Below, in pieces: positions 1 through 57,813 of a stretch of 57,813 nt of DNA. The notes below the pieces were generated by a model. The model ran no database searches, was not told the DNA's origin, and worked only from the letters and a program-made list of their open reading frames with translations. Source of the DNA: Pelagibacteraceae bacterium (GTDB lineage: Bacteria; Pseudomonadota; Alphaproteobacteria; Pelagibacterales; Pelagibacteraceae); NCBI GenBank assembly GCA_008638015.1, contig VTPD01000005.1:1-57813 (forward strand). The letters run 5' to 3'. Position numbers and translations under genes: made by a program. Each line of letters opens with the position of its first letter. Positions within the stretch are counted from its first letter, which is position 1.

Positions 1-21
1 TGGTAAGACAAAAATAATTAT

Positions 22-582
22 TTAGTCGATTGCGTGATCGATTCCTTTTTTCACGTAAGAATATCCAGTTATTAATGTCAAAATTGCTGATATCCAAAGT
101 AGTACAATTCCAATTTCAGATCCAAAATTAAAAAGCAATTTGTCACCAGATGGTCCTGTGAGCAAAACAGAAATCGCAACCATTTGAAAAAAAGTTTTTA
201 TTTTTGCCATATTGGAAACTGGCATTCTTAATTTAAATTTAGCTAAATATTCTCTTAGTCCTGATACAAGAATTTCTCTACAAACAATAATAATGGCAGC
301 TATAACTTCTTGGCCTTGAATTTGTTTTTCAGCAACTAAAAGAATTAAAGCAGTTACGACGATTATTTTATCTGCAATAGGATCAAGTAATTCCCCAAGT
401 TTTGACTGTTGTTTCAGAAGTCTAGCAAAAAAACCATCTAAAAAATCAGTAAAACTTGCTAACACAAAAATAGAAAAAGCTAACCAGTCGCCAAGACTAC
501 CAGGTAGATAAAAGGCAAAAACAAGAAATGGAACTAAAATTAGTCTTCCAATTGTTAAGATATTTGGGATTTTGAATATCAT
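22..582 (-). CDS. pgsA: CDP-diacylglycerol--glycerol-3-phosphate 3-phosphatidyltransferase
   Basis: 186 aa; CDP-alcohol phosphatidyltransferase motif DFLDGFFAR...GELLDPIADK. Confidence 0.93.
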   Translation of the reverse strand: MIFKIPNILTIGRLILVPFLVFAFYLPGSLGDWLAFSIFVLASFTDFLDGFFARLLKQQSKLGELLDPIADKIIVVTALILLVAEKQIQGQEVIAAIIIVCREILVSGLREYLAKFKLRMPVSNMAKIKTFFQMVAISVLLTGPSGDKLLFNFGSEIGIVLLWISAILTLITGYSYVKKGIDHAID

Positions 583-2426
583 AAATAATTTTTATTAAGA
601 TGAAAATAATTATATATTTTTTTTGCAACAAATTCATTAATACCTTCAACTTTTTTTAGATCCTGTAAACTTGCACCTTCTATAGATTTGGCTGAACCAA
701 AATGGTTTAACAGCGATTTTTTTCTAGTTTTTCCAATTCCTGGAATTTCATCTAATAATGACTTTTGAAATGATTTTTTTCGCTTTTTTCGATGAGTAAA
801 AATTGCAAATCTATGGGCCTCATCCCTTAAACGCTGCAAAAAAAATAACAAAGGACTGTTTTTTTCTAATGTAATTTGTTTATTGTTATGAAAGAAAGTT
901 TCATTTCCCTGGTTTCTCTTTGGTCCTTTTGCAATTGCAATTATTGGAAGTTGGTGAAAACCTAATTCATCAAGTTTTTTACGAACGGTTGAGTATTGTC
1001 CCTTTCCACCGTCAATAAGTAATAAGTCAGGAGAATTATTATCACTTTCTTTTATTAATCTAGAAAATCTTCTATGAATAACTTCCTCCATCATCCCATA
1101 ATCATCACCAGGATTAATAGACTTACTTTTTATATCAAATTTTCTATATCTATTTTTAATAAAACCATCCTCTCCAAAACTAATAAAACTTCCAATGGCA
1201 TTAACTCCTTGCGTATGGCTATTGTCATACACCTCAATAAGACTAGGAGTAAATTTGAGTTGAAATTTCTCCGCAAGAATTTTGAGAGATTGAGAATTAT
1301 TAATGGTTTCAGATAATTTTCTTTTTAAAGATTCTTTTGCATTTTTTTCTGCCATATCAATAATGGTATTTTTCTTACTAAGTTTAGGTATTTTAAAATT
1401 GATTTTTTTTTTATAATTATTTTCTAAAGCTCTTTTTAAAATATTTAAATTATTAGGGCTTTTATTAAGAATAATTTCAATTGGTGGTAATTTATTTTCA
1501 TAAAATTGAGCCAAAAAAGCTCCAAGAACATCAGCCTCTTTATCTGATGGATCATGCTGAGGAAAAAAAGCTTGGCTACCCCAATTTTGTTTTGATCTGT
1601 AAAAAAATACTACTATACATGTCACATTTTCTTCTCGATAACTTGCAATTACATCAGCGTTTGCATAATTATTTTTATTAATTTCCTGAGATGATTGAAT
1701 ATAAGTTAGCGATTTTATTCTATCTCTAAAAATCGCAGCCTTTTCAAAATCCTGATTTTTACTTGCGATTTGCATTTTATTGGAAAAGTCTTTTTGGATT
1801 TCTCTTGATTTTCCATTTAAAAAATCAATGCACGACTGAACCGTAAGCAGGTATTCTTTATGATTTATTTCATTAGTGCAGGGAGCGGAACAGCGTTTTA
1901 TTTGATGTAATATGCAAGGTCTTTTTCTATTTTTAAATGTATGATCATCGCATACTCGAAGTTGGAATACTTTTTGAAGCATTTTGATGGTCCAATTAGC
2001 TGAACCTATAGAAGCAAAGGGTCCAAAGTAAACATCGCTGTCATTATGTTTGCCTCTAAATTTTGAGAGTTGAGGCCACGGATCACTTAAAGAAATTTGA
2101 ATATAAGGAAAAGATTTATCATCTTTTAAAAGAACATTAAATCTTGGTTTAAATTTTTTTATTAAATTTGCCTCAAGCAATAATGCCTCAGATTCATTTG
2201 ACGTAGTGATAAATTCAATTTCTTTAAAAGATGAAATTAATCTTTGAGTTCTAATTGGTAAATTAGAGGAAGATGCGTAATTGAGTAATCTTTTGGGTAA
2301 ATTTTTTGCTTTACCTATGTAAATTATTTTATTTTTTTGATCTAAAAATTTGTAAATACCTGGGCAACTAGGAATATTTTTAACTTTTGATTTTATAATT
2401 AATTTTCCAGTATCTAATGAATTCAT
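579..2426 (-). CDS. uvrC: Excinuclease ABC subunit C
   Basis: 615 aa; GIY-YIG start (PGIYKFLDQKNKIIYIGKAKNL), UVR motif, YDNSHTQG, LLLIDGGKGQ, C-terminal HhH (IPGIGKTRKKSLLNHFGS). Confidence 0.97.
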   Translation of the reverse strand: MNSLDTGKLIIKSKVKNIPSCPGIYKFLDQKNKIIYIGKAKNLPKRLLNYASSSNLPIRTQRLISSFKEIEFITTSNESEALLLEANLIKKFKPRFNVLLKDDKSFPYIQISLSDPWPQLSKFRGKHNDSDVYFGPFASIGSANWTIKMLQKVFQLRVCDDHTFKNRKRPCILHQIKRCSAPCTNEINHKEYLLTVQSCIDFLNGKSREIQKDFSNKMQIASKNQDFEKAAIFRDRIKSLTYIQSSQEINKNNYANADVIASYREENVTCIVVFFYRSKQNWGSQAFFPQHDPSDKEADVLGAFLAQFYENKLPPIEIILNKSPNNLNILKRALENNYKKKINFKIPKLSKKNTIIDMAEKNAKESLKRKLSETINNSQSLKILAEKFQLKFTPSLIEVYDNSHTQGVNAIGSFISFGEDGFIKNRYRKFDIKSKSINPGDDYGMMEEVIHRRFSRLIKESDNNSPDLLLIDGGKGQYSTVRKKLDELGFHQLPIIAIAKGPKRNQGNETFFHNNKQITLEKNSPLLFFLQRLRDEAHRFAIFTHRKKRKKSFQKSLLDEIPGIGKTRKKSLLNHFGSAKSIEGASLQDLKKVEGINEFVAKKIYNYFHLNKNYL

Positions 2427-2830
2427 TAACCTTTTCTTTTATTAATTTCTATTCCAGCAGAAACTGCATTCTTTAAAATATCCAATTTTTCAATTTTTAA
2501 TTCAATTGCAGTAATTTTCGAGTTTTGAAATATTTCCTCAATAATTTGGTCTGCTAAAGTTTCAAGAAAATTAATTTTTTTATCTAAAATGTTATTAATT
2601 ATATTTATGATCTCATCATAATCTAAAATTGTTTGTAGATCTTGGTCGTTAAATTGAAGATTTTTTGCTAATTCTAATTTAATATTAAATTTAAGTCTTT
2701 GTGGTTTAGTTTTCTCATTCGGATAAAAACCAAAAATTTTTTTAAGAATTAAATCTTTAATAACAATTTTTTTTACAGTGTCATTGCTAATTTTTTTTTC
2801 AAAAACAGTAATTACATTGTTTGTTTTCAT
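2426..2830 (-). CDS. folB: Dihydroneopterin aldolase family protein
   Basis: 134 aa; IKDLILKKIFGFYPNEK, LDYDEIINIINNI, NFLETLADQIIEEIF as in FolB. Confidence 0.82.
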   Translation of the reverse strand: MKTNNVITVFEKKISNDTVKKIVIKDLILKKIFGFYPNEKTKPQRLKFNIKLELAKNLQFNDQDLQTILDYDEIINIINNILDKKINFLETLADQIIEEIFQNSKITAIELKIEKLDILKNAVSAGIEINKRKG

Positions 2831-2832
2831 AA

Positions 2833-3585
2833 TTATTCTTTAATATTTATTAAGTCAGGCGTTTTCCAACCTAAATTTTGTCCACTATCAACTGGTATCG
2901 TTAATCCAGTAATAGATTGATTGTTGATAATAAATTCAATTGTTTTGCATATGTCATCTGTGCTTACTTTTTGCTGTAAAATTGTATTTTTATATTGTTT
3001 CTTGAAGTGATTTTCAGACTGTCTTTTATTCTTTAAAACAGGCCCTGGTGCTATCGCATTAACTCTAATTTTTGGAGCAAGCTTCATAGCAAGCATTTTT
3101 GTTAATCCATTCAGAGCAATTTTGCTCAAAGTGTAAGATAAAAAATAAGGAGTAATTTTTAGCACTCTTTGATCAACAATATTGATAATATTTGATTTTG
3201 TTATGTTTTTTTGCTTTGCAAATTCTCCACTTAATAAAGCTGGAGCTTTTAAATTAACATCAAAATGAAGATTCCATTTTTTGATATTAATATTTTCTAC
3301 TTCATCGTTTTCAAAAACCGATGCTGAGTTGATCAAGCAATTGATCTTACCAAGTTGTTTTTTTATTTTTGAAAAAAGTTTTGCAACATTTTTGTCATCC
3401 GATAAATCAGATTTAACAATGCAGCATTTAACACCAAATGAGAGAATTTTTTTTTGTAGTTTTAGCGCTTCTTTTTTTGATGTATTGTAGTGAATACCTA
3501 TATTCCATTTTTTTTGTGCAAAAAATAATGCTATTGCTTCACCAATTCTTAAAGCCCCCCCTGTAATCAGCATATTTTTATTCAT
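2833..3585 (-). CDS. SDR-family oxidoreductase, pteridine reductase/FolM-like
   Basis: TGGALRIGEAIA nucleotide-binding motif, NSASVFEND, YTLSK catalytic motif; next to folB. Confidence 0.8.
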   Translation of the reverse strand: MNKNMLITGGALRIGEAIALFFAQKKWNIGIHYNTSKKEALKLQKKILSFGVKCCIVKSDLSDDKNVAKLFSKIKKQLGKINCLINSASVFENDEVENINIKKWNLHFDVNLKAPALLSGEFAKQKNITKSNIINIVDQRVLKITPYFLSYTLSKIALNGLTKMLAMKLAPKIRVNAIAPGPVLKNKRQSENHFKKQYKNTILQQKVSTDDICKTIEFIINNQSITGLTIPVDSGQNLGWKTPDLINIKE

Positions 3586-5730
3586 TTATCTTTTTCTTTT
3601 TACTTTGGTTCCAGGTTTACCTTGCGTAGATCTTCCAATCAAAGTTTTATTTGGACCATATTTTGGTATAGAAGAATTGATCGCAAGTCCTAATTCTGAA
3701 TTTTCTAATTTTTTAATCTCATCTCTTATTTTTGCAGCTTTTTCAAATTCTAAGTTGTCAGCAGCTACTAGCATATCTTTTTTAAGGGCTTTTAAATGTT
3801 TTTTTAAATTATGACCAATTTCTATATCCTTACTTACATTGAGATAATCTTTTTCATATATACTCTCTAGTATGTCAGTAATATCTTTTTTTATACCTTG
3901 AGCAGTAATATTGTTTGCTTTATTAAATTGAATTTGTTTTGTTCTTCTTCGATTAGTTTCTTCAATAGCTTTCTTGATACTTTGCGTTTCTTTATCTGCA
4001 TATAAAATTACTTTTCCATCAATATTTCTAGCGGCTCTTCCAATGGTTTGTATTAAAGAAGTTTCTGATCTTAAAAAACCTTCTTTGTCTGCATCTAAAA
4101 CTGCTACCAACGCGCACTCTGGTATATCTAGTCCTTCTCTTAATAGGTTAATTCCTACTAAAACATCAAACACACCCAATCTTAAGTCTCTTATAATTTC
4201 AATTCTTTCTATGGTATCGATTTCTGAATGCATATACCTCACTTTAATTCCATTCTCGTCGAGGTATTCTGTTAAATCTTCTGCCATTTTTTTTGTTAAA
4301 GTAGTTGCGAGAACTCTTTGATTATTTTTACTTACTCTAAGGCATTCATCTAATAAATCATCAACCTGTGTTTTTGCAGGACGTATAAAAATTTCTGGAT
4401 CAATCAATCCTGTTGGTCGAATGATTTGTTCAGCAAAAACTCCCTTGGCTTGATCCAGCTCCCAATTACTTGGGGTTGCGGAAACAAATATTGTTTGGGG
4501 TCTCATCATGTCCCATTCTTCAAATTTTAGCGGCCTATTATCCATACATGACGGTAAACGAAATCCATAGTCAGATAGGGTTTTTTTTCTTGTGTGATCA
4601 CCTTTGTACATCCCATTTAATTGTGGGATGGTAACATGACTTTCGTCAATAAATATTAATGAATTGTCTGGCAAATATTCAAATAAGGTTGGAGGTGGTT
4701 CTCCCTGTTTTCTTCCTGATAAAAATCTAGAATAATTTTCAATTCCAGAACATGTTCCGGTTGCATCAATCATTTCTAAATCAAATCTGGTTCGTTCCTC
4801 AAGTCTTTGAGCTTCTAAAAGTTTATTTTCTTTTTTAAATTTTTCTAGAGTAGTGGCCAGCTCTGATTTAATTTCTTTAATTGCCTGCTGTACAGTTGGC
4901 CTTGGAGTAATGTAATGACTATTTGCGTAAATTTTTATAATTTCTAATTCATCCGTTTTGTCTCCAGTTAGTGGATCAAATTCTTTGATGGACTTAAGCT
5001 TGTCGTCTTCTAACGTAATTCTCCACGCTCTATCTTCTAAGTGTGAGGGAAAAATTTCAATATTTTCTCCTCTAACTCTAAATGTTCCTCTATAAAAGTT
5101 TTGGTCATTTCTTTTATATTGTAACTCTACAAGTCCTTTAATAATTTTTTCTCTCTCATATGAGTTTCCTTTTTCAAAAGTAAAAGTCATTTTTGAATAC
5201 GATTCAGCAGAACCAAGTCCGTAAATACATGATACGCTTGAGACAATAATTACATCATCTTTTTCTAATAAAGATCTTGTTGCTGAGTGTCGCATTCGAT
5301 CAATTTGTTCATTGATCGCAGACTCTTTTTCTATGTAAGTATCTGATCTAGGTACGTAAGCCTCTGGAGTATAGTAATCATAGTAAGAAACAAAATATTC
5401 AACAGAATTATTTTGAAAAAAACTCTTCATTTCTCCATACAGTTGTGCTGCTAAAGTTTTATTCGGAGCAAGTATTAGTGCTGGACGGTTAAGTTCTTCG
5501 ATTAGTTTAGCCATGGTAAAGGTTTTACCAGATCCAGTTACGCCCAATAAAACCTGGTTTTTTTGACCAGTTATTAAACCATCTTTAAGTTGCTTTATTG
5601 CAGTTGGCTGATCACCTGCGGGTATGAATGCACTTGTAAGTTCAAATTTTTTTCCACCTTCAAGTTTATGAAAAAAATTATCTTTTTTGTTATTTCCTTC
5701 TAGGGTATGTACTGATTGCAAATTAGACAT
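3586..5730 (-). CDS. uvrB: Excinuclease ABC subunit B
   Basis: 714 aa; [41 protein letters not shown]-terminal UVR motif. Confidence 0.98.
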
Positions 5731-5738
5731 ATAAATTT

Positions 5739-6938
5739 ATGAGCATACTATCAGCATCTTTATCAAGAATAAAACCATCTCCTACGATTGCGGTAACACA
5801 AAAAGCAAGAGAGTTAAAAGCCCAAGGAAAAGATGTAATTTCATTAGGTTCTGGAGAACCAGATTTTGACACACCCGATAATGTGAAAGAAGCAGCAATT
5901 AAAGCTATTCAAGAAGGTCAAACTAAATATACAGCAGTGGACGGTACCGCAGAATTAAAGGATGCAATTGTAAAAAAATTTAAGAGAGAAAACAACCTAA
6001 CATACACTTCTAGTCAAATAACAGTTGGGGCGGGAGGCAAGCAAGTAATATATAATGCTATATTAGCAACAATAAATCCTGGTGAGGAAGTAATAATACC
6101 AGCACCTTATTGGGTTTCTTATCCAGATATAGTTTTATTGGCAGGTGGAGTTCCAAGAGTTATTGAGTGCGATGAAGCGACAGATTTTAAAATTACACCT
6201 TCTCAAATTGAGGAAAATATTAATGATAAAACAAAATGGATTATATTAAATTCTCCTTCTAATCCTACAGGTGCATCATATACAAGTGGCGAGTTAGAAA
6301 AAATTGCAGACATATTAAGAAAATATCCAAAAGTATTGATTATGAGTGACGATATTTATGAACATGTGACTTATGATAATTTTGTTTTTTCGACTATTGC
6401 TCAATATCCAGAAATGCTTTCAAGGACTTTAACAGTTAATGGAGTTAGTAAAGCTTACGCAATGACTGGATGGAGAATAGGTTATGCTGCTGGCCCAGAA
6501 GATTTAATTAAAGGAATTGCAAAAATTCAATCTCAATCTACTACTAATCCTTCGTCGATCAGTCAAGCTGCTGCAGTAGAAGCTTTAAATGGAAATCAAG
6601 ATTTTATCAAAACAAGAGCAAGTGCATTTAAAGATAGAAGAGATTTTGTTGTAAAAAGTTTAAATGCAATTGATGGTTTAACATGCTTTAATCCAAATGG
6701 AGCTTTCTACGTTTTTCCAAGTTGCAAAGGATGTTTAAATAAAAAAGATCCCCAAGGAAAATTAATTAGTACTGATACAGATTTTGTAACCTCATTATTA
6801 GAAAATACTGGAATTGCAGTGGTCCAAGGTTCTGCTTTTGGCCTAGATGGTTACTTTAGAATTTCTTACGCTACTTCCATGGATAACTTAAAAAAAGCCA
6901 TGAACAAAATCAAAGAATTTTGTAGTCAGCTTAGTTAA
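5739..6938 (+). CDS. aspC: Pyridoxal-phosphate aminotransferase, aspartate aminotransferase type
   Basis: 399 aa; SLGSGEPDFDTP, NSPSNPTGA, SKAYAMTGWRIGY. Confidence 0.92.
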   Translation: MSILSASLSRIKPSPTIAVTQKARELKAQGKDVISLGSGEPDFDTPDNVKEAAIKAIQEGQTKYTAVDGTAELKDAIVKKFKRENNLTYTSSQITVGAGGKQVIYNAILATINPGEEVIIPAPYWVSYPDIVLLAGGVPRVIECDEATDFKITPSQIEENINDKTKWIILNSPSNPTGASYTSGELEKIADILRKYPKVLIMSDDIYEHVTYDNFVFSTIAQYPEMLSRTLTVNGVSKAYAMTGWRIGYAAGPEDLIKGIAKIQSQSTTNPSSISQAAAVEALNGNQDFIKTRASAFKDRRDFVVKSLNAIDGLTCFNPNGAFYVFPSCKGCLNKKDPQGKLISTDTDFVTSLLENTGIAVVQGSAFGLDGYFRISYATSMDNLKKAMNKIKEFCSQLS

Positions 6939-7882
6939 TGATTGCCTGATAAGAATTTTTCTGCTTCTAGTGCAGCCATACATCCCATGCCAGCCGCAGT
7001 GACAGCTTGTCTGTATATTTTGTCTTTAACATCACCTGCTGCAAAAACACCCTTGATATTTGTCTCGGTAGAATCTGGTTTGGTAATAACGTAACCTTCT
7101 GCATCCATTTCAATTTGTTCTTTAAATATTTTTGTTGCTGGGTCATGACCTATAGCCACAAACACTCCATGTGTTTTTAAATTACTTATGCTTTTATCTT
7201 TTGTATTTTCAATCACAATACCAGTTACCCCTTTGGGATTCTCAGTTCCGGTTACTTCTTTTACAACACTGTTCCAGACAATCTTAATCTTAGGATGAGA
7301 TAAGATTTTTTGTTGAAGAAGCTTCTCAGCTCTTAAGGAATCTCTACGGTGAATAAGTGTAACTAGGGAGGCGAATTTTGTTAAAAATAAAGCTTCTTCC
7401 ACTGCAGCGTTTCCACCACCGACCACTACAACTTCCTTATCTTTGTAAAAAAAACCATCACAAGTAGCACACGCAGACACACCAAAACCTCTAAATTTAG
7501 TTTCGCTATCTAAATTTAACCATCTAGCTTGAGCTCCAGTAGAAATAATAACAGAATCTGCCGTATATATTGTGTCACTTTCTCCAATTAGCTCAAATGG
7601 TTTATTAGAAAAATTAACTTGCTTAATGACATCATTATGAAAAATTGTTCCTACGGCTTCAGCTTGTTTTCTCATTTCTTCCATTAACCATGGTCCTTGA
7701 ATAACACTTGAGAAACCAGGAAAATTTTCTACATCCGTAGTTGTTGTTAGTTGTCCTCCAGGCTCCATTCCTGAAACTAGAATAGGATTTAGCATTGCTC
7801 TTGCAGCATATATTGCAGCAGTGTATCCAGCAGGACCAGATCCAACTATTAAAACTTTAGCATGCTCTTTTTTTTGACTCAT
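6935..7882 (-). CDS. trxB: Thioredoxin reductase
   Basis: 315 aa; GSGPAGYTAAIYAARA, redox motif SACATCDGFFYK, GGGNAAVEEA, AAGDVKD. Confidence 0.97.
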   Translation of the reverse strand: MSQKKEHAKVLIVGSGPAGYTAAIYAARAMLNPILVSGMEPGGQLTTTTDVENFPGFSSVIQGPWLMEEMRKQAEAVGTIFHNDVIKQVNFSNKPFELIGESDTIYTADSVIISTGAQARWLNLDSETKFRGFGVSACATCDGFFYKDKEVVVVGGGNAAVEEALFLTKFASLVTLIHRRDSLRAEKLLQQKILSHPKIKIVWNSVVKEVTGTENPKGVTGIVIENTKDKSISNLKTHGVFVAIGHDPATKIFKEQIEMDAEGYVITKPDSTETNIKGVFAAGDVKDKIYRQAVTAAGMGCMAALEAEKFLSGNH

Positions 7883-7930
7883 TTATTAAGTTTATTATCA
7901 GTAAAATTAATTTAGGTATATATAGCAATA

Positions 7931-8893
7931 ATGCAAAATTTAAATGCATGGTTATTAACAGAGGGTGCCCATGGAATGGTTAGTCAAGTAGAGGGCTTGG
8001 CAAAAGCATTAAATGCAAATTTTGTACACCAAAAAATTATTTATAATTCTTTTTTAAGTTTTTTACCTCCAAAATTTTCACCAAAAAACAGGATTGTTTT
8101 TAATTTTGATGAAATAATAAAAAATGTAAATCCAAGTCAGATACCCAATATATTTATTTCGTGTGGCAGGAAAAGCGTGATTCCTTCTATTGTTCTAAAA
8201 CAACACTTTATCAAAAATTATGATTCTAAATTTTATAATATTCATATTCAGGATCCCAAAATTAATTTTAATTATTTTGATTTTATTATTGCTCCAGAAC
8301 ATGATGGATTAACAGGGGGTAATGTCTTTAGCTCTAAAGGAGCTATTCATTATATTTCGAATGAAGAAATAGAAGACGCAAGACAAACTAAAAAAAATAA
8401 AAATGTACTTGCAGTTATTTTAGGTGGGCCTAATAAATACTATAATTTTTCTTTAAAGGAGTTAAAAAATATTTTTACTTACATCGATCAACATTTTTTA
8501 TCTAACTTTTCTCAGACATTGATTGTTTCTTCCAGGCGAACTCCAGAAGCTATTAATAGTTATTTAATTGATAGATATAAAAATGATAATAAGGTTCATT
8601 TAGATAATTCTTTAAATAGAGACAATTATATCAAAGCCTTAGCCCATGCTGATAGAATTATTGTGACATCTGATTCTATATCGATGATTTCTGAAGCTGC
8701 AACTACTGGTTCCCCAATTCATATTGCACAATTAAACCCTGTCAAAAATGATTATCGGTTTATAAAATTTTTAAATTTATTTAGAGATTTAAACATAGTT
8801 AAGTTGTTAGATGAAAAACAAGAAAACTGGACATATGATAAGCTTTATGAGACTAAGAGAATTGCAGATTTAATCAAAAATAAAATTTTATAA
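7931..8893 (+). CDS. Mitochondrial fission ELM1-like family protein (DUF1022-type)
   Basis: 320 aa; LLTEGAHGMVSQVEGLAKAL start, SCGRKSVIPSIVL, VTSDSISMISEAATTGSPIHI. Confidence 0.75.
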   Translation: MQNLNAWLLTEGAHGMVSQVEGLAKALNANFVHQKIIYNSFLSFLPPKFSPKNRIVFNFDEIIKNVNPSQIPNIFISCGRKSVIPSIVLKQHFIKNYDSKFYNIHIQDPKINFNYFDFIIAPEHDGLTGGNVFSSKGAIHYISNEEIEDARQTKKNKNVLAVILGGPNKYYNFSLKELKNIFTYIDQHFLSNFSQTLIVSSRRTPEAINSYLIDRYKNDNKVHLDNSLNRDNYIKALAHADRIIVTSDSISMISEAATTGSPIHIAQLNPVKNDYRFIKFLNLFRDLNIVKLLDEKQENWTYDKLYETKRIADLIKNKIL

Positions 8894-8894
8894 T

Positions 8895-9557
8895 ATGAAT
8901 TTTTTACACTCAATTAAGAACAACTCTAATTCTTTAACAGACCCTTTTTTGCATTGGGAATTTAAAAATCCCCTCACGGAATCAATGATCGATGAAATTT
9001 ATAATACGCAAATTGACGATCCTAGAAGATACTCTATTGATTATGATGGTACCAGAGCCATTGATGGAGGAGATGGCAAATTTAGAGAAGGTATAGCTGA
9101 TGGTGGCAAGGCATTAAAGTTTAGATGCTTTATCGAAAAGCATAATGCCAATCAATTTCCAGAACTTTTTAAATTAGTGCAGGAATTGCAATCAAAGGAA
9201 ACTCATTCCTATATAGGCAATCTGATTGGTAAAGATCTTTCCAATTCTTATGTTCGTGTAGAAGTTATTTGTGATCGTGAAGGTTTCTGGCTTAAGCCAC
9301 ATTGCGATATTAAAGAAAAATTATTATCGTGCTTACTCTTTGTAAATCGTTTTGGAGAGTCAGAAAATTTAGGAACTGATTTTTACAACTCTAAGATGGA
9401 GCTTGTAAAAACTGTACCTTATAAAAATAATTATGGTTATTTTTTTAGTAGCGATGAAAATAGTTGGCATGGAATGGAAAAAAAAGAAATTAAAAAAGAC
9501 AGAAGATGTATTCAAGTCAATTACGTTACTTTTAAAACTGATTGGCCAGTAGCCTAG
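8895..9557 (+). CDS. 2-oxoglutarate/Fe(II) oxygenase-like (cupin-fold) protein
   Basis: 220 aa; HCD (HxD) with distal WHGMEKKEIKKDRRCIQVNYV; 1 bp after the ELM1-like gene. Confidence 0.6.
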   Translation: MNFLHSIKNNSNSLTDPFLHWEFKNPLTESMIDEIYNTQIDDPRRYSIDYDGTRAIDGGDGKFREGIADGGKALKFRCFIEKHNANQFPELFKLVQELQSKETHSYIGNLIGKDLSNSYVRVEVICDREGFWLKPHCDIKEKLLSCLLFVNRFGESENLGTDFYNSKMELVKTVPYKNNYGYFFSSDENSWHGMEKKEIKKDRRCIQVNYVTFKTDWPVA

Positions 9558-9558
9558 A

Positions 9559-12500
9559 TTACAACTCTTGAATAGGTAGTACTTCCATTTGTTTATTTTT
9601 CATAGACGCAATTGCTTCTGTACATGCAATTGCTCCAGCAAGCGTAGTAAAGTAAGGTATAGTATTATTTAATGCAGATCGTCTTAAAGATTTTGAATCT
9701 TCAATAGATTTTTTTCCTGAAGTTGTATTAATAACAATATCAATTTTTTTATCATCTAGGTATTCAACGATGTGCGGAGATCCTTGAGTAACTTTATTTA
9801 TTTTTTCACATGTAATATTTTCAGCATTCAGAGTGTCCGCTGTTCTACCTGTAGCAAATAATTTAAATCCAAGATCTAATAATTTTTTTGCAAATGTTTT
9901 GATAAAAGGTTTATCTTTATCATTGACAGAAATAAAAACGGATCCTTGTTTAGGAAGAAAGTTTCCAGCAGAGATTTGACTTTTTGCATAAGCCATTCCA
10001 AAATCAAAGTCTATCCCCATGGACTCCCCCGTAGATTTCATTTCTGGTCCTAAAATTGTATCTACTTCAGGAAATTTATTAAATGGAAATACCGCTTCTT
10101 TTACTGAAAAAGTTTTTAGCTTTTTATTTGGAATATTTAGATCTTTTAATTTCATGCCAGACATAACTTTTGTCGCTATTTTTGCTACTGATATATTGGA
10201 AGCTTTTGAAACAAAAGGAACTGTTCTACTTGCTCGTGGATTAACCTCTAAAACATAAATGGTTTTCCCCTGCACCGCAAATTGAATATTAATCAAACCT
10301 ACAACTCCAATATTAAGGGCCAATTTTTTTGTTTGCTCCTCAATTTGTTGAATTAGATCTTTTGAAAGAGAATAGGGAGGTATGCAACACGCAGAATCTC
10401 CAGAGTGTATTCCGGCTTCTTCAATATGTTCCATGATGCCAGAAACATAGACTTCTTTTCCATCGCATATAGCATCAACATCAACTTCTATTGCGTCATT
10501 AAGAAATTTATCCAATAAAACTGGATTTTTTCCAGATACTTTTACTGCTTCTTCGATATAGGTTTTTAGTTGTTCATCATCATGAATAATTTCCATTGCT
10601 CTTCCCCCAAGCACATAAGAAGGTCTGATGACGAAAGGAAAATTTATTTTCTTAGCTATTTCAAATGCCTCTTCTTTAGATCTGGCCAATCCATTTTCAG
10701 CTTGTTTTAAATTTAGTTGATTTATTAAATTACTAAATCTTTCTCTATCTTCAGTCAGGTCAATGGAATCAAGTGGCGTTCCCAATATCGGATAATTATT
10801 ATCGTGAATTGCTTTTGCAAGTTTTAAAGGTGTTTGACCTCCAAATTGAACTATAACTCCTTTCAGTTTTCCTTTAGAATTTTCTTTTTTTAAAATCTCT
10901 AATACATATTCTTCAATTAAAGGCTCAAAATATAATCTATCACTTGTATCATAATCCGTAGATACCGTTTCTGGGTTACAATTAATCATGATGGTTTCAT
11001 ACCCAATTTCACTCAATGCGTAGCTTGCTTGACAACAGCAGTAATCAAACTCAATACCTTGTCCAATTCTGTTAGGACCACCTCCGATGATTACAACTTT
11101 TTCTTTTTCAGTTGGATTAGACTCGCATTCTCGATTTCCAGAGTATCCAACATCATAAGTTGAATACATATATGGTGTTACTGAATTAAATTCAGCAGCA
11201 CATGTGTCAACTTTTTTATAAACAGGAACAATACCAAGCTCATTTCTTTTTGTTATAATGTCTGATACTGGTTTTTTAATTATGTCTGATATTTTTTTAT
11301 CACTAAATCCAGAGGCTTTGACATAATTTAAAAAGTTTTTATTTTCAAATATATTTTTCTCAGTAATTTGTTTTTCAATATCAATAATTTCTTTAATTTG
11401 ATTTAAAAACCATGGGTCAATATTTGTTTTTTGATAAATGACATCAAAATTAAAATTCATACGAAATGCTTGAGCAACATATTGAATTTTTTGAGGAATA
11501 TTTTCTTCCAATCTTTTTTCTAACTCTTCTTTACTGATCGCAATTTCATCCAGCCCTTCAAGGCCAACTTCAAGTGAAACCAGTGCTTTTTGAAGAGATT
11601 CTTTGAAATTTCTTCCAATGGCCATTGCCTCACCAACTGATTTCATGGCTGTACCAAGTATTCCTTTTGATTTTTGAAATTTTTCAAAGGCAAATCTGGG
11701 TATTTTTGTAACTACATAGTCAATTGTAGGTTCAAAAGATGCTGGTGTATTTCCAGTAATATCATTAGTGATTTCATCTAAAGTATAACCAATAGCTAAT
11801 TTTGCAGCTACTTTTGCAATAGGAAAACCAGTTGCTTTAGATGCTAGAGCAGATGATCTTGAAACCCTAGGATTCATTTCAATGACAATCATTCTTCCAT
11901 TCTTGGGATTGATTGCAAATTGAACATTAGAACCTCCAGTTTCAACTCCAATTTTTCTCAAGCAATTAATAGATGCATCACGCATTACTTGATATTCTTT
12001 GTCGGTAAGCGTTAGTGCTGGAGCTACTGTTATAGAGTCTCCAGTATGAATTCCCATTGGATCAATATTTTCAATACTGCAAACTATAATACAGTTATCT
12101 TTTCTATCTCTCACGACTTCCATTTCAAATTCTTTCCATCCAACTAGAGATTCTTCAATTAGAACTTCATTTGTTGGAGATAAAGCCAACCCATTTTTTA
12201 CTATGGAGAAATATTCCTCTTCAGTATTAGCAACACCACCTCCAGTTCCTCCCAAAGTAAAAGAGGGTCTAATAATAGATGGCAAGGGTATTTCTTGAAG
12301 AATTTGTTTAGCTTCATCCATAGAATGACAAATTGCAGATTTTGCTGATTCAAGACCTATTTCATTCATATTCTTTTTAAATTTTTGTCTATCCTCTGCA
12401 TTGTCAATCGCTTCTGCGTTGGCTCCAATAAGTTCAATATTGTATTTTTTTAAAATTCCATTTTTATGAAGTAGCATTGCTGCATTTAGACCTGTTTGAC

Positions 12501-12774
12501 CGCCCATGGTTGGAAGAATTGCATCAGGTTTTTCTATTTGAATTATCTTTTCAATAATTTCAGACGTAATAGGCTCAATGTAAGTTTTGTGAGCAACATT
12601 GGGATCTGTCATGATAGTTGCTGGATTTGAGTTAATTAAAATAATTCTGTATCCCTCTTCTTTTAACGCTTTACACGCTTGCGTTCCGGAATAATCAAAT
12701 TCGCAGGCTTGTCCAATCACAATAGGTCCTGCACCAATAATTAGTATTGTTTTAATATCAGTTCTTTTTGGCAT
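9559..12774 (-). CDS. carB: Carbamoyl-phosphate synthase large chain
   Basis: 1071 aa; duplicated ATP-grasp halves, [23 protein letters not shown]-terminal MGS-like domain. Confidence 0.98.
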
Positions 12775-14029
12775 TTACTTTTATTACTTCTATAAATTGT
12801 TTGAATAAATAATTGCTATCATGAGGACCAGGGCTTGACTCAGGATGATATTGAACAGAAAAAGCTGAAGTTTTCTTTGACGATATTCCTTCAATACTTC
12901 CATCAAATAAAGAAACGTGAGTAACCTCAACATCATCAGGCAAAGAGTCTTTGTCAATTTCAAAACCATGATTCTGCGATGTGATTTCTACTTTTGAATT
13001 TGAAATATTTTTAACAGGATGGTTAGCACCTCTGTGTCCTTGGTGCATTTTCTTTGTTGAGCATCCAAGCGCATGCCCAAGTAATTGATGACCCAAGCAA
13101 ATACCAAACAATGGTATTTGTTTATCTAATATTTTTTTAATACAATTATTTGCAAACATTGATGTTGCAGCAGGATCTCCAGGGCCATTCGATAAAAAAA
13201 TTCCATCTGGCTTAAGTTCTTCTATTTTTTCAAAAGTTGTATTTGCAGGTACCACAGTAACTTTGCAGCCAAGATTAGAAAAATTTCTTAAGATATTTTT
13301 TTTAATACCAAAATCTATTGCAACTATGTGATAGAAATAGTCGTTATTTTTTTCATAACCAGTTTCTTTTTTCCAAATACTTATATCTTCCCATTTGTAA
13401 ATGTCTTTTGTAGTTACTTTTAGTGTGAGATCTAAATTTTTAAGACCCGTCCACTTTTGACATTCACCAAGGTAAAAATCATTTGTTTGAGACTTTCCAT
13501 TAACGATAGTTCCTTTTAAAGAACCTTTGGTTCTAATTAAATTAGTAAGGGCTCTTGAATCAATTCCGCAAATACCTACAATGTTATTTTTTTTTAACCA
13601 ATCATTTAAGTGTTTGAGGGATCTGTAGTTAGATGGTTCTGTTATTTCTTTGCTAAAAATAACTCCTTTCAACCATACTTTATCTGACTCAATATCTTCT
13701 AAGTTTGTACCTACATTTCCAATATGAGGAAAAGTGAAATTTATAATTTGATCTGAATAAGATGGATCAGTTATAATTTCTTGGTAGCCAGTCATTGAAG
13801 TATTAAAGCAAACTTCTCCAACAGCGTGTGCCTCCAAACCAATGCCAAAGCCCTCAAAAACTGTTCCGTCTTCTAGAATTAAAATACCTGTGGATTGTTG
13901 ATTATTTAAAATATCTGGATCTGCTATTACTTCTTTATTTAACAAAAATACAACCCATGAGTTAAAGAATCGTTCTCTATAAAAAAACTTTGGCGGAACA
14001 TATGAAAAAGACTTAAACTCGTCAAGCAA
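12758..14029 (-). CDS. carA: Carbamoyl-phosphate synthase small chain
   Basis: Glutamine amidotransferase motif [31 protein letters not shown]-terminal ~45 aa poorly supported. Confidence 0.95.
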
Positions 14030-14062
14030 GTAAAGTAGAAGTCTAGGGATAAATAATTTTTT

Positions 14063-14527
14063 ATGTCATTAATTTTTAAAAAAATCACTGAAGCGTTAAA
14101 TGAATCTATCAAAAGCAAAGATACAGTAAGATTGTTGACTTTAAGATCAATTATCTCTCAAAAAAAAGATAAAGAAATTGAACTCCGATCTGGAAGCAAA
14201 AAAGAGATTCAAGATGAGGATATTGTAAATATTTTAAACAAAATGATGAAGCAACGAAAAGAGTCGATATCTATGTACGAGCAGGGTGGAAGACAAGATT
14301 TAATAGATAAAGAAAAGTCAGAAATAGCAATTATAGAAGAGTTTTTGCCACAACAAATGAGTGAAGATGAAATTAAAGCTGCCTGTGTAGCAGCCATCAA
14401 AGACAGCGAAGCAGCTAGTTTAAAAGATATGGGAAAAGTCATGAAAATTTTAAAAGAAAAATATTTGGGTAAAATGGATTTTGCTAAGGCAGGACAGCTA
14501 TTGAAAGAGACTTTGCAAAACGGATGA
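14063..14527 (+). CDS. yqeY: GatB/YqeY domain protein
   Basis: 154 aa; LRSIISQKKDKEIELR, EEFLPQQMSEDEI, MGKVMKILKEKYLGKMDFAKAGQLLK. Confidence 0.88.
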   Translation: MSLIFKKITEALNESIKSKDTVRLLTLRSIISQKKDKEIELRSGSKKEIQDEDIVNILNKMMKQRKESISMYEQGGRQDLIDKEKSEIAIIEEFLPQQMSEDEIKAACVAAIKDSEAASLKDMGKVMKILKEKYLGKMDFAKAGQLLKETLQNG

Positions 14528-16284
14528 TGAAATATCCCAAAAGTTATCTGGAAGAAATAACACAGAGATTAAAAGTGTCTGATGTAGTGGGTGGCACAGT
14601 AAAACTTACAAAACGAGGAAAAGAGTTTGTTGGTTTGTCACCTTTTACTAATGAAAAAACACCGTCCTTTACTGTAAATGATGAAAAGGGATTTTATCAT
14701 TGTTTTAGTAGTGGTGAACATGGTGGTATTTTTGATTTTTTAGTTAAGATTGAAAAAATGACTTTTGGTGATGCGGTTAGAAAACTTGCAGCAAAAGCAG
14801 GTATGCCTGAGTATAGATTTACTAAACAAAATGTAGAACAGGAAAAGCAGGAAAAAAGGTCAGGAAAAATATTTGAATTATTTTTTAGTTATTGTTTCAA
14901 AAATCTTCACAGAGAAGAAAATAAGCAACATTTAGAATATCTTTTAAATCGATCCATTAAACGAGAAACAATAGAATTTTTTCAATTAGGTTTCTGTGAT
15001 GATAGCGATAGAGCAAGTGAACATTTTAAAAAATTAGGTTTTTCTGAAAAAGAATTAATTGAAACAGGAATCTTTTATTTAAATGAACAAAAAAGAACTT
15101 TAGTTCCAAGATTTAAAAATAGAATTATTTTCCCTATTAAAAACCTATTCAATTATTACATTGGCTGTGGCGGCAGAACAGTTTTATCATCTGTGCCAGC
15201 AAAATATATCAATTCACCTGAAACTATTTTTTTTAAAAAAGGCAATAATCTTTATAATTTTCATAATGCAAAAAAAGAAAGTAAGCACTCAGATTATTTG
15301 TTAATGGTAGAGGGATACATGGATGTGGTAAGTCTTTTTAACCATGGCATCAAAAATGTTTGTGCAACTCTTGGAACAGCTATAACTGATAATCAAATTA
15401 ATTTAGCTTGGAGAAATTTTAAAAATTTAGTCATATGTTTTGATGGAGATTCCAGCGGTATTGCAGCAGCATATCGTGCAGCTGAAAAGTTAATTAAAAT
15501 TTTGAAGCCTAATCATAATGTTTTTTTTATGATCATGCCAAATGGCATGGATCCTGATGACTATGTAAATAAATATGGAACAGATCGTTTTTATCAATTA
15601 TTGGACAATAAAAAAAATCTCACAGAATTTATTTTTGATTACAATGTAGGTAGTTTAAAGGATTTTAGTCCTGCCTCATTATCCAATCTAGAAAAAACAT
15701 TAATAGATTTGTCTGATACAGTTGAAGATCAAATTATAAAAAAATATTTCAAAGGATACTTTAAAAACCAAATATTTGAAAAATTAATTAAAAAAAACAA
15801 AAATAAACTTAACAAATTTCAAATAAGCAATTCTTTTGACAAGGAAAGATTAAATATGTCCGAAATAGAAATTAAAGAATATTCCTTATGTCAATTATTA
15901 ATAAAATTTCCTGAATATTCCGGAAAAATTATTGAACAAATATCAGAAATCAATTTTTCTTTAGAATTAACTAATCAAATCAAACTAAAATTTGTTAATT
16001 TCATATTAGATCATCCGGGTCTATCAAGTTCTCAAATATTAGAACTATTTCAAAAAGAAAAAATAAAAAATTTTGATGATTTTAATAAATTTAGTAATAA
16101 AAATATTTCAGTTGCTAAAATTGATTTGGATACATTCGTTAATTTAGTAGATGATTATAAGCGACAACTGGAAGATATTGCCAAAAGAAGAAAAATTGAA
16201 GAGTTGGAAAATGAATTTTCCTCAAATATGAGTGAGCAGGCATATAATGAGTTAATTTCGTTAAAAAACAGCCCTAATGCTTAA
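14524..16284 (+). CDS. dnaG: DNA primase
   Basis: 586 aa; Toprim LLMVEGYMDVVSLFNHGIKNVCATLGTAIT; ahead of rpoD. N-terminal zinc-finger region GLSPFTNEKTPSFTVNDEKGFYHCFSSGEHGGIFDF. Confidence 0.97.
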   Translation: MMKYPKSYLEEITQRLKVSDVVGGTVKLTKRGKEFVGLSPFTNEKTPSFTVNDEKGFYHCFSSGEHGGIFDFLVKIEKMTFGDAVRKLAAKAGMPEYRFTKQNVEQEKQEKRSGKIFELFFSYCFKNLHREENKQHLEYLLNRSIKRETIEFFQLGFCDDSDRASEHFKKLGFSEKELIETGIFYLNEQKRTLVPRFKNRIIFPIKNLFNYYIGCGGRTVLSSVPAKYINSPETIFFKKGNNLYNFHNAKKESKHSDYLLMVEGYMDVVSLFNHGIKNVCATLGTAITDNQINLAWRNFKNLVICFDGDSSGIAAAYRAAEKLIKILKPNHNVFFMIMPNGMDPDDYVNKYGTDRFYQLLDNKKNLTEFIFDYNVGSLKDFSPASLSNLEKTLIDLSDTVEDQIIKKYFKGYFKNQIFEKLIKKNKNKLNKFQISNSFDKERLNMSEIEIKEYSLCQLLIKFPEYSGKIIEQISEINFSLELTNQIKLKFVNFILDHPGLSSSQILELFQKEKIKNFDDFNKFSNKNISVAKIDLDTFVNLVDDYKRQLEDIAKRRKIEELENEFSSNMSEQAYNELISLKNSPNA

Positions 16285-16336
16285 ATATTCCTGTTCAAAT
16301 TTTTGAAAAAAAATATAAGTTCACACAGGTTTAAAA

Positions 16337-18199
16337 GTGAAAAAATTAATATCCAAATCATTTGAGCGTTTATGTGAAAAAGGTCTTTCAAGAGGCTTCA
16401 TCACTTATGAAGAATTACAAAAATCTTTAGGTAAAAGAAATGCCAATGTTGAAAGTCTTGAGCAGGCAGTTTTGCATATTTTTGATCAAGCGATCACTTT
16501 AGTTCAAAAGAAATCTGATTTTAAAGTTAAAAAAACAGAATCTGAAATTGCTAAACAGCCAAAAAACCAAGAGAGAAGCGATGATCCTATTCGAATGTAT
16601 CTTAGGGAAATGGGTGGAGTCGAGCTTTTATCGAGAGAGGGTGAAATTGCGATTGCTAAAAGAATTGAATCTGGAAAATATGTAATGGTTAGCTCCCTAT
16701 CAGAGAGTCCAATAACAGCTAGAAAAATTTATGATTGGGAAAATAAATTAATCAATAATGAAATGTTGGTTCGAGACATTATTGATCTTGATACAAATTT
16801 TTTAGATGATGATAAGTTAAAAAAAACGATCAAAGAAAATAATAAAAAAGAAGGAAAAGAAGATAAAAATAAAGACGATGATAAAAAAGAAGGAGAGGAG
16901 ACAACAGATAACTCTGTTGATGATGAAGATGAGTATAATATTTCTCTTGCCTCTTTAGAAATTGAGTTAAAACCAAAAATTTTAGAAACATTTAAAAGAA
17001 TTACTAAAAATTATAATAAACTTTTGGCTTATCAGGCAGAAAGTTTAGATTGTATTTTAGCAGGACAAAAATTTAGTGATAGTAAAAAGAAAAACTATGA
17101 AAAAATAAAAAAAGAAATCATGGATGAAATGCTTGGTTTGCAGTTTAACCAAGTAACTCAAGAAGAGCTCGTAACTTTAAATTACAATGAAAATAAAAAA
17201 GCGATCAATCTTGATGGCGATTTAATGAGAGCTGCAACCAAATATGGAATTTCAAGAGAAGACTTTATTAAGTATTATGTTGGAAATGAACTAAACCCAA
17301 ATTTTGAAGCTTTTCTAAGTGGGGACAAGAATTGGTCTAAGTTTTTTAAAAATGAGCAAAGAATATTTAAAGATACAAGAGAAAAATTAATTAAATTAAG
17401 TAAAGAAATTGGAATTTCAATTACCGATTTTAAAATATTAGTTAATAAGATCAAAAAAGGAGAAAGAGAATCAAGAATTGCTAAAAAGGAAATGATCGAA
17501 GCTAATTTAAGACTCGTTATTTCGATTGCAAAAAAATATACAAATAGAGGTCTGCAGTTCTTAGATCTAATTCAAGAGGGGAATATAGGGCTGATGAAGG
17601 CAGTTGATAAGTTTGAGTACAGAAGAGGATATAAGTTTTCTACGTATGCTACCTGGTGGATCAGGCAAGCTATTACAAGATCAATTGCTGACCAGGCTAG
17701 AACGATTAGAATTCCAGTCCACATGATTGAAACTATTAATAAAATTGTAAGAACATCAAGACAAATGATGAGTGAGTTTGGAAGAGAGCCAACTCCAGAG
17801 GAATTATCTAAAAAATTAGCTATGCCACTTGAAAAGGTCAGAAAAGTTTTAAAAATAGCTAAAGAGCCTATCTCATTAGAAACCCCAGTTGGCGATGAAG
17901 AGGACAGTAGTTTGGGAGATTTTATCGAAGATACAAATGCATTAATACCTGTAGATGCGGCTATACAAACGGGATTAAAAAATTCGACTACTAAGGTTTT
18001 GGCTACTTTAACACCAAGAGAAGAAAGAGTATTAAGAATGAGATTTGGAATAGGTATGAATACAGATCATACATTAGAGGAAGTTGGTCAGCAGTTTTCT
18101 GTTACAAGAGAGCGTATTAGACAAATTGAAGCCAAAGCTTTAAGAAAATTAAAGCATCCAAGTAGATCAAGACAATTAAAAAGTTTTTTAGATAATTAA
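16337..18199 (+). CDS. rpoD: RNA polymerase primary sigma factor (sigma-70)
   Basis: 620 aa; [43 protein letters not shown], region 4 [26 protein letters not shown] start. Confidence 0.98.
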
Positions 18200-18241
18200 T
18201 CTCATTTTAATTTTTTTAAAAATGATATAAAAATTAACTAT

Positions 18242-18318
18242 GGGCCTGTAGCTCAGTTGGTTAGAGCCCCCCGCTCATAACGGGGTTGTCCGGGGTTCAA
18301 ATCCCTGCGGGCCCACCA
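18242..18318 (+). tRNA. tRNA with CAT anticodon (elongator Met or lysidine-type Ile2)
   Basis: Cloverleaf by eye: acceptor GGGCCTG/CGGGCCC, anticodon stem CCCCG/CGGGG, loop CTCATAA, T-arm CGGGG-TTCAAAT-CCCTG, encoded CCA; paired G1-C72 argues against initiator. Confidence 0.95.
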
Positions 18319-18323
18319 CATAA

Positions 18324-19226
18324 ATGAAAAAACCAAATTTCCAAAGTTATACTTTATTAATTTTGCTTGCAGCAATTTGGGGTTCTGCTTTTTTTAATTA
18401 TAAAATAGTTTTAAAAAGTTTTGATGTTTTTACTTTGTCGGGAGGAAGATTATTTTTTGCAAGCATATTTTCTATTGCTATTTCTCTCTTTTTTTTATCA
18501 TCCGTTAAAATAAAAGATTTTTTTTCAAAAGATTATTATTTATTTTTTTTTATTGGGTTAGTTAATTATGCAGCCCCGTTTACGCTGATAGGAATTGGTA
18601 TTGATAAAATGAGTAGTGGCTTAGCTGCACTACTTATGTCTGCCGGTCCTTTTTATGCAATCATATTATCGCATTTTTTAAGTGATGATAAATTTAATAA
18701 ATATAAATTTATTGGAACCTGCATTGGTTTTTCTAGTGTCGCAGTATTAGTTTATGATCAAATATACATAACGGAAACTACTAATTTAACTTCCGTATTA
18801 TTTGTTATGAGTGCCTCACTTTTTTATATTTGTGGAGGGATGATTATTAAAAAAAATATGAACAAATATAATAATGAAACCACTACATGTTTTTCATTAA
18901 TTTGGGCAGCTTTACTAATGATTCCATTAACTTATTATTTTTACACTGAGCCAGATGATAAATTATTTTATATTGAAAGTTTTTATAGCTTAATTTATTT
19001 AGGAGTAGTTTCAACAGCTATTGCTTTTTACATTAGAGCAATCATCATTATAAAAAACGGTCTTGTATTTATGTCCCAAGTATCTTTATTGATACCAATT
19101 TTTGGAGTTTTTTTTAGTTATATTTTTTTACAGGAAAAACTTTATCCAAGTATGCTTATCTCATTAATATTATTAATTGTTGGACTTTCGATTTTACAAA
19201 AAGGGTACGCAATAAAAGAACAATAA
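18324..19226 (+). CDS. DMT-superfamily (EamA) transporter
   Basis: 300 aa, about 10 hydrophobic segments; LLAAIWGSAFFNYKI, LGVVSTAIAFYIRA, LLIPIFGVFFSYIFLQEKL. Confidence 0.85.
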   Translation: MKKPNFQSYTLLILLAAIWGSAFFNYKIVLKSFDVFTLSGGRLFFASIFSIAISLFFLSSVKIKDFFSKDYYLFFFIGLVNYAAPFTLIGIGIDKMSSGLAALLMSAGPFYAIILSHFLSDDKFNKYKFIGTCIGFSSVAVLVYDQIYITETTNLTSVLFVMSASLFYICGGMIIKKNMNKYNNETTTCFSLIWAALLMIPLTYYFYTEPDDKLFYIESFYSLIYLGVVSTAIAFYIRAIIIIKNGLVFMSQVSLLIPIFGVFFSYIFLQEKLYPSMLISLILLIVGLSILQKGYAIKEQ

Positions 19227-19227
19227 A

Positions 19228-19821
19228 TTAGTTTTTATTTATGTATTCTTGTAAATTTTGAATAAGACCTGCAAAACCCTTGTTTGCAACTATAGAAGCA
19301 AATTCTTCCCTTTGCGTTCTTGCTAAGCTTAAGCCTTCAACCACCAAATCTCTTATAACCAATTTATTATTAATTAAAAAAACCCTCCAATCCACAAGGA
19401 TTTCTTGCTTATCTTTTTTTGAAATAATCTTAGAGTTTACAAGAACATAATTATCGCTAATTTTTTTTGATCCAGTTACTTGCACTTCCTGGTCAGAGTA
19501 GTCAGTAAGTTTGGAAGATAAATTTTTTGTAAAAAAAATTGTAAAAGTATCTACATACTCTTTTAACTGTTTTTCACTTATTTTCTTTCTTTCTTCTCCA
19601 AGTGTATATTTTGCTAAACCTTCAACATCAACTGAGTTTAATGCTAGTTGCTCGAGTTGCTTTTTTTTGTCTACTTTATTTAAAGCGCTATCTAAAATAA
19701 TTTTTTTTGCGTTGCTAGTTGTGTTGCTAATAAAATTTTCAGCTTTTTTTTCAAATGCAAATAAATTTTGATTAAAAAATAATGAAACAATTATAGTAAA
19801 TATAAAAAACTTATTTTTCAT
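19228..19821 (-). CDS. mlaC: MlaC/Ttg2D-family phospholipid-binding ABC transporter accessory protein
   Basis: Signal peptide; DYSDQEVQVTGSKKISDNYVLVNSKI, VDWRVFLINNKLVIRDLVVEGLSLARTQREEFASIV. Confidence 0.85.
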   Translation of the reverse strand: MKNKFFIFTIIVSLFFNQNLFAFEKKAENFISNTTSNAKKIILDSALNKVDKKKQLEQLALNSVDVEGLAKYTLGEERKKISEKQLKEYVDTFTIFFTKNLSSKLTDYSDQEVQVTGSKKISDNYVLVNSKIISKKDKQEILVDWRVFLINNKLVIRDLVVEGLSLARTQREEFASIVANKGFAGLIQNLQEYINKN

Positions 19822-19846
19822 ATCGTTAGAATTTTATAATATAGGA

Positions 19847-20578
19847 TTATTTAAAATCTTTCCACTCATCTTTAGGGGTGGAATTATTAGAAATAAGATT
19901 TTCTCTTCTTTGCAAATAAAGACTTCTTATGCTCGCATACAAATCGACTGAATTTTTTTCTAAATTTTTAAAAGATTTTAAATTGTTAGCTCTAAAATCA
20001 GTAACATCTAAACCTTTTTCTATATAATAGACTTTTTCTTCAAAATCTGAATTCATCATCTCTCTATCACCAACAGTCATGATATAAAATGGATCAAGAA
20101 ATGTATTTCCTATTCTTCCAACGGCATCTCTAACCGTGGTAGGTCCTAATATTGGCAAGACAAAGTAACACCCTGGGCCAACACCCCAAGCACCCAAAGT
20201 TTGACCATAATCTTCATGATCTAATTTTTCGAGTCCCATTTTTTGTGCTGGATCAAATAATCCCAAAATTCCAAAAGTTGTATTAATTAAAAATCTACCA
20301 GAGTTATTAAATGCATTTGAAAAATTACCCTGAAGAATGTCATTAGGGATTGTTATTAAATATAAAATATTTGATGTTGCATTGTTAACTCCGCTTTTTA
20401 CAGGAGCGGGTAAGTAGCTGTAACCAGTTGCAACCGGTTTAAAAATTACTTTATCTAGAGCATTGTTGAATGCAAAAGTTGCCCGATTAACTTTTTCAAA
20501 ACAGTCTTTAGTTGCTGCATATGAATTTGAACTAATAAAAAGTGTTAAAAGCAATGCAAATATTTTAATATTTTTCAT
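19847..20578 (-). CDS. mlaA: MlaA/VacJ-family lipoprotein
   Basis: 243 aa; FEKVNRATFAFNNALDKVIFKPVATGY, LGAWGVGPGCYFVLPILGPTTVRDAVG. Confidence 0.93.
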   Translation of the reverse strand: MKNIKIFALLLTLFISSNSYAATKDCFEKVNRATFAFNNALDKVIFKPVATGYSYLPAPVKSGVNNATSNILYLITIPNDILQGNFSNAFNNSGRFLINTTFGILGLFDPAQKMGLEKLDHEDYGQTLGAWGVGPGCYFVLPILGPTTVRDAVGRIGNTFLDPFYIMTVGDREMMNSDFEEKVYYIEKGLDVTDFRANNLKSFKNLEKNSVDLYASIRSLYLQRRENLISNNSTPKDEWKDFK

Positions 20579-20633
20579 GTTGTGAGAACTGTATATTTTA
20601 TTTTTTTTATAAATATATATTAATATTTATTAA

Positions 20634-21101
20634 ATGATTAAATTAAAAACTCCAAATTTTGAGGTTTGCAATAACAGAAAGATTAAATACATTATTATTC
20701 ATTATACTGACATGAAGACTTTGAGCTCAGCAATTAAAAGATTACAATCAAAAGTTGCAAAAGTAAGCTGTCATTATATTATTTCTAAAAAAGGCACCAT
20801 TTATCAGCTTGTTAATGAGAAAGATATTGCCTGGCATGCTGGAATCTCAAAATGGGGCAAAGATATTAATTTAAATGACAAATCAATAGGTATTGAATTA
20901 GACAATAATGGTTTTGAGGATTATCCAAATAAACAGATAAAAAGCCTAATAAAACTAATAAAAAAAATTAAAAAAAAATACAAAATAAGGAAAAATAGAG
21001 TTCTTGGTCACTCTCACATTGCCCCAGATAGAAAAATTGATCCTGGTCCTAAATTTCCTTGGAAAGTTCTTAATAGGAACAATCTATCGAATTTATATTG
21101 A
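20634..21101 (+). CDS. N-acetylmuramoyl-L-alanine amidase (AmpD-like)
   Basis: IIHYTDM, SCHYIISKKGTIYQLV, IAWHAGISKWG, LGHSHIAPDRKIDPGPKFPW. Confidence 0.9.
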   Translation: MIKLKTPNFEVCNNRKIKYIIIHYTDMKTLSSAIKRLQSKVAKVSCHYIISKKGTIYQLVNEKDIAWHAGISKWGKDINLNDKSIGIELDNNGFEDYPNKQIKSLIKLIKKIKKKYKIRKNRVLGHSHIAPDRKIDPGPKFPWKVLNRNNLSNLY

Positions 21102-21130
21102 ATTTTCTTAATTTTAGAACTATATGAAAC

Positions 21131-21488
21131 CTGCTAGTTGGTTGAATGGTAGCTTTTAGCATTGCTAAAAGAGGAAAGTCTGGGCTCCATAGGAAAAAGT
21201 ACCAGGTAATACCTGGCAAGAGTGATCTTAGGGATAGTGCCACAGAAAATATACCGCCTAATCAAGGCAAGGGTGAAAAGGTGAGGTAAGAGCTCACCGG
21301 TTTTTTAGTAATAAAAAACGCATGGAAAACCCTACTTGGAGCAAGACCAAATAGGAGTAGCGTGGTTTTAATTAACCAAATTTCCTAAATTAGCTACTCG
21401 GGTTGGTTGCTTGAATCACTTGGCGACAAGTGATCTAGATAAATTATCATTTTAAATGACAAAACCCAGCTTACAGACCAACTAGCAA
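21131..21488 (+). ncRNA. rnpB: RNase P RNA (bacterial type A)
   Basis: GAGGAAAGTCTGGGCTCC core, CCACAGAAAATATACCGCC, GTGAGGTAAGAGCTCACCGG; termini pair GCTAGTTGGT...ACCAACTAGC. Confidence 0.95.
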
Positions 21489-21569
21489 AATAATCAAAAG
21501 ATTCACAGAAAAAGTACAAAAATAGAACAATTAATAATTGTTTATAATTGTTTCATTTACTAAAAAAAT

Positions 21570-21594
21570 ACCATATAAACCCATAATATCCCAT
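21570..21594. promoter_or_regulatory. Putative MraZ-box repeats (aCCAT-N5-CCCAT-N5-CCCAT; TGGGN on the other strand)
   Basis: CCCAT at 21580-21584 and 21590-21594, imperfect ACCAT at 21570-21574; exact 10-bp period, 26 bp upstream of mraZ. Confidence 0.7.
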
Positions 21595-21619
21595 ATAGGG
21601 AAAATAATGAAATTTAAAA

Positions 21620-22069
21620 ATGTTTATTTCTACGTTCGAAAACAAATTAGACAAAAAAGGAAGAGTTTCTGTGCCAGCAACTTTTAGATCTCACTTGACC
21701 AATCTTGGTTACAACGGTGTTGTTTGCTATCCATCTTTTACAAATCTTTCAATTGAATTTTGTGCGCAAAGCAGAATTGAAAAAATTATCGAAACAATTG
21801 ATAATTTAAATCCATTTGAAGAAAATAGAGATATTTTTTCAACTTCAATTTTAGCAAATAGTCATCAATTAAATTTTGATACCGAAGGAAGAGTAACGCT
21901 AACAGAAAAATTAATAGAGCACACAGGAGTGAAGGAAAAAGTTTTATTTGTAGGACAGGGAAAAACTTTTCAAATGTGGGAACCTTCACAATTTAAAAAA
22001 TTTAGTGATGAGGCTAGAAAAAAAGCTAAATCACAAAGATCAAATTTAAAATGGAATCAAAACAATTAA
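21620..22069 (+). CDS. mraZ: Transcriptional regulator MraZ
   Basis: [26 protein letters not shown] and [36 protein letters not shown]. Confidence 0.95.
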
Positions 22070-22088
22070 ACAAAGGGAGATAAGAAAC

Positions 22089-23579
22089 ATGGCAATCAAT
22101 ATAACAGCACCAGAGTTAAGAGAGCTTAAACCAAGAATCGTAGTTTTAGGAGTTGGTGGAGCAGGAGGCAATGCAATAAATAATATGCTGGAAGCAGAAA
22201 TAGAAGGTGTAGAATTTTTTGCTGCTAATACTGATGCACAAGCTTTAAAAATGAATTTTGCTGAATGTAAAATTCAACTTGGAGCAAATTTGACTCGTGG
22301 TCTTGGAGCTGGAGCTAAAGCTGATATTGGTCAGGCAGCCGCTGACGAGTCTATGAATGAAATTATAAATTTACTTCAAGGTGCTAATATGGTTTTTGTT
22401 ACTGCTGGAATGGGTGGAGGAACAGGAACGGGAGCAGCACCTGTGATTGCTAAAGCTGCTAAAGATTTAAATATTCTTACAGTCGGTGTGGTAACAAAAC
22501 CATTTATGTTTGAGGGACCAGGTAGAATTAGAGTAGCAGAAAAAGGATTAGAAGAGTTGAGAAAGTATTGCGATACTATGATTGTAATTCCAAATCAAAA
22601 TCTTTTTAAAGTTGCAAATGAAAAAACTACTTTTCCAGATGCATTTAAGATGGCAGATAATGTTTTGATGCAAGGTGTTAAAGGAATTACAGATTTAATT
22701 GTTAAGCCAGGTCTGATTAATTTAGATTTTGCTGACATAGAAACCGTTATGAGTGGAATGGGAAAAGCCATGATGGGAATGGGAGAGGCTGAAGGCGAGA
22801 AGAGAGCTATTGAAGCTGCTGAAGCTGCTATTTCCAATCCTTTAATTGATGAGTATTCCTTAAAAGGTGCAAAAGGTTTGCTTATTAATATTACAGGTGG
22901 AAACGATATAACTTTATTTGAGGTAGATGAGGCTGCAAATAAAATTAGAGCAGAGGTTGATCCGTCTGCTGAAATTTTAGTTGGAACTACTTTTGATGAA
23001 AATCTTGCTGGTAAGTTAAGAGTTTCTATTGTTGCCACAGGGTTAAATGGAGAAGTTGGCATGAACAAACCTGTGGTTAGCATGATTAGACATATACAAA
23101 ATAGAAACAATGGCTATTCACGACCATCCACTTTCAGTGGAAGTAATTATTCATCATTGCAGACCTCGGCTCACACTGCAACACACGGAGCTACTGCTTT
23201 AAATATGAATACTTTTGCTGATCAGGAAGAGGTAGCTCAGCAAGAAGCAAGTGTGCAAGTAAGTTACAATGTGAATCAAGCTGAAACTGAAACTGAAACT
23301 AAAACTGAAAAAAATATTGATACTTCAGAAAATAAATTAGAAGAAGGATCTTTATTTTCTCAGAACGATCCTATTGAATTTCAGGAAGAAAGTTTTGAAA
23401 AAATAGAAAATGAAACTCAGTTATTTACAAATGATGATGAGGTTAATAGTACAATAGAAACTAGAGAAACTCATTCATTTGATAATGATGATCTTAAAGA
23501 AGAAATTTTTTCAGATTCAGAATCAGAAAGCAAAGACGATCTTGAAATCCCTGCTTTTTTAAGAAGACAAACTAATTAA
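22089..23579 (+). CDS. ftsZ: Cell division protein FtsZ
   Basis: [28 protein letters not shown], long linker, C-terminal peptide [13 protein letters not shown]. Confidence 0.99.
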
Positions 23580-23596
23580 TATATCATTTGAATTAA

Positions 23597-24607
23597 ATGT
23601 TACCGGATAGTAGTCCCCACTATCCGGTAATGTTAAATGAAGTAATTGATCATGTATCTCCAAATCCAAAGAATCTAATTTTAGATGCAACTTTTGGGTG
23701 CGGTGGATATAGTAAAAGAATATTAGAATTATTTTCCAAAACCAAAATTATTGCTTTTGATAGAGATGAACAAGTTCATCAATATGCAAATTTGATAAAA
23801 AAAAAATTTAAAAATAGATTTGAGTTTGTTAACGAAAAATTTAGCGAAATAGAAAAAATAATTATTAATAAATCTTATAAAGTAGATCATTTTATATTTG
23901 ATTTTGGCATTTCCTCATTTCAGTTAGATAATTATAAAAGAGGATTTTCGTTTAAGTCTAATGCTAAATTAGATATGAGAATGGGAAAGAATAAAATAAG
24001 TGCCTATGAATTAGTAAATGAAGCTAGCTTTGAAGACTTAAATAATATTATTAAGTTTTTTGGTGAGGATAAAGATTCAAAAAAAATTGCTAGAGAAATT
24101 GAAAAAAGTAGAAAAATAAAATCTATAACAACTACTGATGAATTGAGAAGTGTAATACTCAAAGCCAAAGGAAACCGTTACTTTAAAAAAGATCCATGCA
24201 CTCAAACGTTTCAATCTATTCGAATGGTAGTCAATCAGGAGCTTACAGAAATATTTAAGACATTAAGCAGATTAGTTTCAATCGCTAAAAACGAAACTTG
24301 CTTTACAGCTGTAACTTTTCACTCTCTTGAAGATAAAATTGTAAAAAAAATATTTAATTATAGTAAAGAAACAAATCAAAATCCCTCAAGATATCATCCA
24401 CAATTAAATAATAAAAAGGAATCAGCTTTTATAAAAACTTCAGGAAAATCTATGAAGCCAACTGAAAGTGAAATAAAATTAAATCCAAGATCAAGATCTG
24501 CCAAATTAAGATTTTCTATAAAATATGGAGATGATCAATTAGAAATAAACAGAAGATCTTTAAAAATGGAAAAATTATTTGATTTAGAAAAAAAATACAA
24601 TGTTTAG
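23597..24607 (+). CDS. rsmH: 16S rRNA (cytosine1402-N4)-methyltransferase
   Basis: HYPVMLNEVIDHVSPNPKNLILDATFGCGGYSKRIL, FDFGISSFQLD, TFHSLEDKIVK. Confidence 0.97.
   Translation: MLPDSSPHYPVMLNEVIDHVSPNPKNLILDATFGCGGYSKRILELFSKTKIIAFDRDEQVHQYANLIKKKFKNRFEFVNEKFSEIEKIIINKSYKVDHFIFDFGISSFQLDNYKRGFSFKSNAKLDMRMGKNKISAYELVNEASFEDLNNIIKFFGEDKDSKKIAREIEKSRKIKSITTTDELRSVILKAKGNRYFKKDPCTQTFQSIRMVVNQELTEIFKTLSRLVSIAKNETCFTAVTFHSLEDKIVKKIFNYSKETNQNPSRYHPQLNNKKESAFIKTSGKSMKPTESEIKLNPRSRSAKLRFSIKYGDDQLEINRRSLKMEKLFDLEKKYNV
23600..23630 (+). promoter_or_regulatory. Perfect RNA hairpin overlapping rsmH codons 2-12
   Basis: TTACCGGATAGT-agtcccc-ACTATCCGGTAA: 12-bp stem, 7-nt loop, no U-tract downstream. 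Confidence 0.75.
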
Positions 24608-24866
24608 CAAAACCATCTTCTCACTATTATTTTTGTTGGCTGGACTAATTTCTATTCATTTCTTAAAAAATGAAACAAGAGATATGGAGGAAAAAATAAA
24701 CCTCACTTCTAAAGAAATCTTATTGTTAAATCAGAGTATAGAAACACAAACTATTGAATTTAGTTATTTAGCAAGTCCCGAAAGAATAACCATGTTAGCA
24801 AAAAAATATTTAGCAAAAGATTATATTCATATTTATCCTGAAATTTTTACAAATGAAAAAAAATAA
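24600..24866 (+). CDS. ftsL: Cell division protein FtsL-like
   Basis: 88 aa; one N-terminal TM then coiled coil; between rsmH and ftsI; SPERITMLAKKYL. Confidence 0.8.
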   Translation: MFSKTIFSLLFLLAGLISIHFLKNETRDMEEKINLTSKEILLLNQSIETQTIEFSYLASPERITMLAKKYLAKDYIHIYPEIFTNEKK

Positions 24867-26538
24867 TCAATTAAATTTATATTTTGAAGATAGAACCGAG
24901 AGTAAAAAAAATTCAAATAATGGTAGAATAAATTTAGTCCTATCTTGTATTTTACTTTTTTCTTTCATTATTTTTTTACGCTTACTTATTTTAGGATTTA
25001 ACAAAGTAGATTTTGTAGAAAATCAAACAAGGGAAGATCTCTTTTTTGAAAGAAGAGAAGTAGTAGACACAAACGGTATTATTTTAGCTAAAAATATTAT
25101 TGTTCACGATTTAATTTTAAGAAAAAATAAAATTGGAAATATCAATGATCTTTTACTAAAAGTTAAAATTAATTTTCCATCAATTAATTTTTCTCAAATT
25201 AAAAAAGATTTAGAAAGTAAAAAAATTATTATTTTAAAAAGAAATTTATCCCAATCCGAGTATAATAAGGCAATTTTGCTTGGCGAACCTGCATTGGAAT
25301 TAACTAAAAGAGAATCTAGGATTTACCCTCAAAAAAACATAATGGCTCATATTTTGGGTCAGGTAGATATAGACAATAATGGCATATCTGGTTTAGAATT
25401 TTTTTTAGATCAAGAAATCAAGGATAAATCAAAATTAAATATACCGGTCACTTTATCTATTGATTCCCGAATACAATTTTTAATACGTCAGAACTTACAA
25501 AAAGGAATAGAAGATTTTGCCGCTCAAGGTGCGGCGGCCATACTAATGGATGCAAACACAGGAAAAATTATATCCATGGTTTCACTGCCTGATTTTGATA
25601 ATAATAGTAGAGAAAATAATTCATCATTGTTGTTAAATAAAAATACTAAAAGTTTATTTGAGCTTGGGTCTGTTTTTAAAACTTTTGCAATTGCTAGTGC
25701 AATAGAAAACAAAGTGATTAAAAAAGAAACTTTATTTACAAATCTTCGTCAAAGAGTCTATTGTGGCAAATATCCAATAGATGAATACAGATGGGATAAA
25801 AGTAAATTAAATTTAACCACTGAAGAAATACTAGTTAAGTCATCAAATATTGGCACAATAGAAATTATAAAAAAAAATGGTTTAGAAAATCATCAAAATT
25901 TTTTAGAAAAGCTTGAATTATTTGAGTACCCAACTTTAGAAGTTGCCGAAGTATCAAAATCAGTAAAAAATAGATGGGGCATGTGCAATACTCTGACATC
26001 CGGATATGGACATGGAGTAAATACTACTTTAATTCAATTCTCTCGAGCTTTTGCTGCGATCGTAAATGGTGGCTTCTTGATTGATACATCCATAATAAAA
26101 GATAAGGAAATTGTTCAAAAAAAAATACTTAATAATCAAACAAGTAAAGTTATGAATGAAATTTTACGAGCAAACGTGGATAAAAAAAATAAAACAGCAG
26201 GAAGTGGAAGAAATGCAGATGTGGAAGCTTACCAAGTTATTGGCAAAACTGGAACTGCAGAAAAGCCATCAAAAATAGAAAAAGGCTATTCCAAGGAAAT
26301 TGTAAATGTATTTGCATCTGCATTTCCAGAGAAAAATCCCAGATACGTATTGTCAGTTTTAATAGACGAACCTAAAGGTGCGCCACATATTTGGAAACAC
26401 AACAGAAGGGAATCGGGTTGGAATGCAGTTTATATAGCGGGCAAAATTATTCAAAATATAGGACCTACTTTAGCCACAAATGACAGAGAATTAGTTAGAT
26501 CTTATCAAAATAATATTAATGTTAAAAAAATTAATTAA
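24853..26538 (+). CDS. ftsI: Peptidoglycan D,D-transpeptidase FtsI (PBP3)
   Basis: Transpeptidase motifs SVFK, SSN, KTGTAEK; N-terminal TM. Confidence 0.95.
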   Translation: MKKNNQLNLYFEDRTESKKNSNNGRINLVLSCILLFSFIIFLRLLILGFNKVDFVENQTREDLFFERREVVDTNGIILAKNIIVHDLILRKNKIGNINDLLLKVKINFPSINFSQIKKDLESKKIIILKRNLSQSEYNKAILLGEPALELTKRESRIYPQKNIMAHILGQVDIDNNGISGLEFFLDQEIKDKSKLNIPVTLSIDSRIQFLIRQNLQKGIEDFAAQGAAAILMDANTGKIISMVSLPDFDNNSRENNSSLLLNKNTKSLFELGSVFKTFAIASAIENKVIKKETLFTNLRQRVYCGKYPIDEYRWDKSKLNLTTEEILVKSSNIGTIEIIKKNGLENHQNFLEKLELFEYPTLEVAEVSKSVKNRWGMCNTLTSGYGHGVNTTLIQFSRAFAAIVNGGFLIDTSIIKDKEIVQKKILNNQTSKVMNEILRANVDKKNKTAGSGRNADVEAYQVIGKTGTAEKPSKIEKGYSKEIVNVFASAFPEKNPRYVLSVLIDEPKGAPHIWKHNRRESGWNAVYIAGKIIQNIGPTLATNDRELVRSYQNNINVKKIN

Positions 26539-27913
26539 TAAGTATGAATTATCTAGTGATACTAGAAGCTTAAAAGAAAATGAAATTTTTTTTGATTTGG
26601 GTAGTACGCCAAATTGTTTTGGACCATATTTTCTTCAAGCGTTAAAGAAAAAACCAATTTGTGTCGTTACTAAAAATAAAGAATATAATAATATTTATTC
26701 AACAAAAATTTATACTGTTAATAATTTATTACAATTTTTTAGATTAAGCGTTATTCAAAAATATAAAAAAAAACCAAATTATCTATGTGCAGTTACAGGA
26801 ACTAATGGCAAAACATCAGTTGCTCATTATTTTTTACAATTAAATAAATTATTAAATATTTCCTGCGCATCGGTTGGAACAATAGGTATTTATCAAAATA
26901 GAAAAAAAATAAAAAGCCCACTTACAACACCAGACTTTTTAACAAATCATAAAATATTTAATCAATTTTACAAAAATAAAATTAGCAACGCTATTATAGA
27001 AGCTTCAAGTCATGGATTGCACCAAAACAGACTATTTGGTTTTCATTTTGATTGTGGAATTTTCACTAATATAACTCATGATCATTTAGACTATCATAAA
27101 ACAAAAAAAAATTATTTTAATGCTAAAATGATATTGTTTAAAAAGCACTTAAAAAAAAATAGCTTAGTAATTATTGACACAGATATACCTGAATTTAAAA
27201 TTATTTCAAAAATTTTAAAACAAAAAAATGTTACTATTGCTTCATGGGGGTTAAAAGGAAATACTGCAAAAATAATTTCTATAAAAAAAAATAACCTAAG
27301 TACTGAAATTAAATTAAATTTTTTAAATAAAATTTATTTTTTAAAAACTAATATTATAGGAAAATTTCAATTAAATAATTTTTTATCAGCTTTAATTGCT
27401 TGTGCTAAATTAGGTATTAATTTTGATAAATTAATAAAAATATCGAAAAGAATTAACAATCCACAAGGACGAATGCAATTAATTCAAAAAAATAAAAAAA
27501 TAATTCTAATAGATTATGCACATACACCAGATGCTTTAAAAAATGTTTTATTAGAAACAAAAAATTTTTTTAATAAAAAAGTAAATATAGTTTTTGGATG
27601 TGGAGGAGATCGTGATATTCAAAAAAGATATTTAATGGGAAGGATTGCAGGTAAATTGGCTCACAAAACATACATTACAGATGATAACCCAAGGTTTGAA
27701 AATCCAAACAAAATACGAATGCAAATTAAAAAAGGCTGCAATAATGCAATAATTATTCCATCAAGAGCAGCTGCCATTAAACAAGCTATTCAAGAATTAA
27801 AAAATGAGGTTTTAATTGTTGCGGGAAAGGGTCATGAAAATTATCAGATAATTAACAATCAAAAAAAATATTTTTCAGACTACCATTATTGCAGAGAAGT
27901 TTTAAATCTATGA
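26519..27913 (+). CDS. murE: UDP-MurNAc-tripeptide synthetase
   Basis: VTGTNGKTSVAHY, EASSHGLHQNRL, DYAHTPDALKNVL. Confidence 0.95.
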   Translation: MLKKLINKYELSSDTRSLKENEIFFDLGSTPNCFGPYFLQALKKKPICVVTKNKEYNNIYSTKIYTVNNLLQFFRLSVIQKYKKKPNYLCAVTGTNGKTSVAHYFLQLNKLLNISCASVGTIGIYQNRKKIKSPLTTPDFLTNHKIFNQFYKNKISNAIIEASSHGLHQNRLFGFHFDCGIFTNITHDHLDYHKTKKNYFNAKMILFKKHLKKNSLVIIDTDIPEFKIISKILKQKNVTIASWGLKGNTAKIISIKKNNLSTEIKLNFLNKIYFLKTNIIGKFQLNNFLSALIACAKLGINFDKLIKISKRINNPQGRMQLIQKNKKIILIDYAHTPDALKNVLLETKNFFNKKVNIVFGCGGDRDIQKRYLMGRIAGKLAHKTYITDDNPRFENPNKIRMQIKKGCNNAIIIPSRAAAIKQAIQELKNEVLIVAGKGHENYQIINNQKKYFSDYHYCREVLNL

Positions 27914-29256
27914 CATTATTATTAAATAATATCTCTAAAGTTTTTAATAATAGTCTTTGCACACTAAACAGCAAAGAAGTAAATAAAAAAACTGTTTTTT
28001 TTGCAGTAAAAGGAAAAAATACAGACGGACATTTATTTGTACCTGAGGCTATCAAAAAAAATTGTAAATTTGTTGTAGTAAAAAGGGGTTATAAAAACTT
28101 AGGAAAAAAAAAAGAAAAAAAATTTATTAGGTGCAAAAGTCCACTGAAATATTTAGAAAATGTAGCAACATATAAAAGAAATCAATCTAAGGGAATATTT
28201 TTTGGTATCACAGGAAGTTTTGGAAAGACTACGTTAAAATTTATGCTTTCTTTTTTATTAAGCAAAGTTAAAAAAACTTATTCATCACCCAAATCGTTTA
28301 ATAATCATTTTGGATTGCCGTTATCACTTTCTAATCTACCTGCAAATAGTATTTATAATATTTTTGAATTAGGAATGAATAACAAAGGAGAGATTCATAA
28401 CTTATCTAAAATACTTCAACCAGATATTGGTGTTATAACTAATATTGGACCAGCTCATTTAGAAAAATTAAAAAATCTTAAAAATATTGCCTTATGCAAG
28501 TCTGAAATTATTAATAATATTAAAAAGAATGGAACTATTTTTTTAAATATTGACGATAAATATTTTCATTTATTAAAAAAAAAATCTAAAAAAAATAAAT
28601 TAAAAATTCTTACTTTTGGGAAATCTAATAAAGCGAATTTTCAACTAATAAAAAAAATAATATTAAAAAATAAAAAATATATTTTAGTTAAAATTATAAA
28701 TAAAAATTATAAATTTAAAGTTAAAAATTTTAATGATAGTTTTATTATGAATTTTTTAATTGTAATTTCTATATTTTCTTATTTAAAAATTAATAAAAAA
28801 ATACTTATCAAATATATTAATAAATTTCCCACTCCCTCAGGCAGAGGTAGTTTTGTAAAAAAAATAATTAATAATCAAGAAGTTAAAATTCTAGACGAAA
28901 GTTATAATGCCAATCCTATTTCAATGAAAAATGCGGTCATGAATTTTTCTTTATTAAAAATAAATAAAAAAAAAGTCGCCATACTTGGCGATATGCTAGA
29001 ATTAGGAAAAATGACAAAAAAATTTCATAAAAATCTTGCCAGAGAATTAAATGGTTCCAATATAGATACTATTCATTGTGTTGGTAAAAAAATTAAAGAT
29101 ACTTTTTCACATCTAAATCTTCGAAAGAAAGGCCAGTATTTTAAAGATATTAATCAATTAAAAAAAAATAAAAAAAATATTTTTAAAAATAACTCTATTT
29201 ATTTGTTAAAAAGCTCTAATAGTGTTGGTTTAAATCAATTTTTGAAAGAATGTTAA
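27910..29256 (+). CDS. murF: UDP-MurNAc-tripeptide--D-Ala-D-Ala ligase
   Basis: GITGSFGKTTLKFML, ELGMNNKGEI, DESYNANPISMKNA; start moved to ATG overlapping murE stop (ATGA). Confidence 0.93.
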   Translation: MTLLLNNISKVFNNSLCTLNSKEVNKKTVFFAVKGKNTDGHLFVPEAIKKNCKFVVVKRGYKNLGKKKEKKFIRCKSPLKYLENVATYKRNQSKGIFFGITGSFGKTTLKFMLSFLLSKVKKTYSSPKSFNNHFGLPLSLSNLPANSIYNIFELGMNNKGEIHNLSKILQPDIGVITNIGPAHLEKLKNLKNIALCKSEIINNIKKNGTIFLNIDDKYFHLLKKKSKKNKLKILTFGKSNKANFQLIKKIILKNKKYILVKIINKNYKFKVKNFNDSFIMNFLIVISIFSYLKINKKILIKYINKFPTPSGRGSFVKKIINNQEVKILDESYNANPISMKNAVMNFSLLKINKKKVAILGDMLELGKMTKKFHKNLARELNGSNIDTIHCVGKKIKDTFSHLNLRKKGQYFKDINQLKKNKKNIFKNNSIYLLKSSNSVGLNQFLKEC

Positions 29257-30338
29257 ATTATCTATTTTCTTATTTATCCTCTGAGTACAGTTTTTTAAAT
29301 GTTTTTAGATATATTACTTTTAGAACTGGAGTTTCAATTTTCACATCTTTAACTATTGTTCTTCTTTTAGGAGGTCCATTTATTAACTATCTAAAATCCT
29401 CCAAACATTTTGATCAACCTATTAGAAATGATGGTCCTATTTCGCATATTATTAATAAAATAGGTACACCAACATTTGGCGGAGTATTAATAATTTTCGC
29501 AACTTTATTTACTTCTTTACTTTGGGCTGATTTAAAAAATTTATATGTTCTTATATCTCTGTTTGCAATATCAGCTTTTGCTTTAATTGGATTTTTTGAC
29601 GATTATTTAAAAATTAAAAACAAAAACTCAAATGGGATTCCTGCAAAGTTTAAATTTTTAATTCAAATTTTGATATCTATAATGATTGTTTACTTAATAA
29701 ATATTTCAACTTCTTTTGATATAAGAAATATTTTACACTTACCTTTTTATAAAAATTTAGTTTTTGATCTTGGAATATTTTATATTTTTTTTGGTGTTAT
29801 AGTAATAGTCGGCACTTCTAATGCAGTTAATTTAACGGATGGATTAGATGGTCTGGCTACAATGCCTGTATTGTTAGTTGCTTTAACATTTATTCTTATC
29901 ACTTATATGGTTGGAAATATAAACTTTTCTGAATATTTAAAACTTACGTACATCAGAAACTCAGGTGAAATTTGTATTGTGCTAGGTTCTATAGTTGGAT
30001 CTTGTCTTGGTTTTTTATGGTTTAATGCTCCGCCAGCTAAAATTTTTATGGGTGACACTGGATCTTTAGCCTTGGGTGGTTTTTTAGGAACTGTCAGTTT
30101 GATTACAAAACATGAGATAGCACTATTTATTGCGGGTGGACTTTTTGTTTTGGAGGCTTCATCAGTTATCATTCAAGTTATTTCATTCAAACTATTTGGT
30201 AAACGAGTATTTCAAATGGCACCACTACATCATCATTTTGAAAAAAAAGGTTGGCAAGAAGCTACTATTGTAATTAGATTTTGGATTATTTCTGTAATTT
30301 TAGTTTTAATAGCTTTATCTACTTTAAAATTGAGATAA
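29250..30338 (+). CDS. mraY: Phospho-N-acetylmuramoyl-pentapeptide-transferase
   Basis: GTPTFGGVLII, GFFDDYLKI, NLTDGLDGLA, FMGDTGSLALGGFLG, MAPLHHHFEKKGW. Confidence 0.98.
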   Translation: MLNYLFSYLSSEYSFLNVFRYITFRTGVSIFTSLTIVLLLGGPFINYLKSSKHFDQPIRNDGPISHIINKIGTPTFGGVLIIFATLFTSLLWADLKNLYVLISLFAISAFALIGFFDDYLKIKNKNSNGIPAKFKFLIQILISIMIVYLINISTSFDIRNILHLPFYKNLVFDLGIFYIFFGVIVIVGTSNAVNLTDGLDGLATMPVLLVALTFILITYMVGNINFSEYLKLTYIRNSGEICIVLGSIVGSCLGFLWFNAPPAKIFMGDTGSLALGGFLGTVSLITKHEIALFIAGGLFVLEASSVIIQVISFKLFGKRVFQMAPLHHHFEKKGWQEATIVIRFWIISVILVLIALSTLKLR

Positions 30339-31621
30339 TGGTCTCTTTACAAAAATTAAGAAATAAAAAAGTTTTAGTTTTTGGGTTAGGAATTTCAGGA
30401 ATTGCCACATTAAAATCATTAATAAAAAATAAATCTATTGTTTCAGTGTGGGATGATAATCAAAAAAAAATTCAGAATAAAAAAATTCAGTACGACCCTA
30501 ATTTTCATCGTAAACAATATGATTATATTGTAATAAGTCCTGGTATAGATTTACTAAAACATAAACATAAATCTTATTTTATTAAAAATAAAAAAAAAAT
30601 CATAACAGACATAGATATCTTCGTTTCAAGTTTGGATTTAAAACGCAATAAAATCATTGCAATTACAGGCACAAATGGAAAATCAACTTTTGCAAAATTA
30701 CTTTATAATATTATTAAATTAAAATGTAAAAATACATATTTGCTGGGAAATTATGGAAAGCCAGTGTTATCTCACCGAATTAATACTAATCAAAATATAT
30801 ATGTATTAGAATTATCTTCTTACCAAATTGAGCAATCTAAATATTTAAAAACTCATTATGCTGCCATTTTAAACATAACTCCAGATCATTTAGAAAGACA
30901 TAAAACTTTTTCAAAATATTTTTCTATTAAATGCAAAGTTTTTAACAGTTTAGTCCCCAATGGAAAAGGTTTTGTTTTTGTTTCAAAAAAATATGAGAAA
31001 TTATTAAATATTAATTTAACAAAATTTAAATTAAAAAATAAAATAAAAAAAATTAATAAATATTTAAATTTCACAATAAAGAATAATTACCTAAATAATG
31101 AAAATTTTAATTCCAGTTTAAATATATGTATTGAAATACTAAAAAAACTAAAAATTTCAAAACGTATAATTGAAAAAGGGTTATCTCATTTTAAATCTTT
31201 ACCACATAGACAACAAATTGTTAGGAAAATAAAAAATATTCAGTTTGTTAATGACTCTAAGGCAACCAATTTTGATTCTGCTGAATTTTCAATAAAATGT
31301 TTCAAAAATATTTTTTGGATTGTAGGGGGTCTTATGAAGCAAGGAGATCATTTTTATTTAAATAAAATAAAACATAAAATTATCAAAGCTTATATTATTG
31401 GGAAGAGCTGTGATTTATTTGAAAAAAAAATAAAAAAAAATGTAAATTGTGTTATTGTGAAAACTTTAAATAAAGCATTTAAATTAGCTTATAAAGATGC
31501 TTTGCAAAAAAACATAAAAGAATCTGTAATTTTATTAAGTCCCGCTGCTGCTTCATTTGATCAGTTTAAAAATTTTCAACATCGTGGTGAAGTTTTTACC
31601 AAATTAGCTAAAGAGGTATAA
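30338..31621 (+). CDS. murD: UDP-N-acetylmuramoylalanine--D-glutamate ligase
   Basis: VFGLGISGIATL, ITGTNGKSTFAKL, NDSKATNFDSA; start moved to ATG overlapping mraY stop (TAATG). Confidence 0.95.
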   Translation: MVSLQKLRNKKVLVFGLGISGIATLKSLIKNKSIVSVWDDNQKKIQNKKIQYDPNFHRKQYDYIVISPGIDLLKHKHKSYFIKNKKKIITDIDIFVSSLDLKRNKIIAITGTNGKSTFAKLLYNIIKLKCKNTYLLGNYGKPVLSHRINTNQNIYVLELSSYQIEQSKYLKTHYAAILNITPDHLERHKTFSKYFSIKCKVFNSLVPNGKGFVFVSKKYEKLLNINLTKFKLKNKIKKINKYLNFTIKNNYLNNENFNSSLNICIEILKKLKISKRIIEKGLSHFKSLPHRQQIVRKIKNIQFVNDSKATNFDSAEFSIKCFKNIFWIVGGLMKQGDHFYLNKIKHKIIKAYIIGKSCDLFEKKIKKNVNCVIVKTLNKAFKLAYKDALQKNIKESVILLSPAAASFDQFKNFQHRGEVFTKLAKEV

Positions 31622-32734
31622 ATGTTTATCAGTAGATATGATAATAGTAAAATCGCAATATGGTGGAGAAGCCTAGATAAATTAATCCTTTTTTTATCAT
31701 TATCATTATTGTTGATTGGTATTTCATTAAATTTTCTATCAACCTCAACAATACCTTCAGAGAAATTATATGAAAGTAGATATATTTTATTCTACAAACA
31801 TTTTTTTTTTTCAGTCATAGGATTAGCTATATTATTATCATTTTCTTTTTTTGATAATGAAAAAATAAAAAAAATTGGTTTAATATTTTTTTTTGTATTT
31901 GGGATTTCTCTCATACTGGTTCATTTTATTGGTGTTGATGTGAAAGGCTCAAGAAGATGGTTAAATTTATTTTTTTTTAGAGTTCAGCCCATAGAATTTG
32001 TTAAACCTTTTTTAATTTTGATTATTGCTTTAATTTTAAATAAAGAAAAAATTTCTATTAAATTAAGGTTTTTTATAACGATACCAGTGATTCTTAGCAT
32101 TATAATCTTGCTTTTGGCACAGCCTGATTACGGTCAAAGTTTACTAATAATTACAATTTGGATGATTATGATTTTCGTATCTGGAATTAGTCTTTTTTTT
32201 ATCACTTCGGCTGGTTTAATTATTCTTGGGTCGATGGTCTTTGTGTTGTTTTTATTTAAAGAAAAGTTTTTTTATATTTTTGATAGATTGATTAGTTGGT
32301 CGAGTTCTTTAAAAATTTCATATCAATCTGAGCAGGCACTAAATGCTATTATGTCCGGAGGTTTTTTTGGCAAAGGTATTGGGGAAGGTATTTTAAAGGA
32401 AAAAGTTCCAGAAGCTCATACTGATTATGTAATGTCAGTCATAGCAGAAGAGTACGGAATTATATTAATTGCATTAATTATTTTAGTACTTTTATTTTTG
32501 ATTATACGAATTTTTATATCAGCAAATAATTCAAATGATATTTTTAACAAAACCATATTAATAGGTTTGGGATGTTTGCTTATAGTGCAGTCTTATATTA
32601 ACTTGGGAGTAACAATTAATATTTTGCCATCAACTGGAATGCCTTTTCCATTCGTAAGCTATGGCGGTTCTTCAATAGTAGGATCATGCTTTATTATTGG
32701 TATAATTTTATCGATAACTAGAAAGCAATTATAA
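31622..32734 (+). CDS. ftsW: Peptidoglycan glycosyltransferase FtsW
   Basis: Polytopic SEDS protein; KGSRRWLN, QPDYGQSLLI, STGMPFPFVSYGGSS. Confidence 0.96.
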   Translation: MFISRYDNSKIAIWWRSLDKLILFLSLSLLLIGISLNFLSTSTIPSEKLYESRYILFYKHFFFSVIGLAILLSFSFFDNEKIKKIGLIFFFVFGISLILVHFIGVDVKGSRRWLNLFFFRVQPIEFVKPFLILIIALILNKEKISIKLRFFITIPVILSIIILLLAQPDYGQSLLIITIWMIMIFVSGISLFFITSAGLIILGSMVFVLFLFKEKFFYIFDRLISWSSSLKISYQSEQALNAIMSGGFFGKGIGEGILKEKVPEAHTDYVMSVIAEEYGIILIALIILVLLFLIIRIFISANNSNDIFNKTILIGLGCLLIVQSYINLGVTINILPSTGMPFPFVSYGGSSIVGSCFIIGIILSITRKQL

Positions 32735-33810
32735 TGAAAAAAAAAATTCTGATTACTACAGGTGGAACAGGTGGACATATATTTCCAATGCTTGGTTTGC
32801 ATGATTATTTAATTTCTAATAATTATGAAGTTTTTTTCGTAAGTGATTTAAGGGCAAAAAAATATTTGAACAATCAAATATTAAGTAAAACTAAAATTTT
32901 GAATGTTAATAGTCCCTTTAATGTGAAGGGTATTTTTAAAGTTTTTACAATAGGAAATTTATTATATTCAATAATTGTTTCTTTTTTTTTTTTAATTAAA
33001 AACAGACCTCATTTAGTGATTGGATCAGGTGGATATGCATCATTCCCTATCTTAATCGCATCAATACTTTTGAATGTAAAATATGTCTTGTATGAAACTA
33101 ATTCAATTATAGGAAAGACGAATAAATTTTTTTATTTTTTTTGTAAAAAACTTCTTCTTGGATATGATAATAAAGAATTTCTATCTGAAAAGTATAGATC
33201 CAAGTCATTTTATGTTGGACAGATATTAAGAAGTAGTTTCTTAAATAAAAATTATACAAAGATAAATAACGACCAAAAAACCATTTTAATTATGGGTGGT
33301 AGTCAAGGTTCAGAATTTTTTAATAAAGTAATACCTAAAATATTTAATGAAATAAAAGATATTAATTTATCATTTAAAATTTATCATCAATGTAGGGAAA
33401 ATGACTTAAACACGACCAAGGACATGTATAGCAGCCAACATAAAGTAGAAGTATTTAATTTTAAAAACAACATAGAGGAAATTATGAAAAAATCTGATTT
33501 AGCCATAACTCGATCTGGATCATCAAGTATTGCTGAAATGATTAATCTACATTTGCCATTTATAGCGATACCTTTACCAAATTCTCTAGATAATCATCAG
33601 TTTTATAACGCAAAATATTATAGTGATAAAAATTGTTGCTGGCTAATTAGGCAGCAAGATTTTTCATTTGAAAGTTTTAAAAAATTAATTATTGATATTT
33701 TTTCTTCTTCAAAAAAAGAATTAAATAATAAAATTTTTTCTATAAAACAGATAAAAGAAATTAATCCAATTAAAAATTTTGAAAAAGAAATTTTAGAATA
33801 TTTAGAATAA
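32734..33810 (+). CDS. murG: UDP-GlcNAc--undecaprenyl-PP-MurNAc-pentapeptide GlcNAc transferase
   Basis: ITTGGTGGHIFPML, IGSGGYASFPI, TRSGSSSIAEMI. Confidence 0.96.
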   Translation: MKKKILITTGGTGGHIFPMLGLHDYLISNNYEVFFVSDLRAKKYLNNQILSKTKILNVNSPFNVKGIFKVFTIGNLLYSIIVSFFFLIKNRPHLVIGSGGYASFPILIASILLNVKYVLYETNSIIGKTNKFFYFFCKKLLLGYDNKEFLSEKYRSKSFYVGQILRSSFLNKNYTKINNDQKTILIMGGSQGSEFFNKVIPKIFNEIKDINLSFKIYHQCRENDLNTTKDMYSSQHKVEVFNFKNNIEEIMKKSDLAITRSGSSSIAEMINLHLPFIAIPLPNSLDNHQFYNAKYYSDKNCCWLIRQQDFSFESFKKLIIDIFSSSKKELNNKIFSIKQIKEINPIKNFEKEILEYLE

Positions 33811-35222
33811 TGAATTTAAATTTTAATAAAAAAGATATTATTCACTTTATAGGTATTGGTGGAATAGGCATGAGCGGCATTGCGCTCATCCTTAAGCAAA
33901 TGGGATATGAAGTTCAAGGAAGCGATATTTCCAAAAAAAATAAAAATATAGATCGTTTAAAAAAAAATAAAATTAAAGTTTTTAATTGTCATAAAGCTTC
34001 TAATATTAAGCAGTCTAAAATAATAGTAATTTCATCTGCAATAAAAAAAGAAAATCCAGAATTAATACAAGCAAATAAATTGAAAAATATTTTAATAATA
34101 AAAAGAGCAGATATGTTAGCTCATATTATTTCATTAAAAAAAAATATTGTAGTCTCAGGATCTCACGGAAAAACAACAATCACATCTTTGGTGTCTACTA
34201 TTTTAAAAGATGCTCATTATAAACCTACTATAGTAAATGGTGGCATTATTAATTCGATGAATTCAAATGCAAACCTGGGTAATGGCGATTGGTCAGTAAT
34301 TGAAGCTGACGAGTCAGATGGAAGTTTTTTAAAATTTAACAACACCCATGCTATTGTAAGCAATATTGATTTTGAGCATATGGATTATTACAAAAATTTT
34401 AATAATTTAAAAAATCAATTTAAAATTTTTTTAGAAAAAACTCCACTATTTGGAAAAAATATAATTTGTTTGGATGATAAAAATTTAAGAAAAATTAAAG
34501 CAAAAATAAAAAATCAAAATTTTATAACATATGGCTTTAAAAAAGAGGCTAATTTTATACCTCATAATATAAAATTTAAGGATATGAAAATTATTTTTGA
34601 TCTTAAAATTAATTTAAAAAAACAAACAATAATTAAAAATATCACCCTAAACTTAATTGGAAAACATAACGTTTTGAACGCCACTGCATCAATTATTGCA
34701 GCTTTAAATATCGGAATTCCAATTTCTAAAATAAAAAAATCGTTAAAAAACTTTTCTGGCGTTCAAAGGAGAATGACAAAAATTTTAGATTATAAACAAA
34801 GATTAATATTTGATGATTACGCGCATCACCCAACTGAAATTGCCTCTGTACTTTCTGCTTGCAAGAGTAATTTCATGAAAAAAAGAATTATTTCAGTTTT
34901 TCAACCACATCGCTACTCTAGAGTTATTTCACTGTATAATGAATTTTCAAAATGTTTTGCTTTGTCAGATTTAGTTATTTTGTGCCCAATTTATGCTGCT
35001 GGAGAAAAATCTATGATATTTGATTTAAATAAATTTGCTAAAAATATTTCTGTTAAATCAGATGTGCCAATTGTTGTAATAAAAGATGAAAATAATTTAG
35101 AAATTTTTCTAAAAAAAAATTTAATTAAAAATGATATTGTTATCAGCATGGGAGCTGGAAATATAAGTTCATGGATTAGAAATATTTCTAAAAATATATT
35201 TGATGCAAAAATCTGGAATTAG
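33810..35222 (+). CDS. murC: UDP-N-acetylmuramate--L-alanine ligase
   Basis: HFIGIGGIGMSGIALIL, VSGSHGKTTITSL, FDDYAHHPTEI, FQPHRYSR. Confidence 0.97.
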   Translation: MNLNFNKKDIIHFIGIGGIGMSGIALILKQMGYEVQGSDISKKNKNIDRLKKNKIKVFNCHKASNIKQSKIIVISSAIKKENPELIQANKLKNILIIKRADMLAHIISLKKNIVVSGSHGKTTITSLVSTILKDAHYKPTIVNGGIINSMNSNANLGNGDWSVIEADESDGSFLKFNNTHAIVSNIDFEHMDYYKNFNNLKNQFKIFLEKTPLFGKNIICLDDKNLRKIKAKIKNQNFITYGFKKEANFIPHNIKFKDMKIIFDLKINLKKQTIIKNITLNLIGKHNVLNATASIIAALNIGIPISKIKKSLKNFSGVQRRMTKILDYKQRLIFDDYAHHPTEIASVLSACKSNFMKKRIISVFQPHRYSRVISLYNEFSKCFALSDLVILCPIYAAGEKSMIFDLNKFAKNISVKSDVPIVVIKDENNLEIFLKKNLIKNDIVISMGAGNISSWIRNISKNIFDAKIWN

Positions 35223-36105
35223 TAAAATTGCAAATTACTTAAAAGATCAAATTAAATTAGATTATAATCTAAGCAAAAATTCTTGGTTTGGTATTGGTGG
35301 GAATTCTTCAATTTTTTTTCAACCTAAAAATAAAGAAGCACTCAAGTATTTTTTACTTAATTATAAAATAAAAAAAAATATTATAATCGGATCTGGTTCA
35401 AACATACTATTCAAAGAAACTAACAATAAAGATATTGTTATAAAATTAGGACCTGGTTTTACAAATATAAAAGAAATTAATGGAAAAATATTCGCTGAGT
35501 CTGCAGCATTAAAATCCAAGGTATCAGAATTTGCTTTAAAAAATTCTTATTCAAAATTTGAATTTATGTCTTGTATTCCTGGAACAATTGGTGGTGGTGT
35601 GATTATGAATGCTGGATGCTTTGGCTCTGAATTTAGTGATGTGATTGAAGAGGTTTATGCGATTACACTAAATGGCGATGAAATTATTTTAAAAAAAAGC
35701 GAGATAAAATTTGAATATAGAAAATCTAATATAAATGAAAATTTAATAATCCTTGGTGTTTTATTTGCTAAAACAAAAAAAAATAATTCTGATAAAATCC
35801 TAGAAAAAATAAATATATTAAAATCTAAAAAAAAAAAGAATCAACCTAGTTCTATCAAAACAGGTGGTAGTACATTTAAAAATCCAACTTACGGTACAAG
35901 TCTTAAGGCCTGGCAGTTAATAAAAAAATATAACTGTGATACATTAAGGTTTGGTAAGGCTAAATATTCATCCAAGCATTGTAATTTTATAGATAATACT
36001 GAAAAAGCATCCTCAGAAGAAATTGAACAATTGATTAAAGAAACCCAAAAAAAAATATTTTTACAATCAGGAATCAAGTTAGAGCTTGAAATTAAAATTA
36101 TATGA
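35200..36105 (+). CDS. murB: UDP-N-acetylenolpyruvoylglucosamine reductase
   Basis: SWFGIGGNSSIFFQP, GSGSNILF, SCIPGTIGGGVIMNAGC, TGGSTFKNP. Confidence 0.95.
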   Translation: MMQKSGISKIANYLKDQIKLDYNLSKNSWFGIGGNSSIFFQPKNKEALKYFLLNYKIKKNIIIGSGSNILFKETNNKDIVIKLGPGFTNIKEINGKIFAESAALKSKVSEFALKNSYSKFEFMSCIPGTIGGGVIMNAGCFGSEFSDVIEEVYAITLNGDEIILKKSEIKFEYRKSNINENLIILGVLFAKTKKNNSDKILEKINILKSKKKKNQPSSIKTGGSTFKNPTYGTSLKAWQLIKKYNCDTLRFGKAKYSSKHCNFIDNTEKASSEEIEQLIKETQKKIFLQSGIKLELEIKII

Positions 36106-37004
36106 AAAAAAAAATAATCTTATTGATGGGCGGGCCATCTAAAGAAAGAAGTGTCAGCATTTTATCTGGAAAAGCATGCTATAAGGCTTTAATTAAAGCA
36201 GGTTACGACGTAATAAAAATTGATCCTAAAAATAAAAATCTTAATTTTTATCAATATAATGCCAATTTAGCATTTAATGCCTTACATGGCCAGTTTGGAG
36301 AAGATGGAACCGTTCAAAAAATACTAGAGAAACAAAAAATACCTTATACTCACTCAGGTGTTAAGTCATCCCACGTAGCGATGGACAAAGTTAAATCAAA
36401 AATTTGTTTTATAAAAAATAATATTCTAACTCCTAAATATAAAATTATTAAAAAAATATTGGATCTTAAAAATAAGCTATCAAACAATAAGTTTGTTATT
36501 AAACCAATTAATGAAGGTTCAAGTGTTGGAGTATTAATTTATGATAATTATAAAAAAATAAATTTTATAAAAATAAAAAGTTTATTAAATAAATATAAAA
36601 AACTTCTTCAAGAAGAGTATATACCAGGTAAGGAAATACAAGTTGCCGTGATGGGGAAAAAAGCTTTAGGTGCTATTGAAATTCAACCATTAAGAAAATT
36701 TTATGATTTTAAAGCAAAATATAGTCACCAGGCTAAAACTAAACACATAATGCCAGCGCACATAAACAAAAATTTATATAAAAAAGTATTATCCATTGCC
36801 TTAAAAGCTCACAATGTTTTAGGCTGCAGAGGAGTTACACGATCTGATTTTAGAGTCATAAATAACAAAATATATATTCTTGAAGTAAACACTCAACCTG
36901 GAATGACTAATTTATCTCTTGTACCTGAAATCGCTTCATACAGAGGGATTTCATTCGATAAATTAGTAAAATGGATTGCTAAGGATGCTTCTATCAATCG
37001 TTAA
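36102..37004 (+). CDS. ddl: D-alanine--D-alanine ligase
   Basis: LMGGPSKERSVSILSG, LHGQFGEDGTVQ, EGSSVGV, EVNTQPGMTNLSLVP. Confidence 0.96.
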   Translation: MKKKIILLMGGPSKERSVSILSGKACYKALIKAGYDVIKIDPKNKNLNFYQYNANLAFNALHGQFGEDGTVQKILEKQKIPYTHSGVKSSHVAMDKVKSKICFIKNNILTPKYKIIKKILDLKNKLSNNKFVIKPINEGSSVGVLIYDNYKKINFIKIKSLLNKYKKLLQEEYIPGKEIQVAVMGKKALGAIEIQPLRKFYDFKAKYSHQAKTKHIMPAHINKNLYKKVLSIALKAHNVLGCRGVTRSDFRVINNKIYILEVNTQPGMTNLSLVPEIASYRGISFDKLVKWIAKDASINR

Positions 37005-37671
37005 AAAAGCAAAGTTTTTATTTATTTTATTTGTCTTATTAACTTTAACTACTTTTAACTTAAATTTAAGTAATTTTAATATACCCCTTTTTCAAATTAA
37101 GGAGGTTCATTTCAATAACACTAAATATTTTCAAGAAGAAATAAAATTTGATGCTTATGAGAATCTATTAAAAAAAAATTTATTTTTTTTAGATAAAATC
37201 AATATAAAAAATAAAATATTATTAAGTAAGTGGGTTGAAGAAGTTAAATTTAAAAAACAATTTCCTAATAAATTATTTATAGAAATCAAAGAATATTATC
37301 CAATTGCATATTTTAGAGATAATAATAATTTTACTTATTTAAGTAATAACTTTGAAATTATTAGTTCTAATAAAAATTTAATTGATTCTAATCTAGTCAA
37401 AGTTAGTTCCTATGTTGGTATAGTTAATTTTAAAAATTTATTTCAAGAATTAGTGCAATTTAAAAATATTCTATTTAAAATTACAGAGGCGCAGATGATT
37501 GCACCAAAAAGATGGAATTTATTACTCAATAATGATGTATTAGTGAAATTGGGTTACGAGGATAAATTGGAGCAATTTAAAATTTTAGAAAAAATAATAG
37601 AGAATAAAGAAAATTCTATTATTGATTTAAGGAATAGTAATAAAATTTATATTACATATAAGAATGATTGA
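36976..37671 (+). CDS. ftsQ: Cell division protein FtsQ
   Basis: 231 aa; N-terminal TM, POTRA-like region, between ddl and ftsA. Confidence 0.85.
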   Translation: MLRMLLSIVKKAKFLFILFVLLTLTTFNLNLSNFNIPLFQIKEVHFNNTKYFQEEIKFDAYENLLKKNLFFLDKINIKNKILLSKWVEEVKFKKQFPNKLFIEIKEYYPIAYFRDNNNFTYLSNNFEIISSNKNLIDSNLVKVSSYVGIVNFKNLFQELVQFKNILFKITEAQMIAPKRWNLLLNNDVLVKLGYEDKLEQFKILEKIIENKENSIIDLRNSNKIYITYKND

Positions 37672-38893
37672 TTTAGATACACCTGTCGGAGTTTTGGATA
37701 TTGGTTCAGAAACAAGTAAATTTATCATATTTTCTATATCTGGGAGTGATAACCAAGTTCAAATTTTAGCAAATACTACAATACATACCAAGGGAGTAAA
37801 GAAAGGTATAATATCTGATCTAGATAAACTTTCAGAAACAGTAAAAAAATTAATAGGAACAGCAGAAGAAAAATCCAAAACACAAATAAGCAAAATCTAC
37901 ATATCTATAAATCCTTTAAACTTTGCTTTTATTAGTTTTTGTCAATCAAAGTATATTGGTGATTCCGAAATAGATGAAAAAAATGATGTTCAATTTTTAG
38001 TTAATAGTGGGATAAATTTGTTTAAATCTAGTTATGAAGATAAAAAAATAATTCATGTTTTTAATTATAACTTAAGGTTAGATAAATTAAATTTAGTAGA
38101 CAATCCATGCGGTTTGAATGCAGATAGTTTAGAAAATGATATGTCTATTATATGTTGCAATAAAAATATTTTTAAAAACTATCAAAAATTAATTAAGAAA
38201 AGTTATATTAATTCTGAAGATTTTATAAGTTCATCTTATTCATTAGCTTGCACTATTTATTATGAAAATTTACTTGCTGATATATTTTTGGTTATTGATT
38301 TTGGTCACGAAAAAACTTCATTAAGTATTTTTAAAAATGGGAATTTTATTTATTCTTCTTCCATTGCAATTGGATCTTGGCATATCACTAATGATATATC
38401 AAAATGTTTAAATTTAAGTTATGAAATTGCTGATAAGTTAAAAAAAGAATATGCATCTTGCATTCCGGAAAATTTTCAAGAAAATGGAAAGTTTCTGGAT
38501 ATAGATAATGACCAAGTAAAGTCTTTTAAAAAAGTTTCTAATAATATTTTAAATAAAATTACAAATTCTAGAGCTGAGGAAATTATAGATTTAATTAATA
38601 ATGAAATTTCATCGTTAAATTTAGGTAATTCAACCTTTAATAAAATTATTTTTACAGGTAAAGGTAGCAAGCTAAAAGGTTTTCAGGAGCTATTAATAAA
38701 AAAGACAAAAATTAAAACATTATTATTTGAAAAATTTTCACTGAAAGTAAAATCTGACAATAATTTTATAGACGATTATGATGTTTGTTTATCAATTATT
38801 TCTTTATTGCAAAATAGATACAAATCAGAAATTACAACGCAAAAAAAACAAAAAAATAGTTTTTTCGATAAATTTTACACAATATTTAAATAA
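37664..38893 (+). CDS. ftsA: Cell division protein FtsA
   Basis: VGVLDIGSETSKFIIF, FLVIDFGHEKTSLSIF, IIFTGKGSKLKGFQEL, amphipathic C-terminus. Confidence 0.92.
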   Translation: MIDLDTPVGVLDIGSETSKFIIFSISGSDNQVQILANTTIHTKGVKKGIISDLDKLSETVKKLIGTAEEKSKTQISKIYISINPLNFAFISFCQSKYIGDSEIDEKNDVQFLVNSGINLFKSSYEDKKIIHVFNYNLRLDKLNLVDNPCGLNADSLENDMSIICCNKNIFKNYQKLIKKSYINSEDFISSSYSLACTIYYENLLADIFLVIDFGHEKTSLSIFKNGNFIYSSSIAIGSWHITNDISKCLNLSYEIADKLKKEYASCIPENFQENGKFLDIDNDQVKSFKKVSNNILNKITNSRAEEIIDLINNEISSLNLGNSTFNKIIFTGKGSKLKGFQELLIKKTKIKTLLFEKFSLKVKSDNNFIDDYDVCLSIISLLQNRYKSEITTQKKQKNSFFDKFYTIFK

Positions 38894-38949
38894 AAAAAAG
38901 ATTTGAACTGAAACATTTCTTGAATCGATTATTTATGATTTAAAATATA

Positions 38950-38966
38950 TTTCACTTAAAGTGAAA
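38950..38966. promoter_or_regulatory. 17-nt palindrome spanning the lpxC GTG start codon
   Basis: TTTCACTT-A-AAGTGAAA. Confidence 0.55.
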
Positions 38967-39890
38967 ATATTTCAAAAAACATTAAATAAAAAAGTAACTT
39001 TTAAGGGCATTTCGTTACATGCTGGAGAGGTCACTACAATTAACTTGCTACCAGCAAAAATTAATCAAGGAATTATTTTTAAAAGAATTGATTTAAAAAA
39101 TAGCAAACCCACACTCGCTACGTGGAACAATGTTAAAGTGGCTAATCTTTGTACTATGATAAAAAATTCCAAAGGGGAGAGTGTTAGTACTATAGAGCAT
39201 TTAATGTTTGCTTTGTACGCTTTAGAAATAACAAATGTTACTATAGAGGTTGATGGACCAGAAATACCTATTTTAGACGGCAGTTCACTTTTGTTTATAC
39301 AAGAATTAATTACATCTGGCATAAGCGAGCAAAAAACTGAGATGCCGGAATTAATAATCAATAATTCAGTTGAAGTAGTTGAACAAAATAAATTTATTAA
39401 ATATGAACCAAATCAAAATAAATATTTAGAGATTGATTATACATTGGATTATAAAGACCAATTAATTAAAAAACAAAGAAAAGTAGTTAAAAACATTCAA
39501 AATAGTTACAAAGAAATTTATAATGCTAGAACTTTTTGTCATCAAGAAGATTTAGAGAAAATTTTTGCGATGGGTCTTGCCAAAGGAGGCTCTCTAGATA
39601 ACGCTATTGTTATATCTGGAAAAAAAGTCTTAAACCAAGAAGGCCTGAGATATAAAGATGAATTTGTCAGACATAAAATTTTAGATTGTGCTGGAGATTT
39701 ATATCTATCAGGTTTTTTTATAAAAGGTAAAATTACGTGCAATCAAGGGGGGCATGAACTTACGAATAAATTATTACAAAAAATTTTATCTAATCCAAAA
39801 AATTATACTATTAACAATATGGAAAAATCTTTAAAAAAAAAATTAATTACTACGGCCAAGCCAAATATAAGTTATAAAGTTGCAATATAA
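38961..39890 (+). CDS. lpxC: UDP-3-O-acyl-N-acetylglucosamine deacetylase (GTG start)
   Basis: QKTLNKKVTFKGISLHAGE, STIEHLMFALYALEI, DGSSLLFIQEL, RHKILDCAGDLYLSG. Confidence 0.96.
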   Translation: MKIFQKTLNKKVTFKGISLHAGEVTTINLLPAKINQGIIFKRIDLKNSKPTLATWNNVKVANLCTMIKNSKGESVSTIEHLMFALYALEITNVTIEVDGPEIPILDGSSLLFIQELITSGISEQKTEMPELIINNSVEVVEQNKFIKYEPNQNKYLEIDYTLDYKDQLIKKQRKVVKNIQNSYKEIYNARTFCHQEDLEKIFAMGLAKGGSLDNAIVISGKKVLNQEGLRYKDEFVRHKILDCAGDLYLSGFFIKGKITCNQGGHELTNKLLQKILSNPKNYTINNMEKSLKKKLITTAKPNISYKVAI

Positions 39891-39923
39891 ATTTACAAAT
39901 TGTCTGAAAAAAAATTATAATAA

Positions 39924-44461
<4,538 letters not shown>

Positions 44462-44475
<14 letters not shown>

Positions 44476-46687
44476 ATTGTTTTAAATACTTATCAATTAC
44501 TTTTTTTTCTCCAGAATCTTTAAAATTAATTAATAATTTGTTTCCATCAATATGAATTACTTTGCCTTTTCCAAAAGTTTCATGCTCTACACCTTGACCA
44601 ATTTTAAAATTAGTTAAATTATTTGTATAATTTATTGTTTTTATCTTTTCTTTTTCCTGCAAGTATCTTTTCCAACCAGGACTTTTTTTTTCCTCCATAA
44701 AATTAAAATCTTGACTGAATTCAAAGTCTTGATCGTTATCTTTTGCAGTTTCGTTAATTTCTAAATATTGTTTATCTAACTCATCAATAAACCTTGAAGG
44801 CATAGAGGGCATCCAGTCATTCGAATTGTTATTTCCATAATATTTTCTATTATTAGCAAACGATATAAAAAGTCTTTGTTTAGCTCGAGTTAAAGCAACA
44901 TAGGCTAGCCGTCTCTCTTCTTGAACTGCCTGATCTCCTTTTTCTTCAATAGATTTTTGGTGAGGAAATAGACCTTCCTCCCACCCAGGAAGAAAAACAC
45001 AGTTAAATTCTAATCCCTTTGCCGCATGTATTGTCATTAAATTTATTTTCTCACCTTCCCATTCTTCATCAATAGAGGTTTGAAGAGAGATATTTTCTAA
45101 AAATTCAACTAAATTGCTATAATTCTTCATCGATGCTCTAAGTTCTTTTAAGTTTTCTAATCTTGCTTCTGCTTCTGGACTTTTTTCGTTGATAAGCATT
45201 TGTGTATATCCAGACTCATCTAACACACGCTCTAAAAGTTGAACATGATCTAATTGTTCTGAGAGTTTTGTCCAAGTTTTAACTAATTTTATAAATTGTT
45301 TTAAGCTTTCTTTTGTTTTAGGCTTTAATTCATCTTCATTTAAAATTTCATCTGCAGTCTCAAATAAGTTTTTATTTCTTGTTCTGGATAGGTCATGTAA
45401 TTTTTTTAATGTGCTGTCACCAATAGATCTTTTGGGATTATTTATTATTCGTTCAAATGCTAAATCATCATTTTTTTGCTGAATTAATCGTAAATAACAT
45501 AGTGCATCTTTGATTTCAGCGCGTTCATAAAATTTCATACCTCCAATCACTCGATAAGGTAATCCAATTTTAATAAATCTTTCTTCAAATTCCCTTGTTT
45601 GAAAAGCTGCTCTAACTAAAATTGCAATATCATTTAGCGAAAAATACTTTATTAATTCTTTTTCTATAATATCAGAAATACCAGTAGCCTCATCTCTTCC
45701 ATCGCTAAAAGAGTTTACTCTAACCTTGTCTCCATCCTTTAAATCAGACCAAATTTTTTTCCCCAATCGATCATCATTATTAGATATTAAAGATGATGCA
45801 GTATTAATAATATTTTTGGTAGATCTATAATTTTGCTCCAATTTAACAATTTTAGTATTAGTAAAGTTTTTTTCAAATTCTAAAATATTTTTTACTTCAG
45901 CTCCTCTCCAGCTATAAATGGATTGATCATCATCACCAACCACGCATATATTTTTAGAGTCATTAGTTATTAAATTTAGCCATAAATTTTGAACATAATT
46001 TGTATCCTGATATTCATCAACTAGGATATATTTAAAGTTTTTTTTAAAGCTTTCTTGAATTTCTTTAAAGTTTTTAAATATAGTTACGCAGTGTAAAATT
46101 AAATCTCCAAAGTCGACACAGTTCATTAATCTTAATCTTTCTTGATAAATTTTGTAAATTTTTAGAGCATTAATTTTTGAATAATCAGAGGAATTGATTT
46201 TTACATTAGCTGGTAACAACGCTTTGTTTTTCCAGTGATCAATAAGATACGCAATCAATTTCGGAGGATTTTTCTTAATATCAATATTTTCAGCTGCTAA
46301 AATATTTTTTATTAGTTTTAATTGATCAAGAGTATCCAATATTGTGAAGCTTGGCTTTAAGCCTACGGCTTCAGCATGTTTGCGTAGAATTTTGTTACTT
46401 ATAGAATGAAATGTACCAAGCCACGGAATAGAGTTTGATTTGTTATTGGTAAGTTTTAAGACTCTCTCCCTCATTTCATTGGCAGCTTTATTAGTAAAGG
46501 TGACACAGAGAATTTGATTACCAAAACATTTTTTGTCTTTAATTAATTGTGCAACTCTTGTTGTTAATACTTTGGTTTTGCCTGAGCCTGCGCCAGCAAG
46601 AATTAATAAAGGACCTTCGGAATGTAATATTGCCTCTTTTTGTTGAATATTGAGCGCATTTAAGTAGTTTGACGCAGATTCATTCAT
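44462..46687 (-). CDS. uvrD: UvrD/PcrA-family DNA helicase
   Basis: LAGAGSGKTKVLTTRVAQLI, DEYQDTNYVQNLWL, VGDDDQSIYSWRGAE, MTIHAAKGLEF, VALTRAKQRL. Confidence 0.96.
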
Positions 46688-46729
46688 AAATATTAATTAA
46701 ATTATTAGTAGCCAAATACAATAAGAAAA

Positions 46730-48100
46730 ATGAAAAAAAATATATTTAAAATAAATTTATTTTTAAAATTGTTGATATTTATTTTTTTATTTTTTTTGAG
46801 CGTTTTAAGCTTTCCATTGTTAATCAATTTTGAAACTAAAAAAAGTTTTTATGAAGAGATTATATCCCAAGCTTTACATGACAATGTTAAAATTGAAGGA
46901 AAAATTGATTACTCATTTTCTCAAGGACCAAAAATTCACTTTGAAAATTTAATTTTTGAAAATAGTAATCAGCAATTAAATGGAAACATTAATTCATTAG
47001 CCGCTCTAATTAACCCTTTAGATTTTTTTACAAATAAAATTAAATTTCATAGAATATATATAGAAAAAGGATCACTATCTGTAACTCAAAACTATATAAA
47101 TTCTTTTATTGTTCAAAATCATTTGTTAAAAAAATTAAATTTTAAAAATATTGATATAAAAATTTATAATAATTTTTCTGAAATTCAATTTGACAATAGC
47201 AGTGGCAACTTACAATTTAGCAAAAATCAACTGAATTTTATAAAATCACAAGGTGATTTCGGAACGTTAAAGTATGATTTTCTTTTTCAAAATGAAAAAA
47301 TACGATTTGAAATGCCAGAAATAAAATTTAACATTATTTATAATATTAATAAAATTAATAAGACACCCGTAATTCAAGTTCAATACGCAAATGAAATTTT
47401 ATTTCCACAATTTAAAAATATATCAGCCAAGTCTGAAATTAATTACAAACCTAATTTAAAAAAAATAAATTTTAATAATATTATAGTAACTTCAAGTATT
47501 TTTAGTGGAAACGGAAGTATTGAATTACTTTATGAGCAAGATTTATTTACTAGGTCAAAGTTTAGTTTTTATAGAACAAATTTTAATAATCTAGAATTAA
47601 AAAAACTATCAAATTTTTTTCAAAAAAATTTATTTTTAATCTCAAATAATATTAATGCTAGTATTGAAATAGAGTTAAGTAATATAATTTTATATAAAAA
47701 TTACTTTGACAATATTAAATTATACATTTCATTTGAAAATGGAGATATAATTTTACACAATATAGATTTTGCTTCGGACAAAAATTTTTTATCTATTAAA
47801 GGGAGAATTATCAAAGATAACAACGACAGACTAATGTTTTTTGAGAGCAAATTTAAAACTGAAGATCTTAAAAAACTATGCGTGCAGATTTGTAAGTCAA
47901 AAATACAAAAGAATAAAATTGAGGTTGATTTTGTTGGAAGTTTTAATATTGGTAAATCCAAGTTTAATCTTGATCAAATAAAAGGTTTAAATAGTTTTGC
48001 AAAAGCTGATTTAAGTACAATTAATACCAGCTTGAACAAATTGATTGATGGTAATTTTGAAAAAGCTTTGTTTTTAGATAATTATTTGAGCTTATTCTAG
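46730..48100 (+). CDS. AsmA-like envelope protein
   Basis: 456 aa; N-terminal TM then [24 protein letters not shown]-type AsmA start. Confidence 0.6.
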
Positions 48101-49485
48101 CTCGGGTGTGTCATTTTTTTTGGATTCATGATTTCAGCGTATTCTTTCTCTGAAATTAATCCAGTTTTTAAAGTTTCTTCTTTTAAATTGGTTCCATTTT
48201 TGTGCGCTGTTTTCGCTATTTTACTTGCGTTATCATATCCAATTTTTGGAGCAAGTGCCGTGACTAGCATAAGAGATTCATTTAAAAGTTGATTTATTTT
48301 TTTGTGATTTGCCTTGATACCTTTGACGCAAAAATCAACAAAACATTTCACAGAGTCTGCCATGATGTCAATTGATTGCAATATATTATAGGCAATGAGT
48401 GGTTTGAAAACATTTAATTCAAAATGACCATGAGATCCTGCCATGGTAATACCATTGTGATTTCCTATAACTTTAACACAAACCATTGTGACTGCTTCAC
48501 ATTGGGTAGGGTTAACTTTTCCAGGCATAATTGATGAGCCAGGTTCATTTTCAGGTAAAATTAATTCTCCATATCCTGCTCGTGGGCCAGATCCTAAAAA
48601 TCTAATATCATTTGCAATTTTCATTAAAGCAACCGCAGATGTATTTAGTGTCCCAGAAAAATTAACAATAGAATCATGAGCAGCCAATGCTTCAAATTTA
48701 TTTTTTGCAGTATGAAATGGTAGTTTTGTAATTTTTTTTATTTCTGCTGCAATTTTTTTGTCCCATCCTTTTCTGGAATTAATGCCTGTGCCAACCGCAG
48801 TTCCGCCTTGCGCAAGGGGATAAATTTCTAATAACGCTCTATTGATACGTGCAATACATTTAGAAATTTGCATATGATAACCTGAAAATTCTTGTCCAAG
48901 TGTCAAAGGAGTTGCATCTTGCAAGTGAGTTCTTCCAATTTTGACAATATTTTTAAATTCATTCATTTTTTTTGCTAATGCTTTTTCTAAACTTTGCATA
49001 GCTGGTAATAATTTTTTTTTTGTTTCTAGAGCAATTGCTATGTGCATTGCAGTTGGAAATGTATCATTAGTTGATTGAGCCTTATTTACATGATCATTGG
49101 GATGAACAGGGTTTTTACTTCCCATTTTACCACCAAGCATTTCAATAGCTCTATTAGCAATCACTTCGTTGACATTCATATTTGTTTGTGTTCCCGAACC
49201 TGTTTGCCAAACTCTTAGTGGAAAATTATCATCTAATTTTCCTGCAATAACTTCTTCAGCCGCTTTAATGATCGCTTTTGAAACTTTAGGAGTAATATCT
49301 TTATATTTTTCATTTACAATTGCAGCTGCTTTTTTCACAATTGCTATTGAGTGAATAAGTTCAATTGGAACTGCAACTTTTCCAATTTTAAAAAACTGTA
49401 ATGATCTTTGGGTACCAGCACCCCAGTATTTGTCGTTTGGTACTTTGATTTTTCCGAAACTATCTGATTCAATTCTTGATGCCAT
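48097..49485 (-). CDS. fumC: Class II fumarate hydratase
   Basis: [48 protein letters not shown]. Confidence 0.98.
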
Positions 49486-49531
49486 AAAGCTAACTATATA
49501 TCATTTTATTTGTTATTTATTAATAAGTTTT

Positions 49532-50281
49532 ATGAATATTTTAATCATTGGAGCAACTTTTGGAATAGGAAATGCTCTTGCAGAAAAATATAGCGATCAA
49601 TGTGAAAACTTAGTTTTGCTTGGCAGAACAGAAGCAAGATTAGCTCAATTACAAAAAGATTTCGCTAACAAAAAAGCAAGAATTTTAACTGAGATTTTGG
49701 ATGTTACTCAGGAAGAGGATTGTCAAAAAAAATTAACTAGCCTGATCGAAAAAATATCTAAATTAGATAAGGTTATTTATTGCTCTGGTTATTACGAGCC
49801 AGATAAAACCTTTGAAATAAATTTAAAACTTTTTAAAAAAACTATGGATATTAATTTTATTGGGCTGATCAATGTTTGTTCAGTAATTTTGCCTTTATTT
49901 CAAAAACAGAGATCAGGTCATTTAGCCGTGGTAAGTTCTTTGGCTGGCTTTGGAGGGTTGCCAAATTCATCTTCGTACGGACCTAGCAAGGCAGCTATGA
50001 TGAACTATATAGAATCGATTAAAATTGATTGTGATAAGTTTAATATCAAAACTAGTATTATTAATCCTGGTTTTGTTAAATCAAGGCTAACAGAAAAAAA
50101 TACTTTTGATATGCCTTTTTTAATGAGCGCTGATAAGGCTGCAGATATCATTGTAGATGGTTTAAAAAAAGAAAAGTATGAAATTACTTTCCCTTTACCG
50201 ATGAAAATTTTATTTAAGATTTTAAGAATTTTACCTAGAAATATTTATTTTAAGATTGTTAAGTTGATAACAAAATCTTAA
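49532..50281 (+). CDS. SDR-family oxidoreductase
   Basis: IIGATFGIGNALA, YCSGYY, catalytic YGPSK; trimmed from the ORF start at 49430 to MNILIIGA. Confidence 0.88.
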   Translation: MNILIIGATFGIGNALAEKYSDQCENLVLLGRTEARLAQLQKDFANKKARILTEILDVTQEEDCQKKLTSLIEKISKLDKVIYCSGYYEPDKTFEINLKLFKKTMDINFIGLINVCSVILPLFQKQRSGHLAVVSSLAGFGGLPNSSSYGPSKAAMMNYIESIKIDCDKFNIKTSIINPGFVKSRLTEKNTFDMPFLMSADKAADIIVDGLKKEKYEITFPLPMKILFKILRILPRNIYFKIVKLITKS

Positions 50282-50418
50282 CCATTATAAATAGTAAAAT
50301 ATATCATTCCAAGTATCAATAAGTTAGCTGCAACGATTGCAGAAACTGTTTTAGAAAAAAAATTAGATTCTTTTTTAATTTCAATAGGATCAACTTTTGC
50401 TGGTTTTATAAGTTTCAT
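50278..50418 (-). CDS. 46-aa single-TM small protein of unknown function
   Basis: GAGGAAA SD upstream of ATG at 50418; MKLIKPAKVDPIEIKKESNFFSKTVSAIVAANLLILGMIYFTIYNG. Confidence 0.6.
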   Translation of the reverse strand: MKLIKPAKVDPIEIKKESNFFSKTVSAIVAANLLILGMIYFTIYNG

Positions 50419-50489
50419 AATAATTTCCTCTTTTGTTAATAAAATTTTATTTTTAAATTGTGACAATCATTTGATGAAACTATGTTTTT

Positions 50490-50514
50490 AAAGGCGCAGT
50501 ATATCTGCGCCTTT
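50490..50514 (-). terminator. Hairpin terminator downstream of the 80-aa secreted protein gene
   Basis: AAAGGCGCAG-tatat-CTGCGCCTTT, perfect 10-bp stem; weak U-tract. Confidence 0.7.
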
Positions 50515-50528
50515 ATATAAATGTTTAA

Positions 50529-50771
50529 TTACCCAAGTAAATTTAGAGCTTCTTTAAGAAGTTTTTCAGACTCTTCTTCGTCTCCGTTTTTCAGAGCATC
50601 CTCTGCTTGAACTCTTAAAGATTTAATATCTTTTAGTTCTTCAGCTGAAAGCTGTTTAGACTCAGATATTTTTTGATCTACTTGCTTCATTAGCTGAGTA
50701 GCATTTCCTGCCGCCAAAGCTGCTGAAGTAAATAAAAAGCAAGACAACATTAGTGCCAATACTTTTTTCAT
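50529..50771 (-). CDS. Small secreted helical protein of unknown function
   Basis: 80 aa with signal peptide MKKVLALMLSCFLFTSAALAA and charged helix; AAAGGAAA SD; dedicated hairpin. Confidence 0.75.
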   Translation of the reverse strand: MKKVLALMLSCFLFTSAALAAGNATQLMKQVDQKISESKQLSAEELKDIKSLRVQAEDALKNGDEEESEKLLKEALNLLG

Positions 50772-50849
50772 GGTATTTCCTTTGTTAATTGTTAGTGAGG
50801 AGCTAGATAATCTTTAATTAAGGCGGATTAGGATGGAATTATGTTTAAT

Positions 50850-52028
50850 CTAAGACTTATTCAAAGAATCTAAGATATCTTTTTTCAAGTCTTCTAGATT
50901 TTCCAGCCCAATAGATAGCCTTACAAGATTTGGTGTAATACCAAGACTAATTCTATCTTTTTCTCCTAAAACCTTGTGGGTTGTAGTGGTTGGATGAGTA
51001 ACTAATGATTTAGTGTCACCAAGGTTATTAGAAATATCGAAGATTTTTAAGTTTTTAATAAATCTAAAAGCTTCTTTTTTTGATCCTTTAATTCTAAAAG
51101 ATATCATGGTTCCACCAGCTGACTGTTGTTTTTTAGCTAAAGCGTATTGTGAAAAAGATTTAAGACCAGGATAAAATACTTTTTCAACTTTTTTATGTTT
51201 TTCTAAAAACTCGGCAATATTTTGTGCTGTATGAGATTGAGAATGAACTCTAATTTTTATTGTTTCCATACTTTTTAATAGTACCCATGCATTAAATGGA
51301 CTAATACAAGGACCAGTATGTCTTAAAAAAGGTTTTAAAATATCTTCTTTAAATTTTTTAGTACAACAAATTGCTCCTCCCATTGCTCTACCTTGACCAT
51401 CAATATGCTTTGTTCCGGAATAGATAATAATATCTGCACCAAATTTAATAGGTTGCTGCAGAACGGGTGAAGCAAAAATATTATCTACAATAGTTGTTAT
51501 TTTATTTTTTTTAGCAATTAAGCAAACTTGTTTTATGTCTATAATTTCTAAACAAGGATTTGAAGGTGACTCAAAAAAGAAAATTTTGGTATTTTTTTTT
51601 ACAGATTTTTTCCATTCATTTAAATTTGTTCCATTAACAAATGTTACTTCAATACCAAATTTTGGAAGAATATCTTTTAAAATATATCGGCAAGATCCAA
51701 AAAGGGCTGAAGCTGAAACGACATGATCTCCAGCTTGTAATTGACACATCATCGATCCAAAAACAGCAGCCATACCGCTTGCTGTAGCAAAGCAGCTTTC
51801 TGAACCATCAAGCAGAGCAAGTCTTTGCTCAAACATTTCTATAGTTGGATTGGCATACCGTGTGTACTGAAAGCCTTTTTGTTTTCCTAAAAAAATTGCC
51901 TCGGCTTGTTCTGGCGAGTCATAAACAAATCCAGAATTTAAAAAAATAGCTTCTGATGTTTCTTTAAAGTTAGATCTAGTTAGGCCACCCCTAACTAGAT
52001 TTGTTTCTAACTTAAATTTTTTTTTCAA
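50850..52028 (-). CDS. metZ: O-succinylhomoserine sulfhydrylase-type Cys/Met metabolism PLP enzyme
   Basis: YTRYANPTIEMFEQRLALLDGSE, SGTKHIDGQGRAMGGAI; directly abuts metE. Confidence 0.9.
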   Translation of the reverse strand: MKKKFKLETNLVRGGLTRSNFKETSEAIFLNSGFVYDSPEQAEAIFLGKQKGFQYTRYANPTIEMFEQRLALLDGSESCFATASGMAAVFGSMMCQLQAGDHVVSASALFGSCRYILKDILPKFGIEVTFVNGTNLNEWKKSVKKNTKIFFFESPSNPCLEIIDIKQVCLIAKKNKITTIVDNIFASPVLQQPIKFGADIIIYSGTKHIDGQGRAMGGAICCTKKFKEDILKPFLRHTGPCISPFNAWVLLKSMETIKIRVHSQSHTAQNIAEFLEKHKKVEKVFYPGLKSFSQYALAKKQQSAGGTMISFRIKGSKKEAFRFIKNLKIFDISNNLGDTKSLVTHPTTTTHKVLGEKDRISLGITPNLVRLSIGLENLEDLKKDILDSLNKS

Positions 52029-54287
52029 TTAGCTTACCCTTAATTCTTTTGCGGCATTAACCATTTTAGTTAATGCATCAATCGTTTCTGGCCACCCTCT
52101 AGTTTTTAGTCCACAATCTGGATTAACCCATATTCTTGATGGATCAATTAGCTTAGATGCTTTTTCTATAAGGATCTTCATTTCATCTTGAGATGGAACG
52201 CGTGGTGAGTGAATGTCATAAACGCCAGGTCCAACTTCATTTGGATATTTAAACTTTTCAAAAGTTGTCAGAAGTTCCATTCTAGATCTAGAGGTCTCAA
52301 TAGAAATAACATCTGCATCTAATGCTGCAATTGAATCGATAATGTCCTCAAACTCCGCGTAACACATATGTGTATGAATTTGCGTTTCATCTTTAACGAC
52401 TGCAGCTGATATTTTAAAGCAATCAACAGACCAAGAAAGGTAATCTTTCCAATCTTTTTTCTTTAATGGAAGCCCTTCTCTTAGTGCTGGTTCGTCAATT
52501 TGGATCATTCGAATTCCATTTTTTTCAAGATCCTCAACTTCATCCCTAATTGCAAAACCAATCTCTTGGGCTGTAAATTTTCTTGGTTGATCATCTCGAA
52601 CAAATGACCATTGTAAAATGGTAATAGGTCCAGTTAACATTCCTTTCACAATTTGCTTTGTTTGTTCCTGAGCAAATTTTGACCATCTAACAGTCATTGG
52701 TTTGGGTCTGGATACATTACCAAAAATAATGGGAGGTTTTACGCAACGTGATCCATAGCTTTGAACAAATCCACTTGAAGTAAAAGTGAATCCTTTCAGT
52801 TGTTCACCAAAATATTCTACCATGTCATTACGTTCAAACTCTCCATGAACAATAACATCTATTCCGATTGATTCCTGTTTTCTAATAGTATCAATTGTTT
52901 TTTCCTCTAGGAACTTTTCATAACTTGTTTCATCAAGTTCCCCACGTTTAAATTTAGCTCTTGCTTGCCTGACATCAGTTGTCTGCGGAAATGAGCCAAT
53001 AGTTGTTGTGGGATATTTTGGAAGAGAAAAAATATTTTTTTGAATTTTTGCTCTATCTACATAACTAGATTTTCTCTCTGTAATAGATTTATTAATTGTT
53101 TTAATTCTATCTTTAACAGCATTATCATGAATTAGTTTTGAAGTTTCTCTATCATGAATATCTGCAGCATTGTTGTCCAAAGCTTCCTGATGAGATCCTT
53201 CATTAATAAAACCCTTAATAACATTAAGCTCCAGCAATTTTTGTTTTGCAAAAGAAAGCCATCTTTTGATTTCAACAGGAACTTTTTGTTCTAATTCTAG
53301 ATCATATGGGGAATGAAGCAGGGGACAAGAAGAAGCAATAATTACATCATTAGAAATATTATCTTTTATGAAATTAATTTTTTCTTGTAAATTTGTTTTC
53401 CAAACATTTCTTCCATCTACCAATCCTAAGGAAAGTTTTTTATTTGAGTTTTTGACATATTCCTTATTTTTGCTGCCTCTGACCAAATCTAAATGCACAA
53501 CATCTACATTACTTTCAAAAACTTGATTTTTTACATCTTCATTTAGATCTTCAAAGTAAGTCGCTAATAAGATTTTGCAATTTCCAGCAGCACCTTTAAT
53601 TTGATTAAGCGTATCTTTAATCTTTGATACAACATTAGAGTCTAAGTCTTTTACTAGAATTGGTTCATCAATTTGTATCCACTCAGCTCCCAATTGAGAA
53701 AATTTTTCAACAATTTGCTTATAAATTGGTAAAATTTTATCTAATAAATTGATGGTATTAAATCCATCAATGCCTTTAGCTAAAAGAAGAAATGTTAGAG
53801 GACCAAGAATAATAGGCTTAGTATCAAAACCAGCTTGCTTAGCTTCTTCATACTCTTCAAATGGTTTATTAGAACTTAATTTAAAAGTTTGTTCTGCAGA
53901 AAGTTCAGGAACTAGATAATGATAGTTTGTATCAAACCATTTTGTCATTTCTAATGCAGGAACATCCAAGTCTGCAGTTTGTGAACCCCTTGCCATTGCA
54001 AAGTAAGTTGTAAGATTTACTTCCTGTCCATCCCACTTATATCTTTTAGGAACAGCTCCTAATAAACAAATTGCATCCAGTACTTGGTCATAAAATGAAA
54101 AATCATTTGAAGAAATTAAATCCACACCAGCACTTTTTTGCGTTTGCCAATTCTGTTTGCGTAAATTTTTAGCAACATTGTGTAAATCTTGCTCTTGAAT
54201 TTCACCTTTCCAAAATTGCTCCAGGGCTTTTTTTAATTCTCTTTTTGGACCTATTCTAGGATAACCAATTGATGCGACTTGTATCAT
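52029..54287 (-). CDS. metE: Cobalamin-independent methionine synthase
   Basis: 752 aa; SIGYPRIGPKRELKKALE, TTIGSFPQT, VHGEFERNDMVEYFGE, WVNPDCGLKTRGW. Confidence 0.98.
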   Translation of the reverse strand: MIQVASIGYPRIGPKRELKKALEQFWKGEIQEQDLHNVAKNLRKQNWQTQKSAGVDLISSNDFSFYDQVLDAICLLGAVPKRYKWDGQEVNLTTYFAMARGSQTADLDVPALEMTKWFDTNYHYLVPELSAEQTFKLSSNKPFEEYEEAKQAGFDTKPIILGPLTFLLLAKGIDGFNTINLLDKILPIYKQIVEKFSQLGAEWIQIDEPILVKDLDSNVVSKIKDTLNQIKGAAGNCKILLATYFEDLNEDVKNQVFESNVDVVHLDLVRGSKNKEYVKNSNKKLSLGLVDGRNVWKTNLQEKINFIKDNISNDVIIASSCPLLHSPYDLELEQKVPVEIKRWLSFAKQKLLELNVIKGFINEGSHQEALDNNAADIHDRETSKLIHDNAVKDRIKTINKSITERKSSYVDRAKIQKNIFSLPKYPTTTIGSFPQTTDVRQARAKFKRGELDETSYEKFLEEKTIDTIRKQESIGIDVIVHGEFERNDMVEYFGEQLKGFTFTSSGFVQSYGSRCVKPPIIFGNVSRPKPMTVRWSKFAQEQTKQIVKGMLTGPITILQWSFVRDDQPRKFTAQEIGFAIRDEVEDLEKNGIRMIQIDEPALREGLPLKKKDWKDYLSWSVDCFKISAAVVKDETQIHTHMCYAEFEDIIDSIAALDADVISIETSRSRMELLTTFEKFKYPNEVGPGVYDIHSPRVPSQDEMKILIEKASKLIDPSRIWVNPDCGLKTRGWPETIDALTKMVNAAKELRVS

Positions 54288-55177
54288 GCTCTTACTTCTC
54301 CTTTATTTTGTTCATTATTTAAATTGCTCTGCAAAGACAAAAGCCTTGAACACACAGCAAAAGTTAATTCATATTTATTTAATGTATAAAAATGAAATTC
54401 ATTCACTTCTTCTTTTTTTAGTTTTTTAACTAAATCACTAGCTAAACTTGCTCCTACAAACTGCTGTACTTCTGGTGTTTGATCTAAATTTGTAAATTCA
54501 CTTGCTACCCATTCAGGAATAGAAGCTCCACACATAGCACTAAAATTTTTTATTTTTTTAAAATTAGAAATTGGCATAATTCCTGGTATTAAAGGAACTT
54601 TTATTCCTGCTTTCATCACTTCATCCCGGTATCGGAGAAATACATCTTTATCAAAAAAATATTGTGTAATGATTTTATCAGCTCCTGAGTCTATTTTTCT
54701 TTTTAAGTTATCAATATCATCTTGTTTATTTTTTGAGTCAGGATGAATTTCTGGGTAACCTCCAACCGCAATATCAAAATTTGCTAATTTTTTTAATCCT
54801 AAACACATATCTGCAGCATTGATGTAGCCGTTTGGATGGGGTACGTATTTTTTATTTGCTTCCCTAACATCACCTCGCAAAGCTACAATTTTGTTTATAC
54901 CTTTTTCAAACCAACCAAGTGCCAAATCATTTATCTCTTCTTTTGACATATCTACACAAGTTAGATGACCTGCTACCGGTACAAGAGAGTCTTTGCCTAT
55001 TTTTTTGACAAAAGAATCGCTTTTTAATCGCTCTCCACCACCAGCACCAAAAGTTACTGAAAAAAATTCAGGATTAAAATTTTCTAATTTTTTTAAACTA
55101 TCCCAAGCCTGCTCTTCTGCAGCAGAGTTTTTTGCAGGAAAAAATTCAAAGCTTAATTTCAAATCAACTTTTTTCAT
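54284..55177 (-). CDS. metF: Methylenetetrahydrofolate reductase
   Basis: LSFEFFPAKNSAAEEQAW, SVTFGAGGG, ALRGD, FDKDVFLRYRDEVMKAG; start trimmed from TTG at 55222 to ATG MKKVDLKLSFEFFP. Confidence 0.93.
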   Translation of the reverse strand: MKKVDLKLSFEFFPAKNSAAEEQAWDSLKKLENFNPEFFSVTFGAGGGERLKSDSFVKKIGKDSLVPVAGHLTCVDMSKEEINDLALGWFEKGINKIVALRGDVREANKKYVPHPNGYINAADMCLGLKKLANFDIAVGGYPEIHPDSKNKQDDIDNLKRKIDSGADKIITQYFFDKDVFLRYRDEVMKAGIKVPLIPGIMPISNFKKIKNFSAMCGASIPEWVASEFTNLDQTPEVQQFVGASLASDLVKKLKKEEVNEFHFYTLNKYELTFAVCSRLLSLQSNLNNEQNKGEVRA

Positions 55178-55220
55178 AATTTTTATGAACAAATTTTCGG
55201 CAGTTTTAAATGGAGTTTCC

Positions 55221-55250
55221 AAAAAAAAACCACCGGCTAGAGCGGTGGTT
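55221..55250 (-). terminator. Intrinsic terminator between SAM aptamer and metF
   Basis: Minus strand AACCACCG-ctctagc-CGGTGGTT followed by T-tract: 8-bp stem, nine T's. Confidence 0.9.
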
Positions 55251-55253
55251 ACA

Positions 55254-55308
55254 ATCGCTTTAGCTGGTTTTATAAAGCGCCCGCAATTTGAACTAAATCA
55301 GCGCTGCT
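55254..55308 (-). promoter_or_regulatory. SAM-II (SAM-alpha) like riboswitch aptamer
   Basis: Minus strand CAGCGCTGATTTAGTTCAAATTGCGGGCGCTTTATAAAACCAGCTAAAGCG: P1 AGCGC/GCGCT, conserved TGATTTA, ATTGC, ATAAA, AGCTAAA; upstream of metF-metE-metZ. Confidence 0.85.
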
Positions 55309-55343
55309 AACTTTAAATAATAATTGAATTAAAAAGTCAATAT

Positions 55344-55517
55344 TTAATGTTTATGATTGTGCGATCCACCAAGACCACAAGGCATAGAAATATTACTAGA
55401 ATTATCATCTCCACTTTTGTGAAACAAAGGATTGTATGCAACCCCTCTATTGTCGTGATCCATAAGCGCTAGCACTATGATTAAAATTAAAAACAAACAG
55501 TATAGAATATTTTTCAT
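55344..55517 (-). CDS. 57-aa exported/anchored small protein with Cys/His-rich tail (not in ORF track)
   Basis: MKNILYCLFLILIIVLALMDHDNRGVAYNPLFHKSGDDNSSNISMPCGLGGSHNHKH*; TAATG overlap with upstream transporter stop. Confidence 0.75.
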   Translation of the reverse strand: MKNILYCLFLILIIVLALMDHDNRGVAYNPLFHKSGDDNSSNISMPCGLGGSHNHKH

Positions 55518-56680
55518 TAGTAGAAATATTTCCTAGCTTTAACGCCATAAATAGAGCCAATAAATGCAAATAAAAACCAAACCCAGCCGTGCACACTTCC
55601 AGAAGCTATGCCGCTAAATAAGGCTCCTACGTTACATCCAAAAGCCAATCTTGCGCCGTAACCCATTAAAAAACCTCCGATTACTGCAGCAAAAAATAAT
55701 TTTGAATTTACATTTGATTTATTGGAAAATTTTCCAGCCAAATTTACAGCTATCAAAGCTCCAAGAATAATTCCCAAATTAGATACAGTTGTTGGATCTG
55801 CAAGAACGCTATTTTCTAAAGCAGTGCTAGGGTAGGACAATTGCCAAAAATCCCACTGAGCAACATTGATACCAATGATATTTGCAATTTTGGCTCCCCA
55901 CAATCCAAAAGCAAACGTTACAGACCAAGGATGACCTGCAGCATGTAGCATAAAAAAATTTAATATTGCCAAAAGAATAGCACCTAAAAATAAAGGCCAA
56001 GGTCCTTTGATTAAATTAAAATTAGATGCTTTGAAAATATCTAAATGATTTATTTGTGTGTTACGCTTTGACTCCAAATAAGAGAAAAAAATATATAACA
56101 ACACTAAGAAACTAAGTTGCATCCCAATATTTTCATATGAATTAAATTTATCCAGCAACGAAATTGCACCAAGGGATGGTAAGGATGACCAAAAAGAGAA
56201 ATGATAGGTACCGACTAAAGAGCCAATAATAAAAAAAATTAGAGTAATAAACATTTTTATATTTCCACTAGCTGCGGTAAATAAAGTTCCTGATCCACAA
56301 CCTCCACCTAATTGCATTGCAAATCCAAAAATGAAAGATCCAACAATTACTGAAAGACTGACAGGAGCGATAGCGCCAACCATATTTCCATCATAAATTA
56401 AACTTTTGTTACCAATGGAAAGGGAAAAAAGTACAATGGCAAATGCGAGCATTACTATTTGAGCTCTTAAAGAATTGCTTTTATTATTTTCAATAAAATC
56501 TCTCCATCCACCTGTGAAACCAAATGAAGCATGGTATAACGTTATACCAAGAGCTAAACCAATACTAAAAACTAATACGTGTCTTAAACCTAATTCTTGA
56601 TATAAAAAATTTAATAAAAAAATAGATAAAAAAATTCCAACTAAAAGATAAGGTATTTCACTTTTCCTGAAATTTTCCAT
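55517..56680 (-). CDS. YeeE/YedE-family (TsuA-like) sulfur compound transporter
   Basis: 387 aa polytopic; GFAMQLGGGCGSGTLFTAASGN and MGYGARLAFGCNVGALFSGIASGSVHGW cysteine motifs. Confidence 0.88.
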   Translation of the reverse strand: MENFRKSEIPYLLVGIFLSIFLLNFLYQELGLRHVLVFSIGLALGITLYHASFGFTGGWRDFIENNKSNSLRAQIVMLAFAIVLFSLSIGNKSLIYDGNMVGAIAPVSLSVIVGSFIFGFAMQLGGGCGSGTLFTAASGNIKMFITLIFFIIGSLVGTYHFSFWSSLPSLGAISLLDKFNSYENIGMQLSFLVLLYIFFSYLESKRNTQINHLDIFKASNFNLIKGPWPLFLGAILLAILNFFMLHAAGHPWSVTFAFGLWGAKIANIIGINVAQWDFWQLSYPSTALENSVLADPTTVSNLGIILGALIAVNLAGKFSNKSNVNSKLFFAAVIGGFLMGYGARLAFGCNVGALFSGIASGSVHGWVWFLFAFIGSIYGVKARKYFY

Positions 56681-56715
56681 AAGGGAAAGTATAATATTTT
56701 TAAATTAAAAGCTAA

Positions 56716-56743
56716 CACCTAGGTTAATATATTAACCTAGGTG
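56716..56743. repeat. 28-bp perfect palindrome between rhodanese and transporter genes
   Basis: CACCTAGGTTAATATATTAACCTAGGTG. Confidence 0.9.
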
Positions 56744-56755
56744 AACAAAAGATTA

Positions 56756-57661
56756 TTAGCCTTTGATAACTTCGTTTTTAGGATTGATGGTCCAATGCGC
56801 CATAGAGCCATCATACATTTTTACGTTTGGAACTTTAGCAATTTCGCTTAACCCAAACCAAACAGTGGCAGCCCAATGTCCTGTGTTACAAAAAGTTACA
56901 AATCCTTTTTTCGCTTTCAGATCTGCTGCTTTGACTAATTGTTTAATTTCATCAGCTGATTTAATCGATGAGTTAGTATCAATTAAGGCTGATTCTTGAA
57001 GGTTTTTTGCGGTAGGTATCGTTCCAGCTCTTTCAATAGTAGCAAATTTCTTTTCCCCTTTAAAAAATTCTACGGGTCTTGCATCAATTAGAGTGTAACC
57101 ATTTCGATCTCTTCTTGCATCTCTAACCTCTTTGTAATCAGCTAAGTATTTTTTATCAAATTTAGCTACAAATTTGGATGGAGTAATTTTATTTTCACCA
57201 GCTTCTGTTTTTAAACCAGCTTTTTGCCAAGCATTAAATCCACCATTTAAAATAGAAACTTCTTGATGTCCTAAAGTTTTAAATGTCCAATAGATTCTAG
57301 CAGCACTACCAAAGTCTGTTGAGTTAGCACCACCATATACAATAACCACATGTTTAGAGTTGTCTATTCCTAAACCTCCAATTAATTGTTCTAAGTGCTT
57401 CGTTCCAGGATATTGTCCTACTACTCCTTTAATTTCAGCTCTCCATCCACCTTTTAAATAATCAGAATGAACCGATCCTGGAATATGAGCTAATTTAAAA
57501 GTTTCATATGATCCATTATCAATTTTATTTCGTATATCTAAAATAAATATTTTTTTATTATTTAAATTTTTATTAAGCCATGAAACATCAACCAGCGGTT
57601 CTGCTGAAAAAACTGATGTTGCAAAGAAAATAAAAAATATTGTACTTATTATTTTTTTCAT
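56756..57661 (-). CDS. Periplasmic tandem-rhodanese sulfurtransferase
   Basis: Signal peptide; two rhodanese domains (ILDIRNKI..., LIDARPVEFF...); putative active site FCNTGHWAATVWF. Confidence 0.9.
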   Translation of the reverse strand: MKKIISTIFFIFFATSVFSAEPLVDVSWLNKNLNNKKIFILDIRNKIDNGSYETFKLAHIPGSVHSDYLKGGWRAEIKGVVGQYPGTKHLEQLIGGLGIDNSKHVVIVYGGANSTDFGSAARIYWTFKTLGHQEVSILNGGFNAWQKAGLKTEAGENKITPSKFVAKFDKKYLADYKEVRDARRDRNGYTLIDARPVEFFKGEKKFATIERAGTIPTAKNLQESALIDTNSSIKSADEIKQLVKAADLKAKKGFVTFCNTGHWAATVWFGLSEIAKVPNVKMYDGSMAHWTINPKNEVIKG

Positions 57662-57681
57662 TTTTTTTCCTTTGTTGTGTT

Positions 57682-57813
57682 TTAAATATTTGGTTGTTTA
57701 ACAATTCTTAGATAAGGTTTGACGGTATTCCATCCATCTGGGAATAAAGTTTTAGCCTCATCCTCTTTTACTGCAGGAACAATAATTACATCTTCTCCTT
57801 GTTTCCAATTAGC
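57682..57813 (-). CDS. C-terminus of 1-Cys (Prx6-type) peroxiredoxin, truncated by window edge
   Basis: Open frame to window edge: ANWKQGEDVIIVPAVKEDEAKTLFPDGWNTVKPYLRIVKQPNI*. Confidence 0.8.
   Translation of the reverse strand, partial: ANWKQGEDVIIVPAVKEDEAKTLFPDGWNTVKPYLRIVKQPNI

Follow-up and report, generated by a model that had tools for sequence, protein, structure and literature searches.

The window, a 57,813-nt stretch of contig VTPD01000005.1 from a Pelagibacteraceae genome, encodes on its minus strand the methionine genes metF, metE and metZ; metE overlaps metF by 4 nt and is directly followed by metZ (Table 1). Read directly from the sequence, positions 55305-55221 (-), just 5' of this operon, comprise a SAM-II aptamer and, after it, an intrinsic terminator with a run of nine T. 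The gene order metF-metE-metZ also occurs in three related genomes (G001, G002 and G041), and the same leader stands 5' of metF in HIMB114 and in the CC_bin40 MAG. An alternative metF start at TTG 55222 was rejected because its frame contains a stop in a relative (the L124 leader), and the ATG at 55177 is preferred. A small hairpin, TTCATAA-AAA-TTATGAA, spans this start codon (55161-55190; 6-7 bp, A-T only except for one pair); it is confined to close relatives and absent from the HIMB114-like leaders. On the upstream side (55344-57661) lies a Sulf_transp gene (YeeE/YedE-like, PF04143), preceded by a rhodanese gene. A 57-aa ORF, ending at 55344, sits upstream of the leader and has counterparts with 55-61% identity in G002 and G005.

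The original prediction had placed a SAM-II-like aptamer on the minus strand, and the elements it named lie there to within a few bases, including the ATAAA between GCGCT and AGCTAAA (55265-55259). It had also described an 8-bp stem and nine-T tract ahead of a three-gene methionine operon, which agrees with the folding results and with the protein-family matches in Table 1. The GC-rich hairpin that precedes the T run has a predicted energy of -10.9 kcal/mol (z -3.3), as befits an intrinsic terminator, and nine T are found in nearly all of the relatives' leaders. The promoter-like elements in Table 1 were picked out by eye, and a consensus promoter scan of the window did not list the TTGACT/TTTAAA candidate. 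TTGACA or TTTACA occurs at the same place before P1 in many relatives, and a promoter here would start transcription just before P1.

Table 1. Coordinates of the leader elements and operon genes in the window
Feature	Position	Strand	Remarks
Promoter-like -35 TTGACT and weak -10 TTTAAA	55312..55340	-	55340-55335 and 55317-55312; 17-nt spacer
SAM-II (SAM_alpha) aptamer match	55239..55314	-	RF00521
P1 5' strand AGCGC	55301..55305	-	covariation with 55276-55280
L1 third strand TGATTTA	55294..55300	-	SAM-contact bases U10 (55297), U11 (55296); contact list from PMC11508383
ATTGCGG	55281..55287	-	contacts A20, U21, U22 and P2 5' strand
P1 3' strand GCGCT	55276..55280	-	covariation
P2 3' strand CCAGCTAAA	55259..55267	-	SAM-contact bases U46 (55262), A47 (55261), A49 (55259)
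Antiterminator 5' strand GCUAAAGCG (predicted)	55256..55264	-	overlaps the SAM-contact strand
Antiterminator 3' strand CGCUCUAGC (predicted)	55236..55244	-	within the terminator's 5' arm and loop; pairs with GCUAAAGCG apart from one A.C mismatch
Intrinsic terminator, 8-bp hairpin	55228..55250	-	AACCACCG (55250-55243) pairs with CGGTGGTT (55235-55228)
Nine-T tract	55221..55229	-	first two T also close the terminator stem
metF, methylenetetrahydrofolate reductase	54284..55177	-	PF02219; start ATG at 55177
metE, cobalamin-independent methionine synthase	52029..54287	-	PF08267 and PF01717
metZ, O-succinylhomoserine sulfhydrylase	50850..52028	-	TIGR01325

Assignment of the leader to the SAM-II class

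The original prediction had left the choice between SAM-II and SAM-V to a covariance search. When 801 nt of the region were compared with all 4227 Rfam families, RF00521 (SAM_alpha) matched at 27.8 bits (E 4e-4), and this match ranks first in a search of the entire 1.09-Mb genome (E 1.3e-4). The score lies below the RF00521 gathering score of 36, which is a curated cut-off and not a property of the family. RF00521 also fails to report the bhmT SAM-II of Ca. Pelagibacter ubique at E<=1 in 3 kb, and since that published, SAM-binding RNA goes unreported as well, we do not count the sub-threshold score against membership. Among 120 relatives, 94 match RF00521 at E<=0.05 and 34 exceed the cut-off, with a sister family reaching 45.6 bits.

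The window has every one of the eight SAM-contact bases listed for the P. ubique bhmT SAM-II (U10, U11, A20, U21, U22, U46, A47 and A49). Their numbering was checked on the P. ubique leader L156, where positions 10, 11, 20-22, 46, 47 and 49 and the U82-U90 run fall as published; this leader (genome G029) belongs to P. ubique HTCC1062, judging from SAM-II/SAM-V and metY SAM-V positions that match the coordinates of PMC2704228. The compensatory changes expected in relatives are found in 28 dereplicated aptamers, where four pairs change on both sides (three of the five in P1 and one in P2); the covariation score was reached by none of 500 shuffles, and slid controls stayed far below it. In the same 28 aptamers 97% of the P1 cells are paired. 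Four P2 pairs (U-A, U-A, G-C and C-G) are invariant and the fifth is G-C in 15 and A-U or G-U in 2, with no pair in the other 11; the window has all five. The placement of the element before methionine-synthesis genes in a member of the Pelagibacteraceae fits that of SAM-II in alphaproteobacteria.

SAM-V shares the geometry of its SAM-binding core with SAM-II (PMC6061858), but it has a P3 and sits within about 10 nt of the start codon, whereas some 80 nt separate the window aptamer from the metF ATG downstream. RF01826 (SAM-V) gave no match even at E<=10 in the 801 nt, which also disposes of a degenerate SAM-V between terminator and metF; neighbours with a tandem SAM-V score 50-84 bits with the same model, and the window's genome contains no convincing SAM-V. 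The evidence thus supports classifying the leader as SAM-II and not SAM-V, and the RNA almost certainly senses SAM and stops transcription early.

The window element is a further example of a known switch class, and it is the operon and the missing SAM-V that differ. SAM-II of alpha- and betaproteobacteria is most commonly associated with terminators (PMC2258182), and attenuation is described as its usual arrangement (PMC2258182, PMC6061858). One of the closest parallels is the tandem bhmT switch of P. ubique, whose SAM-II half has the same aptamer core, the ACCACCG...T9 terminator, similar spacing and the antiterminator complement of the window, and a KD for SAM of 1.2 uM as given in PMC5069961. 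There a SAM-V follows and the gene is bhmT, in contrast to the lone SAM-II before metF-metE-metZ in the window; the antiterminator of the window contains a single mismatch, and that of P. ubique comprises 12 bp and one bulge. The SAM-II of Sinorhizobium meliloti metZ likewise precedes a sulfhydrylase gene and has a predicted Rho-independent terminator; attenuation is backed there by levels of sRNA and mRNA, the terminated sRNA rising at high SAM (PMC9373788), albeit in another organism outside SAR11 and with another gene arrangement. The metX SAM-II from the Sargasso Sea metagenome (2QWY) has the same H-type pseudoknot core, but is described as translational with a short P2a (PMC6061858), whereas the window element is predicted to be transcriptional.

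A predicted antiterminator and the competing readings

The arm and loop of the terminator complement the 3' strand of the aptamer in three unrelated stems, with the combinations ACCACCG-CUUUAGC in bhmT, metY and metF leaders, GCCCAG-UUUAGCU in metX leaders and ACCGCC-...UUAGUUG/UAGCUG in the sister family. The antiterminator is nearly invariant in the 61-sequence leader alignment and hence shows little covariation of its own; the ACCACCG set being too conserved in this respect, the comparison was made across terminators. Most of 39 distinct terminators, detected by a simple stem rule, form at least six contiguous pairs with the aptamer strand when G-U is counted, those below six being the window-type loop (five, twice) and L089 (four), against 2 of 28 control terminators that reach six Watson-Crick pairs with the window strand, a comparison in which the pairing rules differ slightly and the control set is small.

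Prefix folding places the antiterminator helix in the minimum free energy structure of the transcript ending just after the terminator loop in 10 of 10 leaders. In P. ubique the helix has 12 bp, one bulge and -18.3 kcal/mol; in the window and its close relative L124 it includes one A.C mismatch (-10.0 versus -13.7 kcal/mol). The longest uninterrupted run in the window is 4-5 pairs, since its loop reads CUCUAGC, and the single mismatch leads to a weaker predicted ON state than in the relatives. The minimum free energy fold of the full window leader contains the terminator and an alternative hairpin, and the ON and the OFF fold at full length both come out at -22.4 kcal/mol, in an energy model that scores neither pseudoknot nor triplex.

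We consider it very probable that a SAM-II riboswitch with a transcription-attenuation platform controls metF-metE-metZ, and that its SAM-contact strand serves as the antiterminator. When SAM is scarce, P1 would form and GCUAAAGCG would be captured by CGCUCUAGC as the latter leaves the polymerase; the antiterminator, which engages the terminator's 5' arm and loop, would then allow read-through into the operon. When SAM is plentiful, the GCUAAAGCG strand with U46, A47 and A49 would be held by SAM in the pseudoknot P2 and the triple helix, leaving the terminator free to fold, and transcription would stop at about 55221. SAM-dependent shut-off by attenuation was also the core of the original prediction, and the covariance-model match, the contact bases, the covariation and the conserved layout of the leader together support it.

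The prediction went on to suggest, as a possibility, another antiterminator, in which GCGG of loop 1 pairs with the terminator CCGC against termination until SAM releases it. Four such pairs can indeed be drawn in the window and in 98% of the cells of the leader alignment, but GCGG forms the 5' side of the P2 pseudoknot and CCGC belongs to the terminator stem, so that each is conserved for other reasons. The pairing is broken in GCGA leaders (five sequences, metY, one genus) and in P. ubique bhmT (GCAG), GCGG faces unrelated terminators in metX leaders, and neither the predicted intermediate of the window (transcript end at 76 nt) nor its full-length fold contains it; we regard this part of the prediction as unsupported and very unlikely.

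Two further readings dispense with antitermination. Were the switch translational, as the crystallised metX RNA is, SAM would hide a ribosome-binding site, and other SAR11 copies of SAM-II do have this layout, for example L002, with GCTAAAGGAG a few nt before ATG. In the window the metF ATG lies about 80 nt downstream of GCUAAA with a full terminator in between, and no Shine-Dalgarno sequence overlaps the aptamer, which makes translational control highly improbable here. A constitutive terminator, uncoupled from the aptamer and ending upstream transcripts, could act on the small ORF that ends at 55344. The terminator, however, closely follows the aptamer in the leaders of relatives too, and the complement to the aptamer strand in the arm or loop of three unrelated stem types and the near-equal predicted ON and OFF energies also speak against this explanation, which is very unlikely. 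Attenuation through the SAM-contact strand is the preferred reading.

Distribution in SAR11 and the bhmT tandem

The same core and terminator precede metF, bhmT or metY in 51 named records, all of them Pelagibacteraceae or Pelagibacterales except HIMB114, labelled only 'Alpha proteobacterium' but listed as SAR11 in PMC5069961, and the host of the window is accordingly a SAR11 relative; no matches were found in viral contigs that would indicate carriage by phage. Those bhmT and metY copies that were checked have a SAM-V as well. At the locus that holds the window's operon, genome G005 has a SAM-II, terminator, SAM-V, short core-MetE-like gene (a name that comes from reading its sequence) and metZ in place of metF-metE-metZ. 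Both genomes share the order sulfur transporter, 57-aa ORF, leader, intervening genes, metZ and fumarase, and the difference between the window (50850-57661) and G005 (L154) is apparently a cassette swap behind one conserved riboswitch.

Several variants of the element were seen along the way. In the SAM-II halves of SAR11 bhmT and metY leaders (L100-L150), 40 of 61 leaders have G in place of U10 and 31 of 61 have C in place of A20; the A20 change occurs only together with that of U10, neither is present in any metF leader, and an altered affinity or ligand is possible. Eight metX leaders of one SAR11 genus (L044, L048, L053, L063, L066, L083, L087 and L093) have a SAM-II core and then a T run with no detectable hairpin at it, HTCC1062 (L066) included. 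The window's own genome has a second SAM-II-like element (L002 349-431, contig G000:C63) with P1 AGTCC/GGACT and GCTAAAGGAG directly before ATG, a translational layout; the 63-aa protein downstream has no Pfam or NCBIfam match. This element (also L158-L168) recurs almost unchanged in 11 of the 247 family genomes, and wherever it was inspected outside the window's genome it stands before different small proteins.

The antiterminator also bears on a published puzzle. On its own the SAM-II of the bhmT tandem binds SAM, but it does not do so when the linker is included, and oligonucleotides that pair with the linker restore the response, an observation that the authors could not explain and called puzzling (PMC11508383). 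The P. ubique linker is CGCUUUAG, and we propose that the full-length tandem loses SAM binding because the 12-bp helix sequesters U46, A47 and A49. Judged from sequence and energy, such sequestration would explain the linker-mediated loss. As a general rule for SAR11 SAM-II attenuators, namely that the SAM-contacting strand is the antiterminator strand of a 9-12 bp helix, that SAM is effective only before the arm is transcribed and that this accounts for the bhmT observation, we hold the idea to have about an even chance of being right. If true, SAM acts only in the short interval before the terminator arm is transcribed, and a refolded full-length tandem RNA would look insensitive to SAM.

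For SAR11 biology, the metF-metE-metZ operon of SAR11 relatives would join the SAM-II regulon, and related genomes have a stand-alone SAM-II attenuator or a SAM-II/SAM-V tandem at one and the same chromosomal position. Many SAR11 members, P. ubique bhmT among them, are missed at the Rfam SAM_alpha cut-off. The proposed helix, finally, would offer a simple structural reason why the tandem SAM-II does not respond in the full-length RNA.
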